This document shows positions 1 to 59,898 of a stretch of 59,898 bases of DNA, piece by piece (position 1 is the stretch's first letter; every line of letters starts with the position of its first letter). The position numbers were made by a program, and so were the translations under genes. The DNA comes from an uncultured Collinsella sp. GTDB lineage: Bacteria; Actinomycetota; Coriobacteriia; Coriobacteriales; Coriobacteriaceae. The notes under the pieces are model-generated. The model searched no databases. It worked only from the letters and a program-made list of their open reading frames with translations, and was not told the DNA's origin. The stretch is taken from NCBI GenBank assembly GCA_949285915.1, contig CASDZW010000010.1:1-59898 (forward strand). The letters are read 5' to 3'.

Positions 1-1362
1 TCCGGCGGTGTTTCTGCTGCCGTCGGTCGGGGCGCTGCCCGCGCCGTCCTGCGCTGCGCGGCGGTGCTTCACGATGGCGCGCACGATGAGCGTGACAACA
101 GCAAGGCCAACGATGCCGCCCGCTACACACCAGGTAAGCGGGTTCTGGACGATGCCGAGGGTGGTGTTGCGAATCTGCGCGAGGGCGGAGAGCTCCACGT
201 CGTTGGCGGCAACGAGCGAGATCTCGCCCAAGACCTCGCCGTCAAGGGTATAGGTTGCCTTGCCGAGCTCGTCGCCCTCTTCATACGGCGCGACGAACTC
301 CTCGGGCAGCTCGTAGGTGACGGCAATGGCTGCCGGGTCGGTATCTGCTGGCAGGAGTTTGGAGAGGCCGGCTGCCGTCTCGATGCCGAGCTGCTCGTCT
401 TGATGCGCGTCGGTAACGTCAACGGTTTCCACCGGGGTATCCGCGGCGACGATTTCCTGCACCGACCACTCGGCATAGGCCCACTCAAAAAGACGCTTTG
501 TCTCGGTGAGGCTTGCGGGAATCTCAGCGTCCTCGCAGCCGAGCACGATCGAGTAGAGCGTGATGTCGTTTTGATTTGCCGCGGCGACAAGGCAGCGGCC
601 TGCCTCGGTGGTGTTGCCGGTCTTGATGCCGCGCGCCGGGGCGTAGTAGACCTCGGAGGCGCTGTTGAGAAGCAGGTTGGAGTTACGCAGCGTCCGCGCG
701 TCCTGCACGTTGGTCGCAGACATCTCGTAGGAGGGCGTGGCCACAATCTGGGCAAACGTGGGATTCTCCATAGCCGCCTGCGTGATGCGCATGAGGTCGC
801 GTGCGGTCGTGTAGTGGGCGTCGTCGTGCAAGCCGCAGGGGTTGGCAAAGTGCGTGCCGGTGCAGCCGAGCGCCGCGGTGCGGTCGTTCATCATCTGGAC
901 AAAGCCGTCGACGCTGCCGCCCACGGCGCGGGCGAGGATGTAGGACGCGTCGTTGCCGCTAGGGAGCATGAGGCCATAGAGCAGCTGCTCGATGGTGAGC
1001 ACCTCGCCGGGCTTGAAACCAGCGACCGAGCTGTCGGCGGTGACGTGGTCAAAATCCGCCTCCTCGACCGTGACCTGCTGGGCGAGGTCGGCGTTTTCGA
1101 GCACCACAAGCGCCGTCATGATCTTGGTGGTGGAAGCCGGGTAGCGCGTCTCGTCGGCGGCGACCTCGTAGAGGACGGTGCCGCTTGCGGGCTCCACAAC
1201 CAGTGCGGCCGTTGCGGCGATGGCGGGGTCGGTGAGCGCTGCGGCGCAGATGGGGGAGAGTGCCGAGAGTGCAAGGCTGAGCGCGCAGAGAAGCGCTGCT
1301 GCGCGCAGGCGGACGCGCGTGATGAGATGGTGGCGCGAGGGGGTGCGATTGAGGTGCGACAT
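1..1362 (-). CDS. dacA: D-alanyl-D-alanine carboxypeptidase (PBP5-type), C-terminus cut by the window edge
   Basis: Penicillin-binding serine peptidase that trims the terminal D-Ala from peptidoglycan stem peptides outside the membrane. Read on the minus strand, 454 codons are open to the window edge. Residues 20-45 form a hydrophobic export signal; the active-site motif STTK is at 77-80, SGN at 135-137 and KTG at 247-249, the three motifs of the SxxK family in correct order and spacing. After the catalytic domain comes a beta-rich PBP5-like region (about 310-400) and a hydrophobic anchor near 415-435 followed by basic residues (VKHRR). The ATG follows GAAAGG at good spacing. The gene is divergent from clpC across 235 bases. 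Only a short C-terminal tail seems to be missing. Family assignment is firm; which physiological DacA paralogue it is cannot be told. Confidence 0.93.
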   Translation of the reverse strand, partial: MSHLNRTPSRHHLITRVRLRAAALLCALSLALSALSPICAAALTDPAIAATAALVVEPASGTVLYEVAADETRYPASTTKIMTALVVLENADLAQQVTVEEADFDHVTADSSVAGFKPGEVLTIEQLLYGLMLPSGNDASYILARAVGGSVDGFVQMMNDRTAALGCTGTHFANPCGLHDDAHYTTARDLMRITQAAMENPTFAQIVATPSYEMSATNVQDARTLRNSNLLLNSASEVYYAPARGIKTGNTTEAGRCLVAAANQNDITLYSIVLGCEDAEIPASLTETKRLFEWAYAEWSVQEIVAADTPVETVDVTDAHQDEQLGIETAAGLSKLLPADTDPAAIAVTYELPEEFVAPYEEGDELGKATYTLDGEVLGEISLVAANDVELSALAQIRNTTLGIVQNPLTWCVAGGIVGLAVVTLIVRAIVKHRRAAQDGAGSAPTDGSRNTAG

Positions 1363-1597
1363 ACCGGCCTTTCTGCCGAGGTGAGATATGGGCACATTGT
1401 AGCGGAGCACCTCAGCCGCCGCGCCGCTCTTATGGTGGCGTTGCCGTATGAGATGCATGTCTATTTGCTCAATTGCCACAGAATAGGTTATGATTCCTCA
1501 ACTCTGGGTACACAGCAGACGTTCAACTACGAGTGATAGGCATATCGGGTCCGTCCGCGCTGCGCAGGACCGGTCCCGCACGTAAAAGAAGGTACCT

Positions 1598-4351
1598 ATG
1601 CTGGATAGATTCACCGATCGCGCACGGCGCGTCATGGCGATCGCCAAGCAGGAGGCGCTTGCTCTCGATACCACCAAGGTTGGAACCGAGCACCTGTTGC
1701 TTGCGCTCGCAAAGGAAGACGAGGGCATTGCCGCCGAGGCACTGCGCTCGCTCGATATTACCTACGACGAGATCCTCGAGGAGCTCAAGGGTTCCTCGAC
1801 AACGAAGGGCGCACCCGGGGGGGAGCCCGCGGGCACGGTTGACTCAGTTGTGGACGGCCCCGAAGAGGCTGCGGGCGCCACGGATGCCGCGGACAAGGCC
1901 GATGCCGAGGCGGCTCCGGCTGGAGACCCCGAGCCGGCGGCTGCTGCGCCGCGCCAGAAGCTCGCCTTCACGCCGCTGGTCATCTCCGTTATGGAGCGCT
2001 CCTTCCGCATCGCACGCGAGAACAACCAGACCTACGTTTCCACCGAGCACCTGCTCCTCGGTATGATCGACGAGGCGCAGTGCCGCGGTATGGACCTGCT
2101 CATGCGCCTTGGCGTCACGGCGGCGTCCGTTCGCCAGGCGGTCGAGAAGCTCACGGTCAAGGATCAGAGCGGCAAGCGTCCCATGGCGGGCGCCGGTGCC
2201 GGCCGGCCCGGGGCGGGGCTCCCATTCTTCTCGGGCTCGGCCACTCAGGGCAAGGGCGACGAGGAGGCCTCGGCGCTCAAGCGCTACGCAACGAACCTTA
2301 CCGAGAAGGCGCGCGAGGGTGGGCTCGACCCCGTCATCGGCCGCGAGAGCGAGATCTCGCGCATGATGGAGATTCTCTCTCGTCGCACCAAGAACAACCC
2401 GCTCATCCTGGGCGACCCCGGTGTGGGCAAGACCGCTATCGTTGAGGGCCTCGCGCAGGAGATTGCCGCCGGCAACGTGCCCGAGAACCTCATGAACCAG
2501 AATATCTGGTCGCTCGACCTGCCTGGTCTTGTGGCGGGCGCCAAGTACCGCGGCGAGTTTGAGGAGCGCTTGAAGGGCGTCATCCAGGAGGCGACCGACG
2601 CCGACGACGCCATCCTCTTTATCGACGAGATGCACACCCTCATTGGTGCCGGTTCTGCCGAGGGCTCCATTGACGCGAGCTCGATGCTCAAGCCCGTGCT
2701 CGCGCGCGGCTCCTTCCAGATTATCGGCGCCACCACGGCCGAGGAGTACCGCAAGTACCTCACCAAGGACCCGGCGTTTGAGCGTCGCTTCCAGACGATC
2801 GACATCCCCGAGCCGAGCGTTGAGGACACCATCAAGATTCTGAAGGCGCTCCAGAGCCGCTACGAGGAGCACCATCACGTGCGCTACACGCGTGCTGCCA
2901 TCGAGGCCGCCGCGAGTCTGTCGGCCCGCTACATCCAGGACCGCTACCTGCCCGATAAGGCCATCGACCTTATCGACGAGGCGGGGGCACGGGCGCGCAT
3001 CGCCAAGAATCGCGCGCCCGAGGATGTCCGTGCCGCCGAGGCGCGCGTGGCCGAGCTCGCGAGCCAGGCGGAGGACGCCACCGAGCACGACGACATGAAC
3101 CGCGCCGCCGAGCTCAAAGAGGAGCAGAAGACAGCCGAGATCGCCCTTTCCGAGGCGCGTGCCGCCTGGACGGCGGAGATGGACGCGAGCCCGCTCACCA
3201 TCGACGTGGCCGAGATTGCCGACATCGTGTCCGCCACCTCCGGCGTACCCGTCTCCTCGCTCACCGAGGACGAGAGCCGTCGCCTCCTGCAGTGCGAGAG
3301 CGTCCTCAAGACGCGCATCATCGGTCAGGACGAGGCCGTCGCCGCCGTGGCCAAGGCCATTCGCCGCAGCCGCTCGCCGCTCAAGGATCCGCGCCGCCCG
3401 GGCGGCTCGTTCATCTTCCTCGGTCCTACAGGCACGGGCAAGACCGAGCTCGCCAAGACGCTCGCCGAGTACCTCTTTGGCAGCAAGGACGCCCTTATCA
3501 GCTTCGATATGAGCGAGTTTGCGAGCGAGTACGAGGTCTCCAAGCTCATTGGCTCGCCTCCGGGCTACGTGGGTCACGAGGAGGGCGGCCAGCTCACCAA
3601 GGCCGTGCGCCGGCACCCGTACTCGGTCGTACTCTTCGACGAGATCGAGAAGGCGCACCCCGATATCTTCAACATCCTTCTGCAGGTGCTTGACGAGGGA
3701 CGCCTGACCGACGGCCAGGGCAAGACGGTCGACTTCCGCAACACGGTCATTATCATGACCTCCAACGTGGGCGCCCGCGAGATCGCCGCCACCTCCAGCG
3801 TGGGCTTTGGCACCACGGGCGAGGCGGGGCTCAGCTCGGGCGAGATCAAGAGTCGGGCGATGGGCGAGCTCAAGCGTCTGTTCCGTCCCGAGTTCTTGAA
3901 CCGCGTGGACGACATCGTGGTCTTCCAGAAGCTCACGAGCGAGAGCTTGACCAAGATTGCCGAGCTCCTCGTCGACGACCTGCGCCAACGCCTCATCGCA
4001 AACGGCATGAACATCCGGCTTACCGATGCGGCCATCGCCAAGATCGTCTCCGAGGGCACCGACCTCACCAACGGCGCTCGTCCGCTGCGCCGCGCCATCC
4101 AGCGCCTCATTGAGGATCCGCTCTCCGAGGAGCTTTTGGCGGGCGAGTGGGGAGCCGGCGACACGGTCGTCTGCGATGTGGTGGACGATGCGTTTGTGTT
4201 CACCCATGGCACGGGCGAGATTCCCGCCCCGCGCGAGCATGGTGCGCTGGGGGCGAGCTTTGAGCCCGCGCCGCGCTCCGGCGGCGGTGCTCCCGCACTT
4301 GCAGCCGGCGGCTCCGGCGGCGCCGTTCAGGCGGGCGCTGGTGCGCGCTGA
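1598..4351 (+). CDS. clpC: ClpC, AAA+ unfoldase of the Clp protease
   Basis: Hexameric ATP-driven unfoldase that feeds substrates to ClpP in the cytoplasm. The 917-residue product has two Clp_N repeats (about 1-60 and 120-190) separated by an unusual Ala/Glu/Pro-rich insert (about 68-118), a first AAA module with Walker A GDPGVGKT at 272-279, a middle region with a UVR-like helix ([11 protein letters not shown]), and a second AAA module with Walker A GPTGTGKT at 609-616. The tail after residue 870 is Gly/Ala/Pro-rich and probably disordered. The ATG follows AGAAGG. No ctsR, mcsA or mcsB is adjacent, unlike in Firmicutes, so regulation is not evident here. The last codons and stop lie in a 33-base sequence repeated just upstream of disA. 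Confidence 0.97.
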
Positions 4352-4357
4352 CGCTGC
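4325..4357 (+). repeat. Left copy of a 33-base direct repeat (3' end of clpC)
   Basis: The last codons and stop of clpC recur at 7124-7156 with only two C/T differences out of 33. The two copies bracket the Tat-protein and LuxR genes. Sequence just beyond the repeat is weakly alike as well (a run of T, then AA, then TCCCCGT-like bases), so the right copy may be the remnant of a longer clpC 3' flank. Inference: the bracketed segment was inserted with duplication of the clpC end. Confidence 0.75.
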
Positions 4358-4368
4358 GACTCTTTTCT

Positions 4369-4505
4369 ACAAAGTCCCGTCTCCACGCTAAGAAAGCAGG
4401 CAGCTGGCGAATGTAACGCTGGCCTTGCGCGCGTTGAGACGGGACATTTGTGTCATGGCCGTTCGCTACATCCTGCGACTAGTTTGAACCGGGATTCGCG
4501 AACGG
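4369..4505. repeat. Two inverted repeats in the clpC / Tat-gene gap
   Basis: Two arm pairs lie in the 173-base gap. The first pairs GTCCCGTCTC (4374-4383) with GAGACGGGAC (4436-4445), extended by ACAAA / TTTGT with one unpaired base. The second pairs GCCGTTCGC (4458-4466) with GCGAACGGC (4497-4505). Neither is followed by a good T-run, so a simple terminator for clpC is not obvious. They could be transcript structure or remains of the event that brought in the neighbouring segment. Confidence 0.45.
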
Positions 4506-4524
4506 CATCTGAGCCTGATGCGGG

Positions 4525-5028
4525 CTAACTCCACATCCTTACGTTGTTGCTTTTGATGGTTACACTGTCTGCACATTTGACGAATCTGAAGAAATAGTTT
4601 CCCGGCTCCATATTCGACCATGTTGCTTTGGAATACCCATTACGTTTGAAGCCTGCGGATCCGATCTGTGTGGAAAAGGGGAAGTCTGCTCGATGAAGTT
4701 CGACGCTAAAGTAATTGTCACAAGGATTGTTCCCCGTGGTGTATGCGTCCATTTCGATGCTAATGTTTCGTCCAGAATAGTATCGAGTTGCGCCTGTGAG
4801 TGAGGTTTGATTAAACGATAAGGTCGAGTAGTAGATGTTGCCGTAGGGTACGGGTTCATTTTCACGCTCATACGTAACGATCGGCTCGATGAGTTGCGAC
4901 GATGGGGTGGCGTTCGACCCCGGATGCACTTCTTCCGCAAATGCCGCGCGCGGCAACGAAGAGGCCAGGAGAGGAAGGCCTAGGCCTGCAACCAAGAATG
5001 CTCGACGAGATAGATTGATGTTTTTCAT
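4525..5028 (-). CDS. Tat-exported small protein of unknown function
   Basis: Function not recognised. The 167-residue product begins with a twin-arginine signal (LSRRAFLVAGLGLPLLASS, residues 6-24) ending in an AxA-type site (AAFAEE), so the mature ~135-residue protein should be folded before export. The mature part is rich in Tyr, Asn, Ser and aromatic residues in a beta-strand-like pattern with two cysteines (NPCDNY and VKCADS) that could form a disulphide. The ATG is preceded by GAAAGG. It lies just downstream of, and same-strand with, the LuxR gene (44-base gap), so the pair may be an operon in which the membrane regulator controls or senses the exported protein. Base composition is more AT-rich than in clpC or disA, suggesting acquisition. 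Confidence 0.8.
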   Translation of the reverse strand: MKNINLSRRAFLVAGLGLPLLASSLPRAAFAEEVHPGSNATPSSQLIEPIVTYERENEPVPYGNIYYSTLSFNQTSLTGATRYYSGRNISIEMDAYTTGNNPCDNYFSVELHRADFPFSTQIGSAGFKRNGYSKATWSNMEPGNYFFRFVKCADSVTIKSNNVRMWS

Positions 5029-5072
5029 GAGTGACCTTTCTCACGTTACCGTCAGGACGAGCGTTGCCGATT

Positions 5073-6947
5073 TCACCCCCACTCCATGTGCTGTTTGACG
5101 TTCTGGGCAAACTCCGCTTTGCTGTGCGCGCCAAAGGCGCGATAGGCTGCCGATCTGAGAGCACGAACCGACGAGGTGCTCATCAGCTGCTCGCGAGCAA
5201 TGCAGCTGCAGGTTTTGCCCTGCAGTGTCTTGTTGAGCACTTCTATGGCATCTGCGTCAAAGCCCTTGCTGGCGAGCGTATGGCAAACTCGTTGCTCGCC
5301 AAAAGGCGGGCGATACAGTTCGGCGCAGAACATATCAAAAGCGGCGCTAAGCTCGACATAGTGGTTGATTAGCAGGAAGAAGCTTTCCGCTAGCGACAGG
5401 ATGATAAATCCTGAGACGATTGCGGTGTAGCTCAGGGTGTTTCCGTGTGCGGCAATCGCCACCCCAAGGAAAAACGTACCGTAGAACAGGGGTAAGAGGC
5501 GGATCATGCAAGATATCGATTGGGCCTGTTTGTGCAAGCAGTCGATATTTCGATCGCCCATGCGCGTCGCAACGCTGGCAATTCCGAGCATCAGACAACC
5601 TATGGCGAGCAGTGCCAACGTTAGCGAGCTTGTTCGGGGCACACGTGTTGCCGCAATTGCGAGCGGAGCCAAGCAGGCGGTTTGCAGTGCAAGTAACTTG
5701 CCAACATTGCGCTTGAGGCTGTTTTGGTCGGCGAACAAGGGTAAGTCTGCAAGCGCATGCTCGCCTAGACGATTATCTTTGTTTGAGTTTTTGCAGCCAT
5801 CGGCAGTGAGAGATGCCTGAAGTACATCAATCAAATCGCTTTTATCGGTTACGCCCAGCTTGCGATATGAGCGAACGCGATACGTTCCCACGGACGGAAT
5901 AGATATGTTCAGAAGAGAGGCGATTTCCTTTTGGGATGCCCCGGAAAGAGTGAGCTCGATTACCGTTCGTTCTCGCGGTGAGAGTGCGCAGAGGGGGTCG
6001 GATGCTGCTTCTTTGACATCCGGGATGGTTGAGTGCGGAGGGCTTGTTTGAGAAGAGGCTGTCGTGTCAAGTTTTTTGTAGCTAGCTGAAGCCACCACGA
6101 TAAGTACCGATACTATCGCGAAGCTCGCCATAGCAAAGGGCTCAGCCACTTGCGTGGGTTCGTAGCTCGCAGGTGCCCCGACGTTGGCTATTGTGGTGCC
6201 AGCTAAGGTAAAAAGCGATGCCATCAGCGATGCGAAAGCGAAGCCCAATACAGGACGAGGCCCCATGCGGCGTGCGGCAAAAAGTGCGAGGGCAGCTTGT
6301 GCTGAGTGTAGTGCGAGCAAAAGAGCCTCACTTGCTACCAAGCTGTTGGTAAAGGGGAGTGGCTGAGTAGGGTTGAGTCCCAAAACGCGGAGGCAAAGGT
6401 CTTGAATAAGGAAAAGGAACGTGATTATGGTGAACGCCCAACGAGGAGTGCTGTCTGCGTGGGTGGATTCGTTCAGCTGTGCGATAGCAAGGTTGACAAT
6501 GAGAAGGAGCCATCCGGCGGTGTAAAGCCCCTGCTCTATGTGGTACTCGATGCTTGTGTTGCCATGAGCTGCGGACGCGTAGCTTTCAGACAGGCGAAGC
6601 GTGCCAAACGCTATTTCCAATACGATGAGCGCTCCGACGACAAGAACCAATGCGCTCGTAAGCAGCCAACGCAGCGCAGGGGAGAGTGGACGTCGTATAA
6701 CGGGTGCAAACATGATGAAGACGATAAGGCACGACACTGTTTGCGGAAAACCGCTAATGCCAAATGATGCACGAGCAAAGGTGCTTGAATTAACCATGAG
6801 GGGAAGTGCTGCGAGGACAACGACACAAAGGCAGATTATGGGGGGCGCCAATGCAGGAGCCTTCTGCTTCTCGTCTTGGAAGTCTTTGGATGAAGTTGGG
6901 GTGTCTGAAGGCTCAGATACTGCAAAGAAACGGGAAAGGAGGGACAT
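5073..6947 (-). CDS. Multi-membrane-span LuxR-family regulator with two HTH regions
   Basis: Predicted membrane-bound transcription factor, 624 residues. About eight hydrophobic segments occupy residues 30-300, followed by a clear LuxR/GerE helix-turn-helix (about 318-380; LSPRERTVIELTLSGASQ, then KEIASLLNIS and YRKLGVTDKSDL). The chain then returns to the membrane with about four more hydrophobic segments (400-540) and ends in a second, weaker LuxR-like region (about 560-622) that keeps the pattern GKT...IA..L..S...VR...YRAFGAHSKAEF. Coriobacteriia encode many membrane-LuxR proteins, usually with one terminal HTH; this looks like a tandem or fused version. The ATG follows GGAG. A 9-base dyad (7016-7024 / 7043-7051) lies about 70 bases upstream. 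Ligand and targets are unknown. Confidence 0.88.
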   Translation of the reverse strand: MSLLSRFFAVSEPSDTPTSSKDFQDEKQKAPALAPPIICLCVVVLAALPLMVNSSTFARASFGISGFPQTVSCLIVFIMFAPVIRRPLSPALRWLLTSALVLVVGALIVLEIAFGTLRLSESYASAAHGNTSIEYHIEQGLYTAGWLLLIVNLAIAQLNESTHADSTPRWAFTIITFLFLIQDLCLRVLGLNPTQPLPFTNSLVASEALLLALHSAQAALALFAARRMGPRPVLGFAFASLMASLFTLAGTTIANVGAPASYEPTQVAEPFAMASFAIVSVLIVVASASYKKLDTTASSQTSPPHSTIPDVKEAASDPLCALSPRERTVIELTLSGASQKEIASLLNISIPSVGTYRVRSYRKLGVTDKSDLIDVLQASLTADGCKNSNKDNRLGEHALADLPLFADQNSLKRNVGKLLALQTACLAPLAIAATRVPRTSSLTLALLAIGCLMLGIASVATRMGDRNIDCLHKQAQSISCMIRLLPLFYGTFFLGVAIAAHGNTLSYTAIVSGFIILSLAESFFLLINHYVELSAAFDMFCAELYRPPFGEQRVCHTLASKGFDADAIEVLNKTLQGKTCSCIAREQLMSTSSVRALRSAAYRAFGAHSKAEFAQNVKQHMEWG

Positions 6948-7015
6948 GGCAATCTCCGTTCGCGGTACGGCCAGTTGTCTGTCTTGACATCAGCATAGGC
7001 GGTTACCGGTCTCCG

Positions 7016-7051
7016 TCTGTCATCAAAACGTACAAATTGCGAGATGACAGA
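7016..7051. promoter_or_regulatory. Dyad TCTGTCATC-N18-GATGACAGA upstream of the LuxR gene
   Basis: A perfect 9-base inverted repeat with an 18-base spacer lies 69-104 bases upstream of the LuxR start codon. It is a plausible binding site for a dimeric regulator, possibly for autoregulation. The rest of the 322-base gap to disA (6948-7269) holds the duplicated clpC end and a tRNA-like fragment; no further gene is seen. Confidence 0.4.
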
Positions 7052-7105
7052 TGAATGTAGTGGGGCGGGGCTTTCGGGGTGTCGCTCTTGGGGCTGCCCG
7101 TCGCA

Positions 7106-7121
7106 TGTAGCTCAGATGGTA
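7106..7121 (+). other. tRNA 5'-half-like fragment (TGTAGCTCAGATGGTA)
   Basis: The 16 bases match the U8-to-D-arm consensus of bacterial tRNAs (TAGCTCAG..GGTA) but no anticodon arm, T arm or acceptor 3' strand follows. It ends three bases before the duplicated clpC end at 7124. It may be a remnant of a tRNA gene disrupted during insertion of the LuxR segment, or chance. Confidence 0.35.
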
Positions 7122-7123
7122 TT

Positions 7124-7156
7124 GTTCAGGCGGGCGCCGGTGCGCGCTGACGCCGC
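7124..7156 (+). repeat. Right copy of the 33-base direct repeat
   Basis: Near-identical (31 of 33) to the clpC 3' end at 4325-4357 but no longer part of a reading frame. It lies 113 bases upstream of disA, which suggests that clpC and disA were adjacent before the LuxR segment arrived. Confidence 0.75.
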
Positions 7157-7269
7157 CGAGACCGCTGAAACTTTTTGTCAAATCGTCCCCGTGCTGTTTC
7201 GGCCGGGGGCGTTTTCATGCGACAATGTAGGTAACTGTGATGTTTTACGTATGAGATGGGAGTAGCACG

Positions 7270-8334
7270 TTGGATAAAGAAGAGCTCAACAAGCGTATGG
7301 ACGAGGCGATTCGCCTGACCGCCCCAGGGCAGCCCATTCGCGCCGCCCTCGACATGATCATTGCCGGCCACCTCGGCGCCCTTATCTGCGTAGGCGACGA
7401 GGAGAGCGTGCTCGCTGCCGGTAACGACGGTTTTCCCTTAAACATCTCGTTTACGAGCAACCGCCTCTTTGAGCTCTCCAAGATGGACGGCGCTATCGTT
7501 ATCGACGGCGACGTGACCCAGATCCTGCGCGCAAACTTCCACTTGAACCCCGATCCGTCGCTCGCCACAAGCGAGACAGGCATGCGCCACCGCACCGCCG
7601 CCCGCATGAGCGTGCTGACCGACGCGATTGTGATCTCGGTTTCGTCCCGCCGCGCGGTGGTAAACGTCTACGTGCACGGCAAGAGCTATCAGATTCAGAC
7701 CGTACCCGAAATTATGAGCAGCGTGAACCAGCTCGTCTCGACGCTGCAGACCACGCGCACCCAGCTCGATCGCAAGCTTCTGCACCTGACGGGCCTTGAG
7801 CTCGATGACTACGTGACACTCGCCGACATCACCGATATCTTCTCGAGCTTTGAGATTCTCCAGCAGTCCAAGGCCGAGCTCAAGCGCTGCATCGTCAAGC
7901 TCGGCACGCAGGGCAAGATCGTGCGCATGCAGCTTGAGCAGCTCGCCGGCGAGTCGATCGACAATGAGTACGACCTCATGATCCGCGACTACGCGCGCGA
8001 CTCCTCGGAGGAGAATGCGCGCCGCATCCGCGAGAAGTTTGCCGATATGACTCCGCGGGACCTCACCAACCCGCAGCGCGTGGCCGAGGTGCTGGGCTAC
8101 GACGACCTCGACGAGGACTCGGTCATGACGCCTTTGGGACTGCGTACGCTCTCCCAGGTCTCGGTCGTGCGCGACGGCGTGGCCGAGCGCATCGTCGACG
8201 AGTACGGCTCGCTTCAGGACCTTATGGACGATATTCGCACCAACCCCGAGCGCCTGGTGGATATTGGCGTCAACAACCCGACGATTCTTGCCGATTCGCT
8301 CTATCGCATCCAGGGCAAGCGGGGGAACGCCTGA
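7270..8334 (+). CDS. disA: DisA, diadenylate cyclase / DNA integrity scanning protein
   Basis: Makes cyclic di-AMP from two ATP and scans DNA, stalling at branched structures. The 354-residue product has the DAC domain with DGA at 73-75 (KMDGAIVIDGD) and RHR at 106-108 (MRHRTAARMS), a helical spine, and a C-terminal helix-hairpin-helix region (TLSQVSVVRDGVAERIVDEY). Length is typical. The start is TTG, with GGGAG about ten bases upstream; no better start lies nearby. The stop overlaps the ispD start by one base (ATGA), so the two are translationally coupled. Proximity to clpC is conserved in many Gram-positives. Confidence 0.96.
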   Translation: MDKEELNKRMDEAIRLTAPGQPIRAALDMIIAGHLGALICVGDEESVLAAGNDGFPLNISFTSNRLFELSKMDGAIVIDGDVTQILRANFHLNPDPSLATSETGMRHRTAARMSVLTDAIVISVSSRRAVVNVYVHGKSYQIQTVPEIMSSVNQLVSTLQTTRTQLDRKLLHLTGLELDDYVTLADITDIFSSFEILQQSKAELKRCIVKLGTQGKIVRMQLEQLAGESIDNEYDLMIRDYARDSSEENARRIREKFADMTPRDLTNPQRVAEVLGYDDLDEDSVMTPLGLRTLSQVSVVRDGVAERIVDEYGSLQDLMDDIRTNPERLVDIGVNNPTILADSLYRIQGKRGNA

Positions 8335-9113
8335 TGGAGGGCGTCGGCACCGCTTCCGTGACGGACGGCGCCGCGCCGCGTGCGCGTGACGACGTGCCGG
8401 AGGGCGTTGCCTGTGCGGTGATTGTTGCCGGGGGCTCGGGCACGCGCTTTGGTAACCCCGGCGGCAAGCTTTTGGTCGAGGCGGCGGGCAGATCGCTCAT
8501 TGCCTGGACGCTTGCGGCGTTTGACCGTGCGCGCACGATCGGCCATATCGTCATCGTCTGCCAGCCTGCGCGTCGCCGGGAAATGCGCGAGGCCGCCATC
8601 GACCCCTATCCGCTTGCGACACCGGTCACCTTTGCGGATGCGGGTGCCGAGCGGCAAGATTCAACTGCCTCGGGTGTTGCTGCCGTTCCTGCAGGATTTG
8701 ACGTTATTGCCATCCACGACGCTGCTCGTCCGCTCATCACTCCGGCAACCATCGATACGGCGGTGGCAGAGCTGTTGCGCGACCCGCGCCGCGACGGCGT
8801 GGTCTGCGGACAGGCTGCCATCGACACGTTAAAGACGGTCGAAGGGCAGGAGGTGGGCGCCCGCTTTATCGATACCCCGCCGCGCTCGCGCTTCTGGTGT
8901 GTGCAGACGCCGCAGGTGTTTCGCACCCACGCGCTTGCGCAGGCTATCGATTGCGCGGCGACGGACGGTTTTGTGGGAACGGACGACGCCTCTGTGGTGG
9001 AGCACGCGGGCGGGGTCGTTGTGGGCGTCGAGGCACCGCGCGACAACATCAAGGTGACGGTTCCCGAGGACCTGCCGCTGGTGGAGGCGCTGCTGCGGGC
9101 GCGCGCAAGCTAA
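8334..9113 (+). CDS. ispD: IspD, 2-C-methyl-D-erythritol 4-phosphate cytidylyltransferase
   Basis: Third step of the MEP isoprenoid pathway: CTP + MEP to CDP-ME. The 259-residue protein carries the nucleotide-binding AGGSGTRF (32-39) followed by the conserved Lys (GGKLLVEAAG), the IHDAARPL motif, and the QTPQVFR segment. The first 24 residues precede the usual start of the fold and look like a nonconserved extension, but the ATG overlapping the disA stop is the natural coupled start. ispF follows 13 bases later, so two MEP enzymes are co-expressed with the c-di-AMP synthase. Confidence 0.94.
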   Translation: MEGVGTASVTDGAAPRARDDVPEGVACAVIVAGGSGTRFGNPGGKLLVEAAGRSLIAWTLAAFDRARTIGHIVIVCQPARRREMREAAIDPYPLATPVTFADAGAERQDSTASGVAAVPAGFDVIAIHDAARPLITPATIDTAVAELLRDPRRDGVVCGQAAIDTLKTVEGQEVGARFIDTPPRSRFWCVQTPQVFRTHALAQAIDCAATDGFVGTDDASVVEHAGGVVVGVEAPRDNIKVTVPEDLPLVEALLRARAS

Positions 9114-9126
9114 AAGGAGGATTGCC

Positions 9127-9603
9127 GTGCTGAGCATAGGACACGGATACGACGTGCATCGTTTGGTGGAGGGCCGCCGCTGCATCATCGGCGGCGTCGA
9201 CATTCCGCATAACAAGGGGCTTCTCGGCCACTCCGATGCCGACGTGCTCGCCCATGCCCTTGCCGACGCGATCCTCGGCGCGTGCCGCGGGGGCGACATC
9301 GGCAAGCTCTTTCCCGACGATGACCCGGCTTATGAGGGGGCGGATTCGCTCGTGCTGCTCGGCCGTGTGATGGCCTATGCCCGTGAGCGCGGCTATACCT
9401 TTGTGGATGCGGACTGCACCATCGCCGCTCAGGAGCCCAAGATCGGCCCGCATCGTGAGGCGATGCGCGAGAACCTGGCGCGCGCCCTTGGCGTCTCCGT
9501 CGAACACGTGGGCGTGAAGGCCACTACTACCGAGCGCCTCGGCTGGGAGGGCGAGGGCGCCGGCATCGGCGCTTGGGCCGTATGCCTGCTCGACCACGCG
9601 TAG
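9127..9603 (+). CDS. ispF: IspF, 2-C-methyl-D-erythritol 2,4-cyclodiphosphate synthase
   Basis: Cyclises CDP-ME 2-phosphate to MEcPP with loss of CMP. The 158-residue length is standard. The zinc ligands are visible as D9, H11 (GYDVHR) and H43 (within GHSDADVLAHA), and the C-terminal KATTTERLGWEGEG motif is intact. The GTG start sits seven bases after a strong AAAGGAGG. It closes the disA-ispD-ispF unit; the next ~100 bases contain no clear T-rich terminator, only a duplicated GTCAAAACG word. Confidence 0.96.
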   Translation: MLSIGHGYDVHRLVEGRRCIIGGVDIPHNKGLLGHSDADVLAHALADAILGACRGGDIGKLFPDDDPAYEGADSLVLLGRVMAYARERGYTFVDADCTIAAQEPKIGPHREAMRENLARALGVSVEHVGVKATTTERLGWEGEGAGIGAWAVCLLDHA

Positions 9604-9706
9604 CTGCACATTTGGGGACGGGGTCAAAACGTGCGGAGTCAAAACGCGTAAGAAAACGTTTCGATCGTCACCCTCAGATGACGTTGCGCGCACTATCATA
9701 GATATC

Positions 9707-9804
9707 GATGCAGGGGTACCCGGCACGCAAAGGCGCATGCCGAGTTGAGAGGGCGCTCTGCCCAACCCTTCGAACCTGTCAGGTAATGCTGTCGTAGGGA
9801 GCAT
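9707..9804 (+). promoter_or_regulatory. TPP riboswitch aptamer (THI element)
   Basis: The conserved thiamin-box pieces occur in order: GCAGGGGTACC, a variable arm ending CCGAGTTGAGAG, then CCCTTCGAACCTG, and TAATGCTGTCGTAGGGAGCA. GAACCTG and GTAGGGA are the pyrophosphate and closing-stem segments. It lies directly upstream of thiM, so thiamine diphosphate should switch the salvage operon off. Confidence 0.95.
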
Positions 9805-9817
9805 GGACGCGAACACA

Positions 9818-9893
9818 AGGCGCTCCCTGAGGGCGTTGCCGTCTGCGGGCATCAGCAGAGGGCAACGCGTGAAACCTCGGGTGGGCGCCTTTT
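9818..9893 (+). terminator. Riboswitch expression platform: intrinsic terminator with nested hairpin
   Basis: AGGCGC (9819-9824) and the following TCCCTGAGG can pair with CCTCGGGTGGGCGCCT, ending in a T-run (TTTTTC). Nested inside is a hairpin of GCGTTGCC...GGCAACGC (9833-9868). It stands between the aptamer and the thiM ribosome-binding site (GGAAAGG), the expected position for ligand-controlled termination. Confidence 0.75.
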
Positions 9894-9917
9894 TCGTTGC
9901 TCCGGAAAGGATCTTAG

Positions 9918-10757
9918 ATGATCGAGAAAGAAACGCTGGAAGCACAGGTGGCGCGCGCGGCGCAAAAGGTACGCGAGACGTGCCCGGTGGCGCCGTCTAT
10001 CACCAACACGGTGACCATCAACTTTGTGGCGAACGCTCAGATCGCTGTGGGTGGTTCGGCGGCTATGGTCTATCTGCCCGACGAGGGCGAGGCGATGGCT
10101 GAGATGGGCGGTGCCATGTACATCAACGTAGGCACGCTCCTGCCCGTTTACGCAGATACCCTGCCCGCTACGGCTAAGCGCCTGCACGAGCTCAACAAGC
10201 CGTGGGTGGTCGATCCTGTCGCCGTGGGCATGGGTAAGCTCCGCACTCAGCTTCTTGCCGACTTCAAGCCCTATAAGCCCACTATCGTGCGCGGCAATGC
10301 GTCCGAGGTGATTACCTTGGCTGACGTGTGGGGGCTCGAGCGCGCTGATGCAGGCGCTGCCGTGCGCGGTGTCGACTCCACGCAGGAGGTCGACGCGGCC
10401 CGCGCCGCCGCAGTTGCCATTGCACGCTATACGGGCGGCGCTGTGGCGGTTTCGGGTGAGACTGACTTGGTGACCGATGGTGAGACCGTGGTCTTGAGCC
10501 ACGGTGGCTCGCACTTCATGGCCAAGATCACGGGCTCTGGCTGCAGCTTGGGCGGCGTGTGCGCCGTGTACGCCGCATGTGCGGAGACCCCGCTTGCGGC
10601 GGCGCTTGCGGCGGTGGGCGTCTACAACGTGGCGGGCGAGCGCGCCGGTGCACGCGTGAACGCACCGGCGAGCTTCCAGGTGGCGTTTTTGGACGAGCTC
10701 TACCTCGCCACGCCCGAGGACATTGCGCATCACACCTTTGAGATCGAGGAGGCATAA
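9918..10757 (+). CDS. thiM: ThiM, hydroxyethylthiazole kinase
   Basis: Phosphorylates 5-(2-hydroxyethyl)-4-methylthiazole, the salvage branch of thiamine synthesis. The 279-residue product shows the family pattern SITNTVTINFVANAQIAVGG, then a glycine-rich core, WVVDPVAVGMGKLR, IVRGNASEV, and the phosphate-binding KITGSGCSLGGVCA near the C-terminus. Ribokinase-like fold, ribosome-binding site GGAAAGG, first gene after the TPP riboswitch. The stop abuts the next ATG directly (TAAATG). Confidence 0.95.
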   Translation: MIEKETLEAQVARAAQKVRETCPVAPSITNTVTINFVANAQIAVGGSAAMVYLPDEGEAMAEMGGAMYINVGTLLPVYADTLPATAKRLHELNKPWVVDPVAVGMGKLRTQLLADFKPYKPTIVRGNASEVITLADVWGLERADAGAAVRGVDSTQEVDAARAAAVAIARYTGGAVAVSGETDLVTDGETVVLSHGGSHFMAKITGSGCSLGGVCAVYAACAETPLAAALAAVGVYNVAGERAGARVNAPASFQVAFLDELYLATPEDIAHHTFEIEEA

Positions 10758-11111
10758 ATGAACACGCTGGTTGCCGTTGCCATCGCGCCGGTGGGCGTGG
10801 GCGACGAACTGAAGGAGTACGTGGCGGAGGTTATCCGCGTCATCCGCGAGAGCGGTCTTTCCTGCCGCACCAACTCCATGTTCACCGAAATCGAGGGCGA
10901 GTGGGACGACGTGATGCGCACGGTGCGCGACGCGACCTTTGTGCTTGCGGAGCGCGGTATCCGAACCGAGGTGATGCTCAAGGCCGATATCCGTCCTGGT
11001 TTTGAGAACATGATGGAGCGCAAGGTGCGCGTGGTGGACGAGATTCTGGACGGCGCGGGCTCCGATGAGGCCGCGGCGAGCGGCGCCGGCGCGTGCGTCT
11101 GCAAGGCATAG
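10758..11111 (+). CDS. MTH1187/YkoF-type thiamine-binding protein
   Basis: A 117-residue ferredoxin-like-fold protein of the thiamine-binding (UPF0045/MTH1187) family, recognised from VAIAPVGVGDELKEYVAEVI, CRTNSMFTEIEGEWDDVM and the RIRTEVMLKADIRPG-like segment. Members bind thiamine or its hydroxymethylpyrimidine part. It starts at the first base after the thiM stop, so it is translated with thiM. The C-terminus ends in an Ala/Gly stretch with two cysteines (ACVCKA). A role as thiamine or precursor carrier is inferred from the family and the riboswitch operon. Confidence 0.85.
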   Translation: MNTLVAVAIAPVGVGDELKEYVAEVIRVIRESGLSCRTNSMFTEIEGEWDDVMRTVRDATFVLAERGIRTEVMLKADIRPGFENMMERKVRVVDEILDGAGSDEAAASGAGACVCKA

Positions 11112-11122
11112 GGGGGTGCACT

Positions 11123-11824
11123 ATGAGCATACGTGACAACCTGGATATCTCGGCATATCTGGTATTAGGACCCGAGAACACCTGCGGTCGCCCTGTGGAA
11201 GAGGTGGTGGCTCAAGCGCTCGACGCCGGCTTCACCATCATCCAGGTGCGCTCCAAGGTGGCGGGCGCGCGCGAGATGATCGACTGCGCGCGCCGCGTGG
11301 CAGACGCCATTGCCGCTGCCGGCAAGTCCGACACCGTTCCGCTGCTCATCGATGACCGGCTCGATGTGGCGCTCGCTGCGCGCGAGATGGGCATCAAGGT
11401 CGACGGCGTCCATGTGGGACAGTCCGATATTCCGCCCGAGATTTGCCGGAAGTTCCTCGGCGAGGATGCGGTGGTGGGCCTGTCTGCCGCCGCGCATGAG
11501 ATGCGTCACTATATCGAGACGGCCGATGTCTCGGCGGTGGACTACTTTGGTGTAGGCCCCCTGCACGAGACGGCCACCAAGCCCGACTGCGGGCTTGACG
11601 ACGACGGACGCGTAATCACCCGCAGCTTGGCCGAGCTCGCCGAGCTCCACCAGGTGAGCCCGCGCCCCATCGTAGTGGGCGGCGGCGTCAAGGCTGCGGA
11701 CATCCCCGCGCTTGCGGCGACCGGCGTGGAGGGCTTCTTTGTGGTGTCCGCCGTGGCGGGCGCCGATGACCCGTATGCGGCGGCCAAGGAGCTCGTCGAC
11801 CTCTGGCGAGCAAACAGCGACTAG
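11123..11824 (+). CDS. thiE: ThiE, thiamine-phosphate synthase
   Basis: Joins HMP-PP and thiazole phosphate to thiamine phosphate. The 233-residue TIM-barrel shows LLIDDRLDVAL, VHVGQSDIPPE, the DYFGVGPLHETATKPD loop that binds pyrophosphate, and the C-terminal PIVVGGG and FFVVSAVAGADDP. The ATG preceded by AGGGGGGTG is preferred over a GTG ten codons upstream, inside the previous gene. Third gene of the riboswitch operon; no thiC, thiD or thiG is present here, so the operon is a salvage set that needs HMP kinase from elsewhere. Confidence 0.94.
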   Translation: MSIRDNLDISAYLVLGPENTCGRPVEEVVAQALDAGFTIIQVRSKVAGAREMIDCARRVADAIAAAGKSDTVPLLIDDRLDVALAAREMGIKVDGVHVGQSDIPPEICRKFLGEDAVVGLSAAAHEMRHYIETADVSAVDYFGVGPLHETATKPDCGLDDDGRVITRSLAELAELHQVSPRPIVVGGGVKAADIPALAATGVEGFFVVSAVAGADDPYAAAKELVDLWRANSD

Positions 11825-11866
11825 ACGCCATCTCTCAGAACGTTAGATTGTTCGCTCTTGTGCACC

Positions 11867-11889
11867 GGGCCCGGTCTTTCCGGGCCCGG
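11867..11889. terminator. GC-rich hairpin after thiE
   Basis: GGGCCCGG-TCTTT-CCGGGCCC forms a strong hairpin but has no T-run, so termination may be weak or factor-assisted. TATAAT at 11895-11900 just downstream is a likely -10 box for cysS, without a recognisable -35. Confidence 0.5.
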
Positions 11890-11973
11890 TCGCGTATAAT
11901 CGAGCAGTATCGCGCCCTGCCGCCGCGGTAAACCCGCGCCAGCATCACGGGCGAGGCAACGCGAGGAGATCTC

Positions 11974-13440
11974 ATGCTTATCTACAACTCGGCCACGCAT
12001 AAAAAAGAGGAGTTCGTCCCCATCGAAGAGGGCAAGGTCCGTATGTACGTGTGCGGCCCGACGGTCTACGACAACATCCACATCGGCAACGCGCGCACGT
12101 TCATCTCCTTTGACGTGATTCGCCGCTGGCTCATCGCGTCGGGCTTTGAGGTGACGTTTGCCCAGAACCTGACCGACGTGGACGACAAGATCATCAACCG
12201 CGCCAACGAGCAGGGACGCACCGCCGCCGAGGTGGCCGAGGAGTTCTCGAAGAAGTTCATCGATGTCATGCATGCTGCTAACGTGATGGACCCCGATGTG
12301 CGCCCGCGTGCCACCAAGGAAATCGGCCCCATGATCGGCATGATCAAGACGCTCATCGAGGGCGGGCATGCCTATGCGGCCGATAACGGCGACGTGTATT
12401 TTGCGGTGCGAAGCGATCCTGCGTATGGCGAGGTGTCCGGCCGCAAGGTCGACGACCTTATGGTGGGCGCGCGCATCGCCGCGGGCGAGGCCAAGCGCGA
12501 CCCGCTGGACTTTGCCCTTTGGAAGGCCGCCAAGCCCGGCGAGCCGAGCTGGAAGAGTCCGTGGGGCGAGGGACGCCCGGGGTGGCACACCGAGTGCGCC
12601 GCCATGGTGCACCGTTATCTGGGCTGCCCGATTGACATCCATGGCGGCGGGTCTGACCTTGCCTTCCCACACCACGAGAACGAGTGCGCCCAGGCCACCT
12701 GTGCCTGGCATGAGGGCTTTGCCAACACCTGGATGCATACGGGGATGCTGCTCGTTGACGGGGAGAAGATGAGCAAGTCGCTCGGCAACTTCTTCACGCT
12801 CGAGGAGGTGCTCGAGAAGCACTCCGTGGCGGCACTGCGCCTGCTCATGCTGCAGACGCATTATCGTTCGCCGCTCGATTTTTCTTGGGAGCGCCTCGCC
12901 GGTGCCGAGAACTCGCTGGCGCGCATCGCCGGCACCGTCAAGAACCTGGTGTGGGCTGCGCACCATGCCGAGGGTGCAGCGGACGCCGAGCTCGCTGCTT
13001 CGCTTGAGGCAGCAGTCGATGCCGCAAAGGCGGAGTTCGAGCGTCAGATGAACGACGACTTCAACACCGCGGGCGCGCTCGCGGCGTACTTCCAGTTGGT
13101 GACCGACGCCAACACCTACCTCGATCAGGCGGGTTCCGCAGTTGATGTAGACGTGGCAACGGGCGCCGCGGCGAGCATTGCCGGCGCGTTCAAGATTCTG
13201 GGCATCGAGCTTCCCGAGCCGGAGGAGGAGTTGCCGGTGGGGCTTCTCGGCGTGGCGGCCGGGCTTTGCGCTTACACGGGCGACGACGTTGCCGAGGCGG
13301 CCGAACAGATTCTTGCCGCCCGTGCCGAGGCCCGTGCTGCCAAGAACTGGGACGTTGCCGACGCCATCCGCGATCAGTTGCGCGACATGGGGCTCGTGAT
13401 CGAGGACACCGCTGCGGGCAGCCGCATCAAACACGCGTAA
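11974..13440 (+). CDS. cysS: Cysteinyl-tRNA synthetase
   Basis: Class I synthetase charging tRNA-Cys. In the 488-residue product the zinc ligand Cys27 sits in VCGPTVYD, HIGN is at 36-39, the zinc/active-site stretch GGGSDLAFPHHENECAQ is present, and KMSKS is at 265-269. The C-terminal half holds the DALR-like helical and anticodon-binding domain. The ATG follows GAGGAGATC. Its place before rlmB and yacP is the same as in Bacillus, except that the mini-RNase III gene usually next to cysS is not found here. A strong terminator follows. Confidence 0.96.
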   Translation: MLIYNSATHKKEEFVPIEEGKVRMYVCGPTVYDNIHIGNARTFISFDVIRRWLIASGFEVTFAQNLTDVDDKIINRANEQGRTAAEVAEEFSKKFIDVMHAANVMDPDVRPRATKEIGPMIGMIKTLIEGGHAYAADNGDVYFAVRSDPAYGEVSGRKVDDLMVGARIAAGEAKRDPLDFALWKAAKPGEPSWKSPWGEGRPGWHTECAAMVHRYLGCPIDIHGGGSDLAFPHHENECAQATCAWHEGFANTWMHTGMLLVDGEKMSKSLGNFFTLEEVLEKHSVAALRLLMLQTHYRSPLDFSWERLAGAENSLARIAGTVKNLVWAAHHAEGAADAELAASLEAAVDAAKAEFERQMNDDFNTAGALAAYFQLVTDANTYLDQAGSAVDVDVATGAAASIAGAFKILGIELPEPEEELPVGLLGVAAGLCAYTGDDVAEAAEQILAARAEARAAKNWDVADAIRDQLRDMGLVIEDTAAGSRIKHA

Positions 13441-13472
13441 TCTCGGCGACTGCTTTTTCTGCAGGAATACGA

Positions 13473-13504
13473 GCCGCTCTTTCCCCGAGGAAAGAGCGGC
13501 TTTT
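13473..13504 (+). terminator. Intrinsic terminator of cysS
   Basis: A perfect 12-base stem (GCCGCTCTTTCC / GGAAAGAGCGGC) with loop CCGA is followed by TTTT. Just downstream, TGCATA-TTGAC-TATGCA (about 13505-13521) is a small separate palindrome. Confidence 0.92.
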
Positions 13505-13613
13505 GCATATTGACTATGCAATTTCGGATGTACAAGTGAAGTGAGCAAAGAGCGGTGCCATATACTGTGGTGTGCAAAGACGTACAAAGCACCGACAAAG
13601 AACGGATTGTGGC

Positions 13614-14555
13614 ATGGCACAACGCGAACGTGCAGCTAAGCAGCAAAGAGCTTCCCAACAGAAAGCGGCAAAGAGCGCCTCGCAGCGTTCAGTGGGTGCC
13701 ATGAGGCAAAAGTCCGAGGGCAAAGCTCGAAACACGACGGCCGCTGCTCGTCCGAAAGGGGAGTACATCGAGGGACGTCGCGCCTGTACCGAGGCGCTGC
13801 GCGCTGGCTTTCCCGTCAAACGTGCACTCGTGGCAGAGGGTGAAGGCAAAGATGCCGCACTCGCCCAGATTGTGGACTACCTACACGCGGCCGGCGTGCC
13901 CGTCATTACCCGTCCCCGTGCCGAGCTTGACGCCATCTCCGCGCACGGAGCGCATCAGGGCATCGCGCTCGAGGTTGGCGCTTTCCCGTACGCTGAGCTT
14001 GCCGATATCGTTGCGCGTGCGGGCGAGGGCCCCGCGCTCGTGCTGGTGCTCGACCACGTGACCGATGCCGGCAACTTTGGCGCCATCGTGCGCTCCGCCG
14101 AGGTTGTGGGCGCCGCGGGCGTGGTCATTGCCAACAAGCGTGCGGCCGAGGTGACGGTTGCTACCTATAAGACCTCCGCTGGCGCTGTCATGCATCTACC
14201 CATCGCGCGCGTGCCCAACATCGCACGTGCGCTCGAGGGTCTCAAGCAGGCGGGCTTTTGGTGCGTCGGCGCGAGCGAGCATGCCGAAGGGTCCTGCTGG
14301 GAGTCGCCGCTTACCGGGCGCATTGCGCTTGTGATGGGGTCGGAGGGCGAGGGCATCTCGCGCCTGGTGCTCGAGACCTGCGACGACCTCACGCGCTTGC
14401 CGCAGCGCGGGGTGACCGAGAGTCTGAACGTGGCGCAAGCAACTACGGTGCTCGCCTACGAATGGCTCCGCGTGAACATCGCCGAGCTCGGCGACGCTGG
14501 CGCTGCAGTCTCCGACCAGGGCCGCGGGATTGCCGCGGCAGGGGCGGGGGAGTAG
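13614..14555 (+). CDS. rlmB: 23S rRNA 2'-O-methyltransferase, TrmH/RlmB family
   Basis: SPOUT-class methyltransferase expected to methylate a 23S rRNA ribose (RlmB/YacO group). From the chosen ATG the product is 313 residues: a basic Lys/Arg/Gln-rich N-tail (1-55), a substrate-binding domain (YIEGRRACTEALRAG), then the knotted SPOUT domain with LDHVTDAGNFGAIVRSAE, LVMGSEGEGISRL and SLNVAQATTVLAYEW. A GTG 14 codons upstream is possible but has no ribosome-binding site; the ATG has only a weak one (GGATTG). Followed within four bases by yacP. Confidence 0.9.
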   Translation: MAQRERAAKQQRASQQKAAKSASQRSVGAMRQKSEGKARNTTAAARPKGEYIEGRRACTEALRAGFPVKRALVAEGEGKDAALAQIVDYLHAAGVPVITRPRAELDAISAHGAHQGIALEVGAFPYAELADIVARAGEGPALVLVLDHVTDAGNFGAIVRSAEVVGAAGVVIANKRAAEVTVATYKTSAGAVMHLPIARVPNIARALEGLKQAGFWCVGASEHAEGSCWESPLTGRIALVMGSEGEGISRLVLETCDDLTRLPQRGVTESLNVAQATTVLAYEWLRVNIAELGDAGAAVSDQGRGIAAAGAGE

Positions 14556-14558
14556 CTC

Positions 14559-15254
14559 ATGTCCAAGAAGAACCGCGCGAAGGCTAAGGCGAAACGCTTT
14601 GGCGAGGGCTCGGCGAAGCCTATTGTCTCGGCGAGCACCTTTGGGGTGGGCAACGCCTTTTCGGCGGCGTTTGGCGATGTAGCCGAGCCGGCGCGCGGCA
14701 CCAACGCGCGCGGCCAGAAGGAGCTCCTGGTGGTCGATGGCTACAACGTCATTCATGCCGACCCGCGCTACGAGCGCCTTATCTTCGACCGTTCGGATGA
14801 TCCCTATTCGCGCGATGTCTACGACGCGGCGCGCACCTCGCTCATTGCAGACGTTGCCGCCTTTGCGCAGGGGCGCTATGAGCCGGTGATCGTGTTCGAT
14901 GGTGCTGGCAACGTGAACCCCGACCGTCCGAACCTCCCCCAGGCGGGGGTGCGCATTGAGTTTTCACCCACGGGGGTCTCGGCCGACACCATTATCCAGC
15001 GTCTGTGCACCGACGCGCGTGAGCATGGTCGCGCCTGCTCGGTCGTTACGAGCGACGGCACAATTCAGGCGACGGTCATGGGCAAAGGCGTCACGCGTAT
15101 TTCGGCACGCATGTTTGTGGGCGAGGTCAAGCAGGTCGATGCCGACGTGGCGGAGGCCGAGGCGGCGCCCGATCTCAAGCTCACCCTCGGCAGCAGGCTC
15201 GGTGGGGATTCCCTCTCAAAGCTGGCAGCGCTTCGCGACAGCTTGCGCTCGTGA
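14559..15254 (+). CDS. YacP/Rae1-family NYN ribonuclease
   Basis: NYN/PIN-like nuclease family that in Bacillus (Rae1) cleaves mRNA within the ribosomal A site. The 231-residue product has a basic low-complexity N-terminus (1-55) and then LLVVDGYNVIHADPRY with the first catalytic Asp, VIVFDGAGNVNPDR with the second, and VVTSDGTIQ with a third acidic site. It follows rlmB in the conserved cysS-rlmB-yacP order. Gene symbol left blank because rae1 activity is not shown for this group. Confidence 0.88.
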   Translation: MSKKNRAKAKAKRFGEGSAKPIVSASTFGVGNAFSAAFGDVAEPARGTNARGQKELLVVDGYNVIHADPRYERLIFDRSDDPYSRDVYDAARTSLIADVAAFAQGRYEPVIVFDGAGNVNPDRPNLPQAGVRIEFSPTGVSADTIIQRLCTDAREHGRACSVVTSDGTIQATVMGKGVTRISARMFVGEVKQVDADVAEAEAAPDLKLTLGSRLGGDSLSKLAALRDSLRS

Positions 15255-15305
15255 TGTGCACTCCGCTTGCGTAGCATGCGACCTTTGAGTATCCTAAATG
15301 CTCGC

Positions 15306-15377
15306 GCCAGCGTGGCTCAACGGTAGAGCAAGTGATTTGTAATCACTGGGTTGCGGGTTCGATTCCTGTCGCTGGCT
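15306..15377 (+). tRNA. tRNA-Thr (anticodon TGT)
   Basis: Acceptor GCCAGCG pairs with CGCTGGC; D-arm GGCTCAACGGTAGAGC; anticodon loop TTTGTAA gives TGT; T-arm with TTCGATT loop. CCA is not encoded. Confidence 0.96.
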
Positions 15378-15390
15378 CCCTTACACATCA

Positions 15391-15427
15391 AGCCCAGAGG
15401 CCGATGGGGTCTCTGGGCTTTCGTTTT
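15391..15427 (+). terminator. Intrinsic terminator after tRNA-Thr
   Basis: AGCCCAGAG...CTCTGGGCT stem with a small inner bulge, followed by TTCGTTTT. Confidence 0.88.
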
Positions 15428-15515
15428 GCGAACCCGCCCCTGTTCGGAACGCAAACCGGCACCTATCAACTGCGAACGGGCGTCTACAGCCCGCGCCGCG
15501 TCCCGCGAGCGAGGC

Positions 15516-18392
15516 CTAGCCGAGGATACGCACCGCCACGCGATACGTTCCTGCGGCGTCAATGCGGTACGGCTCCTCCACGTCCGAACCCCAGCTATCA
15601 ATACCGCCCACGCCGCGCATCGCGCCGTACAGGCACAGGTGCGTGCGCTCCGTTTCGGGGAGTTCCTCGGGGTGCGCGGCGCTCTCGAGCTCGAGCGCGC
15701 TTGCGGGAAGCGCCGAGAACGCGAACGGTTCCTCCTCCATAACAAACGCGACCCTGCCCGCGCAGCGCTCGCCAGCATCACGCACCGAGAGTTCAAGCTC
15801 GTGCGTGTGCACGTGGCAGCCGCAGTCCTGCGGGACGAGGTAGGCGGGTACGTGCGGCTCCTCATGGTGGCGGCCAAAGGTGCCGCCGCGCCAGCGGTCG
15901 GGGTACGTCTCGCCCGAGAGACCCGTCCAGGCAACGTCCGCGACAGGCGCGGGGGTCACCAAGTGCAAACCAAAGCATGGCAGCTCAGGCAGCCCCTCGG
16001 CACCGGTATAGAGCGCCTCGACGAGCATGCCCGCCCCTGCCTCAACGGTGTAGCGCAGGATTATCTCCGCTCCGGGGACAACGTCCGCCGCAAAACGATA
16101 CGCCACCACCACGCGGCGCGGGCCGAGCTCTTCCACACGCTGATCCGTGCAGCGGCAGAACGTCTCCGCGGCGAGCCAGGCGGCGCTTCTTGCGGGGAAG
16201 CCGCATCCACGGTCGTTATCGGTCGAGGCGCGCCAAAGTGCGGGCCGCGGTGCCCGCCAGAGCCATTCGCGCCCGTCCGCCTGCAGGCTCACGGGCCCGT
16301 GCTCCGCCCACGAGAAGAGGACGGAGAGTTCGCCGCACGTAACGCCTAGGTTCACATCGCTCTGCACAATCGCAAGGTCGGGTGCTTCTGCGGCACATTC
16401 GCGCCGTGTCGCTGCCTGCACGGCAAGCGCGCGTGCGCTCTGTGCCTCGGCAGCATCGCGTGCGGTATCGTGCGCGGCGCGCTCGGAGGCGTCCGCGTAC
16501 CAGTAACGCACCTCCTGCATCGCGGGCTTCTCGGTGCCATCGGCAAAGACAATGCCGTCGCCGCTGAACGCGTAGTCGCTCGGCCGCTCGCCAAAGTCTC
16601 CGCCGTAGCCCAGGGAACGCCGTCCGAGTGCGTCGCGCCGCCAGAGAGCCTGGTCCATGTAGTCCCAGATAAAGCCACCTTGGTACTGGTCAAACTCTTC
16701 GCCCAGACGCATATAGCTTTCCATGCCGCCCAAGCTGTTGCCCATGTCGTGCATGTACTCGCAGAGTATGAAGGGCTTTTTGGGCGAGCTTTCAAGATAG
16801 CGGCGGATATCGGCCGGCGTTGCGTACATGCGGCTCTCTACGTCCGAGGTCTCCTCCCATGTGGGGTCGTAGCCCTCGCGCCCCCGTGCTTGGAACACGC
16901 CTTCGTAATGAACGGGACGGCTCGGGTCTGCCTCGTGGAAAAACCGGCTCATGGCGAGGATGGCATCGCCGGCGTACGACTCGTTGCCGCAGCTCCACAT
17001 GAGGACCGCAGGATGGTTCTTGTCCCGCTCAAACATCGAGCGCACACGGTCGATGACGGCGGGCGTCCATGCGGCGAGGCTGCCCGGCACGTTCCAGGCG
17101 GGGTCCACGGCTCCGAGCTTTTGCCAGCTGCCGTGGGTCTCGAGGTTGGCCTCGTCGATCATATAGATGCCGTTCTCGTCGCAGAGGTCGTACCACAGCG
17201 TCTGATCGGGGTAGTGGCAGGTACGCACGGCGTTGATGTTGTTGCGCTTGAAGGTCTCCATGGCGCGGAGCATGTCGTCACGTGCGATGGCGCGGCCGCG
17301 CTCGGCGCTCCACTCGTGACGGTTCACGCCGCAGAAGAATAGGCGCTGCCCGTTGAGACGCAAGACGCCGCTCTCGATCCCCACACGGCGAAAGCCCGTC
17401 CGAACGGTTGCGCACTCCACCTCGCGCCCGGAGTAGAAGTCGACAAGCGCCACCTCAACCGTATAGAGTGCCGGCAACTCGTGGCTCCAGGGGACGATGT
17501 GCTCAATTCGCAGAGGGCATGCGAGCTCGACCGTGCGCGCGCCCTCCCAGGAGCTGTTCGCCTGCTCGACGGTCGTAAAGCCCGGCGCCCCCTCATATAG
17601 CTTTGCCCCGCTCGCATCCGTTACGCGCAGCTGCACGATGCACGACGCAAGCGTCTCGGCATCGTCGGTAGAGGTAATGGTGATGCGCGGGTCAAGTATG
17701 CCCGTGGTGTTGTCCTCGTTGAGCCCTGCCCTCAGCCACACATCCTCAACATGCAGGCGCGGCTTAGCGTAGAGCACTACGGGACGGAAGATGCCAAAGA
17801 ACCGGAACATATCTTGGTCTTCCAACCATGATGCGCTTGAATGCTGAAAGACTTCGACGGCGAGGCGGTTCATCCCCGGGTGCAGATAGTCGGTAAGGTC
17901 AAAGTCGCTCGGGGTGAAGCTGTCCTCGGCATAGCCTACAAAGCGCCCGTTTACCCAGAGATAAAACGCGCGCTCGACGCCCTGGAAAGAGATGCACACG
18001 CGCATGTCTTCCCATGCGGGATCAAGTTCGAAGTCGCGCACGTAACAGCCCACGGCGCAGCGACTGGCATCGATAGCGGGCGGACGCAGGTCGGAGATAC
18101 CGTCCCAAGGGTATTGCGTATTCACATATTGGATTTGGCCGTATCCCTCGAGCTCGATATGAGCGGGCACTTGGATGGTTCCGAAGCTGGAGAGATCAGC
18201 GTCCTCGCGCCAAAAGTCGCGCGGTCGTTTGTCGATGGAGGGGGCGTAGGCAAAGCGCCAGCTGCCGTCGAGCGAGAGCGTGCACGTGCGCTGCGCACCA
18301 CGCCACGTGTGGTCCGAGTGCGCGGGGAGCCGGTTCACCTCAAAGACCTCGGGATCCTGGAGCCAGGCGAGGGTGGGGGACAAAGCGTTCAC
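15516..18392 (-). CDS. lacZ: Beta-galactosidase, glycoside hydrolase family 2 (LacZ-type)
   Basis: Cytoplasmic hydrolase for lactose and other beta-galactosides; no signal peptide. The 958-residue product shows the GH2 layout: jelly-roll domain (about 30-215), Ig-like domain, TIM barrel with NRHEWSAERGRAIARDD, the acid/base Glu471 in WSCGNES, the nucleophile Glu545 in LCEYMHDMGNS, FIWDYMDQAL, then a second Ig-like region and a C-terminal beta-galactosidase small-chain domain. The GTG start follows GGAGGCACC. It is reversed relative to the surrounding translation genes and has no permease or regulator next to it, so it looks inserted into the ancestral cluster. Confidence 0.95.
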   Translation of the reverse strand: MNALSPTLAWLQDPEVFEVNRLPAHSDHTWRGAQRTCTLSLDGSWRFAYAPSIDKRPRDFWREDADLSSFGTIQVPAHIELEGYGQIQYVNTQYPWDGISDLRPPAIDASRCAVGCYVRDFELDPAWEDMRVCISFQGVERAFYLWVNGRFVGYAEDSFTPSDFDLTDYLHPGMNRLAVEVFQHSSASWLEDQDMFRFFGIFRPVVLYAKPRLHVEDVWLRAGLNEDNTTGILDPRITITSTDDAETLASCIVQLRVTDASGAKLYEGAPGFTTVEQANSSWEGARTVELACPLRIEHIVPWSHELPALYTVEVALVDFYSGREVECATVRTGFRRVGIESGVLRLNGQRLFFCGVNRHEWSAERGRAIARDDMLRAMETFKRNNINAVRTCHYPDQTLWYDLCDENGIYMIDEANLETHGSWQKLGAVDPAWNVPGSLAAWTPAVIDRVRSMFERDKNHPAVLMWSCGNESYAGDAILAMSRFFHEADPSRPVHYEGVFQARGREGYDPTWEETSDVESRMYATPADIRRYLESSPKKPFILCEYMHDMGNSLGGMESYMRLGEEFDQYQGGFIWDYMDQALWRRDALGRRSLGYGGDFGERPSDYAFSGDGIVFADGTEKPAMQEVRYWYADASERAAHDTARDAAEAQSARALAVQAATRRECAAEAPDLAIVQSDVNLGVTCGELSVLFSWAEHGPVSLQADGREWLWRAPRPALWRASTDNDRGCGFPARSAAWLAAETFCRCTDQRVEELGPRRVVVAYRFAADVVPGAEIILRYTVEAGAGMLVEALYTGAEGLPELPCFGLHLVTPAPVADVAWTGLSGETYPDRWRGGTFGRHHEEPHVPAYLVPQDCGCHVHTHELELSVRDAGERCAGRVAFVMEEEPFAFSALPASALELESAAHPEELPETERTHLCLYGAMRGVGGIDSWGSDVEEPYRIDAAGTYRVAVRILG

Positions 18393-18561
18393 GGTGCCTC
18401 CAATCGGTTGGTTGGTGCCAGTGTAGCGCGCGCGGGCCCATCTTGTGAGTGCCCGCCGTTTACCGCCCGAGCGCGCCGTCTGCCGATGCCGTAGCCGTAG
18501 CGCTGCCGACGCGTATGCGGTGTGCTGTAATACGGGGACCGGTAGGGTGGGGGTGGTTTAT

Positions 18562-19101
18562 ATGGCCATGGTCAGCAGGAACGGAAAGAGACGTCGCAGG
18601 AACCATCGCCGTCCAAACACGCGCACGGTTAGCTCTTACATCGACGAGCCCTTTGGCCTCGTTATGAACTGCCTCTTGGGGTTTTGGCTGTTCTGCACCC
18701 TGCCAACGTACTTCCTCACGCAGAGCAAGGAGTACTTCTGGCAGTTCTACGGCCCGATCATTGTGCCGGCTCTTCTTATCATCATCGCGGTATGGATCAT
18801 CGGGGGTATTGTGAAGTACGGTACCCGAGCGATAGTGGCCGTGCCCGTGCAGATGTGCTACACCATCATTGTTCTACTGGGGCTTATCTGGCAGCTTATC
18901 GCAGCAATTGGCGAGGCAATCGGCTTGTCCGTTCCCATGTTCTTTACGGTGAGAACGCCCGGTGCGCCTACTGAGGACGGTCACTGGCACGATGAGCCGC
19001 GCGAGGCGTCATCGAGCGGGCTCGGGACCTTCGAACAGACCTATATTGCTTACAAGGGAACCAAAACGCTGTTTGACGACGATGAACCGCATCGTCGCTG
19101 A
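18562..19101 (+). CDS. Small integral membrane protein, unknown function
   Basis: Not recognised. The 179-residue product has a strongly basic start (RNGKRRRRNHRRPNTR), then three hydrophobic spans (about 34-52, 66-88, 94-115) and a soluble Asp/Glu/His-containing tail from about 125. The ATG is preceded by GGGTGGGGGTGG. The positive-inside rule places the N-terminus in the cytoplasm. It is divergent from lacZ; the 169-base gap contains no obvious strong promoter. Confidence 0.7.
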   Translation: MAMVSRNGKRRRRNHRRPNTRTVSSYIDEPFGLVMNCLLGFWLFCTLPTYFLTQSKEYFWQFYGPIIVPALLIIIAVWIIGGIVKYGTRAIVAVPVQMCYTIIVLLGLIWQLIAAIGEAIGLSVPMFFTVRTPGAPTEDGHWHDEPREASSSGLGTFEQTYIAYKGTKTLFDDDEPHRR

Positions 19102-19251
19102 GGCATCGCCTCGTTTGCCGGGAGCCCCATCCGATTGGTGCGCCTTCACAACACGTTCACGACAACGGAGCGAACAAGAAAAGGCGAATCAATAAAACCG
19201 CAGGAAACACGAGTATAGATACGCCCGGTGGCGTGTATTTAAGCAAAGTGG

Positions 19252-19281
19252 TTGACAGGCACCGGCACCGCGTCGTACTAT
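19252..19281 (+). promoter_or_regulatory. Promoter of the tRNA-tuf unit
   Basis: TTGACA, 18-base spacer, TACTAT, located about 60 bases before tRNA-Tyr. A near-consensus housekeeping promoter fits a highly expressed tRNA/EF-Tu transcript. Confidence 0.85.
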
Positions 19282-19342
19282 TCTTTCGCTCGCGGAGATG
19301 CTTAGCCGTCTGGCAAAAGCGCTTTGCGGGTCTTGCTTCTCT

Positions 19343-19424
19343 GGGAGTGTGCCCGAGTGGTTAATGGGGACGGGCTGTAAACCCGTTGGCTCTGCCTACC
19401 AAGGTTCGAATCCTTGCGCTCCCA
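19343..19424 (+). tRNA. tRNA-Tyr (anticodon GTA)
   Basis: Acceptor GGGAGTG / CGCTCCC, anticodon loop CTGTAAA, long class II variable arm (GGCTCTGCCTACC), T-loop TTCGAAT. CCA is encoded (19425-19427). Confidence 0.96.
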
Positions 19425-19437
19425 CCAGCAAGCAAGT

Positions 19438-19510
19438 GCCTGTATAGCTCAGTCGGTAGAGCACTTCGTTGGTAACGAAGAGGTCACCAGTTCAAGTCTG
19501 GTTGCAGGCT
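19438..19510 (+). tRNA. tRNA-Thr (anticodon GGT)
   Basis: Acceptor GCCTGTA / TGCAGGC, anticodon loop TTGGTAA, T-loop TTCAAGT. CCA is encoded immediately after. Confidence 0.96.
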
Positions 19511-19517
19511 CCAGTAC

Positions 19518-19591
19518 GGCGGTGTAGCTCAGTTGGTTAGAGCACACGGTTCATACCCGTGGCGTCACTGGTTCGAATCCAGTCACCGCTA
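19518..19591 (+). tRNA. tRNA-Met (anticodon CAT)
   Basis: Acceptor GGCGGTG / CACCGCT, anticodon loop TTCATAC, T-loop TTCGAAT, CCA encoded. The first acceptor pair can form (G-T wobble) and the anticodon stem lacks three G-C pairs, so elongator Met is more likely than initiator; a lysidine-type Ile tRNA is not excluded. Confidence 0.93.
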
Positions 19592-19604
19592 CCAAGGTAA
19601 CACG

Positions 19605-19631
19605 GTGGCTTTCCCACTCCGGGGGAGCCAC
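19605..19631 (+). promoter_or_regulatory. Leader hairpin between tRNA-Met and tuf
   Basis: GTGGCTTTCCC / GGGGGAGCCAC forms an 11-base stem with loop ACTCC and no T-run. A second small hairpin (CCCCGCCGGGG) lies before the ribosome-binding site. They may separate tRNA processing from tuf translation. Confidence 0.45.
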
Positions 19632-19687
19632 TTAGGTTAAGAAGGCATTGTCCCCGCCGGGGACGACCTTTGAAGGAGGAGGGCTAA

Positions 19688-20878
19688 ATGGCCAAGGAAA
19701 AGTTCGAGCGCACTAAGCCGCATGTTAACATCGGCACCATCGGCCACGTGGACCACGGTAAGACCACGCTGACCGCCGCCATCACCAAGGTTCTCTCCGA
19801 GACCGAGGGCTGCAAGGCCGACTTCACGGCGTTCGAGAACATCGACAAGGCTCCCGAGGAGCGCGAGCGCGGCATCACCATCTCCGTCGCTCACGTCGAG
19901 TACGAGACCCAGAACCGTCACTACGCTCACGTTGACTGCCCGGGCCACGCTGACTACATCAAGAACATGATCTCCGGTGCTGCCCAGATGGACGGCGCTA
20001 TCCTGGTCATCGCCGCCACCGACGGCCCCATGGCTCAGACCCGCGAGCACATCCTGCTCGCCCGTCAGGTCGGCGTTCCCTACATCGTCGTGTTCCTGAA
20101 CAAGTGCGACATGGTCGACGACGAGGAGCTCATTGACCTCGTCGAGATGGAGACCCGTGAGCTCCTCTCCGAGTACGACTTCCCGGGAGACGACATCCCC
20201 GTCGTCCGTGGTTCCGCTCTCGGCGCCCTCAACGGCGAGGAGAAGTGGATGGATTCCGTCCGCGAGCTCATGGCCGCTGTTGACGAGTACATCCCGACCC
20301 CCGAGCGTGACGACGCCAAGCCGTTCCTGATGGCCGTCGAGGACACCATGACCATCTCCGGCCGTGGTACCGTTGCTACCGGTCGTGTCGAGCGCGGCGT
20401 GCTCAAGCTCAACGAGCCCGTCGAGATCGTCGGCATCAAGGAGACCCAGTCCTCCGTCGCCACCGGCATCGAGATGTTCCGTAAGACCATGGACTTCTGC
20501 GAGGCTGGCGACAACGTCGGCATCCTGCTCCGTGGTATCAAGCGTGAGGACATCGAGCGCGGCCAGGTTCTCTGCAAGCCCGGCTCGGTGCACCCGCATA
20601 CCAAGTTCACCGGCGAGGTCTACGTCCTCACCAAGGAGGAGGGCGGCCGTCACACCCCGTTCTTCGATGGTTACCGTCCGCAGTTCTACTTCCGTACCAC
20701 TGACGTGACCGGCACCGTCAAGCTCCCCGAGGGCACCGAGATGGCCATGCCTGGTGACCACATCACCATCGAGGGCGACCTCATCCACCCGATCGCCATG
20801 GAGGAGGGCCTGCGCTTCGCTATCCGCGAGGGTGGCCACACCGTCGGTTCGGGCGTTGTCTCCACGATCATCGAGTAA
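19688..20878 (+). CDS. tuf: Elongation factor Tu
   Basis: GTPase delivering aminoacyl-tRNA to the ribosome. The 396-residue protein has G1 GHVDHGKT (19-26), the switch II region [12 protein letters not shown] for guanine recognition, and the domain 2/3 sequences ending [10 protein letters not shown]. Strong ribosome-binding site GAAGGAGG. Codon choice is narrow (AAG, GAG, CTC, ATC) as expected for high expression. Co-transcribed behind three tRNAs, a layout like the tRNA-tufB unit of Enterobacteria; no str operon (rpsL, rpsG, fusA) is adjacent. Confidence 0.98.
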
Positions 20879-20910
20879 CTTCGGTTATCCGGTAATCACG
20901 AGCTAGCTGC

Positions 20911-20945
20911 AACCCGGTTCCCTCTCGGGGGAGCCGGGTTGTTTT
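20911..20945 (+). terminator. Intrinsic terminator of tuf
   Basis: AACCCGGTTCCC / GGGAGCCGGGTT stem followed by GTTTTC. Confidence 0.92.
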
Positions 20946-21075
20946 CTGTCACTGTCGGTAGCACTTGATCGATCTGCAGCCAGGTGAATCTGCGCGTCTA
21001 GCTAACGCATCTGCGCGCAAGCTACCTGAGGTTATGTATCGTTTCTGCAGACAGACCGCCCGGCCTACCAGACCG

Positions 21076-21102
21076 TTGACGTAACATCCTCGAGATGATA
21101 AT
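21076..21102 (+). promoter_or_regulatory. Candidate promoter of rpmG
   Basis: TTGACG (21076-21081) and GATAAT (21097-21102) with a 15-base spacer, about 47 bases before the rpmG start. The spacer is short, so this is tentative. Confidence 0.5.
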
Positions 21103-21148
21103 GTAATCCACCGTGCCCGTCCGGGCGGTATTGGAGGTAATAAGTTTC

Positions 21149-21298
21149 ATGCGTACCCTAGTCACCCTTGCATGCACCGAGTGCAAGCGTCGCAACTACA
21201 CGACGACCAAGAACAAGGCCACCATGCCTGATCGCATGGAGATCAAGAAGTATTGCCCCTGGTGCCACCGTCACACGGTCCACAAGGAGACTCGCTAG
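21149..21298 (+). CDS. rpmG: 50S ribosomal protein bL33 (zinc-binding form)
   Basis: 49-residue large-subunit protein. Both CxxC pairs are present (ACTECKRRN and YCPWCHRH), so this is the zinc-containing C+ form; organisms with two bL33 paralogues often switch to a cysteine-free one in zinc limitation. The ATG lies after GGAGG; an upstream in-frame GTG would add 12 nonconserved residues. Placed before tRNA-Trp and secE as in many Gram-positives. Confidence 0.96.
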
Positions 21299-21310
21299 TC
21301 TTCTAACCAT

Positions 21311-21383
21311 ACGCCAGTAGTTCAATTGGTAGAGCATCGGTCTCCAAAACCGAGTGTTGAGGGTTCGAGTCCTTCCTGGCGTG
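21311..21383 (+). tRNA. tRNA-Trp (anticodon CCA)
   Basis: Acceptor ACGCCAG / CTGGCGT, D-loop with TTCAATTGGTAGAG, anticodon loop CTCCAAA, T-loop TTCGAGT, CCA encoded at 21384-21386. The rpmG-trnW-secE-nusG order is an old arrangement. Confidence 0.96.
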
Positions 21384-21395
21384 CCAGTAACCAAT

Positions 21396-21428
21396 CCGTA
21401 AGCCCCGCTCCTTGGGGCTTACGGTTTT
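21396..21428 (+). terminator. Intrinsic terminator between tRNA-Trp and secE
   Basis: CCGTAAGCCCC / GGGGCTTACGG perfect 11-base stem followed by TTTT. Transcription of secE-nusG must either read through it or start in the short gap after it. Confidence 0.9.
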
Positions 21429-21464
21429 ACCATGTTTGAGCGTGTTTTGCCGGAGGTAGCCACT

Positions 21465-21803
21465 ATGGCCAACAAGAAGACTCCTAAGAAGGGAACTGCA
21501 GCCGCTGCTCCCTCAAAGGACACTGCCAAGAAGGCCGAGAAGGCAAAGCAGAGCAAGGCTCCGGCCAAGGCGGCTAAGGGCAAGGGCGGCAAGGCCGCTA
21601 AGCCCGGTTTCATCGAGCGTACCAAGAAGTACATCTCCTCGGTCCGCACCGAGATGCGCCGCGTCACGTGGCCGACCAAGCAGGAGCTCATCAACTACTC
21701 CGTTGCCGTGTGCGTCTCGCTTGTTGTCGTTGGTGTGGTTATCGCCGCGCTCGACTTCGTCATCAGCGAGGGCCTCGTGCTCTTCTCCGGTCTGAGGGGG
21801 TAA
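21465..21803 (+). CDS. secE: SecE, preprotein translocase subunit
   Basis: Small clamp subunit of the SecYEG channel. The 112-residue product has a long Lys/Ala-rich cytoplasmic N-tail (1-48), the conserved amphipathic segment SVRTEMRRVTWPTKQELI and one membrane span (about 77-100). The ATG at 21465 follows CGGAGG at good distance and is preferred over an ATG 11 codons upstream that would overlap the terminator. Confidence 0.94.
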   Translation: MANKKTPKKGTAAAAPSKDTAKKAEKAKQSKAPAKAAKGKGGKAAKPGFIERTKKYISSVRTEMRRVTWPTKQELINYSVAVCVSLVVVGVVIAALDFVISEGLVLFSGLRG

Positions 21804-21806
21804 TCC

Positions 21807-22343
21807 GTGTCTAAGCGTTGGTATGTGGTTCACACCTATTCCGGTTACGAGAAGAGCGTCAAGTCCGACCTCGAGCATCGCATCGAGACCATGGGGATGC
21901 AGGATCGCATCTTTGATATCGAGATCCCTATGGAGAGCGTGACCGAGATCAAGGAGGGCGGTAAGCGCGAGACCAAGGACGTCAAGATCTTCCCGGGCTA
22001 TGTGCTCGTTCGTATGGAGATGGATGACGACGCCTGGACCTGCGTGCGCAACACCCCCGGTGTCACCGGTTTCCTCGGCGCTAACGGCAAGCCCTCTCCG
22101 CTTTCGCGCGATGAGTACAACAAGATGATGCGTCGCTCCAAGAAGGGCGATTCTCCCAAGCGCACCGCTGTCGGCCTCGAGGTCGGCACGTCGGTCCGCG
22201 TCACCTCCGGCCCGCTCGCCGATTTCGACGGTCAGGTCGCCGAGGTCGATGCGAACGCCGGCAAGGTGAAGGTCACGCTCGTGATCTTCGGGCGTGAGAC
22301 GCCGGTCGAGCTCGGCTTCGATCAGGTGGCTGTCATCAGCTAA
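21807..22343 (+). CDS. nusG: NusG, transcription elongation/termination factor
   Basis: Binds RNA polymerase and links it to Rho or the ribosome. 178 residues: NGN domain (RWYVVHTYSGYEKSV..., FPGYVLVRMEMDDDAW, VRNTPGVTGFLG) and C-terminal KOW domain (VRVTSGPLADFDGQVAEVD). GTG start three bases after the secE stop, so coupled to it. No extra inserted domain, unlike several other Actinobacteria. Confidence 0.96.
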   Translation: MSKRWYVVHTYSGYEKSVKSDLEHRIETMGMQDRIFDIEIPMESVTEIKEGGKRETKDVKIFPGYVLVRMEMDDDAWTCVRNTPGVTGFLGANGKPSPLSRDEYNKMMRRSKKGDSPKRTAVGLEVGTSVRVTSGPLADFDGQVAEVDANAGKVKVTLVIFGRETPVELGFDQVAVIS

Positions 22344-22462
22344 TTCGTCCGTTCGCGAGCCTGTGTTCCCCGAGCGGCCGCTCACCGCTCGAGGTGCTTC
22401 TAGCACGGGCACGCTGACGATATAGATTTACGTTAGAAGCATTCTTTAAGGAAGGTTCCAAG

Positions 22463-22891
22463 ATGGCTGAGAAGAAGGTTGCAACCGTCATCAAGTTGCA
22501 GATCAACGCCGGTCAGGCCAACCCGGCTCCTCCGGTGGGTCCTGCCCTCGGTGCTGCTCAGGTCAACATCATGCAGTTCTGCCAGGCGTTCAACGCCGCT
22601 ACGCAGGACAAGATGGGCGACGTCATCCCCGTTGAGATCACCGTCTACGAGGATCGTTCGTTCACCTTCATCACCAAGACCCCGCCTGCGGCTCACCTCA
22701 TCAAGAAGGAGCTCAAGCTCAAGAGCGGCTCCGCTGTGCCCCAGCGCGACAAGGTCGGCCAGCTCACCCAGGAGCAGCTCACCAAGATCGCTGAGATCAA
22801 GATGCCGGACCTCAACGCCAACGATATTGAGGCCGCCAAGAAGATCGTCGCTGGTACCGCCCGTTCCATGGGCGTGACCATCGCCGAGTAA
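22463..22891 (+). CDS. rplK: 50S ribosomal protein uL11
   Basis: 142-residue stalk-base protein with [22 protein letters not shown], the proline-rich linker and the C-terminal rRNA-binding domain ending [10 protein letters not shown]. Ribosome-binding site AAGGAAGG. The 119-base gap after nusG contains a GC hairpin (CGAGCGGCCGCTC... region) that may belong to an L1-controlled leader, not proven here. Confidence 0.97.
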
Positions 22892-22904
22892 CACGGTGTA
22901 ATCG

Positions 22905-22955
22905 AGGGCGCTCTTGCGGGCGCCCTTGTTAGGCGGTGCGCCACGGTGGCGCACC
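22905..22955 (+). promoter_or_regulatory. Two hairpins between rplK and rplA
   Basis: AGGGCGC / GCGCCCT (22905-22911 / 22920-22926) followed by TTGTT, then GGTGCGCCA-CGG-TGGCGCACC (22935-22955). Position fits attenuation or ribosomal-protein autoregulation within the rplK-rplA unit. Confidence 0.5.
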
Positions 22956-22999
22956 ACGATGTGGGAGGGCGCCTGCCCGTTGACCACAGGAGGTATAAC

Positions 23000-23707
23000 A
23001 TGGCAAAGCATGGAAAGAACTTCCGCGCTGCGGCCGAGAAGGTCGACAGCCAGAATCTCTACAGCCCGCTCGCGGCTGTGAAGCTCGTCAAGGAGGTCGC
23101 TCCGGCCAAGTTTGACGAGACCGTTGAGGCTCACTTCCGTCTGGGCATCGACACCCGTAAGGCTGACCAGAACGTCCGTGGCTCCATCTCGCTGCCCCAC
23201 GGCACCGGCAAGAGCGTGCGCGTTGCCGTCTTCGCTGAGGGTGAGAAGGCCCGCGAGGCGGAGGAGGCCGGCGCCGATGTCGTCGGTTCCGACGAGCTCG
23301 TCGCCCAGATCCAGTCTGGCGAGATCAACTTCGACGCCGCCATCGCGACGCCGAACATGATGGCCAAGGTTGGCCGCATCGGTAAGATCCTCGGCCCCCG
23401 TGGCCTCATGCCGAACCCCAAGCTCGGCACCGTGACCATGGACGTTGCCAAGATGGTCTCCGAGCTCAAGGCCGGTCGTGTTGAGTACCGCGCCGACCGC
23501 TACGGCATCTGCCACGTGCCGGTGGGCAAGGTCTCCTTCGACGATCAGAAGCTCGTGGAGAACTACGCCGCTCTCTACACCGAGCTCCTGCGCGTGAAGC
23601 CCGCTTCCGCCAAGGGCCGCTACGTCAAGAGCATCTCGCTCTCCTCGACCATGGGCCCCGGCGTGAAGGTCGATCCTTCCGTCCAGCGCGACTTCATGGC
23701 TGAGTAG
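23000..23707 (+). CDS. rplA: 50S ribosomal protein uL1
   Basis: 235-residue L1-stalk protein with the signature [21 protein letters not shown] and [14 protein letters not shown] after AGGAGG. L1 classically represses its own rplKA transcript. A terminator follows and rplJ-rplL do not, unlike the usual rplKAJL order. Confidence 0.97.
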
Positions 23708-23732
23708 TTCGCTGACATACTGAAGCCTTGTT

Positions 23733-23770
23733 AGGCCCGATTCCGCCGCTGGCGGAGTCGGGCCTTTCGT
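23733..23770 (+). terminator. Intrinsic terminator of rplA
   Basis: AGGCCCGATTCCGCC / GGCGGAGTCGGGCCT stem followed by TTCGTGTT. Confidence 0.9.
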
Positions 23771-23840
23771 GTTAGGGTGGCATGATGCTCATCGTAGCCA
23801 GACGGGTTGTGCAACGTCACGCCAGCGGGGGAGAGGTGCT

Positions 23841-25463
23841 ATGAGCCAGCGCATGAGAATCGGCTATATTGCCGTCTTTGTGGCGGGTGTTGCGCTTATG
23901 TTGGCGCCTGCTTTAACCGATGTGTTCTGGTTTGACGAAGCCTACTCCATTGCGCTTGCTCGCCAGAGCCTGCCCGAAATCTGGCGCATCGGTGCCGAGG
24001 ACGTACACCCTCTTCTTTACTATGTACTCTTGCATGGCGTACGCGCCCTTTTTGGCGAAAGCGTTATCGCATACCGCCTGTTTAGCGTCGCCGGTATGAT
24101 TGCCACGGCGTTGCTAGGCCCCACGCTCGTACGACGGGACTTTGGGGCGCGCATAGGGCTCCTCTATAGCGCGCTCGTGTTCTTAACCCCGTATGTCCTC
24201 TTTCAAGCGACCGAGATTCGCATGTACAGCTGGGCGATGTTCGCTGTCATGCTGTGCTTCCTTATGACGCTGCGTATCGTGTACGCGCTTCGTCAGAAGC
24301 CGGGCGAGAACGTGCCTCTTTCCTGGTGGCTTGTCTTTGGTATTTCGAGCTTTGCGGCGGCGTCGCTGCACTACTATGCGCTGCTTGCTGCATTCATGCT
24401 GAACCTTATGGTTCTTGTCGAGCTTGTGCGCGTGCGCGCGCCGCGTCGTGAGGCGCTGCGGTTTGTGGTGAGCGCGGTGCTGCAGGTCGCCTTGTATGCT
24501 CCTTGGCTGCTCACCCTCATTGCAAAAATGGGAGATATGACGGGCGGCAGATTCTGGATTGCCCCGCTTAGCGTGAAATCGCTGGTGCAGCTCGTCTTGT
24601 ATCCGCTCATTACCCCTGCGATGAGCGTAGGGGCTGCGCACCTGTTTGGAGATGAGGCATCCGCCCTGTTGCCGGGTGTTCTTATGGTCGTGACGGTAGT
24701 GCTTACCCTTTGTGCGGCGGGATGCCTTCTGGCGGGCAACATCGCGTTGCTAAAGAGCGAGGAGCGCCTTGCGATGGCGCTTCGCCGGGGAGCCGTCCTC
24801 TACCTCGGTATCATCGCGCTCGGTGGGGCAGTCTCCCTTGTGCTGGGGACGATGGTGCTCTATTGCCGCTACCTTGTGATTGCATTGCCGCCCCTGATGC
24901 TCGCCCTTGCCGTGAGCGTTTGCAAGATGCGGGCGCGCGGAAGATGGCGCATGCTTGCCGGGGCAATGCTCGCGGCATTGGCGCTCTTCCAGACCATATC
25001 AGCTGCAGAGCTTGCCTATGACCCGGCGAATAGCGCCGTGCGCGACGCCGTGCTTGACGTTGCGTACAGAGATGATGGCAAGCGCCGCCCCGTCGTCTCC
25101 AACGACATCATCGCCTTGGGAACGTTGACCACGCACGAGCTCGTAGACGGTGAGGCGGGGGAAACGGCGCCCGAGCTTGGACCGGAGCTTGTGTATGCAG
25201 ATGACATATCGGGCTATTGGTCTGCGGCGTACGACTGCTTTGCGCCGGCGCTCACCTGTACCGAGGATACGGAGGCGCTGGCGTCCTCTGCTCCTGACGG
25301 TGAGATTGTTTGGCTATCGCGCAACCAAAGGGAGGATAGCGCCGCTGTGAAGGACCTTCTGGAACGCGGGTTTACCGAGGTGGACGTGCAGACCATTTGG
25401 AGGCCTTACGAGCGGGATACCTATGTGATTACGCTGTTGAGGGGGCCGGTGTCGCACCAGTAA
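23841..25463 (+). CDS. GT-C type membrane glycosyltransferase (PMT/ArnT-like)
   Basis: 540-residue polytopic membrane protein with about ten spans. The first external loop has FWFDEAYSIAL followed by EDVHPLLYYVLLHG, the acidic and HP-x-YY motifs typical of GT-C enzymes that take polyprenyl-phosphate sugars (dolichol-mannosyltransferase / ArnT / arabinofuranosyltransferase superfamily). The C-terminal ~130 residues are soluble and likely extracytoplasmic. ATG after GGGGGAGAGG; an upstream in-frame start lacks support. It stands alone between a terminator and a PadR gene. Donor and acceptor are unknown; cell-envelope glycan or protein glycosylation is inferred. Confidence 0.75.
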   Translation: MSQRMRIGYIAVFVAGVALMLAPALTDVFWFDEAYSIALARQSLPEIWRIGAEDVHPLLYYVLLHGVRALFGESVIAYRLFSVAGMIATALLGPTLVRRDFGARIGLLYSALVFLTPYVLFQATEIRMYSWAMFAVMLCFLMTLRIVYALRQKPGENVPLSWWLVFGISSFAAASLHYYALLAAFMLNLMVLVELVRVRAPRREALRFVVSAVLQVALYAPWLLTLIAKMGDMTGGRFWIAPLSVKSLVQLVLYPLITPAMSVGAAHLFGDEASALLPGVLMVVTVVLTLCAAGCLLAGNIALLKSEERLAMALRRGAVLYLGIIALGGAVSLVLGTMVLYCRYLVIALPPLMLALAVSVCKMRARGRWRMLAGAMLAALALFQTISAAELAYDPANSAVRDAVLDVAYRDDGKRRPVVSNDIIALGTLTTHELVDGEAGETAPELGPELVYADDISGYWSAAYDCFAPALTCTEDTEALASSAPDGEIVWLSRNQREDSAAVKDLLERGFTEVDVQTIWRPYERDTYVITLLRGPVSHQ

Positions 25464-25584
25464 AGAATGCGACAAGGCGTGAGACGCCAAAGCAGCCCTC
25501 AGCTATTTATAAAAAAGTATATCGACAGACATAGTACATCGTGTTACATTATGCGTGAGGAACAGCATCCAAGGAGGTGACGCG

Positions 25585-25935
25585 ATGGCCACACGCGATG
25601 CAGTGAGCGACCTTATTCGTGGAAACATCGATGCCATTATCCTGTGCGTGCTCTCGGACGGGGACAGCTATGGGTACGAAATCCTAAAGGAGATCGCCCA
25701 GACCAGTCGGGGTGCGTACGAGATGAAGGAGCCCTCGCTTTACACGAGCCTGAAGCGCCTCGAGAGCCAAGGCTTTGTGGAGAGCTACTGGGGCGACGAG
25801 ACCCAAGGGGCGCGGCGCAAGTACTACCGCGTAACCGATGCGGGTAAGACCGAATTAGCCGCCGCTACCGAGCGCTGGGTGCATGTACGCGAGATTATCG
25901 ACCGCTTGCTCAAGCAGGACGGGGGAGAGAGATGA
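25585..25935 (+). CDS. PadR-family transcriptional regulator
   Basis: 116-residue winged-helix repressor: GNIDAIILCVLSDGDSYGYE, then PSLYTSLKRLESQGFVESYW and KYYRVTDAGK, the standard PadR core. Perfect ribosome-binding site AAGGAGGTGA. Upstream is an AT-rich stretch (about 25500-25550) holding an imperfect palindrome around AGTACATCGTGTTACATT, a likely promoter/operator. Its ATGA overlap with the next gene couples it to a HAAS-domain membrane protein, a common PadR pairing. Confidence 0.92.
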   Translation: MATRDAVSDLIRGNIDAIILCVLSDGDSYGYEILKEIAQTSRGAYEMKEPSLYTSLKRLESQGFVESYWGDETQGARRKYYRVTDAGKTELAAATERWVHVREIIDRLLKQDGGER

Positions 25936-27158
25936 ACGAGCTGAGGATGTACGTCGAGCATCTCTTTGAGGGCAAGGTCCTCACGGCAGAGATGATCGAG
26001 CTGAAAGAGGAGATGTACGGGAACCTCGTTGCGCGCTACGAGGATTATCTGGCGAGCGGCATGGATGCTGCCGAGGCACTCGAGAAGACCAAAGCGAGCA
26101 TCACGAGCGTTGAGGACGTCCTCGCGGGTGAAGATGCGGGTGAGGCGGTTGGGGGCGGGGGCTCGGCGGCGCGACCCGCCGCGGCTGCTGAACCGACCAC
26201 GGAGCCGGCGTCGCCGGCTCAGACCGAACCGCCTGCCGCCGAGACCGCGGTGCTGCCTGGTGCTTCCGCCGCACATGCCGCGGGTACACCTGTGCCGCCC
26301 CAGACTGAGCCGGAGCTTGCGGACCTCGCCACGCCCGCAATGGGTCGCAAGATTACGAAAAAGGTTCTCATCGCGAGCTTGATCGCCCTTGTATTCGTAG
26401 TGTTCGCGCTGTTCTTTGGGCTCTTGGCGGTCGGTTGCGTATCGTTTGGCGTGACCGGTGGCGAGCAGGGGCAGGTTACGACCACCAACACCGTGCAGCG
26501 TACCGATAACGGTGCCGCGGACAGCACGGCGGGCACCAGTGCAGCGGGCAACAATGGCGCTGCGGGCAACGGTGACGCCGCGGCCAACGGCAGCGCTGCC
26601 GGCAACGCCGGCCAAGGTCAGTCGGCCACGCCTCGTTTCGAGGACCCGGAGGATCAGGTGGAGTACGAGGCTACGAGCGCGCTCGACAGCGCCATCGCCA
26701 ACCAGACCGCTGCGAGCTTGGCCGAGATGGCGGGTGCTGGAAACACTCCGGCAAATATGGTGCGGTCGCTGCCACTTAGCGAGTATGCGGGTTCCACGGG
26801 AGGCGATACCCAGCAGGTGAGGTTCAACGTGCGCTACGACAACGTCTCTGACCTTATTGATGGTGACGCCATTGACCGAGCGCTCCTCTACAACGCCACA
26901 GCCCTAATGAGCGCCCACAGCGGCATCCAGCAAGTGACCATCACGGTGCATGAGCAGTACGACAGCGACTACGACACCGATACCTACACGTTTGACCGTG
27001 CAACGCTCGAGCATGCCTACAACAACGCCAGCAACGGCGCAATCACGGTGCTCGACAGCTCGCTCTTTGCGAGCGAGGAGGCGTGGCAGGCCGTGCGCGA
27101 CTACGTGTTTCGTGAGAACTTCTGCGAGCGCCAAGTCGATTTCGCAGAGGTCGAGTAA
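25932..27158 (+). CDS. HAAS-domain single-span membrane protein
   Basis: 408 residues: N-terminal HAAS/DUF1700-like helical domain (about 1-65; ELRMYVEHLFEG, YEDYLASGMDAAEALEK), an Ala/Pro/Glu-rich linker (70-135), one membrane span (about 142-170, KKVLIASLIALVFVVFALFF), an Ala/Gly/Asn low-complexity stretch (190-230), and an extracytoplasmic domain (about 240-408) of unknown fold. HAAS proteins are thought to act with PadR regulators in membrane or envelope sensing. Here the small sensor domain is fused to a large external domain, which suggests signal transfer across the membrane; this is inference. Confidence 0.78.
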   Translation: MNELRMYVEHLFEGKVLTAEMIELKEEMYGNLVARYEDYLASGMDAAEALEKTKASITSVEDVLAGEDAGEAVGGGGSAARPAAAAEPTTEPASPAQTEPPAAETAVLPGASAAHAAGTPVPPQTEPELADLATPAMGRKITKKVLIASLIALVFVVFALFFGLLAVGCVSFGVTGGEQGQVTTTNTVQRTDNGAADSTAGTSAAGNNGAAGNGDAAANGSAAGNAGQGQSATPRFEDPEDQVEYEATSALDSAIANQTAASLAEMAGAGNTPANMVRSLPLSEYAGSTGGDTQQVRFNVRYDNVSDLIDGDAIDRALLYNATALMSAHSGIQQVTITVHEQYDSDYDTDTYTFDRATLEHAYNNASNGAITVLDSSLFASEEAWQAVRDYVFRENFCERQVDFAEVE

Positions 27159-27216
27159 GTAGATACGTTCTGCCCGGGTTGGGCCGCAGGACGGTAATTC
27201 GTAAACGTATCGCATG

Positions 27217-27242
27217 GGGGCGCCACCTTAGCGTGGCGCCCC
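27217..27242 (+). terminator. Hairpin after the HAAS gene
   Basis: GGGGCGCCAC-CTTAGC-GTGGCGCCCC perfect 10-base stem; the following AATTG is not a T-run, so strength is uncertain. Confidence 0.6.
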
Positions 27243-27349
27243 AATTGTGCATTAGTTGCAATACATTACGAAGGACTTACCCCTTTTAGCGGAATTGGTG
27301 AAGACCGTATGAGCGGGCACCGGTGACGGCATAATACCTCGGACAAGGA

Positions 27350-27376
27350 AATACGTTATCTAATTGGTATCGTATT
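27350..27376. promoter_or_regulatory. Inverted repeat upstream of the 187-residue unknown gene
   Basis: AATACGTTA and TATCGTATT pair over nine positions with one mismatch around a nine-base centre, 41-68 bases before the start codon. Candidate operator. Confidence 0.35.
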
Positions 27377-27417
27377 GCCGAATGCGCCCAAGGGCGCTGG
27401 TGAGAAAGGTCTCGATT

Positions 27418-27981
27418 ATGTCTGAGAATACGGTCATGCACGGTGCGGTTGCTGCTGCCGAGCCGAGCGTTCGCGAGGCGGCGCTTGAGGCGGAGGATGC
27501 TCGCCGCGCGCTGGTTGCGGAGCTTGCGGGCCTAGGGGCGACGATGGCCGCCGCCATGGACGCCGATCCGAGCTTTATGCCCTGCGGACAGGCCTTTGGT
27601 GTCGTGATTGATGGCTTGGCGGCTGCGGCAGCATCGACGAGTGCCGTGGAGCTCGGTGCACTCTCGGAGGTCGTGCGTGCCCGCAGCGAGCACGTGGCGG
27701 TGCACCGCGGCGTCTCGCAGGGAAGCGCCGCCGACGTGCGCCACGCCATGGGCGAGGCGTCGGGGAAGCCGACGATGCGTGCCCATCTGCTTGCCGAGCT
27801 CATGGGCATCGCCTTGGCGGCGCAGCGTGGCATGTCGCTCGGTGCCATGTCGGACGAGGTGAACGAGCTGCTCGTCCGGGGGCTCGATGCGCTTTCTTAT
27901 GGCGAGGATACCGAGTACGTGGTGGAGTGTCTCGCGAACTGCGCGTCGGCATCTGCTCACGCGTTCGCGCTCGTGGCGTAA
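27418..27981 (+). CDS. Alanine-rich helical protein of unknown function
   Basis: 187 residues, mostly Ala/Glu/Leu-rich helix with no signal peptide, membrane span or recognised motif. Two Cys-containing spots (FMPCGQAFG and VECLANCASA). ATG after GAGAAAGG; an upstream in-frame start would add 18 nonconserved basic residues. Ends four bases from the convergent LysR gene. Soluble cytoplasmic protein; function not guessed. Confidence 0.65.
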   Translation: MSENTVMHGAVAAAEPSVREAALEAEDARRALVAELAGLGATMAAAMDADPSFMPCGQAFGVVIDGLAAAAASTSAVELGALSEVVRARSEHVAVHRGVSQGSAADVRHAMGEASGKPTMRAHLLAELMGIALAAQRGMSLGAMSDEVNELLVRGLDALSYGEDTEYVVECLANCASASAHAFALVA

Positions 27982-27984
27982 GCG

Positions 27985-28887
27985 TCAGGCGTTCTGGGCG
28001 ATTGCGGAGCGCAAGAGCTGCATAAACGCCTCCATAACAGGGGTTACCCACTTTTGGTCGCGATACAGGAGCTGAATCGCCATACGGGGCAGCTCGAGGG
28101 TGGTGCGAAGCTGCACAAGAGATCCGGTTTTCAAGGCGGTTGAGGCGGAGAAGCGCGGCACCAGCGCAACGCCCGCGCCGTCGGCCGCAAGGCGAACGAG
28201 CATCTCGGTGCTGCCCGTCTCGATAGTGGGAGTGACAACAATGTCGTGCTCGGCGAGGGCGCGGTCGAAATCGTGCCGGTAGCTCTCGCCTCGTTCTGTC
28301 AAAACAAAGGGCAGGCGTGCCAGGCCCTTGGGGTCGATCGCGGTATCGGCCTCGGGAACAAGGCCGGGTGCGGCTGCAAGCACCACCGCTTCGTCACGCA
28401 GCGTCTCCCGTGTAAAGCCCGGAAGCGTTATGGGCTGCTCGAAGGTGAGAATAAGATCGAGCTCGCCTCTGCGGCACTTGTCGGCAAGCTCCTCCAGGGC
28501 AGATGTCACTACGACGACCTGTGCCGCTGGGTGCTCACGCGCAAATACGGCGAGCACGGGCGGCAACAGCGAGGTGGCGGTTGACTCCACGCTGCCGATG
28601 CGAAGCGTGCCGGTCAAGTCCCTCTCGTCGGCAGCGGGGGAGACGGCTGCCGCGGCGGCAGACGCAGCCTCCATGAGAATGTGGGCATGAAAAGCAAAGG
28701 TGCGGCCCGCGTCGGTCAGGATGACGCCGCGCGGCACCCGCTCGAAAAGTGCCGCGCCTAGCTCGGCTTCCAGCTGCTTAATCTGCATGGTGACCGCAGA
28801 TTGGGAATAGCCGAGCTTGACGGCCGCATGCGAGAAGCTGCCCACTTCGGCAACTTTTAAAAAGGTCTCCACTACGCGCAGCTCCAT
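27985..28887 (-). CDS. LysR-family transcriptional regulator
   Basis: 300 residues: N-terminal winged HTH (MELRVVETFLKVAEVGSFSH, then AAVKLGYSQSAVTMQIKQLE and RGVILTDAG) and a periplasmic-binding-like effector domain. The ATG after AAAGGGACAAGGG is preferred; an extension upstream would put a hydrophobic peptide before the HTH. Divergent from the PLP decarboxylase with a 143-base shared region, the classic LysR arrangement, so it probably controls that gene in response to a substrate or product. Confidence 0.93.
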   Translation of the reverse strand: MELRVVETFLKVAEVGSFSHAAVKLGYSQSAVTMQIKQLEAELGAALFERVPRGVILTDAGRTFAFHAHILMEAASAAAAAVSPAADERDLTGTLRIGSVESTATSLLPPVLAVFAREHPAAQVVVVTSALEELADKCRRGELDLILTFEQPITLPGFTRETLRDEAVVLAAAPGLVPEADTAIDPKGLARLPFVLTERGESYRHDFDRALAEHDIVVTPTIETGSTEMLVRLAADGAGVALVPRFSASTALKTGSLVQLRTTLELPRMAIQLLYRDQKWVTPVMEAFMQLLRSAIAQNA

Positions 28888-28942
28888 CCCTTGTCCCTTT
28901 CCACGGTTCGCACTGTTGCAGACAGATATCAAAAGTATTGAT

Positions 28943-28959
28943 GCAAGTATAGCAAGTAT
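28943..28959. promoter_or_regulatory. Tandem GCAAGTAT words in the LysR/decarboxylase gap
   Basis: GCAAGTAT occurs at 28943-28950 and 28952-28959 inside an AT-rich stretch of the divergent region. Position and spacing suit a LysR recognition or activation site. Confidence 0.4.
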
Positions 28960-29030
28960 GAAATTTACATATGGACAACTCCCGACGATGATAGTGCCGT
29001 ACCGCACGAACGCAACGAGGGAGGATGCCC

Positions 29031-30449
29031 ATGTACACCCGCGAGACGCAGATGGAACAAGAGGTCGAGCGCGCCGCCGTGCGCTTTGTATGCGATCTCT
29101 TTGAGCGCAACCGCAACCTGTCGGACGGGCCGGTCATCAACGAGCCCGCGCCGGAGCACCTTGCTCGACTCGCCGAGCGCACCATCCCCGCTGAAGGGCG
29201 TCCGCTTGAGGAGGTCGTCCGCGAGATGGAGCGCGACGTGATCGGCTACGGCTACAACGCCGACCATGCTCGCTTCATGGGTTTTGTGCCGGGACCGACC
29301 TCGGCCATCTCGTGGCTGGGCGATATGATCTCGGCGGGATACAACCGCCATGCGGGAAGTGTTGCCAACTATCCCGCGGGACACGCCGTGGAGGAAGGCC
29401 TCATCCGCTGGCTCTGCGACAAGGCGGGATTCCCGGCGGGTGCGAGCGGAACCTTTGTCTCGGGCGGGTCGATGGCAAACTTCACCGCCTGTGTGGCCGC
29501 GCGCGACACGGTTCTCGACGAGCGCGATTGGCCGCGCGCGGTGGCGTACGTGTCCGGGCAGACGCACAGCTCGGTCGCTAAGGGCCTGCGCATGATGGGC
29601 GTGACCGATGCGCGCATCCGCACCATCGCAGTCGACGACCTGTTCCGCATGAGGACTGACGAACTCGCCCGTGCCATTCATGAGGACCGAGCGGCCGGAC
29701 TCGCCCCGTTTATGGTCATCGCCACGGCGGGCACCACCAATACGGGGTCGGTCGACCCTCTGCCCGAGATCGCCGCCATCTGCCGGCGCGAGGGCCTGTG
29801 GATGCACGTCGACGGAGCTTTTGGTGCAAGCGTGCTTCTCACGCGCTACCGCGATCAGCTTGCGGGCGTGGATCTCGCCGACTCGCTCAGCTGGGACGCG
29901 CATAAGTGGCTCTTCCAGACCTATTCGTGCAGCATGTTGCTCGTGCGCGACGAGCGTACGCTGCTCAAGAGCTTCAGCGCGCACCCCGAGTATCTTGCTG
30001 ACCTGGAAGGCGACGCTGATCTGGTGAATCCCTGGGATCTGGGACCTGAGCTTACCCGCCCCGCTCGCGGGCTCAAGCTGTGGTTCACGTTGCAGGTGAT
30101 GGGCGCCGACGGCATGGCCGATTGCATCGAGCACGGCTTCGACCTCGCCCGCTGGGCGGAGGACGAGCTGCGTGCCACGCCGGATGTTGAGATTGTTTCG
30201 CCCGCGCAGATGGCCATGGTGAACTTCCGCTTCGCACCGGCAGACATGAGCGAGCCCGAGCGCGATGCCCTCAACGCACGCGTCTCCGCGCGCATGCTCG
30301 AGAGCGGCTACGCGGGCGTCTTCACCACCGAGCTCGCCGGTAAGAAGATGCTGCGCCTTTGCGCGATCCATCCCCGCACGCATGAGGAGGAGGTGCGCGA
30401 GATCGTGCGCAGGCTCGCAGCCTTCGCGGCGGAAGAGCTTGGCGCGTAG
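29031..30449 (+). CDS. Group II PLP-dependent amino acid decarboxylase
   Basis: Pyridoxal_deC family enzyme, 472 residues, cytoplasmic. The PLP lysine is Lys292 in SWDAHKWLFQ, preceded by ATAGTTNTGSVDPLPEI and the PLP-ring-binding MHVDGAFGAS. The family decarboxylates aromatic amino acids, Trp, Tyr, Glu, Asp or diaminobutyrate; the best general match by eye is the aromatic-L-amino-acid/tryptophan group, but substrate cannot be fixed from sequence. Start at the second of two ATGs, six bases after GGAGG. Divergent LysR partner; no amino acid/amine antiporter is next to it, unlike typical acid-resistance loci. Confidence 0.85.
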   Translation: MYTRETQMEQEVERAAVRFVCDLFERNRNLSDGPVINEPAPEHLARLAERTIPAEGRPLEEVVREMERDVIGYGYNADHARFMGFVPGPTSAISWLGDMISAGYNRHAGSVANYPAGHAVEEGLIRWLCDKAGFPAGASGTFVSGGSMANFTACVAARDTVLDERDWPRAVAYVSGQTHSSVAKGLRMMGVTDARIRTIAVDDLFRMRTDELARAIHEDRAAGLAPFMVIATAGTTNTGSVDPLPEIAAICRREGLWMHVDGAFGASVLLTRYRDQLAGVDLADSLSWDAHKWLFQTYSCSMLLVRDERTLLKSFSAHPEYLADLEGDADLVNPWDLGPELTRPARGLKLWFTLQVMGADGMADCIEHGFDLARWAEDELRATPDVEIVSPAQMAMVNFRFAPADMSEPERDALNARVSARMLESGYAGVFTTELAGKKMLRLCAIHPRTHEEEVREIVRRLAAFAAEELGA

Positions 30450-30546
30450 GTACGCAAGAGACGTGTTATGAGGCGGCAGAGCGCACGCCGCGCACAAGAA
30501 GCGGCGAGAAGGGTATGCGGAGAGGTGTTTGGGGGCGTGCTGCGCC

Positions 30547-30697
30547 AAAAATGCAGCTATTCAACAATCTGATGCAAACCGTGCGAGTATATAGCTCTGA
30601 GCTCCCTTTGCTTATGGGGGATAACCACGGGGTTCTCTGCCAGCGGAATGCGGCGTACGCGCGCGATGCTGTTGAGATTGTTGAATAACTGAAAAAA
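30547..30697 (+). repeat. Terminal-inverted-repeat element, copy 1 (151 bp)
   Basis: The left end (30547-30572; AAAAATGCAGCTATTCAAC then AATCTGA) is identical over 26 bases to the left end of the element at 57357. The right end (30675-30697; AGATTGTTGAATAACTG then AAAAAA) is its inverted complement with one mismatch in 17. The 100-base interior is unrelated to that of the other copy and holds no credible gene. It lies 97 bases after the decarboxylase stop. Could be a non-autonomous mobile element or a stem-closed RNA/terminator. Confidence 0.8.
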
Positions 30698-30844
30698 CGG
30701 CGCGGCGCATAGAGCTTTATCGCTGCGAAAGGTGCCGCCGCCCCGCCGCACGTTGCTTTCTCGCCAATTGAATGCCGCCGTTGGTAACCGGTTGGAAACA
30801 CACGCGCCGCTCACGGGATTGTGGGCGGCGCCCCTGCCTGCCTT

Positions 30845-30853
30845 TGCTACACT
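30845..30853 (+). promoter_or_regulatory. Extended -10 promoter of the leu leader
   Basis: TGCTACACT (TGn plus TACACT) about 55 bases before the leader peptide start. No good -35 at standard spacing. The 147 bases between the repeat element and this site show only GC-rich sequence with no gene. Confidence 0.5.
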
Positions 30854-30908
30854 TCATACCAATGCAGTGCCGGGAGTCGGCGCTGCCGGCGAAGGGACTC
30901 GCGGCACT

Positions 30909-31007
30909 ATGGTTATGGGAGAGAACATCTGGGCAGGTAAGGCCATCTCGGCCGCTGCCGCATGCTCGCTCCTAACCCTAGCGCTACTACGCGCCGATGC
31001 GCGCTAG
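30909..31007 (+). CDS. leuL: Leucine operon leader peptide
   Basis: 32-residue peptide ending CSLLTLALLRADAR. The five Leu codons are CTC, CTA, CTA, CTA and CTA in a 14-codon tail; CTA is avoided almost everywhere else in this window, so translation should stall when charged Leu-tRNA is scarce. The Leu codons lie within the left arm of a hairpin (30976-31009) and a terminator follows before leuA. This is the classical amino-acid attenuation layout. Exact start (30909 or the ATG six bases on) is uncertain; upstream GAAGGGA is somewhat far. Confidence 0.8.
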   Translation: MVMGENIWAGKAISAAAACSLLTLALLRADAR

Positions 31008-31112
31008 GGTCCTTCCCGTCTGAGCGGTCGCAACCGCACGTTACTTAAGAAGCACCCCGACGCGCATCTACCCAACGCCTTGCAGGGCGTGACGCGCGAC
31101 GGGGTGCTTTTC
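30976..31112 (+). terminator. leu attenuator: stall-codon hairpin and terminator
   Basis: CCCTAGCGC (30976-30984, over the CTA codons) pairs exactly with GCGCTAGGG (31001-31009). The terminator stem AGCACCCCGACGCGC (31051-31065) pairs with GCGCGACGGGGTGCT (31094-31108, one mismatch), with a nested ACGCC/GGCGT hairpin, and ends in TTTT. Ribosome position on the leader should decide between these structures. The remaining 97 bases to leuA hold its ribosome-binding site AGGAGG. Confidence 0.85.
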
Positions 31113-31209
31113 CGTTGATAGGGTCTCACAATCACGTCACCTCCTGCATCGCCCGACCCGGCACAACGCCGGAGCGCCCGCGCCCCGGCCAGAGCAACAG
31201 GAGGACCGT

Positions 31210-32736
31210 ATGACCCGCAAGATCGCCATCTTTGACACCACGCTTCGTGACGGCGAGCAGTCGCCCGGCGCCAGCATGAACACCGAGGAAAAGCTCATTG
31301 TCGCGCGCCAGCTCATCCGCATGAACGTGGATGTTATCGAGGCGGGTTTCCCCATTTCGAGCCCCGGCGACTTCAAGAGCGTCTCCGAAATTGGTCGCCT
31401 CGCGGGCGACAAGTGCGTCGTTTGCGGCCTCACGCGTGCCGTCGATAAGGACATCGAGGTTGCGGCGGAGGCGCTCAAGACCGCCAAGCGCCCGCGTATC
31501 CACACCGGCCTCGGCGTCTCCCCAAGCCACCTGCGCGACAAGCTTCACCTAACCGAGGACGAGGCCATTGAGCGCGCCATCCGCGCCGTCAAGCTCGCCC
31601 GCAACTTTGTGGACGATGTCGAGTTCTACGCCGAGGACGCCGGCCGTGCCGACCAGGACTTCTTGGTGCGCATCATCGAGGCGGCCATCAAGGCGGGCGC
31701 CACGGTGGTGAACATCCCCGACACCACGGGCTATAACATGCCGTGGGCGTTCGGTGCGCGCATCGCCGATCTGCGTGCGCGCGTGGACGGCATCGAGGAT
31801 GCGACCATCTCCGTGCACACCCACAACGACCTCGGCATGGCGACGGCGCTCGCCATCGAGGCCGTGCGCAACGGCGCGACGCAGGTCGAGTGCACCATCA
31901 ACGGTCTTGGCGAGCGCGCGGGCAACACGGCGCTCGAAGAGGTGGTCATGGCCATCAAGATGCACGGTGCCGAGCTCGATGCGCACACCGACATCGTCAC
32001 CCAGGAGCTGACGCGTGCCTCCAAGCTCGTGAGCTCGATCACGGGCATGACGGTGCAGGCCAACAAGGCCATCGTTGGCGCCAATGCCTTTGCGCACAGC
32101 TCCGGCATCCACCAGGACGGTGTCCTCAAGGCGCGCGACACCTACGAGATCATCGACCCGGCAGACGTGGGTGCCGGCGGCTCGCAGATCATCCTCTCCG
32201 CCCGCAGCGGCCATGCAGCGCTGCGCCATCGTATGGCGGAGCTCGGTTATACCTTTGCCGATGATGAGTTTGAGAGCATCTACCAGGCGTTCCTCGAGGT
32301 CGCGGATAAGAAGAAGGAAGTATACGACGAGGACCTCGAATCCATCGTGCACGAGCGCGAGCGCGAGACAAAGGCTATCTGGACGCTCGGCGCCGTGCAG
32401 GTGTCCTGCGGTTTCCCGCTCACGCCTACGGCGACGCTCACGCTCGTGGGCGAGGACGGCGTCGAGCACACGGTGGCCGCCTTCGGCACTGGTCCTGTCG
32501 ACGCGGTCTACAAGGCCGTGAACCAGATCGTAAGCGTGGAAAACGACCTTTCCGAGTTTGCCATCAAGGCAATCACGCGTGGTATCGATGCACTGGGCGA
32601 GGTCACGGTGCGCGTAACGGCGGGCGACGGTCAGGTCTACACTGGGCGCGGCTCGGACAACGACATCATCGTGTCCTCTACCAAGGCCTACATCAACGCG
32701 CTCAACCGCCTCATCTCTGAGCAGCGGCAAGCGTAA
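31210..32736 (+). CDS. leuA: 2-isopropylmalate synthase
   Basis: First committed step of leucine synthesis: acetyl-CoA + 2-oxoisovalerate. 508 residues. [16 protein letters not shown] near the N-terminus gives the metal/2-oxoacid site, HTHNDLGMA the metal histidines, [14 protein letters not shown] the second signature; the C-terminal ~130 residues form the LeuA regulatory domain ([15 protein letters not shown]) where leucine inhibits. Cytoplasmic, first structural gene of leuACDB, behind the attenuator. Confidence 0.97.
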
Positions 32737-32745
32737 GGCCACAAG

Positions 32746-32830
32746 GGGAGGTCCGGGTTTTCATCCCGTGCTCAAACAGCTTCGCGCTGCGCGCTCAGAA
32801 CTGCGCGCGGGACGAAACCCCGGACCTCCC
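32746..32830 (+). repeat. leu spacer hairpin A (type 1 core)
   Basis: Arms 32746-32768 and 32808-32830 pair at 21 of 23 positions. The 39-base core (TGCTCAAACAGCTTCGCG..., ending AACTGCGCG) is identical to that of hairpin C and can itself fold into CAGC/GCTG and CGCGC/GCGCG stems, giving a three-way junction. Starts ten bases after the leuA stop. No T-run follows, so it is not a plain terminator. Confidence 0.85.
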
Positions 32831-32879
32831 TCTGCACGGCTTCCTTTGTTTTCAGATTGCTCGATTGTTTGTTAACGAA

Positions 32880-32970
32880 GGGGCGGGCCGCACCCATCGT
32901 CCCGCGCGCAGTTCCGCAGGCCGCAGGCCGAGGACTGCCTGAGCACGGGATGATGGGTGCGGTCCGACCC
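32880..32970 (+). repeat. leu spacer hairpin B (type 2 core)
   Basis: Arms 32880-32904 and 32946-32970 pair over 25 positions with one mismatch and two G-T pairs. The 41-base core (starting CGCGCAGTTCCGCAGG) matches the reverse complement of core A at both ends and is 38/41 identical to core D. Ends 22 bases before leuC. The 49-base spacer between A and B is AT-richer than its surroundings. Confidence 0.85.
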
Positions 32971-32992
32971 GCAGGGATAAAAAGGAGTTGCA

Positions 32993-34258
32993 ATGGCTAG
33001 ACCTATGACCGTGGCCGAGAAGATCTTGGCTGCACACGCCGGGCTCGATGAGGTGCGCCCCGGCCAGCTCGTAGAGTGCGACCTCGATATCGTGCTCGCC
33101 AATGACATCACGGCGCCCATTGCCATCGATGTCTTCCGCGAGCTTGGGGCAACGCAGGTGTTCGACCGCGACCGCGTGTGCCTCGTGCCCGACCACTATG
33201 CGCCCAATAAGGACATCAAGAGCGCCGAGCAGACCAAGAAGATGCGCGACTTTGCCCATGAGCAGAAGATCACGCACTATTGGGAGCAGGGCTGCGCGGG
33301 CATTGAGCATGCGCTTCTGCCCGAGCAGGGCGTTGTGGTCCCGGGCGACCTCATCATCGGTGCCGACAGCCACACCTGCACCTACGGCGCGCTGGGCGCG
33401 TTCTCCACGGGTGTTGGCTCAACCGATGCAGGCGTGGGTCTTGCGACCGGTCGTGCTTGGTTCAAGGTGCCGCCCACCATCAAGTTCGTGATTGACGGCG
33501 AGCTCACCGACGGCGCCGCCGCAAAGGACATCATCCTCCACATCATCGGCCTCATCGGCGTTGACGGCGCGCTCTACCAGGCCATGGAGTTCACCGGTTC
33601 TACCATCGCGAACCTCTCCATGGAGGGGCGCATGTGCATCTCCAACATGGCGATTGAGGCGGGCGGCAAGGCCGGCATCATGGAAGTCGACGACGTGGCA
33701 CGTGCGTGGCTGCGCGACCGCTGCGAGCGCGACTATGTTGAGTACCACGCCGATGCAGATGCCGAATACGCCCAGGTGATTCATGTCGACGCGGCGGACA
33801 TCAAGCCGTGCGTCTCTTGGCCGCACCTGCCCTCCAACACGCATCCTGTGACGGAGAGCCGCGACATCAAGATCGATCAGGCGGTCATCGGCAGCTGCAC
33901 GAACGGCCGTATGGAGGACATGCGTGCCGCCGCTGAGGTGCTGCGCGGCCGCTGCGTGAACGAGAACGTGCGCTGCATCGTGATTCCCGCCACGCAGGCG
34001 GTTTTCAAGCAGTGCATGGCCGAGGGTCTGGCCGATGTCTTCATCGACGCCGGTTGCGTGTTCTCCACGCCCACTTGCGGCCCGTGCCTTGGCGGCTACA
34101 TGGGTATCCTCGCGGCGGGGGAGCGCTGCGTCTCCACCACCAACCGCAACTTCGTCGGCCGTATGGGCGACCCCACCTCTGAGGTCTACCTCGCGAGCCC
34201 GGCTGTTGCCGCCGCCTCTGCCGTGGCGGGCCACATCGCCCTGCCGAGCGACCTGTAA
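32993..34258 (+). CDS. leuC: 3-isopropylmalate dehydratase large subunit
   Basis: Aconitase-family [4Fe-4S] enzyme that isomerises 2- to 3-isopropylmalate with LeuD. 421 residues, the shorter LeuC/homoaconitase-like type. GADSHTCTYGALGAF, GSCTNGRMEDM (first cluster Cys) and STPTCGPCLGGYMG (other two cluster Cys) are present. ATG after AAAGGAG. Flanked on both sides by paired long hairpins, which may set its mRNA level relative to leuA and leuD. Confidence 0.96.
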   Translation: MARPMTVAEKILAAHAGLDEVRPGQLVECDLDIVLANDITAPIAIDVFRELGATQVFDRDRVCLVPDHYAPNKDIKSAEQTKKMRDFAHEQKITHYWEQGCAGIEHALLPEQGVVVPGDLIIGADSHTCTYGALGAFSTGVGSTDAGVGLATGRAWFKVPPTIKFVIDGELTDGAAAKDIILHIIGLIGVDGALYQAMEFTGSTIANLSMEGRMCISNMAIEAGGKAGIMEVDDVARAWLRDRCERDYVEYHADADAEYAQVIHVDAADIKPCVSWPHLPSNTHPVTESRDIKIDQAVIGSCTNGRMEDMRAAAEVLRGRCVNENVRCIVIPATQAVFKQCMAEGLADVFIDAGCVFSTPTCGPCLGGYMGILAAGERCVSTTNRNFVGRMGDPTSEVYLASPAVAAASAVAGHIALPSDL

Positions 34259-34269
34259 GTCGGACGAGG

Positions 34270-34350
34270 AGGACCGGATGCATCATCCCGTGCTCAAACA
34301 GCTTCGCGCTGCGCGCTCAGAACTGCGCGCGGGACGATGCATCCGGTCCT
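34270..34350 (+). repeat. leu spacer hairpin C (type 1 core)
   Basis: Arms 34270-34290 and 34330-34350 pair at 20 of 21 positions. The core is base-for-base the same as in hairpin A, while the outer arm sequence is different. It begins 11 bases after the leuC stop. Confidence 0.85.
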
Positions 34351-34398
34351 TTCAATCGCTCGTAGACCGCTCTGTCAATCAAACGTGTTCGCGGCGGG

Positions 34399-34481
34399 GG
34401 TGCGGGAGCATATCCTCCGCGCGCAGTTCCGCAAGCCGCAGGCCGAGGACTGTCTGAGTACGGAGGATATGCTCCCGCACC
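34399..34481 (+). repeat. leu spacer hairpin D (type 2 core)
   Basis: Arms 34399-34419 and 34461-34481 pair perfectly over 21 bases. The core differs from B at three of 41 positions. It ends 28 bases before leuD and is separated from C by 48 bases, almost the same as the A-B spacing. Confidence 0.85.
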
Positions 34482-34509
34482 TCAGCAGACGAACAAGGAG
34501 GATCATCCC

Positions 34510-35016
34510 ATGAAGTTCGAAGGTACCGTTTTCCGCTATGGGCGCGACGTGGACACCGATGTCATCATCCCCGCGCGCTACCTCAACAGCTCCGACCACG
34601 CGCACCTGGCGGCGCATGCGATGGAGGACCTCGACCCCACCTTTGCCACCCGCGTTCAGCCGGGCGATATCGTGGTCGCGGAGGAGAACTTTGGGTGCGG
34701 CTCCAGCCGTGAGCACGCGCCGGTTGCCCTCAAGGCGGCGGGTGTGTCGTGCGTCATCGCCAAGAGCTTCGCGCGCATCTTCTACCGTAACGCCATCAAC
34801 GTGGGCCTCGCCATCATGGAGTGCCCGGAGGCAGTGGACGCCATCGCCGACGGTGCACGCGTGGCGGTCGACACCGAGACCGGCACCATCACCAACCTCG
34901 ACACCGGTGCCAGCTTTACGGCTGAGCCCTTCCCGCCCTTCATTGCCGAGATTATTGAGGCGGGTGGTCTGGTGGAGCGCACGCGTCAGAAGCTCGCCGC
35001 GCAGGCGGATGCGTAA
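34510..35016 (+). CDS. leuD: 3-isopropylmalate dehydratase small subunit
   Basis: Swivelling-domain partner of LeuC. 168 residues, the compact type. [16 protein letters not shown] and [15 protein letters not shown] are diagnostic, and [18 protein letters not shown] follows. Strong ribosome-binding site AAGGAGG. leuB follows with 11 bases between. Confidence 0.96.
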
Positions 35017-35027
35017 AGGAGGCGCGC

Positions 35028-36194
35028 ATGGCGCTCGATAACCCCTTTGCATCCGGCCCGTCGTCGATTGATTGGAGTTGCAACGTGAAGAAAACCTATC
35101 AGATCTGCTGCCTGCCGGGCGACGGCATTGGTCCCGAGATTATCGCCGAGGGCAAGAAGGTGCTTGCTGCGGTGGGCGCCAAGTACGGCGTGGCGTTTGT
35201 CTGCGAGGATGCGCTTATTGGCGGTGCTGCCATCGATGCTGCCGGCAATCCTCTGCCCGATGAGACGCTTGCCTCCGCAAACGCCTCCGATGCGGTGCTT
35301 CTCGCCTCGGTGGGCGGTCCCAAGTGGGACACGACCGACCCCGCCGCCCCTCGCCCCGAGCAGGGTCTGTTGAAGATCCGCAAGGAGCTCGGCCTCTACA
35401 CCAACCTGCGTCCGGTCCAGATCTTCGCCGCGCTCGCCGACGCCTCGACGCTGCGCCCCGAGGTCATCGATGGGGTGGACATGATGATCGTGCGCGAGCT
35501 CACGGGCGGGCTCTACTTTGGTCGCCGCGAGCGCTTCTATGACGAGGAGGGCGCTGGCACGGACGGGGCGCCCGGTCAGCGCGCCTACGACACGCTCGAG
35601 TACCGCGAGTACGAGATTGAGCGCATCGCGCGACAAGCGTTTGACGCCGCCCGCAAGCGCCGTGGCAAGGTGTCGAGCGTCGACAAGGCCAACGTGCTCG
35701 AGACGAGCCGCATGTGGCGCGAGATCGTCCACCGTATCCACGACGCGGAGTACCCGGACGTGGAGCTCGAGGACGTGCTCGTGGACAACGCCGCCATGCA
35801 GCTCATCAACCGCCCTGCCACCTTCGATGTGGTGGTGACCGAGAACATGTTCGGCGACATCCTCTCCGACGAGGCCGCCCAGATCACGGGTTCGCTCGGC
35901 ATGCTCGCCAGCGCGAGCCTGGGCGACGGCGTGGCGCTCTACGAGCCAAGCCACGGATCGGCGCCCGATATTGCGGGACAGGGCATTGCGAACCCCTTGG
36001 CGCAAATTCTCTCGGTTGAGATGATGCTGCGCTACAGCTTTGATATGGGAGATGCGGCAGACGACATCCGCCGTGCGGTTACGGCGGTCCTCGACGAGGG
36101 TTGGCGCACGCGTGACATCGCCGACGCAGCGACGCCCGCTGAAAAGATCCTCGGCACCACCGCCATAGGCGACAAGGTGGTAGAGCGCCTATAG
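35028..36194 (+). CDS. leuB: 3-isopropylmalate dehydrogenase
   Basis: NAD-dependent oxidative decarboxylation of 3-isopropylmalate. CLPGDGIGPEIIAEG at the N-terminal core, VDKANVLETSRMWREIV, and the metal/NAD region TENMFGDILSDEAAQITGSLG and EPSHGSAPDIAGQG are intact. Two starts have ribosome-binding sites: ATG 35028 after AAAGGAGG (388 residues) and GTG 35085 after GGAG (369 residues, closer to family start). The first is reported. Last gene of the leu operon; no clear terminator follows. Confidence 0.95.
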   Translation: MALDNPFASGPSSIDWSCNVKKTYQICCLPGDGIGPEIIAEGKKVLAAVGAKYGVAFVCEDALIGGAAIDAAGNPLPDETLASANASDAVLLASVGGPKWDTTDPAAPRPEQGLLKIRKELGLYTNLRPVQIFAALADASTLRPEVIDGVDMMIVRELTGGLYFGRRERFYDEEGAGTDGAPGQRAYDTLEYREYEIERIARQAFDAARKRRGKVSSVDKANVLETSRMWREIVHRIHDAEYPDVELEDVLVDNAAMQLINRPATFDVVVTENMFGDILSDEAAQITGSLGMLASASLGDGVALYEPSHGSAPDIAGQGIANPLAQILSVEMMLRYSFDMGDAADDIRRAVTAVLDEGWRTRDIADAATPAEKILGTTAIGDKVVERL

Positions 36195-36270
36195 GCGCGA
36201 GTCTCGTTTTCCGCCAGGGCAAACGGGTACACTGTCATCGATCGTCAAAAGAGAGTCGGTGGTGAAAAGC

Positions 36271-36543
36271 ATGATGTATCCGTATATGACACTTGAGGAT
36301 GGGACAGAGGTGACCCATTCCGAACTATTTCAGGAGAACGGCGTCAACAAGGTTCTTGTTCATTTTGAGCGGCCTACGGCAAACGGCTTCGATTCTGTCC
36401 GTTGCGAGCTTCCCTCCTACACGTGGACTGTCTGGGAGGGAAGCTACTCTCCGGAGGAGATAGACGGTTTTGACCGATATGTCCGCAGCAACGCGCACTT
36501 GCTGTATCGCTATGCCGCGAATGGAGGGCTTTGCGTTGCCTAG
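36271..36543 (+). CDS. Small protein partnered with DUF4160, unknown function
   Basis: About 90 residues (YPYMTLEDGTEVTHSELF, VLVHFERPTANGFDSVR), acidic, no signal or span. Not recognised as a named family. GTG codons at 36259 and 36262 are alternative starts. It overlaps the following DUF4160 gene by eight bases, so the two are made together; DUF4160 proteins are often found in small two-gene modules resembling toxin-antitoxin pairs, but a toxic activity is not evident from sequence. Confidence 0.65.
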   Translation: MMYPYMTLEDGTEVTHSELFQENGVNKVLVHFERPTANGFDSVRCELPSYTWTVWEGSYSPEEIDGFDRYVRSNAHLLYRYAANGGLCVA

Positions 36544-36814
36544 CCTGTTTGTTATTGGCGGATACCGCATATTCTTCTGGTCCAACGAGAACGGCGAGCC
36601 GATTCATGTCCACGTTTGCAAGGGCGTGCCTCATGCTGGCGCTACAAAGATTTGGCTCACAAGCAAGGGCGGATGTGTTGTCGCCCAGAATAACAGCGAT
36701 ATTCCGACTCGCGTCTTGAACGAGCTGATGGAGATTATTTCAGCTCAGTTCGAATTCATCTGTGCAAAATGGAGGGCGTTTTATCACGTCGATTCCATTC
36801 AGTTTTATTGCTGA
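36536..36814 (+). CDS. DUF4160 family protein
   Basis: 92 residues from a TTG start (MPSLFVIGGYRIFFW...), which lies seven bases after GGAGGG; ATGs further upstream would add nonconserved residues inside the previous gene. SNENGEPIHVHVCKGVPH and ATKIWLTSKGGCVVAQNNS are the DUF4160 hallmarks, with the conserved HVHV. Function of the family is unknown. Confidence 0.8.
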   Translation: MPSLFVIGGYRIFFWSNENGEPIHVHVCKGVPHAGATKIWLTSKGGCVVAQNNSDIPTRVLNELMEIISAQFEFICAKWRAFYHVDSIQFYC

Positions 36815-36845
36815 CGCCATGGCGGGCGGATTCGCCCTGTAGATA

Positions 36846-37544
36846 TTACGGGTTGAGCGAGCCGCCAAAGTAGGGGATAAAGAGCAGAAGCGCCGCGAGG
36901 CTCACGATAAACAGAACGATACCCGCCACCTCGATCGCGATTGCCCAACGTGGTCGAGGTGCGCGCCCTGTGAGGCCCGCCGCGGCAAAGATACAGAGGA
37001 AAATGCTCACACCGAGGCCCACCATAGAGAGGCCCTCGCAAAAGGCGAGGCGAGGCAGGTCGGCGGCGGCAACGGTGGCGTAGTGATAGCTGTGCAGAAG
37101 GGTCACGTCGCCCGTTGCCATCATGTACGCGCCGGGCACGATGCCAAAAAGCGAGCCAACCGCGCCAAGCACGCCGCATACAAGAAGGCGGGTTTGCGGG
37201 GTCATGCCGGCGAGCATGCCGGTGCCGCTTCCGGTGATGAGGCCGCCGTTGTGGCGGATAATCGAGGTGAGCATCACGCCAATGCCCGCGACCATGGCCA
37301 CGATGCCGACGACGCTCGCCCATGCGGGCAGTACGCTCGGCACCATGAGCATGCAGCCCATGCCCGCGGCGACAAGTCCCGCGCCGGTTTCACGCGCGAG
37401 CGGGGCGAGCTCGGCAGCGGGGGTCGTGGCGTAGTGGTAGCTGTGCAGCAACCGCGGGTTACCGGTCACCATCTGCCAGATGCCGAGGGCGACGATGCAA
37501 AGCCCGATGCCAGCGGCGATGACCGTGCCAATGAGCGATTCCAT
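36846..37544 (-). CDS. Membrane protein with duplicated LLHSYHYAT motif
   Basis: 232 residues, about six hydrophobic spans. The sequence LLHSYHYAT followed by AAxLxxLA occurs at about 33-52 and again at about 135-154, each after a span of the same kind (GIWQMVTGNPR / GAYMMATGDVT), so the protein is an internal duplication of a ~100-residue unit plus a C-terminal pair of spans. Start ATG after GAAAGG. Function unknown; the His/Tyr motif at each membrane edge could bind a metal or ligand, which is a guess. Confidence 0.7.
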   Translation of the reverse strand: MESLIGTVIAAGIGLCIVALGIWQMVTGNPRLLHSYHYATTPAAELAPLARETGAGLVAAGMGCMLMVPSVLPAWASVVGIVAMVAGIGVMLTSIIRHNGGLITGSGTGMLAGMTPQTRLLVCGVLGAVGSLFGIVPGAYMMATGDVTLLHSYHYATVAAADLPRLAFCEGLSMVGLGVSIFLCIFAAAGLTGRAPRPRWAIAIEVAGIVLFIVSLAALLLFIPYFGGSLNP

Positions 37545-37680
37545 AGGTGCCGCCTTTCACGATACCGTCTGAAACGTGCCCGAGCGCGTCTGAAGTGCCC
37601 GGGTGCGCCAAAGCGTGTCCGCTATTTTAGTCCTCCCGGGCGTGAGGAACGGGAGATTTTCAGGTGGTCGGCGTGCGGTA

Positions 37681-39075
37681 TCACGCTGCGTGCGGTAGGT
37701 CCTTTGTCTTGGGGAGCGGTGTATTGTCGGCGAGAATCTCGTCCAGCTCCGCGTCAAGCTCGTCCATATGCTTTACCTGCGGATTCTCAATCAGATGCCC
37801 TTGTGCCATGACGTAGAGCGGCTTCCGCAGATTCGTGAGGTCCTCGAGCGGGTTTTCCCGCGTGACGAGGATATCTGCCGAGAGGCCTTCCGCGATGCGT
37901 CCGCAGACCTCTCCAAGTCCTAGGACCTGCGCGTTGATTGCGGTGGCGGTATGCAGGGCAAACGCGGGCGAGACCTCGGCATGCTTGGCAAAGTAGGCCA
38001 CCTCGCGCCACATGTCGTAGTGCGTGACGTACGGGCAGCTCGAGTCGGTGCCGAGCCCCACGGTGATGCCGAGTTCGAGCGCGCGCCGCGCCCCCTCGAC
38101 AATGCCCGCGCAGACGATGTCGCCGTTCACCTTCTGCACGTCGCTCGAGTGCGTCTTCTCGGCAGGAAGCTTCACAAACGGCAGCGCAGGTGAAATGGTG
38201 CAGGTAAGCGTGGGCGTGCGACCCGCGAGCTGCTTGCCCGAGCCGCTTTGGAAGAGCTCTTCGATTTTGGGCGTCATGGGTGCGCCGTGCTCGATGGTAT
38301 CGACGCCGCCCTCAAGCGCGGCGAGCACGCCGTCGGTACTCTCCACATGCGCCATAACGGGGAGTCCTGCCTCGTGGCTCGCCACACAGGCAGCCTCAAT
38401 CATGGCGGGCGGCATACGGAGCACACCCGGCTCGCCAACCTTTTCTGCATCAAAGACGCCGCCGGTGATGAAGAGCTTGATGACGTCTGCTCCTGCCTGG
38501 GCGAGTGCGCGGACCGCCTTTACGGCATCCTCGGGCGTCTCGCACACCTCGGCAAAAAGACCGGCTCCGTGTCCGCTGGGGACGGTGATGCCGGTGCCGG
38601 GCGCCACCACACGCGGTCCTATGAAGCGGCCGGCACTGATCTGGTCTCGGCACCAGATGTCGCCGAGCGCGGGATCGCCCGCGCCGCGCACCGTTGTGAC
38701 ACCGCTTGCGAGCTGTGTGGTGACGGCGGACTTGATGAGCCGGTGGATGAGGGCGCGGCCGAGGGGGTTTGACTGGGCGAGCTTGATGAGCGTGCTCGCA
38801 TTGCCTGAGCTCACCGGGGTGCCACTTCCAATAAAGTGCGCGTGCAGGTTGATGAGCCCCGGCATAAGATAGGCGCCCGCGAGGTTGATGATGCGCGCAC
38901 CGGGGGCAAGGCGTTTGGCGTGCGCATAGGCATCGCCGCCAACCGGTGCCTCGGCAATATGCGCGATCGTGCCGTCGCGCACGATAACGATGCTGTCCGG
39001 ACGAGGCCGCATGTCCGCCGTCCCGTCCAGAACGGTTGCGTTGATAAACGCGAGGTCACGATTCTCTGGCTTCAT
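37681..39075 (-). CDS. Metal-dependent amidohydrolase (imidazolonepropionase/prolidase-like)
   Basis: 464-residue cytoplasmic hydrolase of the amidohydrolase superfamily. Metal-site HxH is H78/H80 in LINLHAHFIG; the bridging Lys is in VIKLFITGG; further metal His in MAHVES and TIEHGA; the catalytic Asp in LGTDSSCP. The composite beta-sandwich is formed by both termini. The closest groups hydrolyse cyclic amides or Xaa-Pro dipeptides. Stands alone; substrate cannot be read from context. Confidence 0.85.
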   Translation of the reverse strand: MKPENRDLAFINATVLDGTADMRPRPDSIVIVRDGTIAHIAEAPVGGDAYAHAKRLAPGARIINLAGAYLMPGLINLHAHFIGSGTPVSSGNASTLIKLAQSNPLGRALIHRLIKSAVTTQLASGVTTVRGAGDPALGDIWCRDQISAGRFIGPRVVAPGTGITVPSGHGAGLFAEVCETPEDAVKAVRALAQAGADVIKLFITGGVFDAEKVGEPGVLRMPPAMIEAACVASHEAGLPVMAHVESTDGVLAALEGGVDTIEHGAPMTPKIEELFQSGSGKQLAGRTPTLTCTISPALPFVKLPAEKTHSSDVQKVNGDIVCAGIVEGARRALELGITVGLGTDSSCPYVTHYDMWREVAYFAKHAEVSPAFALHTATAINAQVLGLGEVCGRIAEGLSADILVTRENPLEDLTNLRKPLYVMAQGHLIENPQVKHMDELDAELDEILADNTPLPKTKDLPHAA

Positions 39076-39224
39076 GGATGCGCCTTTCGCCGTGGTTGCG
39101 ATGCCCTAAGCATACGCCCCCGCCACGCGCATGCGCCCGGCAATTGCGCTTGCCGGCAGCGAATGCGCCGCGTCCGGGCGCCCTTTGGGTATGATTGACA
39201 GGGCTATGGAAATGAGGGGCTGCC

Positions 39225-39680
39225 GTGCAAGAAGAACGCCTTACCGAAGACTTGGTAAACCGCCTGCTCGAGGCGGCGACTCCCGAGGCGTTTCTTGCCG
39301 AGGACGATGCCGTTATCGACCGCTCGCTCGCCGATTATCTGAACGAGCTTCTTCTGGACCGCAAGGTGCGTTTCGATACAAAGTTCAACCGGTCTCGGCT
39401 AGCCACCGATTCTGGCGTGAACAGCACCTTTGTATACGACATCTTTGACGGAAAGAGCATGCCGGGTCGCGATAACGCCATCATGCTCGCCTTTGGCCTG
39501 CGCTGCGATGTGCGCGAGACGCAGCGCCTGCTCAGGCTCGCGGGCGTTTCTGAGTTGTGGCCAAAGCGCCGGCGCGACGCCATCATCCTCTGGTGCGTGA
39601 AGCACAGCATGACGCGCGTTGCCTGCGATGACGAGCTCTACCGCTTGGGCGAGCGCCCGCTGTTTGACCCCAAGGCCTAA
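39225..39680 (+). CDS. HTH-domain protein coupled to a membrane kinase
   Basis: 151 residues with a central XRE-like helix-turn-helix (SRLATDSGVNSTFVYDIFDG, about 60-80) and a helical surround. GTG start after GAGGGG. Nine bases separate it from the kinase gene, whose ribosome-binding site overlaps this gene's stop, so both are made from one transcript. A regulator working with, or a substrate of, the kinase is inferred. Confidence 0.75.
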   Translation: MQEERLTEDLVNRLLEAATPEAFLAEDDAVIDRSLADYLNELLLDRKVRFDTKFNRSRLATDSGVNSTFVYDIFDGKSMPGRDNAIMLAFGLRCDVRETQRLLRLAGVSELWPKRRRDAIILWCVKHSMTRVACDDELYRLGERPLFDPKA

Positions 39681-39689
39681 GGAGGCGCT

Positions 39690-41447
39690 GTGGACGAGCG
39701 TGCGGTGCGGCGGGCTATGAGCATAGATGATGCGTACGTGGTCGAGCGACGCCTAGCAAAGGGCCCAGACGGCACGACCGAGCTCGTGAGCATAGACGGC
39801 GCCGGTCCGTTCGTGCGCCGGCGCATGCCTATCGCTCGTGCGCGCCGTGCGATTTGGGCGGCGCTCGCGGATTGCCAAGACCCGCGCCTGCCGCATGTGA
39901 GGGCGAGCTACGAGCTGCCGGACGAGTACGTGGTGGTGCTCGATTATGCGGAGGGTGAGACCCTCGCCGATCTGGTTGCGCGCGAGGGCGCCCTGTCCTG
40001 CTCCCGGACGTGCGAGCTTGTTGTTGATCTTTGCGGGGCGCTTTCCGTGCTACATGCGCACGGCCTGGTGCACCGGGATGTAGCGCCCGCTAATATCGTT
40101 GGGGGCAAGAGCGACACGCCGGGCGGCGTCGCCGTGCACCTTATCGATTTTGGCAATGCGTGCCTGCCTGCGTTGGAGCAGGAGGAAGAGAACCCGCAGG
40201 GCACGTGGGGATTTGCTGCTCCCGAGCAACACGGCTTCACGCAGGTGGACGCCCGGGCCGATTTGTATGCGGTGGGCCGCGTTGCCGCGTTCGCGCTTAC
40301 CGGGGCATCGCCCGAGGGCAACACCCAGCGCGAGCTCCGTGATCACGTGGCGCATCTGCCTGAGGCGGTCCGCGCCGTTATCGAGCGTGCTTGCGCCTTT
40401 GAGCCAAGTGCGCGCTATCAATCTGCCGAGGAGCTTGCCCGTGCGTTTAGCGCCGCCTGCGCGGGCGAGGCCGTGCCCGCGGAGGATGCCGCGAACTCTG
40501 ACGTGCTCACTAAAGACGCTGTGTCCACAGGTGTTGCGGCTGTCACGTCCCAAGGGGCTGCTGAGGTCCCGCCAACAACATTGCCGCAGCCTTCTGCGCA
40601 GGCGGCCCCTTCTGCGGGACAGCGCTGGTCTGCTAAGTGCATCGTTGGCGTGTGCGTGATTGCCCTCGTTGCGGTGGTTGCAATCGCCGCCGTCGCCTTG
40701 AACATGAATCAAACTCAGGCAAATCTCATCCCGTCCGAGGGCCTCGAAAAAGATGCGCAGGTGGACGCAGATGCCTCTGCGGTTAGCGATGTCCCTGCGG
40801 CAACCGGCGACTCTGCTGCTACCGGCGTGACGGCGGGCGGCTCAACCGATGACGTCGCCCGTGCGCATGCGGCGCTCAAGCTCGTCGAGACCGGTTGGTC
40901 TGTCGATGCGAACGGTTACATCAGCTACGCCTTCGCTCTTAAAAACACGAGCGACGACCTCCTTGTTGACTTTCCAGCGGTGACCATAACCGGATACGAC
41001 GATGCAGGTTCGGTAGTCTCATCCGACACCATGACGCTCTCCGCACTCTATCCCGGGCAGACACAGTACTGCGCGAGTATTGCTGGCAATGGGTCGGGTG
41101 CCGATACGGTCGAGTTCAGCATTGGGGCACCTAGCGATTGGGGAGTCGGTCGTACTACGGGGACCGCGAGCTCCTACGAGGTCACCGACGCTATCCTCGC
41201 AAGCGACAGGTTTGGCGGCTCGGCCGCTACAGGCAGGGTACGGCTTGCCGCCGTGGGCGATGATATGAAGACCGCCATGGGAAACATCGCCCTGACCGCT
41301 CTTGTACGGGACGACGCGGGTTCCATCGTGTCAAGTGGCGAGACGTACATCAATATGATCCCCGAGGGCTCAACGGCATCCTTTGAGATCCCACTCTTCA
41401 CTCCGGCCACCGCAGGAACGCTCGAGGTCCATGCTCGAACGTGGTAG
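39690..41447 (+). CDS. Membrane Ser/Thr protein kinase-like receptor
   Basis: 585 residues: kinase-like domain (about 10-260), Ala/Thr/Pro-rich linker, one membrane span (about 315-337) and an extracytoplasmic beta-rich domain (about 390-585). HRDVAPANI gives the catalytic Asp130 and Asn135; IDFGNA gives Asp153; TWGFAAPEQ is the activation-segment end. A Gly-rich loop is not visible and the position where the ATP-binding Lys is expected reads FVRRRMP, with Arg. It may be a weak or atypical kinase. The external domain (WSVDANGYISYAFALKN...) resembles ligand-binding beta-sandwiches. GTG start after AAGGAGG. Confidence 0.82.
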   Translation: MDERAVRRAMSIDDAYVVERRLAKGPDGTTELVSIDGAGPFVRRRMPIARARRAIWAALADCQDPRLPHVRASYELPDEYVVVLDYAEGETLADLVAREGALSCSRTCELVVDLCGALSVLHAHGLVHRDVAPANIVGGKSDTPGGVAVHLIDFGNACLPALEQEEENPQGTWGFAAPEQHGFTQVDARADLYAVGRVAAFALTGASPEGNTQRELRDHVAHLPEAVRAVIERACAFEPSARYQSAEELARAFSAACAGEAVPAEDAANSDVLTKDAVSTGVAAVTSQGAAEVPPTTLPQPSAQAAPSAGQRWSAKCIVGVCVIALVAVVAIAAVALNMNQTQANLIPSEGLEKDAQVDADASAVSDVPAATGDSAATGVTAGGSTDDVARAHAALKLVETGWSVDANGYISYAFALKNTSDDLLVDFPAVTITGYDDAGSVVSSDTMTLSALYPGQTQYCASIAGNGSGADTVEFSIGAPSDWGVGRTTGTASSYEVTDAILASDRFGGSAATGRVRLAAVGDDMKTAMGNIALTALVRDDAGSIVSSGETYINMIPEGSTASFEIPLFTPATAGTLEVHARTW

Positions 41448-41490
41448 GGCGGGCGTAGGCCGTCGAGGCGAAGGGCGAACAAACTAGTTG

Positions 41491-41694
41491 TTATAAGGGC
41501 GTGGGTGGCACTTCTCCTCTTTCCGCCATATCTACGAGAACGTCTTCTACAAGGTCAACAAGACCGTGTAGTGCCCCCTCCTGCTGGTCGTCAACGCAGG
41601 AGATCGACGGAAACTCTGCGACGGTAGCGATGAAGTTGGAATCCTCCTCCGACCAGGAGACGCGATAGGTATATTCATTCACTTTTCGAGCCAT
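41491..41694 (-). CDS. HicB-like orphan antitoxin
   Basis: 67 residues: YTYRVSWSEEDSNFIATVAE followed by FPSISC, the HicB pseudo-RNase H fold, without the usual C-terminal ribbon-helix-helix or HTH DNA-binding part. ATG after GGAGGAG. No HicA toxin gene is on either side, so it may be a solitary remnant or have another role. Convergent with the kinase gene. Confidence 0.82.
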   Translation of the reverse strand: MARKVNEYTYRVSWSEEDSNFIATVAEFPSISCVDDQQEGALHGLVDLVEDVLVDMAERGEVPPTPL

Positions 41695-41980
41695 TGTTTG
41701 TCTCCTCCCACAGAAATGAGAATCCACTCGATCTGATACCCAATTATTCAGTTGGCAGCTGAAGAATCCGTGCTGCCGATTCGCGAAAATCGCAACGACC
41801 TTCTCGAAAGGATGCGCGCGAGCGCATCGAACCCATCGAGAAGGGATGACGATGAGCGATTGGAATGCAGCTATGGGACGCGAACGCAAACGCTGCGACA
41901 ACGCGGCAGAGGGTGCCTTGCGCCGTATTCTTGCCGCCCGGTTACCGGGCGGTACAGGATGGGGTGGGAAGGAGGTGCCC

Positions 41981-42862
41981 ATGTGGCAACGGTCTGAGGT
42001 CGAGCGCCTCACGGGCTTGTCGCGCCATGCGATTCAAGACCTGTGCAATCAAAACACGAGCCGTGACGGCCTGGGGTTTTGGGTCCCTGCGGTGTCCAAG
42101 CCGGGCTATGCGCGCTACGACGAGGGCGACCTCCTTGCGTTCTACCTAGTGCGGCAGCTCACGCGCGCCGGTTTTACGCTGGCAGAGGTGGAGCCTGTGG
42201 TGTTTGGCATGCTCGAGGACGATGAGTCGTTCGAGCGTGCGCTCGAGACCAAGGAGCGCCGGCTTGTTGCGCAGCGCGATGCGGTGGAGGCAAAGCTCGC
42301 GGCTCTTGAGCTTCTGGAGGACGCGGTGCCGAGCGCTCCCGAGAATCGCCTCTACACCATCATGGGCGAGGCGCTCAGCTCCTGCGCGGAAGCAGCGATT
42401 GATGTGGCCGCAGAGAAAACTTCGCTCGAGAGTCAAGATGCCGAGCTCTTGCGGCAGAGGTTTATCGCTGCAGTGTTCGAGATGCTCGACGTTATCAAGG
42501 GGGACCTCCCCTGTTTTTGGCGGCGACCGAGCGCGCCTCATCGTGATCATGACGAGAAATGTGGCTTAGAGCATGTTGTGCACGCTCTGAATGACCTTCA
42601 GCAGGCAGGTGTTCGCCCTGCGGCTCGTTCCTCGCGCGATTTTGTCGTTGCAACAGCCCAGCGTCTAGCGGGCATCGCCTCCCCAAGGCGTTCTGGGTTC
42701 GGCGGGGATCATCTTCAACCACGAGCCAAGGCGGCCGTGTACTCCCTCGAAGCGTTTTGTGCCGCGCCCGAGACCGGCGTGCCCATCGAGCTCGTCTTTG
42801 GCAACGGATCGTACGGCTTTCTTGCGCAAGCGACGCGCGCCTGCGCTGCAGAAATCGACTAG
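41981..42862 (+). CDS. MerR-family transcriptional regulator
   Basis: 293 residues from the ATG after GAAGGAGGTG. N-terminal winged HTH (WQRSEVERLTGLSRHAIQDL, then SKPGYARYDEGDLLAFYLVR), a coiled-coil dimerisation helix (about 85-125) and a large C-terminal effector region of unknown fold. An upstream in-frame ATG at 41846 would add 45 nonconserved residues. The effector domain is longer than in metal-type MerR proteins, so a small organic ligand is more likely; unknown. Confidence 0.82.
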   Translation: MWQRSEVERLTGLSRHAIQDLCNQNTSRDGLGFWVPAVSKPGYARYDEGDLLAFYLVRQLTRAGFTLAEVEPVVFGMLEDDESFERALETKERRLVAQRDAVEAKLAALELLEDAVPSAPENRLYTIMGEALSSCAEAAIDVAAEKTSLESQDAELLRQRFIAAVFEMLDVIKGDLPCFWRRPSAPHRDHDEKCGLEHVVHALNDLQQAGVRPAARSSRDFVVATAQRLAGIASPRRSGFGGDHLQPRAKAAVYSLEAFCAAPETGVPIELVFGNGSYGFLAQATRACAAEID

Positions 42863-42878
42863 GGAAAGGATGAAAGAA

Positions 42879-43418
42879 ATGGACCAACACCAAGAAGTGT
42901 CCTCGGCAAAGGTGATGCTCATATTGAGAATTGTCATGGTCGCTTTGGCGGCTCTGCTGGTCGGCTGTTTCTTCCTGCCGTGGGGCTCTGCAATCGCGGA
43001 GTTTCGTGACGCCGCCGCGCAGATGCCGGAGGCATGGTTCTACGAGCCTGCCGGCCTTACCGCTGCCGACGCCGTCGACCTGTCGCTTATGGAATACGCG
43101 GCTTCCTATCAGACGCTCGAGGGGGCGCTTCGCGACGTGTACGTTCCGATCATGTACGCCGCGGTGGCGCTGCCTGCTATTGCGTTGCTGTTTGCGGCGC
43201 TTGGCAAGCCTGTTCCTGCATCGATATTCGCTGCGTTAACGCTTGCGGTCACAGCGCTTCTGCATTGGGACTTTGGTGATCGAGGTGTGTTGCCCAACGC
43301 ATCGCACGATTGGGGCATCGCACCGACGGTCTATATGGTCGCGGCAATCGTGCTCATTGCGCTGGGCATCCCCTCGGCGGTACTCAAACATCACGTGAAG
43401 AAGGCAAAGGCAGCATAA
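42879..43418 (+). CDS. Four-span membrane protein, unknown function
   Basis: 179 residues with spans at about 12-32, 85-105, 110-128 and 145-165. Start after GGAAAGGA; an ATG three codons earlier is possible. It follows the MerR gene by 16 bases and precedes a lipoprotein gene by 22, so MerR, membrane protein and lipoprotein may form one operon. Confidence 0.7.
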   Translation: MDQHQEVSSAKVMLILRIVMVALAALLVGCFFLPWGSAIAEFRDAAAQMPEAWFYEPAGLTAADAVDLSLMEYAASYQTLEGALRDVYVPIMYAAVALPAIALLFAALGKPVPASIFAALTLAVTALLHWDFGDRGVLPNASHDWGIAPTVYMVAAIVLIALGIPSAVLKHHVKKAKAA

Positions 43419-43440
43419 GGCTGCGGGGTAAGGAGGAAAC

Positions 43441-44319
43441 ATGAGGTCAATGTGGGCAAAGGTTCTGTGTGTGGCACTGGCGGGGTGCATTGGTCTAGCC
43501 GGATGTTCTTCAGGAGGTGGAGCAGGCTCAGCGGCAAAAAATGAGAGCGCTGGTCAGGCGGTTGCGCATCAGCCGGTAGAGGTCAAGGCGTCTCCCGATA
43601 AGTACACGTGGTACATCAAGGACTACGTTGGGATGAACGCCGCTTCGGTTGGTTATACCGCTCTGGATGGGTCCCGTCGCGACGCATACGGAGCCGGCAA
43701 CATCAAAATCGTCTATCTCACTGAGGACGGAACCTACTTGGACTACGACCTGAAGTCAGAAGGGGAGGATGACTCCGAGGCAGATGCCGAGGCCATGCTC
43801 AAAGACTATATGGTCACAGCTCAGAACATTGCTCCCAACTCTGAGATGAAGTACACATTTATGCTTGATGAGAACGGCGAAGAGTACGACGCCCTTGTTG
43901 ATGGGCAGAGCTACGACGAGATTGTTCTTGCGGTAGCGCCGGTTGGTGGCAGGGGCTCCTCCGTTCAGCCGACTGAAATACAGGCAGCTCCCGACAAGTA
44001 CACCCGTTACGTGAAGGATTATGTTGGTCGCAATCTTGCTACCTGCGGCTACCTCTCGCTTGGGGGAACGTATAACGATCACTACGGACAGGGCTATATC
44101 CAGTTCGATATCACCGCAGATGATGGGTCATACGTCGACATTAATGACGAGGCGTCGCTGAGAAGTTATAAAGTGACCGGTCAAAGCGTCGCGCCCAACA
44201 GCGAGATATCGTTTACGTTCATGACTGACCCCACAACGGGCGAAGAGTACAGTAATCTCGTGGAATCCCAGAGCGTGGAGTCTATCAATCTCACCGTAAC
44301 GAAGGTTGAGGAAGGCTAG
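43441..44319 (+). CDS. Lipoprotein with two repeated domains
   Basis: 292 residues. Lipobox LAGC at about 19-22, so the mature protein is lipid-anchored outside. Two ~125-residue repeats follow, each beginning (S/A)PDKYT.Y.KDYVG.N.A and ending in (I/V)APNSE(M/I)..TFM...GEEY..LV..QS. The DYVGxNxAxxGY pattern is reminiscent of the external repeats on some actinobacterial kinases, though I cannot assign a Pfam family. Ribosome-binding site AAGGAGG. Confidence 0.75.
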   Translation: MRSMWAKVLCVALAGCIGLAGCSSGGGAGSAAKNESAGQAVAHQPVEVKASPDKYTWYIKDYVGMNAASVGYTALDGSRRDAYGAGNIKIVYLTEDGTYLDYDLKSEGEDDSEADAEAMLKDYMVTAQNIAPNSEMKYTFMLDENGEEYDALVDGQSYDEIVLAVAPVGGRGSSVQPTEIQAAPDKYTRYVKDYVGRNLATCGYLSLGGTYNDHYGQGYIQFDITADDGSYVDINDEASLRSYKVTGQSVAPNSEISFTFMTDPTTGEEYSNLVESQSVESINLTVTKVEEG

Positions 44320-44329
44320 GCGAGCCCCG

Positions 44330-44545
44330 CTAGAAATCGATGAGGTCGCGCACCTTCACGTCGAGTGCCTGCGCGATGCGAATTAAAACGTCGATGCCAA
44401 CATCAGCCGTTCCCGTCTCGATCTTCCAGAGATAGGAACGGCTGGTTCCGGTCATAAGGGCGAGCTGGCGCTGCGAGATGCCACGCTCGGCTCGTCTCGA
44501 CCGTATACGAGAGCCCAAGGCCCGCTTGTCGTGCACGTTATCCAT
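44330..44545 (-). CDS. XRE-family repressor-like HTH protein
   Basis: 71 residues, nearly all one HTH domain: GSRIRSRRAERGISQRQLAL, TGTSRSYLWKIETG, then ALDVKVRDLIDF. Phage-repressor type. It is divergent from the DUF4230 pair, with a perfect 18-base palindrome between them, which is its likely operator. Confidence 0.88.
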   Translation of the reverse strand: MDNVHDKRALGSRIRSRRAERGISQRQLALMTGTSRSYLWKIETGTADVGIDVLIRIAQALDVKVRDLIDF

Positions 44546-44577
44546 TTCTCTAGCGTACGTGCGGTATGATTCGATGT

Positions 44578-44595
44578 GGCTCTCTAAAGAGAGCC
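44578..44595. promoter_or_regulatory. Perfect palindrome GGCTCTCTAAAGAGAGCC
   Basis: An 8+2+8 perfect palindrome between the XRE gene and the DUF4230 gene. A -10-like TATGAT (44565-44570) lies just before it, so a bound repressor would cover the start of transcription. Confidence 0.65.
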
Positions 44596-44616
44596 TAATT
44601 AGGGGGGAGGAGTGCT

Positions 44617-45555
44617 ATGGAGCGAGAAATCGATGGCATAACGGATGCTCAGCCTGACGCTATGACGGAGCCTCAGAGCCAAAAGACGCCTGCTGAAGGG
44701 TTGGCATGTGAGTCGCATGCGGATGGGGAGGGTAGCGCCGAGCGCGTAGAACAGCTCAAGAACGAGAACCTCAAGGTCCAGCTGGAGATTGAGCGGGAGA
44801 GGTCTCGTTCCGCCCAAGCGAGGGCAGAGGAAGAACGCCATCGCCAGAAGGATAAAGAGCGCGAGGACCGCCGAGAGAGGGGCAGGATTAAGCGCGAGGA
44901 TCGGCGTGAGCGCGCAGAAAGAAACCGGGAAAGAACCGCGCTCGTCGGCAAGGTGGTAGGATCTCTGCCATCTATCGCTAAGCTCGCGATTGTTGCCGGT
45001 GTAGTAATAGCTGTGCTTGGGTGCGTTGTTGGCTACAACGTGTATACCACCTCCACTCAGCCAACGGAAATAGTGACTATCTCCACGTTGGAGCGGGTCG
45101 TTAACATCAGCGATTTGTCCACAGCACGCTATACGTACAACGGAATTGCCGAGAAAAAAGATGACGAGGGCAATGCGATTTGCCACGTGTATTACGAGGC
45201 GTATGTCGATGCCGGTGTTGATATGGCAAAGATATCGTTCGCTATCGACGAGGAAAGCAAGACTGTATATCCGACGTTGCCGGAGATTACCGTTCACGAT
45301 CCGGTGGTGGACAGCTCCTCAGTGGATTTCTTCGAAGCGAACCCCTCTATCTCATTAGCTGAAGTGATTGAGATATGCAAGAAAGATGCACTTGATGAGG
45401 TGCGCAGTTCAGAACAGATTATTCAGACAGCTGAGGAGAACCTTAGGTCGACGGTTGAGGCTCTGCTGACCCCACTAACAAAGCCGGAGGGCTATTCGAT
45501 TAGCTGGGATGCCCCTAAGCCCGAATCCGAGGAGGCCGACAATGCGGAGAAGTAA
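44617..45555 (+). CDS. DUF4230 membrane protein with coiled coil
   Basis: 312 residues: acidic N-tail, a charged coiled coil of Arg/Glu (about 45-108, RRERGRIKREDRRERAERN), one membrane span (about 122-145), then a DUF4230 domain outside (about 155-285; STLERVVNISDLSTARYTYN, VDAGVDMAKISF). ATG after GGGGGAGGAG. Its stop overlaps the start of a second DUF4230 gene. Function of DUF4230 is unknown. Confidence 0.8.
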   Translation: MEREIDGITDAQPDAMTEPQSQKTPAEGLACESHADGEGSAERVEQLKNENLKVQLEIERERSRSAQARAEEERHRQKDKEREDRRERGRIKREDRRERAERNRERTALVGKVVGSLPSIAKLAIVAGVVIAVLGCVVGYNVYTTSTQPTEIVTISTLERVVNISDLSTARYTYNGIAEKKDDEGNAICHVYYEAYVDAGVDMAKISFAIDEESKTVYPTLPEITVHDPVVDSSSVDFFEANPSISLAEVIEICKKDALDEVRSSEQIIQTAEENLRSTVEALLTPLTKPEGYSISWDAPKPESEEADNAEK

Positions 45556-46138
45556 ACTGTGTGCTCTAAGTACGATTGTTGCGGTACTTAGTATCTGCTG
45601 TCTGGCGGCTTGCTCCCAGCCCGAGGAGAAGCCTAAGCCCGAACCGGATTTTTCCAATGCGGAGTATATCGCTGATCTTGCAACCCTTGAGTGCTACTCG
45701 CACAATGTGGCAAAACTGAGCGAGGCGGGTTCTTGGTTTTTCAATATGGGCTACCGCAAACTCTGGTACGAGTACGACGGTACAGTCCGAGTTGGTGTAG
45801 ATGCAAAACAGGTCGTTATCTCTCAGCCTGACGAGAACAACGTTGTTTCAATAACCGTGCCGCAGGCCCAAGTCGTAGGACAGCCCGACGTTGACGAGGA
45901 CTCCATCGTGGAGACCGTGTCGGAGAAAGCGTTCTTCTTCGATTCAGATTTCTCCACTAAAGCGAAGCAGGAGGCACTTGTTGACGCGCAGCAGGAAATG
46001 CTCGAGTCAATCTCAAACAATGACACGCTCATGGCCCAGGCGAGGCAACGGGCAAAAGACCTCTTGGAGGAGTACGTCATAAACGTTGGAGAAGTGCTAG
46101 GCGAAACGTACACCGTCAAGTGGGTCGATGTCGAGTAG
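45542..46138 (+). CDS. DUF4230-like lipoprotein
   Basis: 198 residues. Lipobox LAAC at about 20-23, then a domain with the same layout as the preceding product (EYIADLATLECYSHNVAKL, VRVGVDAKQVVI, VTVPQAQVVG-like strands, C-terminal helix). It overlaps the previous gene by 14 bases in another frame. Two neighbouring DUF4230 proteins, one span-anchored and one lipid-anchored, probably assemble or act together at the outer membrane face. Confidence 0.78.
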   Translation: MRRSKLCALSTIVAVLSICCLAACSQPEEKPKPEPDFSNAEYIADLATLECYSHNVAKLSEAGSWFFNMGYRKLWYEYDGTVRVGVDAKQVVISQPDENNVVSITVPQAQVVGQPDVDEDSIVETVSEKAFFFDSDFSTKAKQEALVDAQQEMLESISNNDTLMAQARQRAKDLLEEYVINVGEVLGETYTVKWVDVE

Positions 46139-46474
46139 GTAATACGCCTTCATCATTTCACTCTCGTTTTAGTTGCATCTAAAACGAGAGTGAAATGAAG
46201 GGAGAGAAGACGGGTGTTAGTCCCCCCCGGGGGGATGTGTGCAGCATTCTTTTCGATTGGAAAGATGGGGCAATTCGCGCGACAAAGAGCCTCGATATCG
46301 TGGTGCTGATCGGTGAGGAATCGATTGGTCTTTTCGCAAGATTTGCGGCGCTCTATCATGGGTTACACCAATCGCTATTTGTAAGCAACTTCCTCTAAAC
46401 TTGTCGCATGGGAAGGGAGGCGAAGTTCGCTTTCCTTGTGAAGCCAGAAGGGGAAGCGAGTGTAGGGGGCGCTT
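46139..46474. other. Gene-free stretch with an 18-base inverted repeat
   Basis: ATTTCACTCTCGTTTTAG (46155-46172) pairs exactly with 46179-46196 around TTGCAT, 16 bases after a gene stop; no T-run follows on the plus strand but it probably acts as an end-of-operon hairpin. A self-complementary C7/G6 run lies at about 46222-46234. An open frame at 46195-46398 has no ribosome-binding site and is not accepted. Nothing else is seen. Confidence 0.6.
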
Positions 46475-47416
46475 ATGTACGAGGACGAGAACCGCGATTT
46501 GGGCCCGGCGGCAGAGTATGCCGAGGCAACGTATGTTGCAGAGCTCGCTGCAGGTCCCGATCCTATGGCATTTATGGTTCGCTACAAGTTTGTGGTGATT
46601 GCCATCTTGGTGGTTGTTGCGCTCGTTTCGGCATTGCCCCTGCGTGCCGTTTTCACCACGCCCGACACCTACGCTCCCACCATCGCGACCATCGACGAGA
46701 AGAAGGCGACGGTGCTCGGTCTCACCGCTGCCGCTGCGGGCGCCTCAGCGGCAATCACGGCCATCCCCGATGACGTGGGAACCCCTGTTGCAGACAAGTT
46801 GATGGACCTCTGCTCCAACTTTACGATTGTGCTTGTGGCCCTCTACCTCGAGAAATATCTGCTCACCATCTTTGGCTTCACCACGTTTGCCGTGCTCATC
46901 CCCGTGGCGTGCGCCCTCTTTGCGGCGTCGCTGCTGTTCTTTCGCAGCCGCGGCGGTGCGGTGTGCGCACACATCGCGCGCAAGCTTCTGGCGCTCGGCG
47001 TTGTGCTCATGCTTGCAGTGCCGGTCAGCGTTTTTGTGACCGATATGATCGACACCACCTATGAGACGTCTGCCGAGATCACGGGCGAGCAGACGGACGA
47101 GGCCTCCGAGACGGATGCGGAGGAGGGCGACGGCAACGTGCTCGATTACCTTCTGAGCATCCCTGGCGCCGTGGTAGACGGGTTAACGTCGGTTTCCGAA
47201 GAGCTTCTCAACCAGGTGAATCGCCTCATCGAGTGGTTTGCCGTCATGGTGGTCACCTCGTGTGTGATTCCCATCCTCGTGCTCGTCTTCTTCCTCTGGA
47301 TGGCAAATCTCATCTTGGGGATCAACATCGACGTTACCATGAACGCGCTCAAAGCGCGGGGGAGCCGGCTCAAGCAGATGCCGGCTAAGGCCATGAGGCC
47401 TTCGCGTAAGGGATAG
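46475..47416 (+). CDS. Multi-span membrane protein, unknown function
   Basis: 313 residues with spans at about 38-56, 110-127, 133-152, 165-187 and 250-275. A long acidic extracytoplasmic segment (about 195-245; TGEQTDEASETDAEEGDG) precedes the last span, and the C-tail is basic (RGSRLKQMPAKAMRPSRKG). ATG after GTAGGGGG. Not recognised beyond this topology. Confidence 0.72.
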   Translation: MYEDENRDLGPAAEYAEATYVAELAAGPDPMAFMVRYKFVVIAILVVVALVSALPLRAVFTTPDTYAPTIATIDEKKATVLGLTAAAAGASAAITAIPDDVGTPVADKLMDLCSNFTIVLVALYLEKYLLTIFGFTTFAVLIPVACALFAASLLFFRSRGGAVCAHIARKLLALGVVLMLAVPVSVFVTDMIDTTYETSAEITGEQTDEASETDAEEGDGNVLDYLLSIPGAVVDGLTSVSEELLNQVNRLIEWFAVMVVTSCVIPILVLVFFLWMANLILGINIDVTMNALKARGSRLKQMPAKAMRPSRKG

Positions 47417-47590
47417 ACTGCGCGAGGAGCAGGCAAGTGCCGCCGCTCACTATAGACAAACAAATGTTCGTATAGTAAAGTTGGTCCAAACAATCTCATA
47501 CATCAAAACTGAATACCACAATACGCTATAAATGTAGTAACTTAGAGGTAGATGAGTCGCCGAATTGAAGAGCGAGGAGGGCAAGGACTG

Positions 47591-47896
47591 ATGGGGACGA
47601 CGTTTAGGGAATACAAGAAAGCGCATCCCGTTGATGATGCCCTTATGGAGGAGGCTCGCAAGGCGACCGACGAAAAGATTCGTCTTTTTGAGTTGCGTGA
47701 GGTGCGAAAGGCATGCGGGCTGACGCAAACGGAGCTGGCGACCTGCTTGGGAATAGGGCAGAAACGCATCTCTGCCGTTGAGAACGGCAAGCTTGACAAC
47801 CTCAAGATTGATACGCTGCGACGTTACATCGCGGGTCTTGGTGGTACGTTGGAGATTTCCGCCCACCTACCGCAGGGGGATATCCGTCTTTCGTAA
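47591..47896 (+). CDS. HigA/XRE-type antitoxin-like HTH protein
   Basis: 101 residues with HTH sequence VRKACGLTQTELATCLGIGQ, then KRISAVENGKLDNLKIDTLR, and the typical tail GGTLEISA found in antitoxins partnered with RelE/HigB toxins. Start after GAGGAGGG; an ATG 13 codons upstream is an alternative. No toxin frame is found in the 175-base upstream gap, which instead has an imperfect dyad ACTATA(47449)...TATAGT(47476). Confidence 0.8.
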   Translation: MGTTFREYKKAHPVDDALMEEARKATDEKIRLFELREVRKACGLTQTELATCLGIGQKRISAVENGKLDNLKIDTLRRYIAGLGGTLEISAHLPQGDIRLS

Positions 47897-47981
47897 GCCG
47901 TCGTACGGATGTTGAACGGAGGAGGTCGTCGGGCCGCGATGGACCGCTCGCGGTCAGTATAACGGGCGGATGAGATGGGTT

Positions 47982-49196
47982 TTACTTCTGTGCGCTGCGC
48001 TTGCGGTCGAGAGCGTATGTGACGCCCGTGAGCATCCACGCAACGAGGGAGAACGCCGCGCCCACAAGGCCTACCTGAGCGAGACCCATTCCGCCAACCA
48101 CGGCGCCGCCCACCGCGGTGCCAAAGGCGATGCCGGTATTGAATGCGGTGGGTTCGAGTGAGCTTGCGAGCGTGAGCGCTTTGGGGTGCCAGCGCCGTGC
48201 GGCCTTCATAAAGACAGAGATGCAGGGCACCGACACGATATACATGGTGAGGGCAAGAGCAAGTATCGCGGCGATGGCGGGTGCGGTCGCGCTGCCCAAA
48301 AGCCAGATGAGGGCAAGCATGGCCGCCTGGACAGGGAAGCTCGCCATAAGTGCGCGGAGCCCAAAGCGTGCATCTGCCCAACCCGAGATAAGGTTTGAGA
48401 AGAAGCACATCACGCCATACGCCATGAGGACGGTGCTGGCGCCAAGGGCGTCGAGCCCCACGACCTCCTCCAGATAAGGCGTGATGTAACCGTAGAGCAC
48501 ATACACCGATCCCACGCCAAAGACGAAGATGAGCGCGCCGGTTATGACCTGCGGCTCGGTAAGGAGCGACGCCTGCTCGCCCATGGTGGCGGGCTCGTCG
48601 GTCGCGCCGGAGCGCGGCAGCGCCGCCAGAAGCGCAAGCGATGTGGCGAGCGCAAGCACAAGTGAGGCAACCATGACGAGGTGCCAGTCAAACGCGTGGG
48701 CGATCATCTTGCCCGCCGAGGTGATGAGGACCATCGCCACAGAGAACGCGGCGTAAACCACCGAGATGGTCATGGAGGTGCGCTCGACGCCCACCAGCTC
48801 GGGAATGTAGGTGACGCCGAGCGCGAGCAAAGCTCCCGAGACGGCGCCCAGAAGCACGCGCGACGCAAGCAGGATCTCGAACGTGGGGGCGAACGTCATG
48901 ACAAGGTTCGCCAGACAGAAGAGAACGGTGTAGACCACAAGCAGCGGAAACCTGCGGAAACGCCCGGTGGTGATGGCAAGCGTGGGCGTGAGCACGGCAT
49001 AGGCGACCGAGAAGAAGCTGATGAGCTCGCCCACGCGCGAGAGGCTCACCCCGAAGGAGGCGGCGAGCTCGCTCTCGATGCCGATGACCACGAATTCCGA
49101 GCAACCGAGCGAAAAGCCGAGCGCCACGAGCAGGGCGACGCAGAGGCGCGCGCGTGCGGGGGAGGGGGATTCGATAATGGTGCGGGTGGCGCTCAT
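47982..49196 (-). CDS. MFS transporter, DHA1/AraJ-like exporter
   Basis: 404 residues, twelve predicted spans in two six-span halves. The first half has SLGCSEFVVIGIESELAASF and the conserved loop-2 and span-5 features of drug/sugar efflux permeases; span 4 shows ASRVLLGAVSGALLALG. ATG after CGAAAGGA; an upstream start would add 18 polar residues. Proton-driven export of sugars or drugs is the family role; substrate unknown. Confidence 0.88.
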   Translation of the reverse strand: MSATRTIIESPSPARARLCVALLVALGFSLGCSEFVVIGIESELAASFGVSLSRVGELISFFSVAYAVLTPTLAITTGRFRRFPLLVVYTVLFCLANLVMTFAPTFEILLASRVLLGAVSGALLALGVTYIPELVGVERTSMTISVVYAAFSVAMVLITSAGKMIAHAFDWHLVMVASLVLALATSLALLAALPRSGATDEPATMGEQASLLTEPQVITGALIFVFGVGSVYVLYGYITPYLEEVVGLDALGASTVLMAYGVMCFFSNLISGWADARFGLRALMASFPVQAAMLALIWLLGSATAPAIAAILALALTMYIVSVPCISVFMKAARRWHPKALTLASSLEPTAFNTGIAFGTAVGGAVVGGMGLAQVGLVGAAFSLVAWMLTGVTYALDRKRSAQK

Positions 49197-49398
49197 GGGG
49201 TCCTTTCGAATGGTGTGCTCGGCTGTATGACCTTGCGAAGTGTAGCGCATCTAGTTACGGCGGAGGCGCCGGGGAGAAAAGGTGGTTTTACGCACTTAAA
49301 CCTGCCGTTGAGTTTGCTGGGGAGACGCGCGTTGCATGGGATAATTCAACTATCTGTGTCACGCTGCTTCGTCAGCGCGTTTTACCAAAGGAGATGCC

Positions 49399-50952
49399 AT
49401 GTACCAAGAGTACGCCATCTGGATGGGTGTGGGCGCGGAGCCCGACAACAGGCACGTGAATCTGCTGCTCAACCAGGCGAACCGCCACGGCCTTATCGCC
49501 GGTGCCTCTGGTACGGGCAAGACCGTTACGCTCAAGGTTATGGCCGAGGGCTTCTCCAAGGCGGGCGTCCCGGTGTTCATGGCCGACGTCAAGGGCGACA
49601 TCACCGGCATGGCGCAGGCGGGCAAGGACTCCGAGGACATGCAGGAGCGTATCAAGCGTTTTGGCATCGAGGGCTTCACCTACGAGGGCTGCCCCGTGCG
49701 CATCTGGGACATGCTCGATGGCGAAGGCCTGCCGGTGCGTATCACCATCTCCGACATGGGCCCGTCGCTGCTCTCGCGCCTGCTCGAGCTCACCGAGGTG
49801 CAGGAGGGCGTGCTCGACATCGTTTTCCGCATCGCCGATGACAAGAACCTCCTTCTGATCGACCTCAAGGACCTGCGCGCCATGCTGAGCTTTGTGGCCG
49901 AGCACGCCGACGAGTACGAGACCACCTACGGCAAGGTCTCCGCCCAGTCGGTCGGCGCGATCCTGCGCACCCTCATCGCCGTGGAGGACCAGGGCGGCGA
50001 CGTCTTCTTTGGCGAGCCGGCGCTCGAGCTCGACGACTGGTTCCAGTGCGCCGAGAACGGCCAAGGTTACGTCAACATCCTGAACGCCGCAAAGCTCATC
50101 CAGAGCCCGCAGATCTACGCCATGTTCCTCCTGTGGATGCTCTCCGAGCTCTTTGACACCCTGCCCGAGGAGGGCGACCTCGACAAGCCCAAGTTCGTCT
50201 TCTTCTTTGACGAGGCACACCTTCTGTTCAACGATATGCCGACCGAGCTCCTCGACAAGATTGTGCAGGTGGTGAAGCTCATCCGTTCCAAGGGCGTGGG
50301 CGTGTACTTCATCACGCAGAGCCCCTCCGACATTCCCGACGAGGTTCTGGCGCAGCTCTCCAACCGCATCCAACACGGTCTGCGCGCCTACACGCCCGCC
50401 GAGCAGAAGGCGGTGCGCGCCGCGGCGCAGTCGTTCCGCGAGAACCCAGCCTTCAAGAGCGAGGACGTCATTCTCGAGCTCGGCACCGGCGAGGCGCTCG
50501 TTTCCTTCCTGAACGAGGACGGCCAGCCCGAGATCGTCGAGCGCGCCAAGATCCTCCCGCCGCAGTGCCTTATGGCCGCCGCGTCTGACGACGTGATGAA
50601 GGAGGCTCTTTCCGCGCAGGATGAGCTCATGAAGAAGTACGGCGAGGCCGTCGATCGCGAGAGCGCCGAGGAGCAGATCGAGGAGCTCGAGGAGGAAGAG
50701 GAGAAGGCCGCCAAGGAGGAAGAGGAGCGCAAGAAGCGCCAGGAAGAAAAGGCCATGAAGGAGAAGGCCAAGGCAAAGGCCGCCGAGAAGGCCGCGATTC
50801 GCGCCGAGGAGCGCAAGATCCGCCAGCGCGAGAAGCAGCAGGAGCAGATGATGAAGGGCATCGGCAAGATTGCGAGCCAGGTGCTGGGTTCCTTTGGTCG
50901 CGAGGCCACGCGTCAGATCACACGCAACCTGTTTGGTGGGCGTCGCCGCTAG
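49399..50952 (+). CDS. HerA-like ATPase, DUF853 (YjgR) family
   Basis: 517 residues. Walker A GASGTGKT at 35-42, MADVKGDITGMAQAG typical of the DUF853 group, Walker B FVFFFDEAHLL (Asp271, Glu272), sensor-like FITQSPSDIPD and the arginine-bearing RIQHGLRAYTP. The C-terminal ~90 residues are a charged coiled coil (EELEEEEEKAAKEEEERKK) and a basic tail. Related to FtsK/HerA motor ATPases; the cellular role of YjgR proteins is not known. Ribosome-binding site AAAGGAGA. Confidence 0.9.
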   Translation: MYQEYAIWMGVGAEPDNRHVNLLLNQANRHGLIAGASGTGKTVTLKVMAEGFSKAGVPVFMADVKGDITGMAQAGKDSEDMQERIKRFGIEGFTYEGCPVRIWDMLDGEGLPVRITISDMGPSLLSRLLELTEVQEGVLDIVFRIADDKNLLLIDLKDLRAMLSFVAEHADEYETTYGKVSAQSVGAILRTLIAVEDQGGDVFFGEPALELDDWFQCAENGQGYVNILNAAKLIQSPQIYAMFLLWMLSELFDTLPEEGDLDKPKFVFFFDEAHLLFNDMPTELLDKIVQVVKLIRSKGVGVYFITQSPSDIPDEVLAQLSNRIQHGLRAYTPAEQKAVRAAAQSFRENPAFKSEDVILELGTGEALVSFLNEDGQPEIVERAKILPPQCLMAAASDDVMKEALSAQDELMKKYGEAVDRESAEEQIEELEEEEEKAAKEEEERKKRQEEKAMKEKAKAKAAEKAAIRAEERKIRQREKQQEQMMKGIGKIASQVLGSFGREATRQITRNLFGGRRR

Positions 50953-51057
50953 TTTTGGGCGCGTTGCGGTGTTTGGCGCGCGGCTCAAGTCGTTTATGAG
51001 CGTAATCGCGTGCCGGCCACGTTGTTACGAGTGTCGCTAAACAAGTTTATCAGCGAA

Positions 51058-51102
51058 AACCCGCCCTGTACCATGTGGGGTACAGGGCGGGTTCTCAGTT
51101 TT
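51058..51102 (+). terminator. Intrinsic terminator after the DUF853 gene
   Basis: AACCCGCCCTGTACC / GGTACAGGGCGGGTT perfect 15-base stem followed by CTCAGTTTT. Confidence 0.88.
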
Positions 51103-51186
51103 ACGCTCATGAGCGACTTGAGTGTTCCGACATCCTCTAAGACGGAGCGTTGCGCCGGTGAAGGGCGCGGGGCGGTGCGCGGCGTC

Positions 51187-51480
51187 TTAAGCGACGAGCT
51201 CGGCCCACTCGGGGTGACGCTCGAACCAGTCCACGGCATACGAGCACGTGGGGCGCGCCTTGCGATGGGTCTCTTTTAGCTCGCGTGCCGCCTGCTCGAG
51301 AAGCATGCTCGCGATGCCCTGTCCGCGGAGCGACTCGTCCACAAACGTGTGGTTGATCTCCACGGTGCCCGGCTCGCGGTCGGGGAAGGTGACCTCGGCC
51401 AGGGTGGTGCCGTCGGGGGCGACGTAGCGGATGGCGTGGGAGTGGACCTCAATCTGGTTTTCGGGGGCCTTCTTAGTCAT
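51187..51480 (-). CDS. Small GNAT-type N-acetyltransferase (YjdJ-like)
   Basis: 97-residue compact member of the COG2388 group: VEINHTFVDESLRGQGIASM is the acetyl-CoA-binding strand and loop (RGQGIA), followed by ARELKETHRKARPTCSYAVD and FERHPEWAELV. ATG after GAAAGG. Proteins of this size usually act on small molecules; substrate unknown. Confidence 0.85.
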   Translation of the reverse strand: MTKKAPENQIEVHSHAIRYVAPDGTTLAEVTFPDREPGTVEINHTFVDESLRGQGIASMLLEQAARELKETHRKARPTCSYAVDWFERHPEWAELVA

Positions 51481-51687
51481 GGCTCGCCTTTCTGTTGGTT
51501 CGCGCCTAGGGCGCGCGGCTTTACGCGTGGTGCATCCATCGTGTACCCACGGCAGCGCGCGAGTCACATCGCATTCGCTTTGCAACGCATCGGTAACAGA
51601 GGGGTTACGCCCGGGAAACGCGAGCGGTACCATGAGGCGGTAAACGGTATCTGCGGGCAGCGCAATCGATTCGGCAGGTTGGTGTCC

Positions 51688-54240
51688 ATGACTTCGACAC
51701 GCAAGGCGTACGTTCAGCCAACTCATATCCAGGTGCGCGGCGCACGCGTGCATAACCTAAAGAACATCGATGTGGATATCCCCCTCGGTTGCCTCACGGG
51801 GATCGCGGGCGTGTCGGGGTCGGGCAAAAGCTCGCTTGCGCTCGGCACGCTCTACGCCGAGGGCAGCCGCCGCTATCTCGATGCGCTTTCTACCTACACG
51901 CGGCGCCGTATTGCGAGCGTGGGCCGTGCGACGGTTGACGAGGTACTCCACGTGCCCGCCGCGCTCGCGCTGCGCCAGCGTCCCGGCATACCCGGCGTCC
52001 ACTCCACATTTGGCACCTCGACCGAGCTTCTCAACTACCTGCGCCTCATGTTCTCGCGCCTCGGCAGCCACCAGTGCCCGCATTGCGGCGCGCACGTTCC
52101 ACCGAGCATGGACGTCGCGCTTATGATTCCCACTCGCTGCCCGGAGTGTGGCCAGGAGTTCATGGGGCCGGGTGCCGAGGACCTCGCTTTTAACAGCGGA
52201 GGCGCCTGCCCTACGTGTGGCGGCACGGGTATCGTGCGCACGGTGGACGAGTCGACGCTTGTGCCCGACGAGTCGCTTTCCATTGAGGAGGGCGCTGTTG
52301 CATCGTGGCAACAACTCATGTGGAAGCTCATGCGCGACATCGCGCGCGAGATGGGCGTCCGCACCGATGTGCCCTTCTCGGAGCTCACGCCCCGCGAACG
52401 AGAGATTGTCTTCCACGGCCCCGCCGAGAAGCACCACATGTTCTATCAGAGCTCCAAGACCGGTGACGTGGGCGAGATGGACTTCACCTACTTCAACGCG
52501 GTCTATACGGTCGAGAACGCCCTCTCCAAGGTGAAAGACGAGAAGGGCCTGGCGCGCCTAGCGAAATTCCTCAAAGAGGAGGTGTGCCCAGACTGCGGCG
52601 GCACGCGTCTTTCTGCGCGCGCTCGGGGCTCCATCATCGACGGCATGAACCTGGGCGATGTGGCGCGCATGACGCTCGACGAGCTTGAGGTGTGGGTGGG
52701 GACCGTGCCCGCGCTCATGCCCGAGGCAATGGTGCCCATGGCGCGCGCCATCGTGGCCGAGATGGCCGAGCCCATTTGCCGCCTGAAGCAGCTCGGCCTC
52801 GGCTACCTCGCCCTCGACCGCGCGAGTTCCACCCTCTCTACCGGCGAGCGCCAGCGCGTGCAGCTTGCCCGCGCCGTGCGTAACCGCACGTGTGGCGTGC
52901 TCTACGTGCTCGATGAGCCCTCCATTGGCCTGCACCCCTCCAATGTAGAGGGACTGCTCGGCGTGGTGGACGACCTTTTGGGCGATGGCAACTCGGTGGT
53001 GCTCGTCGACCACGATGTGCGGGTTCTGCGCCATGCCGATCATCTGGTGGAGATTGGTCCCGGCTCGGGCGAGGCCGGCGGGCGCGTGATTGCCGAGGGC
53101 AGTGTGGCCGACGTGGTGGCACATCCCGCCACGCGCATAGGGCCGTTTCTCTCGGGCGAGCGGCGCGTTTGCGTGCGCACGCGCACGGCGGCGGATGCGG
53201 TGTTTGCCGAGGGGTCCATCGACCTTGAGACGGGTGCCATCCATACCGTGAAGCCCCTTGACGTGCGGATCCCGCGCGGGCGCCTCACCGCGGTGACGGG
53301 CGTGTCGGGCTCGGGCAAGACCACGCTCGTGCTCGAGAGCCTCATCCCTGCGCTCAAGGCATCCATCGCGGGCGAGGCGCTGCCCGGGCACGTGAAGCGT
53401 GTCGAGGCGGCGGGTATCCGCCGCGCGAACCTCATCGACGCTACGCCTATTGGCGCCAACGTTCGCTCGACGGTAGCCACCTATTCGGGCGTGCTCGACG
53501 ATTTGCGCCGCGTCTTTGCAAAGCTGCCCGAGGCGCGCGAACGCGGCCTCAAGGCGGGGGCGTTCTCCTACAACACCGGGTCGCTCCGCTGCCCCACGTG
53601 CGACGGAACCGGGCAGATCTCGCTTGATGTACAGTTTCTGCCCGATGTGGACATCCCATGCCCGGACTGCGGCGGGGCGCGCTTTGGACGCGACGCCTAC
53701 GCCATCAAGCTCGGCGGCGACCTAAGCCTGCCGGAGCTTCTCTCCTATACGGTGGACCAGGCGCGCGAGGCGCTCGCCGAGACGGGCCTGCGCTCGGCGC
53801 TCGGCAAGCTCAAGATCCTTTCCGAGCTGGGGCTTGGTTACCTCACGCTCGGCGAGGCGACGCCGGTGCTCTCGGGCGGCGAGGCACAGCGCCTCAAGCT
53901 TGCAAGCGAACTCACGCGCGACCAGGCAGACGCTCTCTTTGTGTTTGACGAACCCACCATTGGCCTGCATCCGCTCGACGTGGAGGTGCTGCTCGGCGTG
54001 CTCGAGCGCCTGATTGACCATGGGGCGACGATTGTGGTTATCGAGCACGACCTCGACATGATTGCCAATGCCGACTACGTGATCGACCTCGGTCCCGGCG
54101 GCGGCGAGGCGGGCGGACGCATCGTTGCCGCGGGCACGCCCGATCAGGTCGCGCGCGAGCCCGAGAGCGTGACGGGCCGCTACATTGCTGAGGAGTTATA
54201 TGGCGAGGGCTGGTGCGGCGCCTCAGTTCCGCTATCCTAG
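51688..54240 (+). CDS. Short UvrA paralogue (ABC-type, DrrC-like)
   Basis: 850 residues with both ABC modules of UvrA: Walker A GVSGSGKS (Lys47) and GVSGSGKT (Lys544), signatures STGERQRVQLARAV and LSGGEAQRLKLASEL, Walker B VLDEPSIGLHP and VFDEPTIGLHP. Zinc-finger Cys pairs are present (CPHCGAHV, CPECGQEF, CPTCGGTG, CPDCGGTR, CPTCDGTG, CPDCGGAR). Length is about 100 below housekeeping UvrA, consistent with the UvrA2/DrrC group linked to DNA-drug tolerance. Start ATG has a weak site (AGGTTGG). Not next to uvrB or uvrC. Confidence 0.85.
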   Translation: MTSTRKAYVQPTHIQVRGARVHNLKNIDVDIPLGCLTGIAGVSGSGKSSLALGTLYAEGSRRYLDALSTYTRRRIASVGRATVDEVLHVPAALALRQRPGIPGVHSTFGTSTELLNYLRLMFSRLGSHQCPHCGAHVPPSMDVALMIPTRCPECGQEFMGPGAEDLAFNSGGACPTCGGTGIVRTVDESTLVPDESLSIEEGAVASWQQLMWKLMRDIAREMGVRTDVPFSELTPREREIVFHGPAEKHHMFYQSSKTGDVGEMDFTYFNAVYTVENALSKVKDEKGLARLAKFLKEEVCPDCGGTRLSARARGSIIDGMNLGDVARMTLDELEVWVGTVPALMPEAMVPMARAIVAEMAEPICRLKQLGLGYLALDRASSTLSTGERQRVQLARAVRNRTCGVLYVLDEPSIGLHPSNVEGLLGVVDDLLGDGNSVVLVDHDVRVLRHADHLVEIGPGSGEAGGRVIAEGSVADVVAHPATRIGPFLSGERRVCVRTRTAADAVFAEGSIDLETGAIHTVKPLDVRIPRGRLTAVTGVSGSGKTTLVLESLIPALKASIAGEALPGHVKRVEAAGIRRANLIDATPIGANVRSTVATYSGVLDDLRRVFAKLPEARERGLKAGAFSYNTGSLRCPTCDGTGQISLDVQFLPDVDIPCPDCGGARFGRDAYAIKLGGDLSLPELLSYTVDQAREALAETGLRSALGKLKILSELGLGYLTLGEATPVLSGGEAQRLKLASELTRDQADALFVFDEPTIGLHPLDVEVLLGVLERLIDHGATIVVIEHDLDMIANADYVIDLGPGGGEAGGRIVAAGTPDQVAREPESVTGRYIAEELYGEGWCGASVPLS

Positions 54241-54296
54241 GTGGGCAACGAATCGACCGACCCGGCCCTGCCCGACGGGGCCTGTAAGGGGGACCC

Positions 54297-54713
54297 ATGA
54301 TTAAAGAGATCGTGCGCGACCGTGACTTTTTGAGCAAGCCTGCCGAGGAAGCCACCGCTGCCGACACCGAGGTCATCCAGGACCTGCGCGACACGCTCGA
54401 GTCGCTCGATGACGCCGTGTGCCTCGCGGCGAACCAGATTGGCTCCACCAAGGCCGTTATTGCCTACCGCGACGGCGACCGTATCGCTGTCATGCTCAAT
54501 CCCAAGATCAAGCGCGGCGCGCAGCCTTACAAGACGCAGGAGAGCTGCCTGTCGCTCGACGACCTCTCTGAGGTCCGTCGTTTCCAGATGATCACGGTTT
54601 CCTACCAGGTGCTTTCCGGCGAGAACCTGGTCTCGCGCACCAAGCGCCTGAATGGCTGGACGGCCGAGGTCGTGCAGCACGCCATCGATCACTGCGCGGG
54701 CAAGCTGGTCTAA
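54297..54713 (+). CDS. Peptide deformylase-like protein with altered HExxH
   Basis: 138 residues, the short Gram-positive deformylase-like type. Motif I is VCLAANQIG; motif II is QESCLS with Cys84; motif III reads QHAIDHCAG (128-136), so the catalytic Glu of HExxH is Ala129 while both zinc His (128, 132) remain. Motif II also has Ser where Gly is usual (EGCLS). It could bind metal but is predicted to have little deformylase activity. Ribosome-binding site AAGGGGG. A standard def must exist elsewhere if this is inactive. Confidence 0.82.
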   Translation: MIKEIVRDRDFLSKPAEEATAADTEVIQDLRDTLESLDDAVCLAANQIGSTKAVIAYRDGDRIAVMLNPKIKRGAQPYKTQESCLSLDDLSEVRRFQMITVSYQVLSGENLVSRTKRLNGWTAEVVQHAIDHCAGKLV

Positions 54714-54722
54714 GGAGCGAGC

Positions 54723-55259
54723 ATGGAGGGTCGCGAGCAATCGGGGGTGGAGCGTCGCCTTAGCCGTCTGCGCGTTGCGGTTATCGCCCTCGGCGTCGTG
54801 TCGGCTCTGTCGCTTGTCGCCGTGGGGGTGCTGGCCTGGCAGGTCATGTCACTGCGCGGCACGCTCGACGCATACGACCAGGTGGTGAGCGCCGTCGGTG
54901 AGCAGGGCGGCATGCTGGGCGATGACGCGCTAAGCGGCGGCGCACACGACGCACCGGATGGCTCGCACGCATCTAGTGCCACCTCGGACGGGGCGGACGA
55001 GGATGCCAATGACAAGGGCGGCGTCGACCCCGATGATCTGCGCGCGGCAGATCTTCTCGATATCATTGGGGAGAGCTGGGCAAACGCGCAGCGCATTCTC
55101 GACTCGTACGGTGTCGATCAAGCGGACCTTGTCATCAACACCGATGACGGCGGCATGGTGTGGAACCCTGCCAACTGGACGGTCACACTCGTGACCGACT
55201 TGGACGAGCCCGGTCGCGTTGCGGTCTATCTCCGCCACGACTCCTGGGGCCTGTTCTAG
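54723..55259 (+). CDS. Single-span membrane-anchored protein, unknown function
   Basis: 178 residues: N-terminal basic segment, one span (about 17-40), short helix, Gly/Asp/Ser-rich linker (about 60-100) and a C-terminal domain outside (about 100-178; DLLDIIGESWANAQRILDSY, WNPANWTVTLVTDLDEPGRV). ATG after AAGGAGCG, nine bases after the deformylase-like gene, so the two may be co-transcribed. Not recognised. Confidence 0.7.
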   Translation: MEGREQSGVERRLSRLRVAVIALGVVSALSLVAVGVLAWQVMSLRGTLDAYDQVVSAVGEQGGMLGDDALSGGAHDAPDGSHASSATSDGADEDANDKGGVDPDDLRAADLLDIIGESWANAQRILDSYGVDQADLVINTDDGGMVWNPANWTVTLVTDLDEPGRVAVYLRHDSWGLF

Positions 55260-55326
55260 GGCGCGCATGCCCGCGTCTTGGGCATCTCGTGCAACAACGG
55301 GCCCTCGCAGCAAGCGCTATCAACAA

Positions 55327-55372
55327 GGAAGCCCCGCGCTACCATCTGGTGCGCGGGGCTTCCTGCGTTTTT
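55327..55372 (+). terminator. Intrinsic terminator, bidirectional-looking
   Basis: AGGAAGCCCCGCGC / GCGCGGGGCTTCCT perfect 14-base stem followed by GCGTTTTT; it separates the converging 54723 and 55725 genes. Confidence 0.88.
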
Positions 55373-55410
55373 ATGCGGGGCGCTTGGCGCCCGTGAAAAG
55401 CGCGGGGGTC

Positions 55411-55725
55411 TTACTTCTTGCCGAAGAGACCGCCGATGCCCTCCATGATGTTGCCAAGCGGGTTCTCGCCGCCGCCGAGGAGGTCGCCAAGGCCGCCGAG
55501 CTTAGAGAGGTCGAGAGCGGAGAGATCGATGTTGGAGAGGTCGATGCCGCCGTCAGCGATGCGCTCCTTCACGCCGTCGATGATCTGGCTGAGGTCGCCC
55601 TCGCCGAGGGTCTGGCCGGTGATGTCCTCGATGGCACCCTTGGGATCGGAGAGGATGTCGCCGATCTTCTCGGGGGCGTCGCCAACGTGCTGCATAATCT
55701 GGTCGATGATTGCCTGGATGTCCAT
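55411..55725 (-). CDS. Small Gly/Asp/Leu-rich protein, unknown function
   Basis: 104 residues: helical N-half (DIQAIIDQIMQHVGDAPEKI) and a second half of short repeats with Leu/Gly/Asp (DLSNIDLSALDLSKLGGLGD) ending in GGLFGKK. No signal or span. ATG after GAAAGGAG. The regular LS/NI/DL pattern suggests a small helical-repeat or self-associating protein; not recognised. Confidence 0.7.
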   Translation of the reverse strand: MDIQAIIDQIMQHVGDAPEKIGDILSDPKGAIEDITGQTLGEGDLSQIIDGVKERIADGGIDLSNIDLSALDLSKLGGLGDLLGGGENPLGNIMEGIGGLFGKK

Positions 55726-55874
55726 GGGGCTCCTTTCAGGGGTCCTAGTACCTGTTGCTATAAAGCGACCCCATTGTAACCGTCTTCCTTGCGTTAATTT
55801 GTGCACGGCGCCCGCGCTCGACCTCCGGCCTTCTATAATGGCCAGGTAGAGAAATCCTTGCGAGAAAGGTGCCT

Positions 55875-57305
55875 ATGGGCGGTTTCTTTGGGGCGGCTTC
55901 GCGCCGTGACGTGGTGCTTGACGTATTCTTTGGTGTCGACTACCACTCGCATCTGGGCACGCGTCGGGCGGGCATGGTGTTCTGCGAGGGGACCGGTGGG
56001 TTTCAAAAAGAAATTCACTCCATCGAGAACACGCCGTTTCGTTCGCGCTTTGATAAAGACCTCGAGCGCTTCCATGGCACAAGCGGCATCGGTTGCATCA
56101 GCGATACCGACCCCCAGCCGCTGCTGGTCCGTTCGCACCACGGCACGTTTGCCATCACCACGGTAGGCATCATCAACAATGCCGACGAGCTGATCGACGC
56201 GTACTTCGAACGCGGCGGCGCCCAGTTTATGGCGATGAGCTCCGGCGCGGTCAACGGCACTGAGCTTGTGGCAGCGCTCATCAACCAGAAAGACGACCTC
56301 GTTGAGGGCATCGCCTACGCCCAGAGCGTTATCGACGGCTCGCTTACCCTGCTTGTGATGACCGAGGACGGCACCATCTACGCGGCGCGTGACCGCATGG
56401 GCCGCCTGCCGGTGCTCATCGGCCGCGACGCGGCGGGGGAGGGCTACTGCATCTCGTTTGAGAGCTTTGTCTACCACAAGCTCGGCTACGAGGATGCCTA
56501 CGAGCTCGGCTCGGGCGAGATCGTGCGCATCACCGCTGACGGTTTTGAGACGCTCGTTCCCGCGGGCGATCAGATGAAGATCTGTGCGTTCCTCTGGGTG
56601 TACTACGGTTACCCCAACTCCAACTACGAGGGCGTGAACGTTGAGGTCATGCGCTACCGCAACGGCCACATCATGGCGCGCGACGAGCGCGAGGCCGGCA
56701 CGCTCCCCGAGGTCGACTACGTTGCGGGCGTGCCCGATTCGGGCCTGCCGCACGCAATCGGCTATGCCAACGAGAGCGGCGCCACCTTTGCGCGTCCGTT
56801 CATCAAGTACACGCCCACCTGGTCGCGTTCGTTCATGCCCACCAACCAGGAGGTCCGCGATCGCATCGCCGAGATGAAGCAGATTCCCGTGCCCGAGCTC
56901 ATCGACGGCAAGAAGCTGCTTCTGATCGACGACTCCATCGTGCGCGGCACGCAGCTCGGCAACACGGTCGATTTCCTGTACAACGCAGGCGCGACCGAGG
57001 TTCACATGCGCTCTGCCTGCCCGCCGATCATGTTCAGCTGCAAGTACCTCTCGTTCTCGCGCGGTAAGTCCGACCAGGACCTCATCGCTCGCCGCGTGGT
57101 GCGCGAGCTCGAGGGCCCCGAGGGCGACAAGCACCTCGACGAGTACGCCGACAGCACGACCGAACGCGGCCAGTGCATGCTGAAGAAGATCTGCGAGCAG
57201 CTGGGCTTTGACAGCCTCGGCTACCAGAGCCTTCCGGGCATGCTCGAGGCGATTGGCATCGACCCCACAAAGGTCTGCACCTACTGCTGGGACGGCCGCG
57301 AGTAA
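55875..57305 (+). CDS. Amidophosphoribosyltransferase-like protein lacking the N-terminal Cys
   Basis: 476-residue PurF homologue. The N-terminal Ntn-hydrolase domain aligns (DVVLDVFFGVDYHSHLGTRR) but the protein starts MGGFFGAAS, so the glutaminase nucleophile, Cys after Met in normal PurF, is Gly. The PRPP-binding motif LLLIDDSIVRGTQ (Asp352, Asp353) is intact. C-terminal CTYCWDGRE and upstream Cys (ACPPIMFSCKY) could hold an FeS cluster as in FeS-type PurF. It may use free ammonia or do another PRPP reaction; similar Cys-less paralogues exist in Clostridia and Bacteroides as far as I recall. ATG after GAGAAAGG. Confidence 0.85.
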   Translation: MGGFFGAASRRDVVLDVFFGVDYHSHLGTRRAGMVFCEGTGGFQKEIHSIENTPFRSRFDKDLERFHGTSGIGCISDTDPQPLLVRSHHGTFAITTVGIINNADELIDAYFERGGAQFMAMSSGAVNGTELVAALINQKDDLVEGIAYAQSVIDGSLTLLVMTEDGTIYAARDRMGRLPVLIGRDAAGEGYCISFESFVYHKLGYEDAYELGSGEIVRITADGFETLVPAGDQMKICAFLWVYYGYPNSNYEGVNVEVMRYRNGHIMARDEREAGTLPEVDYVAGVPDSGLPHAIGYANESGATFARPFIKYTPTWSRSFMPTNQEVRDRIAEMKQIPVPELIDGKKLLLIDDSIVRGTQLGNTVDFLYNAGATEVHMRSACPPIMFSCKYLSFSRGKSDQDLIARRVVRELEGPEGDKHLDEYADSTTERGQCMLKKICEQLGFDSLGYQSLPGMLEAIGIDPTKVCTYCWDGRE

Positions 57306-57356
57306 AGCTGGGGTCTGTACGCCGCTTGTCACTGCGTCTGAAGCGCCGCGTCCTGT

Positions 57357-57496
57357 AAAAATGCAGCTATTCAACAATCTGACCGCCGACCCTCGAGTAG
57401 AGGGCGGCGGTCGGCGCGTAAGCGCGCAGCTACGGGAGGCTGAATCCTGCCCAGCGCTTCGCTTGGGCGGTCGAGATTATTGAATAGTTGATTTTT
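57357..57496 (+). repeat. Terminal-inverted-repeat element, copy 2 (140 bp)
   Basis: Left end (57357-57382) identical to copy 1 over 26 bases; right end (57474-57496, AGATTATTGAATAGTTG then ATTTTT) is the inverted complement with two mismatches in the core. Inside are three further hairpins: ACCGCCGACCCTC with GAGGGCGGCGGT (one-base offset), CGCG-TAAG-CGCG, and GCCCAGCG-CTT-CGCTTGGGC. With an A-run before and a T-run after the outer stem it could serve as a large multibranched terminator. Lies 51 bases after the purF-like stop. Confidence 0.8.
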
Positions 57497-57613
57497 CTTC
57501 TTGTGTCGCCTGCATTCAGCCGCCCGTCGCTGTGTGTTTGGCGCTCGTTGTCACAGCCCGGGCGCACTGCCCCTTATGCAGCGGGCATTCGTCGCTGCGT
57601 TTCCGGCAAGAAT

Positions 57614-57956
57614 CGAAGCAATGAACCCGGTAATGCACCCGAGAAAACGCCCGCGGAAGAACCGCAGGTGGGAAGCCTGCATAAACCGAAGTAATGAACC
57701 CCGCGTGGTGAAAAGCGCCGAATCGCGCATTACTGGGTTCACTACTTCGGTTTTCGTCTGAAACACCTGCCCGGGTTCATTACTTCGTTTTATGCATGAC
57801 ACGTGGCGGCGAGCTCCCGAGATGCGAGCGCAGGCTCAATGGAGTTGCAAAATTGAACCCCTGTGTTTCGAAAACGTGCTATACTCGCTTGAAATTGAAC
57901 TTTGAACCATTATTCTGAACCAACAAGGATCAAATACGAAGGGAGTTCAATTTCAG
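57614..57956. promoter_or_regulatory. Array of TGAACC words upstream of the XRE-aminotransferase gene
   Basis: TGAAC occurs nine times on the two strands: forward at 57622, 57695, 57854, 57896, 57903 and 57916, reverse at 57735, 57773 and 57945. Seven of these are full TGAACC. Four belong to longer copies of CGAAGyArTGAACCC, two forward then two reverse, so that 57678-57701 pairs with 57773-57796 over 24 bases with one mismatch, and competing pairings are possible. The whole 729-base gene-free gap (57306-58034) holds this, copy 2 of the repeat element and the promoter below. Likely a multi-site operator or alternating RNA structure. Confidence 0.65.
57877..57885 (+). promoter_or_regulatory. 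Extended -10 promoter of the XRE-aminotransferase gene
   Basis: TGCTATACT is a near-perfect extended -10. Transcripts starting near 57892 would carry a ~140-base leader with a perfect 12-base inverted repeat (57890-57901 / 57944-57955). Confidence 0.7.
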
Positions 57957-58034
57957 TAAGCGTGTTCTAGGCGCGCTTCTGAGGTGCGTTTATCCGAGCG
58001 CCGCCGGAGGCGGTGCTGCTCAAGAGGAGGCCAA

Positions 58035-59708
58035 ATGCCGCACGAACTGTTTGCCGAGCGTCTGGGCGTAGCGATGGCTGCCTCCGGCCTCAACCAAGCG
58101 GGCCTCATCCGTGCGGCGGCATCTCACGGGCGCAAGCTTGGCAAAAGCCAGGTAAGCCAATATGTAAGTGGCAAGACGCTTCCGCGCCGCGATGTCATGG
58201 CGCTTCTTGCCGACGTCCTTGAGGTGGACGCGGCGTGGCTCGCTGGTGGCGCTGGCGGCACCGCGGGTATCGACGCGCCCGCAGCGGCCCAGTCGGCGGG
58301 CGCAGTCCAGATCGCCGACGTTCCCGGCTTCCCGGACGCGGCGCGGTCTGCGCGCGCTGAGGCAGCTCCCCCCGGACGAGCTTCCGGGCGGCTTGAGACC
58401 GCCCCGCCAAACGGCGATGTCCGTCACGGGAACGAGAAAGAGAGCGCCGCGGGCAGGAAGAGCCCGACGCCTACGCAAGGGAGCAGAAGCATGCGCGATT
58501 TCAAGAAGTCCAACAAGCTCGATAACGTTCTGTACGATGTGCGCGGTCCGGTGGCCGACGAGGCTGCCCGCATGGAGGATGAGGGCCTGCGCATCTTGAA
58601 GCTCAACATCGGTAACCCGGCGCCGTTTGGTTTCCGCACGCCCGACGAGGTCGTGACCGACATGCGCCAGCAGCTGCCCGAGTGCGAGGGTTATTCCGAC
58701 TCCAAGGGCCTCTTCTCCGCGCGCAAGGCGATCATGCAGTACGCCCAGCTGAAACACATCCCCAACGTCTCCATGGACGGCATCTACACGGGCAACGGCG
58801 TCTCGGAGCTCATCCAGCTCTGCATGAACGCGCTGCTCGACACCGGTGATGAGATCCTCATCCCGAGCCCCGACTATCCGCTGTGGACCGCCTGCGCCAC
58901 CCTCGCCGGCGGCACGCCCGTGCACTACGTGTGCGACGAAGAGGCCGAGTGGAACCCCGACCTGGCGGACATGGAGTCCAAGATCACGAGCAACACCAAG
59001 GCTATCGTCATCATCAACCCCAACAACCCCACCGGTGCGGTCTACCCGCGCGAGGTGCTTGAGGAGATTGTTGAGATTGCCCGTCGGCACCAGCTCATGA
59101 TTTTCTCGGACGAGATTTACGACCGCCTCTGCATGGATGGCATCAAGCACATTTCCATCGCCGCGCTCGCGCCCGATCTGCCCTGCGTGACGTTCTCCGG
59201 CCTCTCCAAGAGCCACATGATCGCGGGCTACCGTATCGGCTGGATGATTCTTTCGGGCAACAAGCGCTGCATGAAGGATTTCATCTACGGCATCAACATG
59301 CTCTCCAACATGCGTCTGTGCTCGAACGTTCCCGCGCAGTCCATCGTCCAGACCGCTCTTGGCGGCTACCAGAGCGTGGAGCGCTACGTGGAGCCGGGCG
59401 GCCGCATCTACGAGCAGCGCGAGTTTGTCTACAAGGCGCTGAACGAGATTCCGGGCATCACCGCCGTCAAGCCCAAGGCTGCGTTCTACATCTTCCCCAA
59501 GATGGATGTCGAGCGCTTCAACATCACCGATGACGAGCAGTTTGCCCTCGACCTGCTGCACGAGAAGCGCATCCTTATCACCCGTGGTGGCGGTTTCAAC
59601 TGGGCAAAACCCGATCACTTCCGCATCGTGTACCTGCCGCGCATGGAGGTGCTGCGTGAGGCCCTCGCCGACCTTGCCGATTTCTTTGCGCACTACCGTC
59701 AGGCTTAA
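58035..59708 (+). CDS. XRE HTH - alanine aminotransferase (AlaA) fusion
   Basis: 557 residues. Residues 1-75 are an XRE/lambda-repressor-type HTH (LFAERLGVAMAASGLNQAGL, KSQVSQYVSGKTLPRRDVMA), 76-152 a Gly/Ala/Pro-rich linker, and 153-557 a complete class I/II aminotransferase of the AlaA group (NIGNPAPFGFRTPDEVV, IINPNNPTGAVYPREVLEEI) with PLP lysine Lys392 in SGLSKSHMIAGYRIGW. Reminiscent of MocR (GntR-HTH plus aminotransferase) but with another HTH class. An internal ATG at 58491 preceded by AAGGGAG would give a stand-alone 405-residue AlaA. Main ATG after AGAGGAGG. Likely alanine/pyruvate/2-oxoglutarate transamination, with possible autoregulation via the upstream TGAACC array. Confidence 0.88.
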   Translation: MPHELFAERLGVAMAASGLNQAGLIRAAASHGRKLGKSQVSQYVSGKTLPRRDVMALLADVLEVDAAWLAGGAGGTAGIDAPAAAQSAGAVQIADVPGFPDAARSARAEAAPPGRASGRLETAPPNGDVRHGNEKESAAGRKSPTPTQGSRSMRDFKKSNKLDNVLYDVRGPVADEAARMEDEGLRILKLNIGNPAPFGFRTPDEVVTDMRQQLPECEGYSDSKGLFSARKAIMQYAQLKHIPNVSMDGIYTGNGVSELIQLCMNALLDTGDEILIPSPDYPLWTACATLAGGTPVHYVCDEEAEWNPDLADMESKITSNTKAIVIINPNNPTGAVYPREVLEEIVEIARRHQLMIFSDEIYDRLCMDGIKHISIAALAPDLPCVTFSGLSKSHMIAGYRIGWMILSGNKRCMKDFIYGINMLSNMRLCSNVPAQSIVQTALGGYQSVERYVEPGGRIYEQREFVYKALNEIPGITAVKPKAAFYIFPKMDVERFNITDDEQFALDLLHEKRILITRGGGFNWAKPDHFRIVYLPRMEVLREALADLADFFAHYRQA

Positions 59709-59730
59709 GGCAACAATACGCGCTCGTGAG

Positions 59731-59782
59731 GCGCCCGGCGCGCAACGGCGGACATGACCGTCGAGGCGTGCCGGGCGCTTTT
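59731..59782 (+). terminator. Intrinsic terminator of the XRE-AlaA gene
   Basis: GCGCCCGGCGCGC / GCGTGCCGGGCGC stem (one mismatch) with an inner ACGGCGG..CCGTCG hairpin, followed by TTTT. Confidence 0.85.
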
Positions 59783-59898
59783 GCTGGCGGGCGCCTCTGC
59801 TGGCGGGCGCCCGATACGCCGTTCGCCCGGCCCCACGGACCGCTCACGGAGCGCGCGCCGGACAAGCCTTGTAGTTTGCTTGATGATTGGCGCCCCCT
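59783..59898. other. Right end of window, no gene seen
   Basis: GC-rich sequence with TGCTGGCGGGCGCC repeated twice in tandem (17-base period). No start codon with a ribosome-binding site; a neighbouring gene probably lies beyond the edge. Confidence 0.5.

Follow-up and report, generated by a model that had tools for sequence, protein, structure and literature searches.

Among described systems, the closest to the hairpins reported here are the REP, BIME and REPIN elements, which, in the parts of PMC3733652 drawn on here, are dispersed intergenic palindromes, frequently set as opposed pairs, patchy across phyla, and placed mostly 3' of genes, between codirectional or convergent genes; REP elements measure 20-40 nt and can protect or delimit mRNA 3' ends. 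The family described below is alike in dispersal, pairing, patchiness and placement. It differs in the length of its unit (about 80-140 nt) and, unlike REP elements, consists of a conserved core flanked by long arms that have no fixed sequence. The second point of reference is copying from arm to arm by template switching, treated by Monttinen and Loytynoja (2022, PMC8794818) in a paper whose subject, in the parts used here, is RNA genes and their stems.

Hairpins around leuC

The window (the whole stretch of DNA that was analysed, 59,898 nucleotides from an uncultured Collinsella sp.) carries two pairs of hairpins among its leu genes:

31210..32736, forward strand: leuA (2-isopropylmalate synthase), upstream neighbour; NCBIfam equivalog cut-off passed
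32746..32830, forward strand: hairpin A; core 32767-32809 in forward orientation, arms 21 bp
32880..32970, reverse strand: hairpin B; core as in A, reversed (32903-32947), arms 23 bp
32993..34258, forward strand: leuC (3-isopropylmalate dehydratase large subunit), between the two hairpin pairs; NCBIfam equivalog cut-off passed
34270..34350, forward strand: hairpin C; core 34289-34331 in forward orientation, arms 19 bp
34399..34481, reverse strand: hairpin D; core reversed (34418-34462), arms 19 bp
34510..35016, forward strand: leuD (3-isopropylmalate dehydratase small subunit), downstream neighbour; named from NCBIfam

The leuD product falls slightly below the NCBIfam cut-off of TIGR02084 and above that of TIGR02087, a LeuD/DmdB subfamily model; the leuB product also passes an equivalog cut-off. 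Hairpins A and C start 9 and 11 nt after the stop codons of leuA and leuC, respectively, while B ends 22 nt before the leuC start codon and D 28 nt before that of leuD. Between 32700 and 34520, inverted repeats with exact arms of 11 bases, 20-110 apart, fill six centre bins (one hairpin may fill more than one), whereas 500 Markov-1 resamplings average 0.08 and never exceed 2, so that the four hairpins, each lying where the initial annotation had put it, are real and well above chance. That annotation distinguished two core types, and the likenesses on which it relied hold (55 identical bases are common to A and C, and B and D agree at 44 of 47, or 94%); compared on both strands, however, B and D contain the A/C core in reverse orientation with a different inner hairpin, and the two types reduce to one core in two orientations. 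The arms, described there as wholly different between elements, are indeed locus-specific in their outer part, but the inner 6-8 bp (TCATCC/GGACGA, with an A.C mispair) are common to A, B and C.

Neither the window nor 17 loci gave the family a match at the Rfam gathering score, and the top rows below threshold for hairpin loci were microRNA models only. The 'skipping-rope' motif, a candidate, was dropped because there was no Rfam match; the literature search for this motif yielded a single phage-host paper. Among the papers listed by a literature search by sequence string, none, judged by title and the start of the abstract, deals with such an element. Elsewhere in the window there is a TPP riboswitch (9702-9817) scoring above the Rfam gathering threshold, a single intergenic stretch (57678-57796) in which an inverted-repeat arm of 33 bases (AAACCGAAGTAATGAACCC and its complement, the arms being 85% complementary) occurs three times, and a palindrome without a loop (46153-46198, 23 + 23 bases, 96% complementary).

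Anatomy of the family

The core, CGTGCTCARACA...AACTGCGCGCG, is nearly invariant. Its stem, CGTGC/GCGCG, encloses a variable inner hairpin, is flanked by the arms, and contains fixed T.G and T.C mispairs: among 182 copies, position 3 is a T.G pair in 181 and position 6 a T.C mispair in 180, while Watson-Crick exchanges occur in 5 copies at pair 1, in 13 at pair 2 and in 12 at pair 4, an invariance that is partly selected for because the finder seeks the consensus and many loci came from the exact core pattern. Conserved A.C or C.A mispairs adjoin the core. Arms were extended ungapped by a finder with a preference for paired positions; for the first 174 copies this gave arms of 15-32 bp in 128, longer arms in four and arms below 15 bp in 42, the last figure coming from ungapped extension and so not implying true shortness. 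In the Bdellovibrionales genome G182, 33 of the 34 copies read have arms of 20-50 bp. Arm G+C tracks the host genome, at 0.69 in the Coriobacteriia-type set and 0.28 in Bdellovibrionales. Two copies at contig ends (L111 and L342) have perfect arms of at least 70 bp and are possibly assembly fold-backs. By eye, the leu spacers of G009, G014, G016 and G023 (L307, L309, L304, L305) hold hairpins of the same design with clearly diverged cores, for example CCCTCGCTGGTCC...GGAAGCGCTCGGG, which suggests sister families.

Distribution

A DNA search with a 64-base query from hairpin C matched 30 of 60 related genomes, that of the window counted, and a covariance model of 38 copies matched 64 of 149 Coriobacteriia genomes. 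The search of Coriobacteriia for the cores that had been proposed at the outset thus finds them well outside the window. The seeds of the model (38 of 40, drawn from 45) were chosen beforehand for paired arms, its E-values are rough, and some recurrent low scores may be another repeat. With one genome per species, the exact core pattern occurs in at least 117 stretches, 37 of which are placed by default in what we call the Coriobacteriia-type group; among the 80 matches listed, 11 lie, by record title, outside Actinomycetota (two in Bdellovibrionales, four in Eisenbacteria, four in Omnitrophota, one in Planctomycetota). On folding, the design is unchanged in loci outside Actinomycetota, and the 18 genomes behind 19 such loci, picked because of a match, have 2-44 model matches each. 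In the order of the genome with 44 copies, two of 39 sampled genomes match, that genome included, as do three of 58 in a sample of Omnitrophota, two being carriers already known. The family is therefore common in Coriobacteriia, and in some Bdellovibrionales and Omnitrophota it occurs patchily, yet in multiple copies; a spreading element would be expected to leave such a pattern. Viral contigs gave no match to the exact core pattern, and plasmids and phages no blastn match to the hairpin family, and viral, phage or plasmid carriage is rejected on these searches.

Genomic context

Gene context was taken from a custom codon-usage gene caller. Placement is mostly intergenic; 31 of 174 copies overlap a predicted gene, and many of these overlaps are probably due to over-long start calls. 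Counted once per gene-pair cluster, the flanking genes are codirectional in 56 cases, convergent in 18 and divergent in 6. Copies within 1 kb of each other mostly face plus then minus (22 of 26 pairs; four are plus-plus and none minus-plus). At Coriobacteriia-type loci, 59 of 101 copies with the core in the sense of the neighbouring gene begin 0-20 nt downstream of its stop codon, against 2 of 78 in antisense, and the difference holds when counted per gene cluster (22/52 against 2/46; Fisher p 1e-5). In G182 this bias is weak: 5 of 22 copies lie between divergent genes, and antisense copies also occur near stops.

The neighbours of other copies look like what we take to be fmt, dut, thyA-folA, thiC-thiM-thiE, tex and ribosomal-protein regions, judging from their translations. 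We reject leu-specific regulation, and what had been introduced as an element of the leu operon is instead a dispersed family. When the 949 proteins predicted no farther than 3 kb from a hairpin are clustered, one cluster has members in three of five host groups and nine have members in two; ten proteins, from nine of these ten cross-group clusters, belong to Pfam families that are all housekeeping (helicase, aminotransferase, EF-G, symporter, rhodanese, TsaE, alanine racemase, DHDPS and P5C reductase), with no transposase among them by Pfam. Nor did clustering of the proteins in the fetched loci reveal a recurrent transposase-like or linked gene near the hairpins.

The leu spacers carry hairpins in several relatives too. 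The leuC-leuD spacer is 12-13 nt in G001 and G004, and the leuA-leuC gap is 1 nt in G006 and G007. Where hairpins of this family are absent or fewer, the leu spacers of G005 (L300), G006 (L301), G007 (L303), G012 (L306) and G016 (L304) contain another repeat, CATTTGGGGACG(T/G)G(T/G)TCGTTTTGACYCAT. In G036 (L210), the plus-minus pair at Collinsella locus 2 has its 40-base and 49-base cores in swapped order relative to L194, L197, L199 and others, and it looks as if the whole unit had been inverted.

Concerted change of the arms

The outer arms are unlike between copies, yet about 95% Watson-Crick paired within a copy. In the leu spacers of G000 (the genome of the window), G002 and G003, where leuC is 96-97% identical, arm differences are found for A, B and C in one genome or more with pairing mostly kept, although uncompensated differences occur as well. 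Across nine Collinsella-group genomes the compensated share of changes reaches 0.86 and 0.93 at loci 1 and 2, respectively; it is 0.35 at locus 3, where few changes occur, and 0.63 at locus 4, which offers two comparisons. The analysis matches hairpins by flank similarity at a low threshold, sets different pair members against each other in some locus 2 rows, and leaves out arms below 15 bp, namely the hybrids L200 and L205. At locus 1 a single base, present in both arms, is all that distinguishes the arms of G028 from those of G036. Collinsella alleles are bimodal, so whole-allele exchange plays a part.

In G182, 14 copies belong to a single core subtype and have homologous arms at their different loci; with the inner seven bases excluded, these arms differ by 0.031 within a hairpin against 0.352 between copies; all 14 left arms are nearest, or tied, to their own right arm, and one copy (L336) has an identical 8-base gap in its left and right arms. 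At Collinsella loci 1 and 2, arm difference is 0.016 and 0.008 within hairpins against 0.294 between them, and the own arm is nearest in 5 of 6 and 9 of 10 cases respectively, short-armed hybrids (L200 and L205 at locus 1) excluded. In G189, from Omnitrophota, the same arms occur, identical, at several loci. Together with the homologous arms of G182, this indicates that the arms can move along with the core and undergo joint change afterwards; arms of different core subtypes in G182 look unrelated.

Pairing is also lost on occasion. In hairpin D of G003 and in alleles L200 and L205, arms from two different alleles are joined, with long stretches left unpaired; losing the pairing can thus be survived. 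Asymmetric indels occur in L196 and L218. Arm changes in close relatives that destroy pairing, on which the initial annotation would have given up its proposals, are thus present in a minority only (hairpin D of G003, L200 and L205). At Collinsella locus 4 the finder detects a hairpin in 1 of 15 loci, that of the query's own genome. The relevant stretch was covered for 7 of the other 14; G028 and G032, the close ones read, differ across the whole spacer, and this comparison yielded no clean insertion with a near-identical empty site.

Mispairs in the arms

A functional RNA stem is usually demonstrated by compensated base changes, and a stem selected as RNA is expected to tolerate G.U and not A.C. 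Of the 3078 pairs outside the first seven of each arm, 51 are G.U and 54 A.C in the core frame, and in the transcript frame 29 are G.U and 36 A.C of 1594; symmetric scoring in the core frame gives 39 G.U and 58 A.C in 2802 arm pairs, and the arms of G182 have 13 and 16 in 910. When one hairpin is drawn per gene cluster, the means are 18.3 G.U and 19.5 A.C of 892 (transcript frame). As a control, 49 terminator stems in the same loci contain 13 G.U and 5 A.C in 312 pairs, and they differ from the core arms of the symmetric set (39 against 58) with Fisher p 0.019, the control being scored in the transcript frame and the arms in the core frame. That G.U is as rare as A.C in the transcript frame argues against selection for RNA pairing; equal numbers would also result from selection on a DNA hairpin.

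Possible mechanisms

We favour, with a probability of roughly 0.5, a dispersed palindromic repeat of REP/BIME-like behaviour whose arms evolve in concert via DNA templating. The unit, arms included, would spread with the help of a putative trans-acting enzyme whose recognition target is the mispaired core hairpin, probably in the form of single-stranded DNA; thereafter the outer arms would drift under little sequence constraint, and a change in one arm would be copied to the other at the DNA level, either by template switching at the hairpin during replication or by mismatch repair of an extruded hairpin. In Coriobacteriia the unit would persist preferentially right after stop codons and between operon genes, where the transcript hairpin may protect or delimit mRNA 3' ends, by analogy with REP elements. 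Several observations weigh on the other side. Conserved A.C and C.A mispairs near the core have not been erased, which counts against the supposed copying, as does the low compensated share at locus 3, with its few changes; the unpaired hybrids (hairpin D of G003, L200, L205) and the asymmetric indels (L196, L218) indicate that copying is slow or absent there. No mobiliser was found in the PF01797 survey, in 20 RAYT loci or among neighbour proteins. Also on this side are the lack of a clean empty site, the weak stop-codon bias of G182 and the 42 of 174 copies whose arms stay below 15 bp on ungapped extension, and selection on a DNA hairpin predicts equal G.U and A.C as well. More tentatively, and as something we think possible rather than probable, the family may represent a new class of mobile palindrome, whose core, mispaired and almost invariant, moves from genome to genome and across phyla via a putative trans-acting enzyme while replication copies one arm of tens of bases, without fixed sequence, to the other, such that complementarity is inherited and sequence is not. 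The short-armed copies, the dropped hybrids and the 37 stretches assigned by default to the Coriobacteriia-type group lower a little the odds both of the favoured explanation and of such a class.

It is unlikely, in our judgement, that the hairpins are instead functional RNA elements, with the core read in the mRNA and the stem held by selection for RNA pairing, as a 3'-end protector or as an RNase processing site between operon genes. The excess of core-sense copies right after stops (59/101 against 2/78; by gene cluster 22/52 against 2/46), the occupation of the same leu spacers in several relatives and the strong covariation (of seeds chosen beforehand for pairing) all speak for this reading, but the tolerance of G.U that is seen in terminator stems has no counterpart in the transcript frame of the arms, one member of an opposed pair in an operon is antisense, the orientation bias of G182 is weak, and unpaired alleles persist (hairpin D of G003, L200, L205). 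Of the RNA stem with compensatory change that the initial annotation had offered, the compensated changes are therefore borne out, and the G.U tolerance (29 against 36 A.C) is not. Selection could instead act on DNA, with a hairpin or cruciform, single-stranded or extruded, kept as a protein-binding site by point mutation and compensation. The fixed T.G and T.C mispairs do resemble recognition features, and G.U and A.C are equally rare, as DNA pairing predicts; the same gap in both arms (L336; G028 against G036) is nevertheless more easily obtained from a single templated event than from two independent events, hybrid alleles that do not pair persist and the distribution is patchy, and we regard this explanation as less likely again. 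Least likely of all, to our mind, is that the core alone moves and that each insertion rebuilds its arms from one local flank, so that arms are locus-specific from birth. Arm composition tracks the host (G+C 0.69 against 0.28) and the core subtypes of G182 have seemingly unrelated arms, as such rebuilding would have it, yet identical arms stand at several G189 loci, 14 G182 copies have homologous arms, and arms at one locus still change between close relatives. This idea, too, goes back to the initial annotation: its dispersed core is found, whereas in G189 and G182 the arms have travelled with the core; elsewhere arms may have been rebuilt locally.

A natural family with extensive compensated change but without G.U tolerance means that covariation alone could mislead RNA discovery. 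Sister copies in one genome are replicates for measuring arm templating, and they make the template-switch idea directly testable in bacteria. A core common to several phyla, moreover, points to a mobilising or binding protein, as yet putative.

Comparison with known elements

Likeness to REP elements does not extend to their tag or to their transposase. Within 8 nt of 394 arm ends, GTAG occurs 4 times (4.5 expected), CTAC 11 (5.3), CGTC 15 (11.9) and GACG 16 (12.8). The core hairpin is absent from 20 fetched RAYT loci, which are part of the RAYT places known in relatives, and PF01797 is missing in 8 of 13 carriers tested, some of these assemblies being incomplete; on these grounds RAYT mobilisation is rejected as a general explanation. 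The genome of the window has one RAYT-like Y1 transposase gene (G000:C22:28455-28787, L173), and single copies are frequent in relatives.

The hairpins are also similar to MITEs in being short and non-coding, with inverted ends if hairpins are paired. Unlike MITEs, they show no excess of short direct repeats, barring 8-base end matches in 2 of 197 single hairpins (permuted maximum 1), and no related transposase gene was seen among the neighbouring proteins of the fetched loci; 4-base matches indicative of target-site duplication number 8 among the 197, against 9.8 permuted, and 29 hairpin pairs have two 5-base end matches against 0.5 permuted. Intrinsic terminators are likewise GC-rich hairpins shortly after stop codons (the hosts being GC-rich), but the present elements have a conserved core, a long stem and no T-rich tract past the arm: in 158 copies the T fraction after the right arm is 0.27 in the first three bases and 0.22 in the next three. 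At Collinsella locus 4, inspection of the sequence places a separate hairpin with a T-run downstream.

Template-switch hairpins, as treated in the parts of PMC8794818 used here, and bacterial quasipalindrome correction resemble the arms, since copying from arm to arm keeps stems perfect and brings several matched changes at a time. Here, too, matched substitutions and indels occur in both arms and G.U is not preferred. What sets our case apart from that work is that it concerns a dispersed repeat family with a conserved core, in which copying is inferred from sequences. The family is REP/BIME-like, yet without the tag and the RAYT link, and the behaviour of its arms resembles the known template-switch process.
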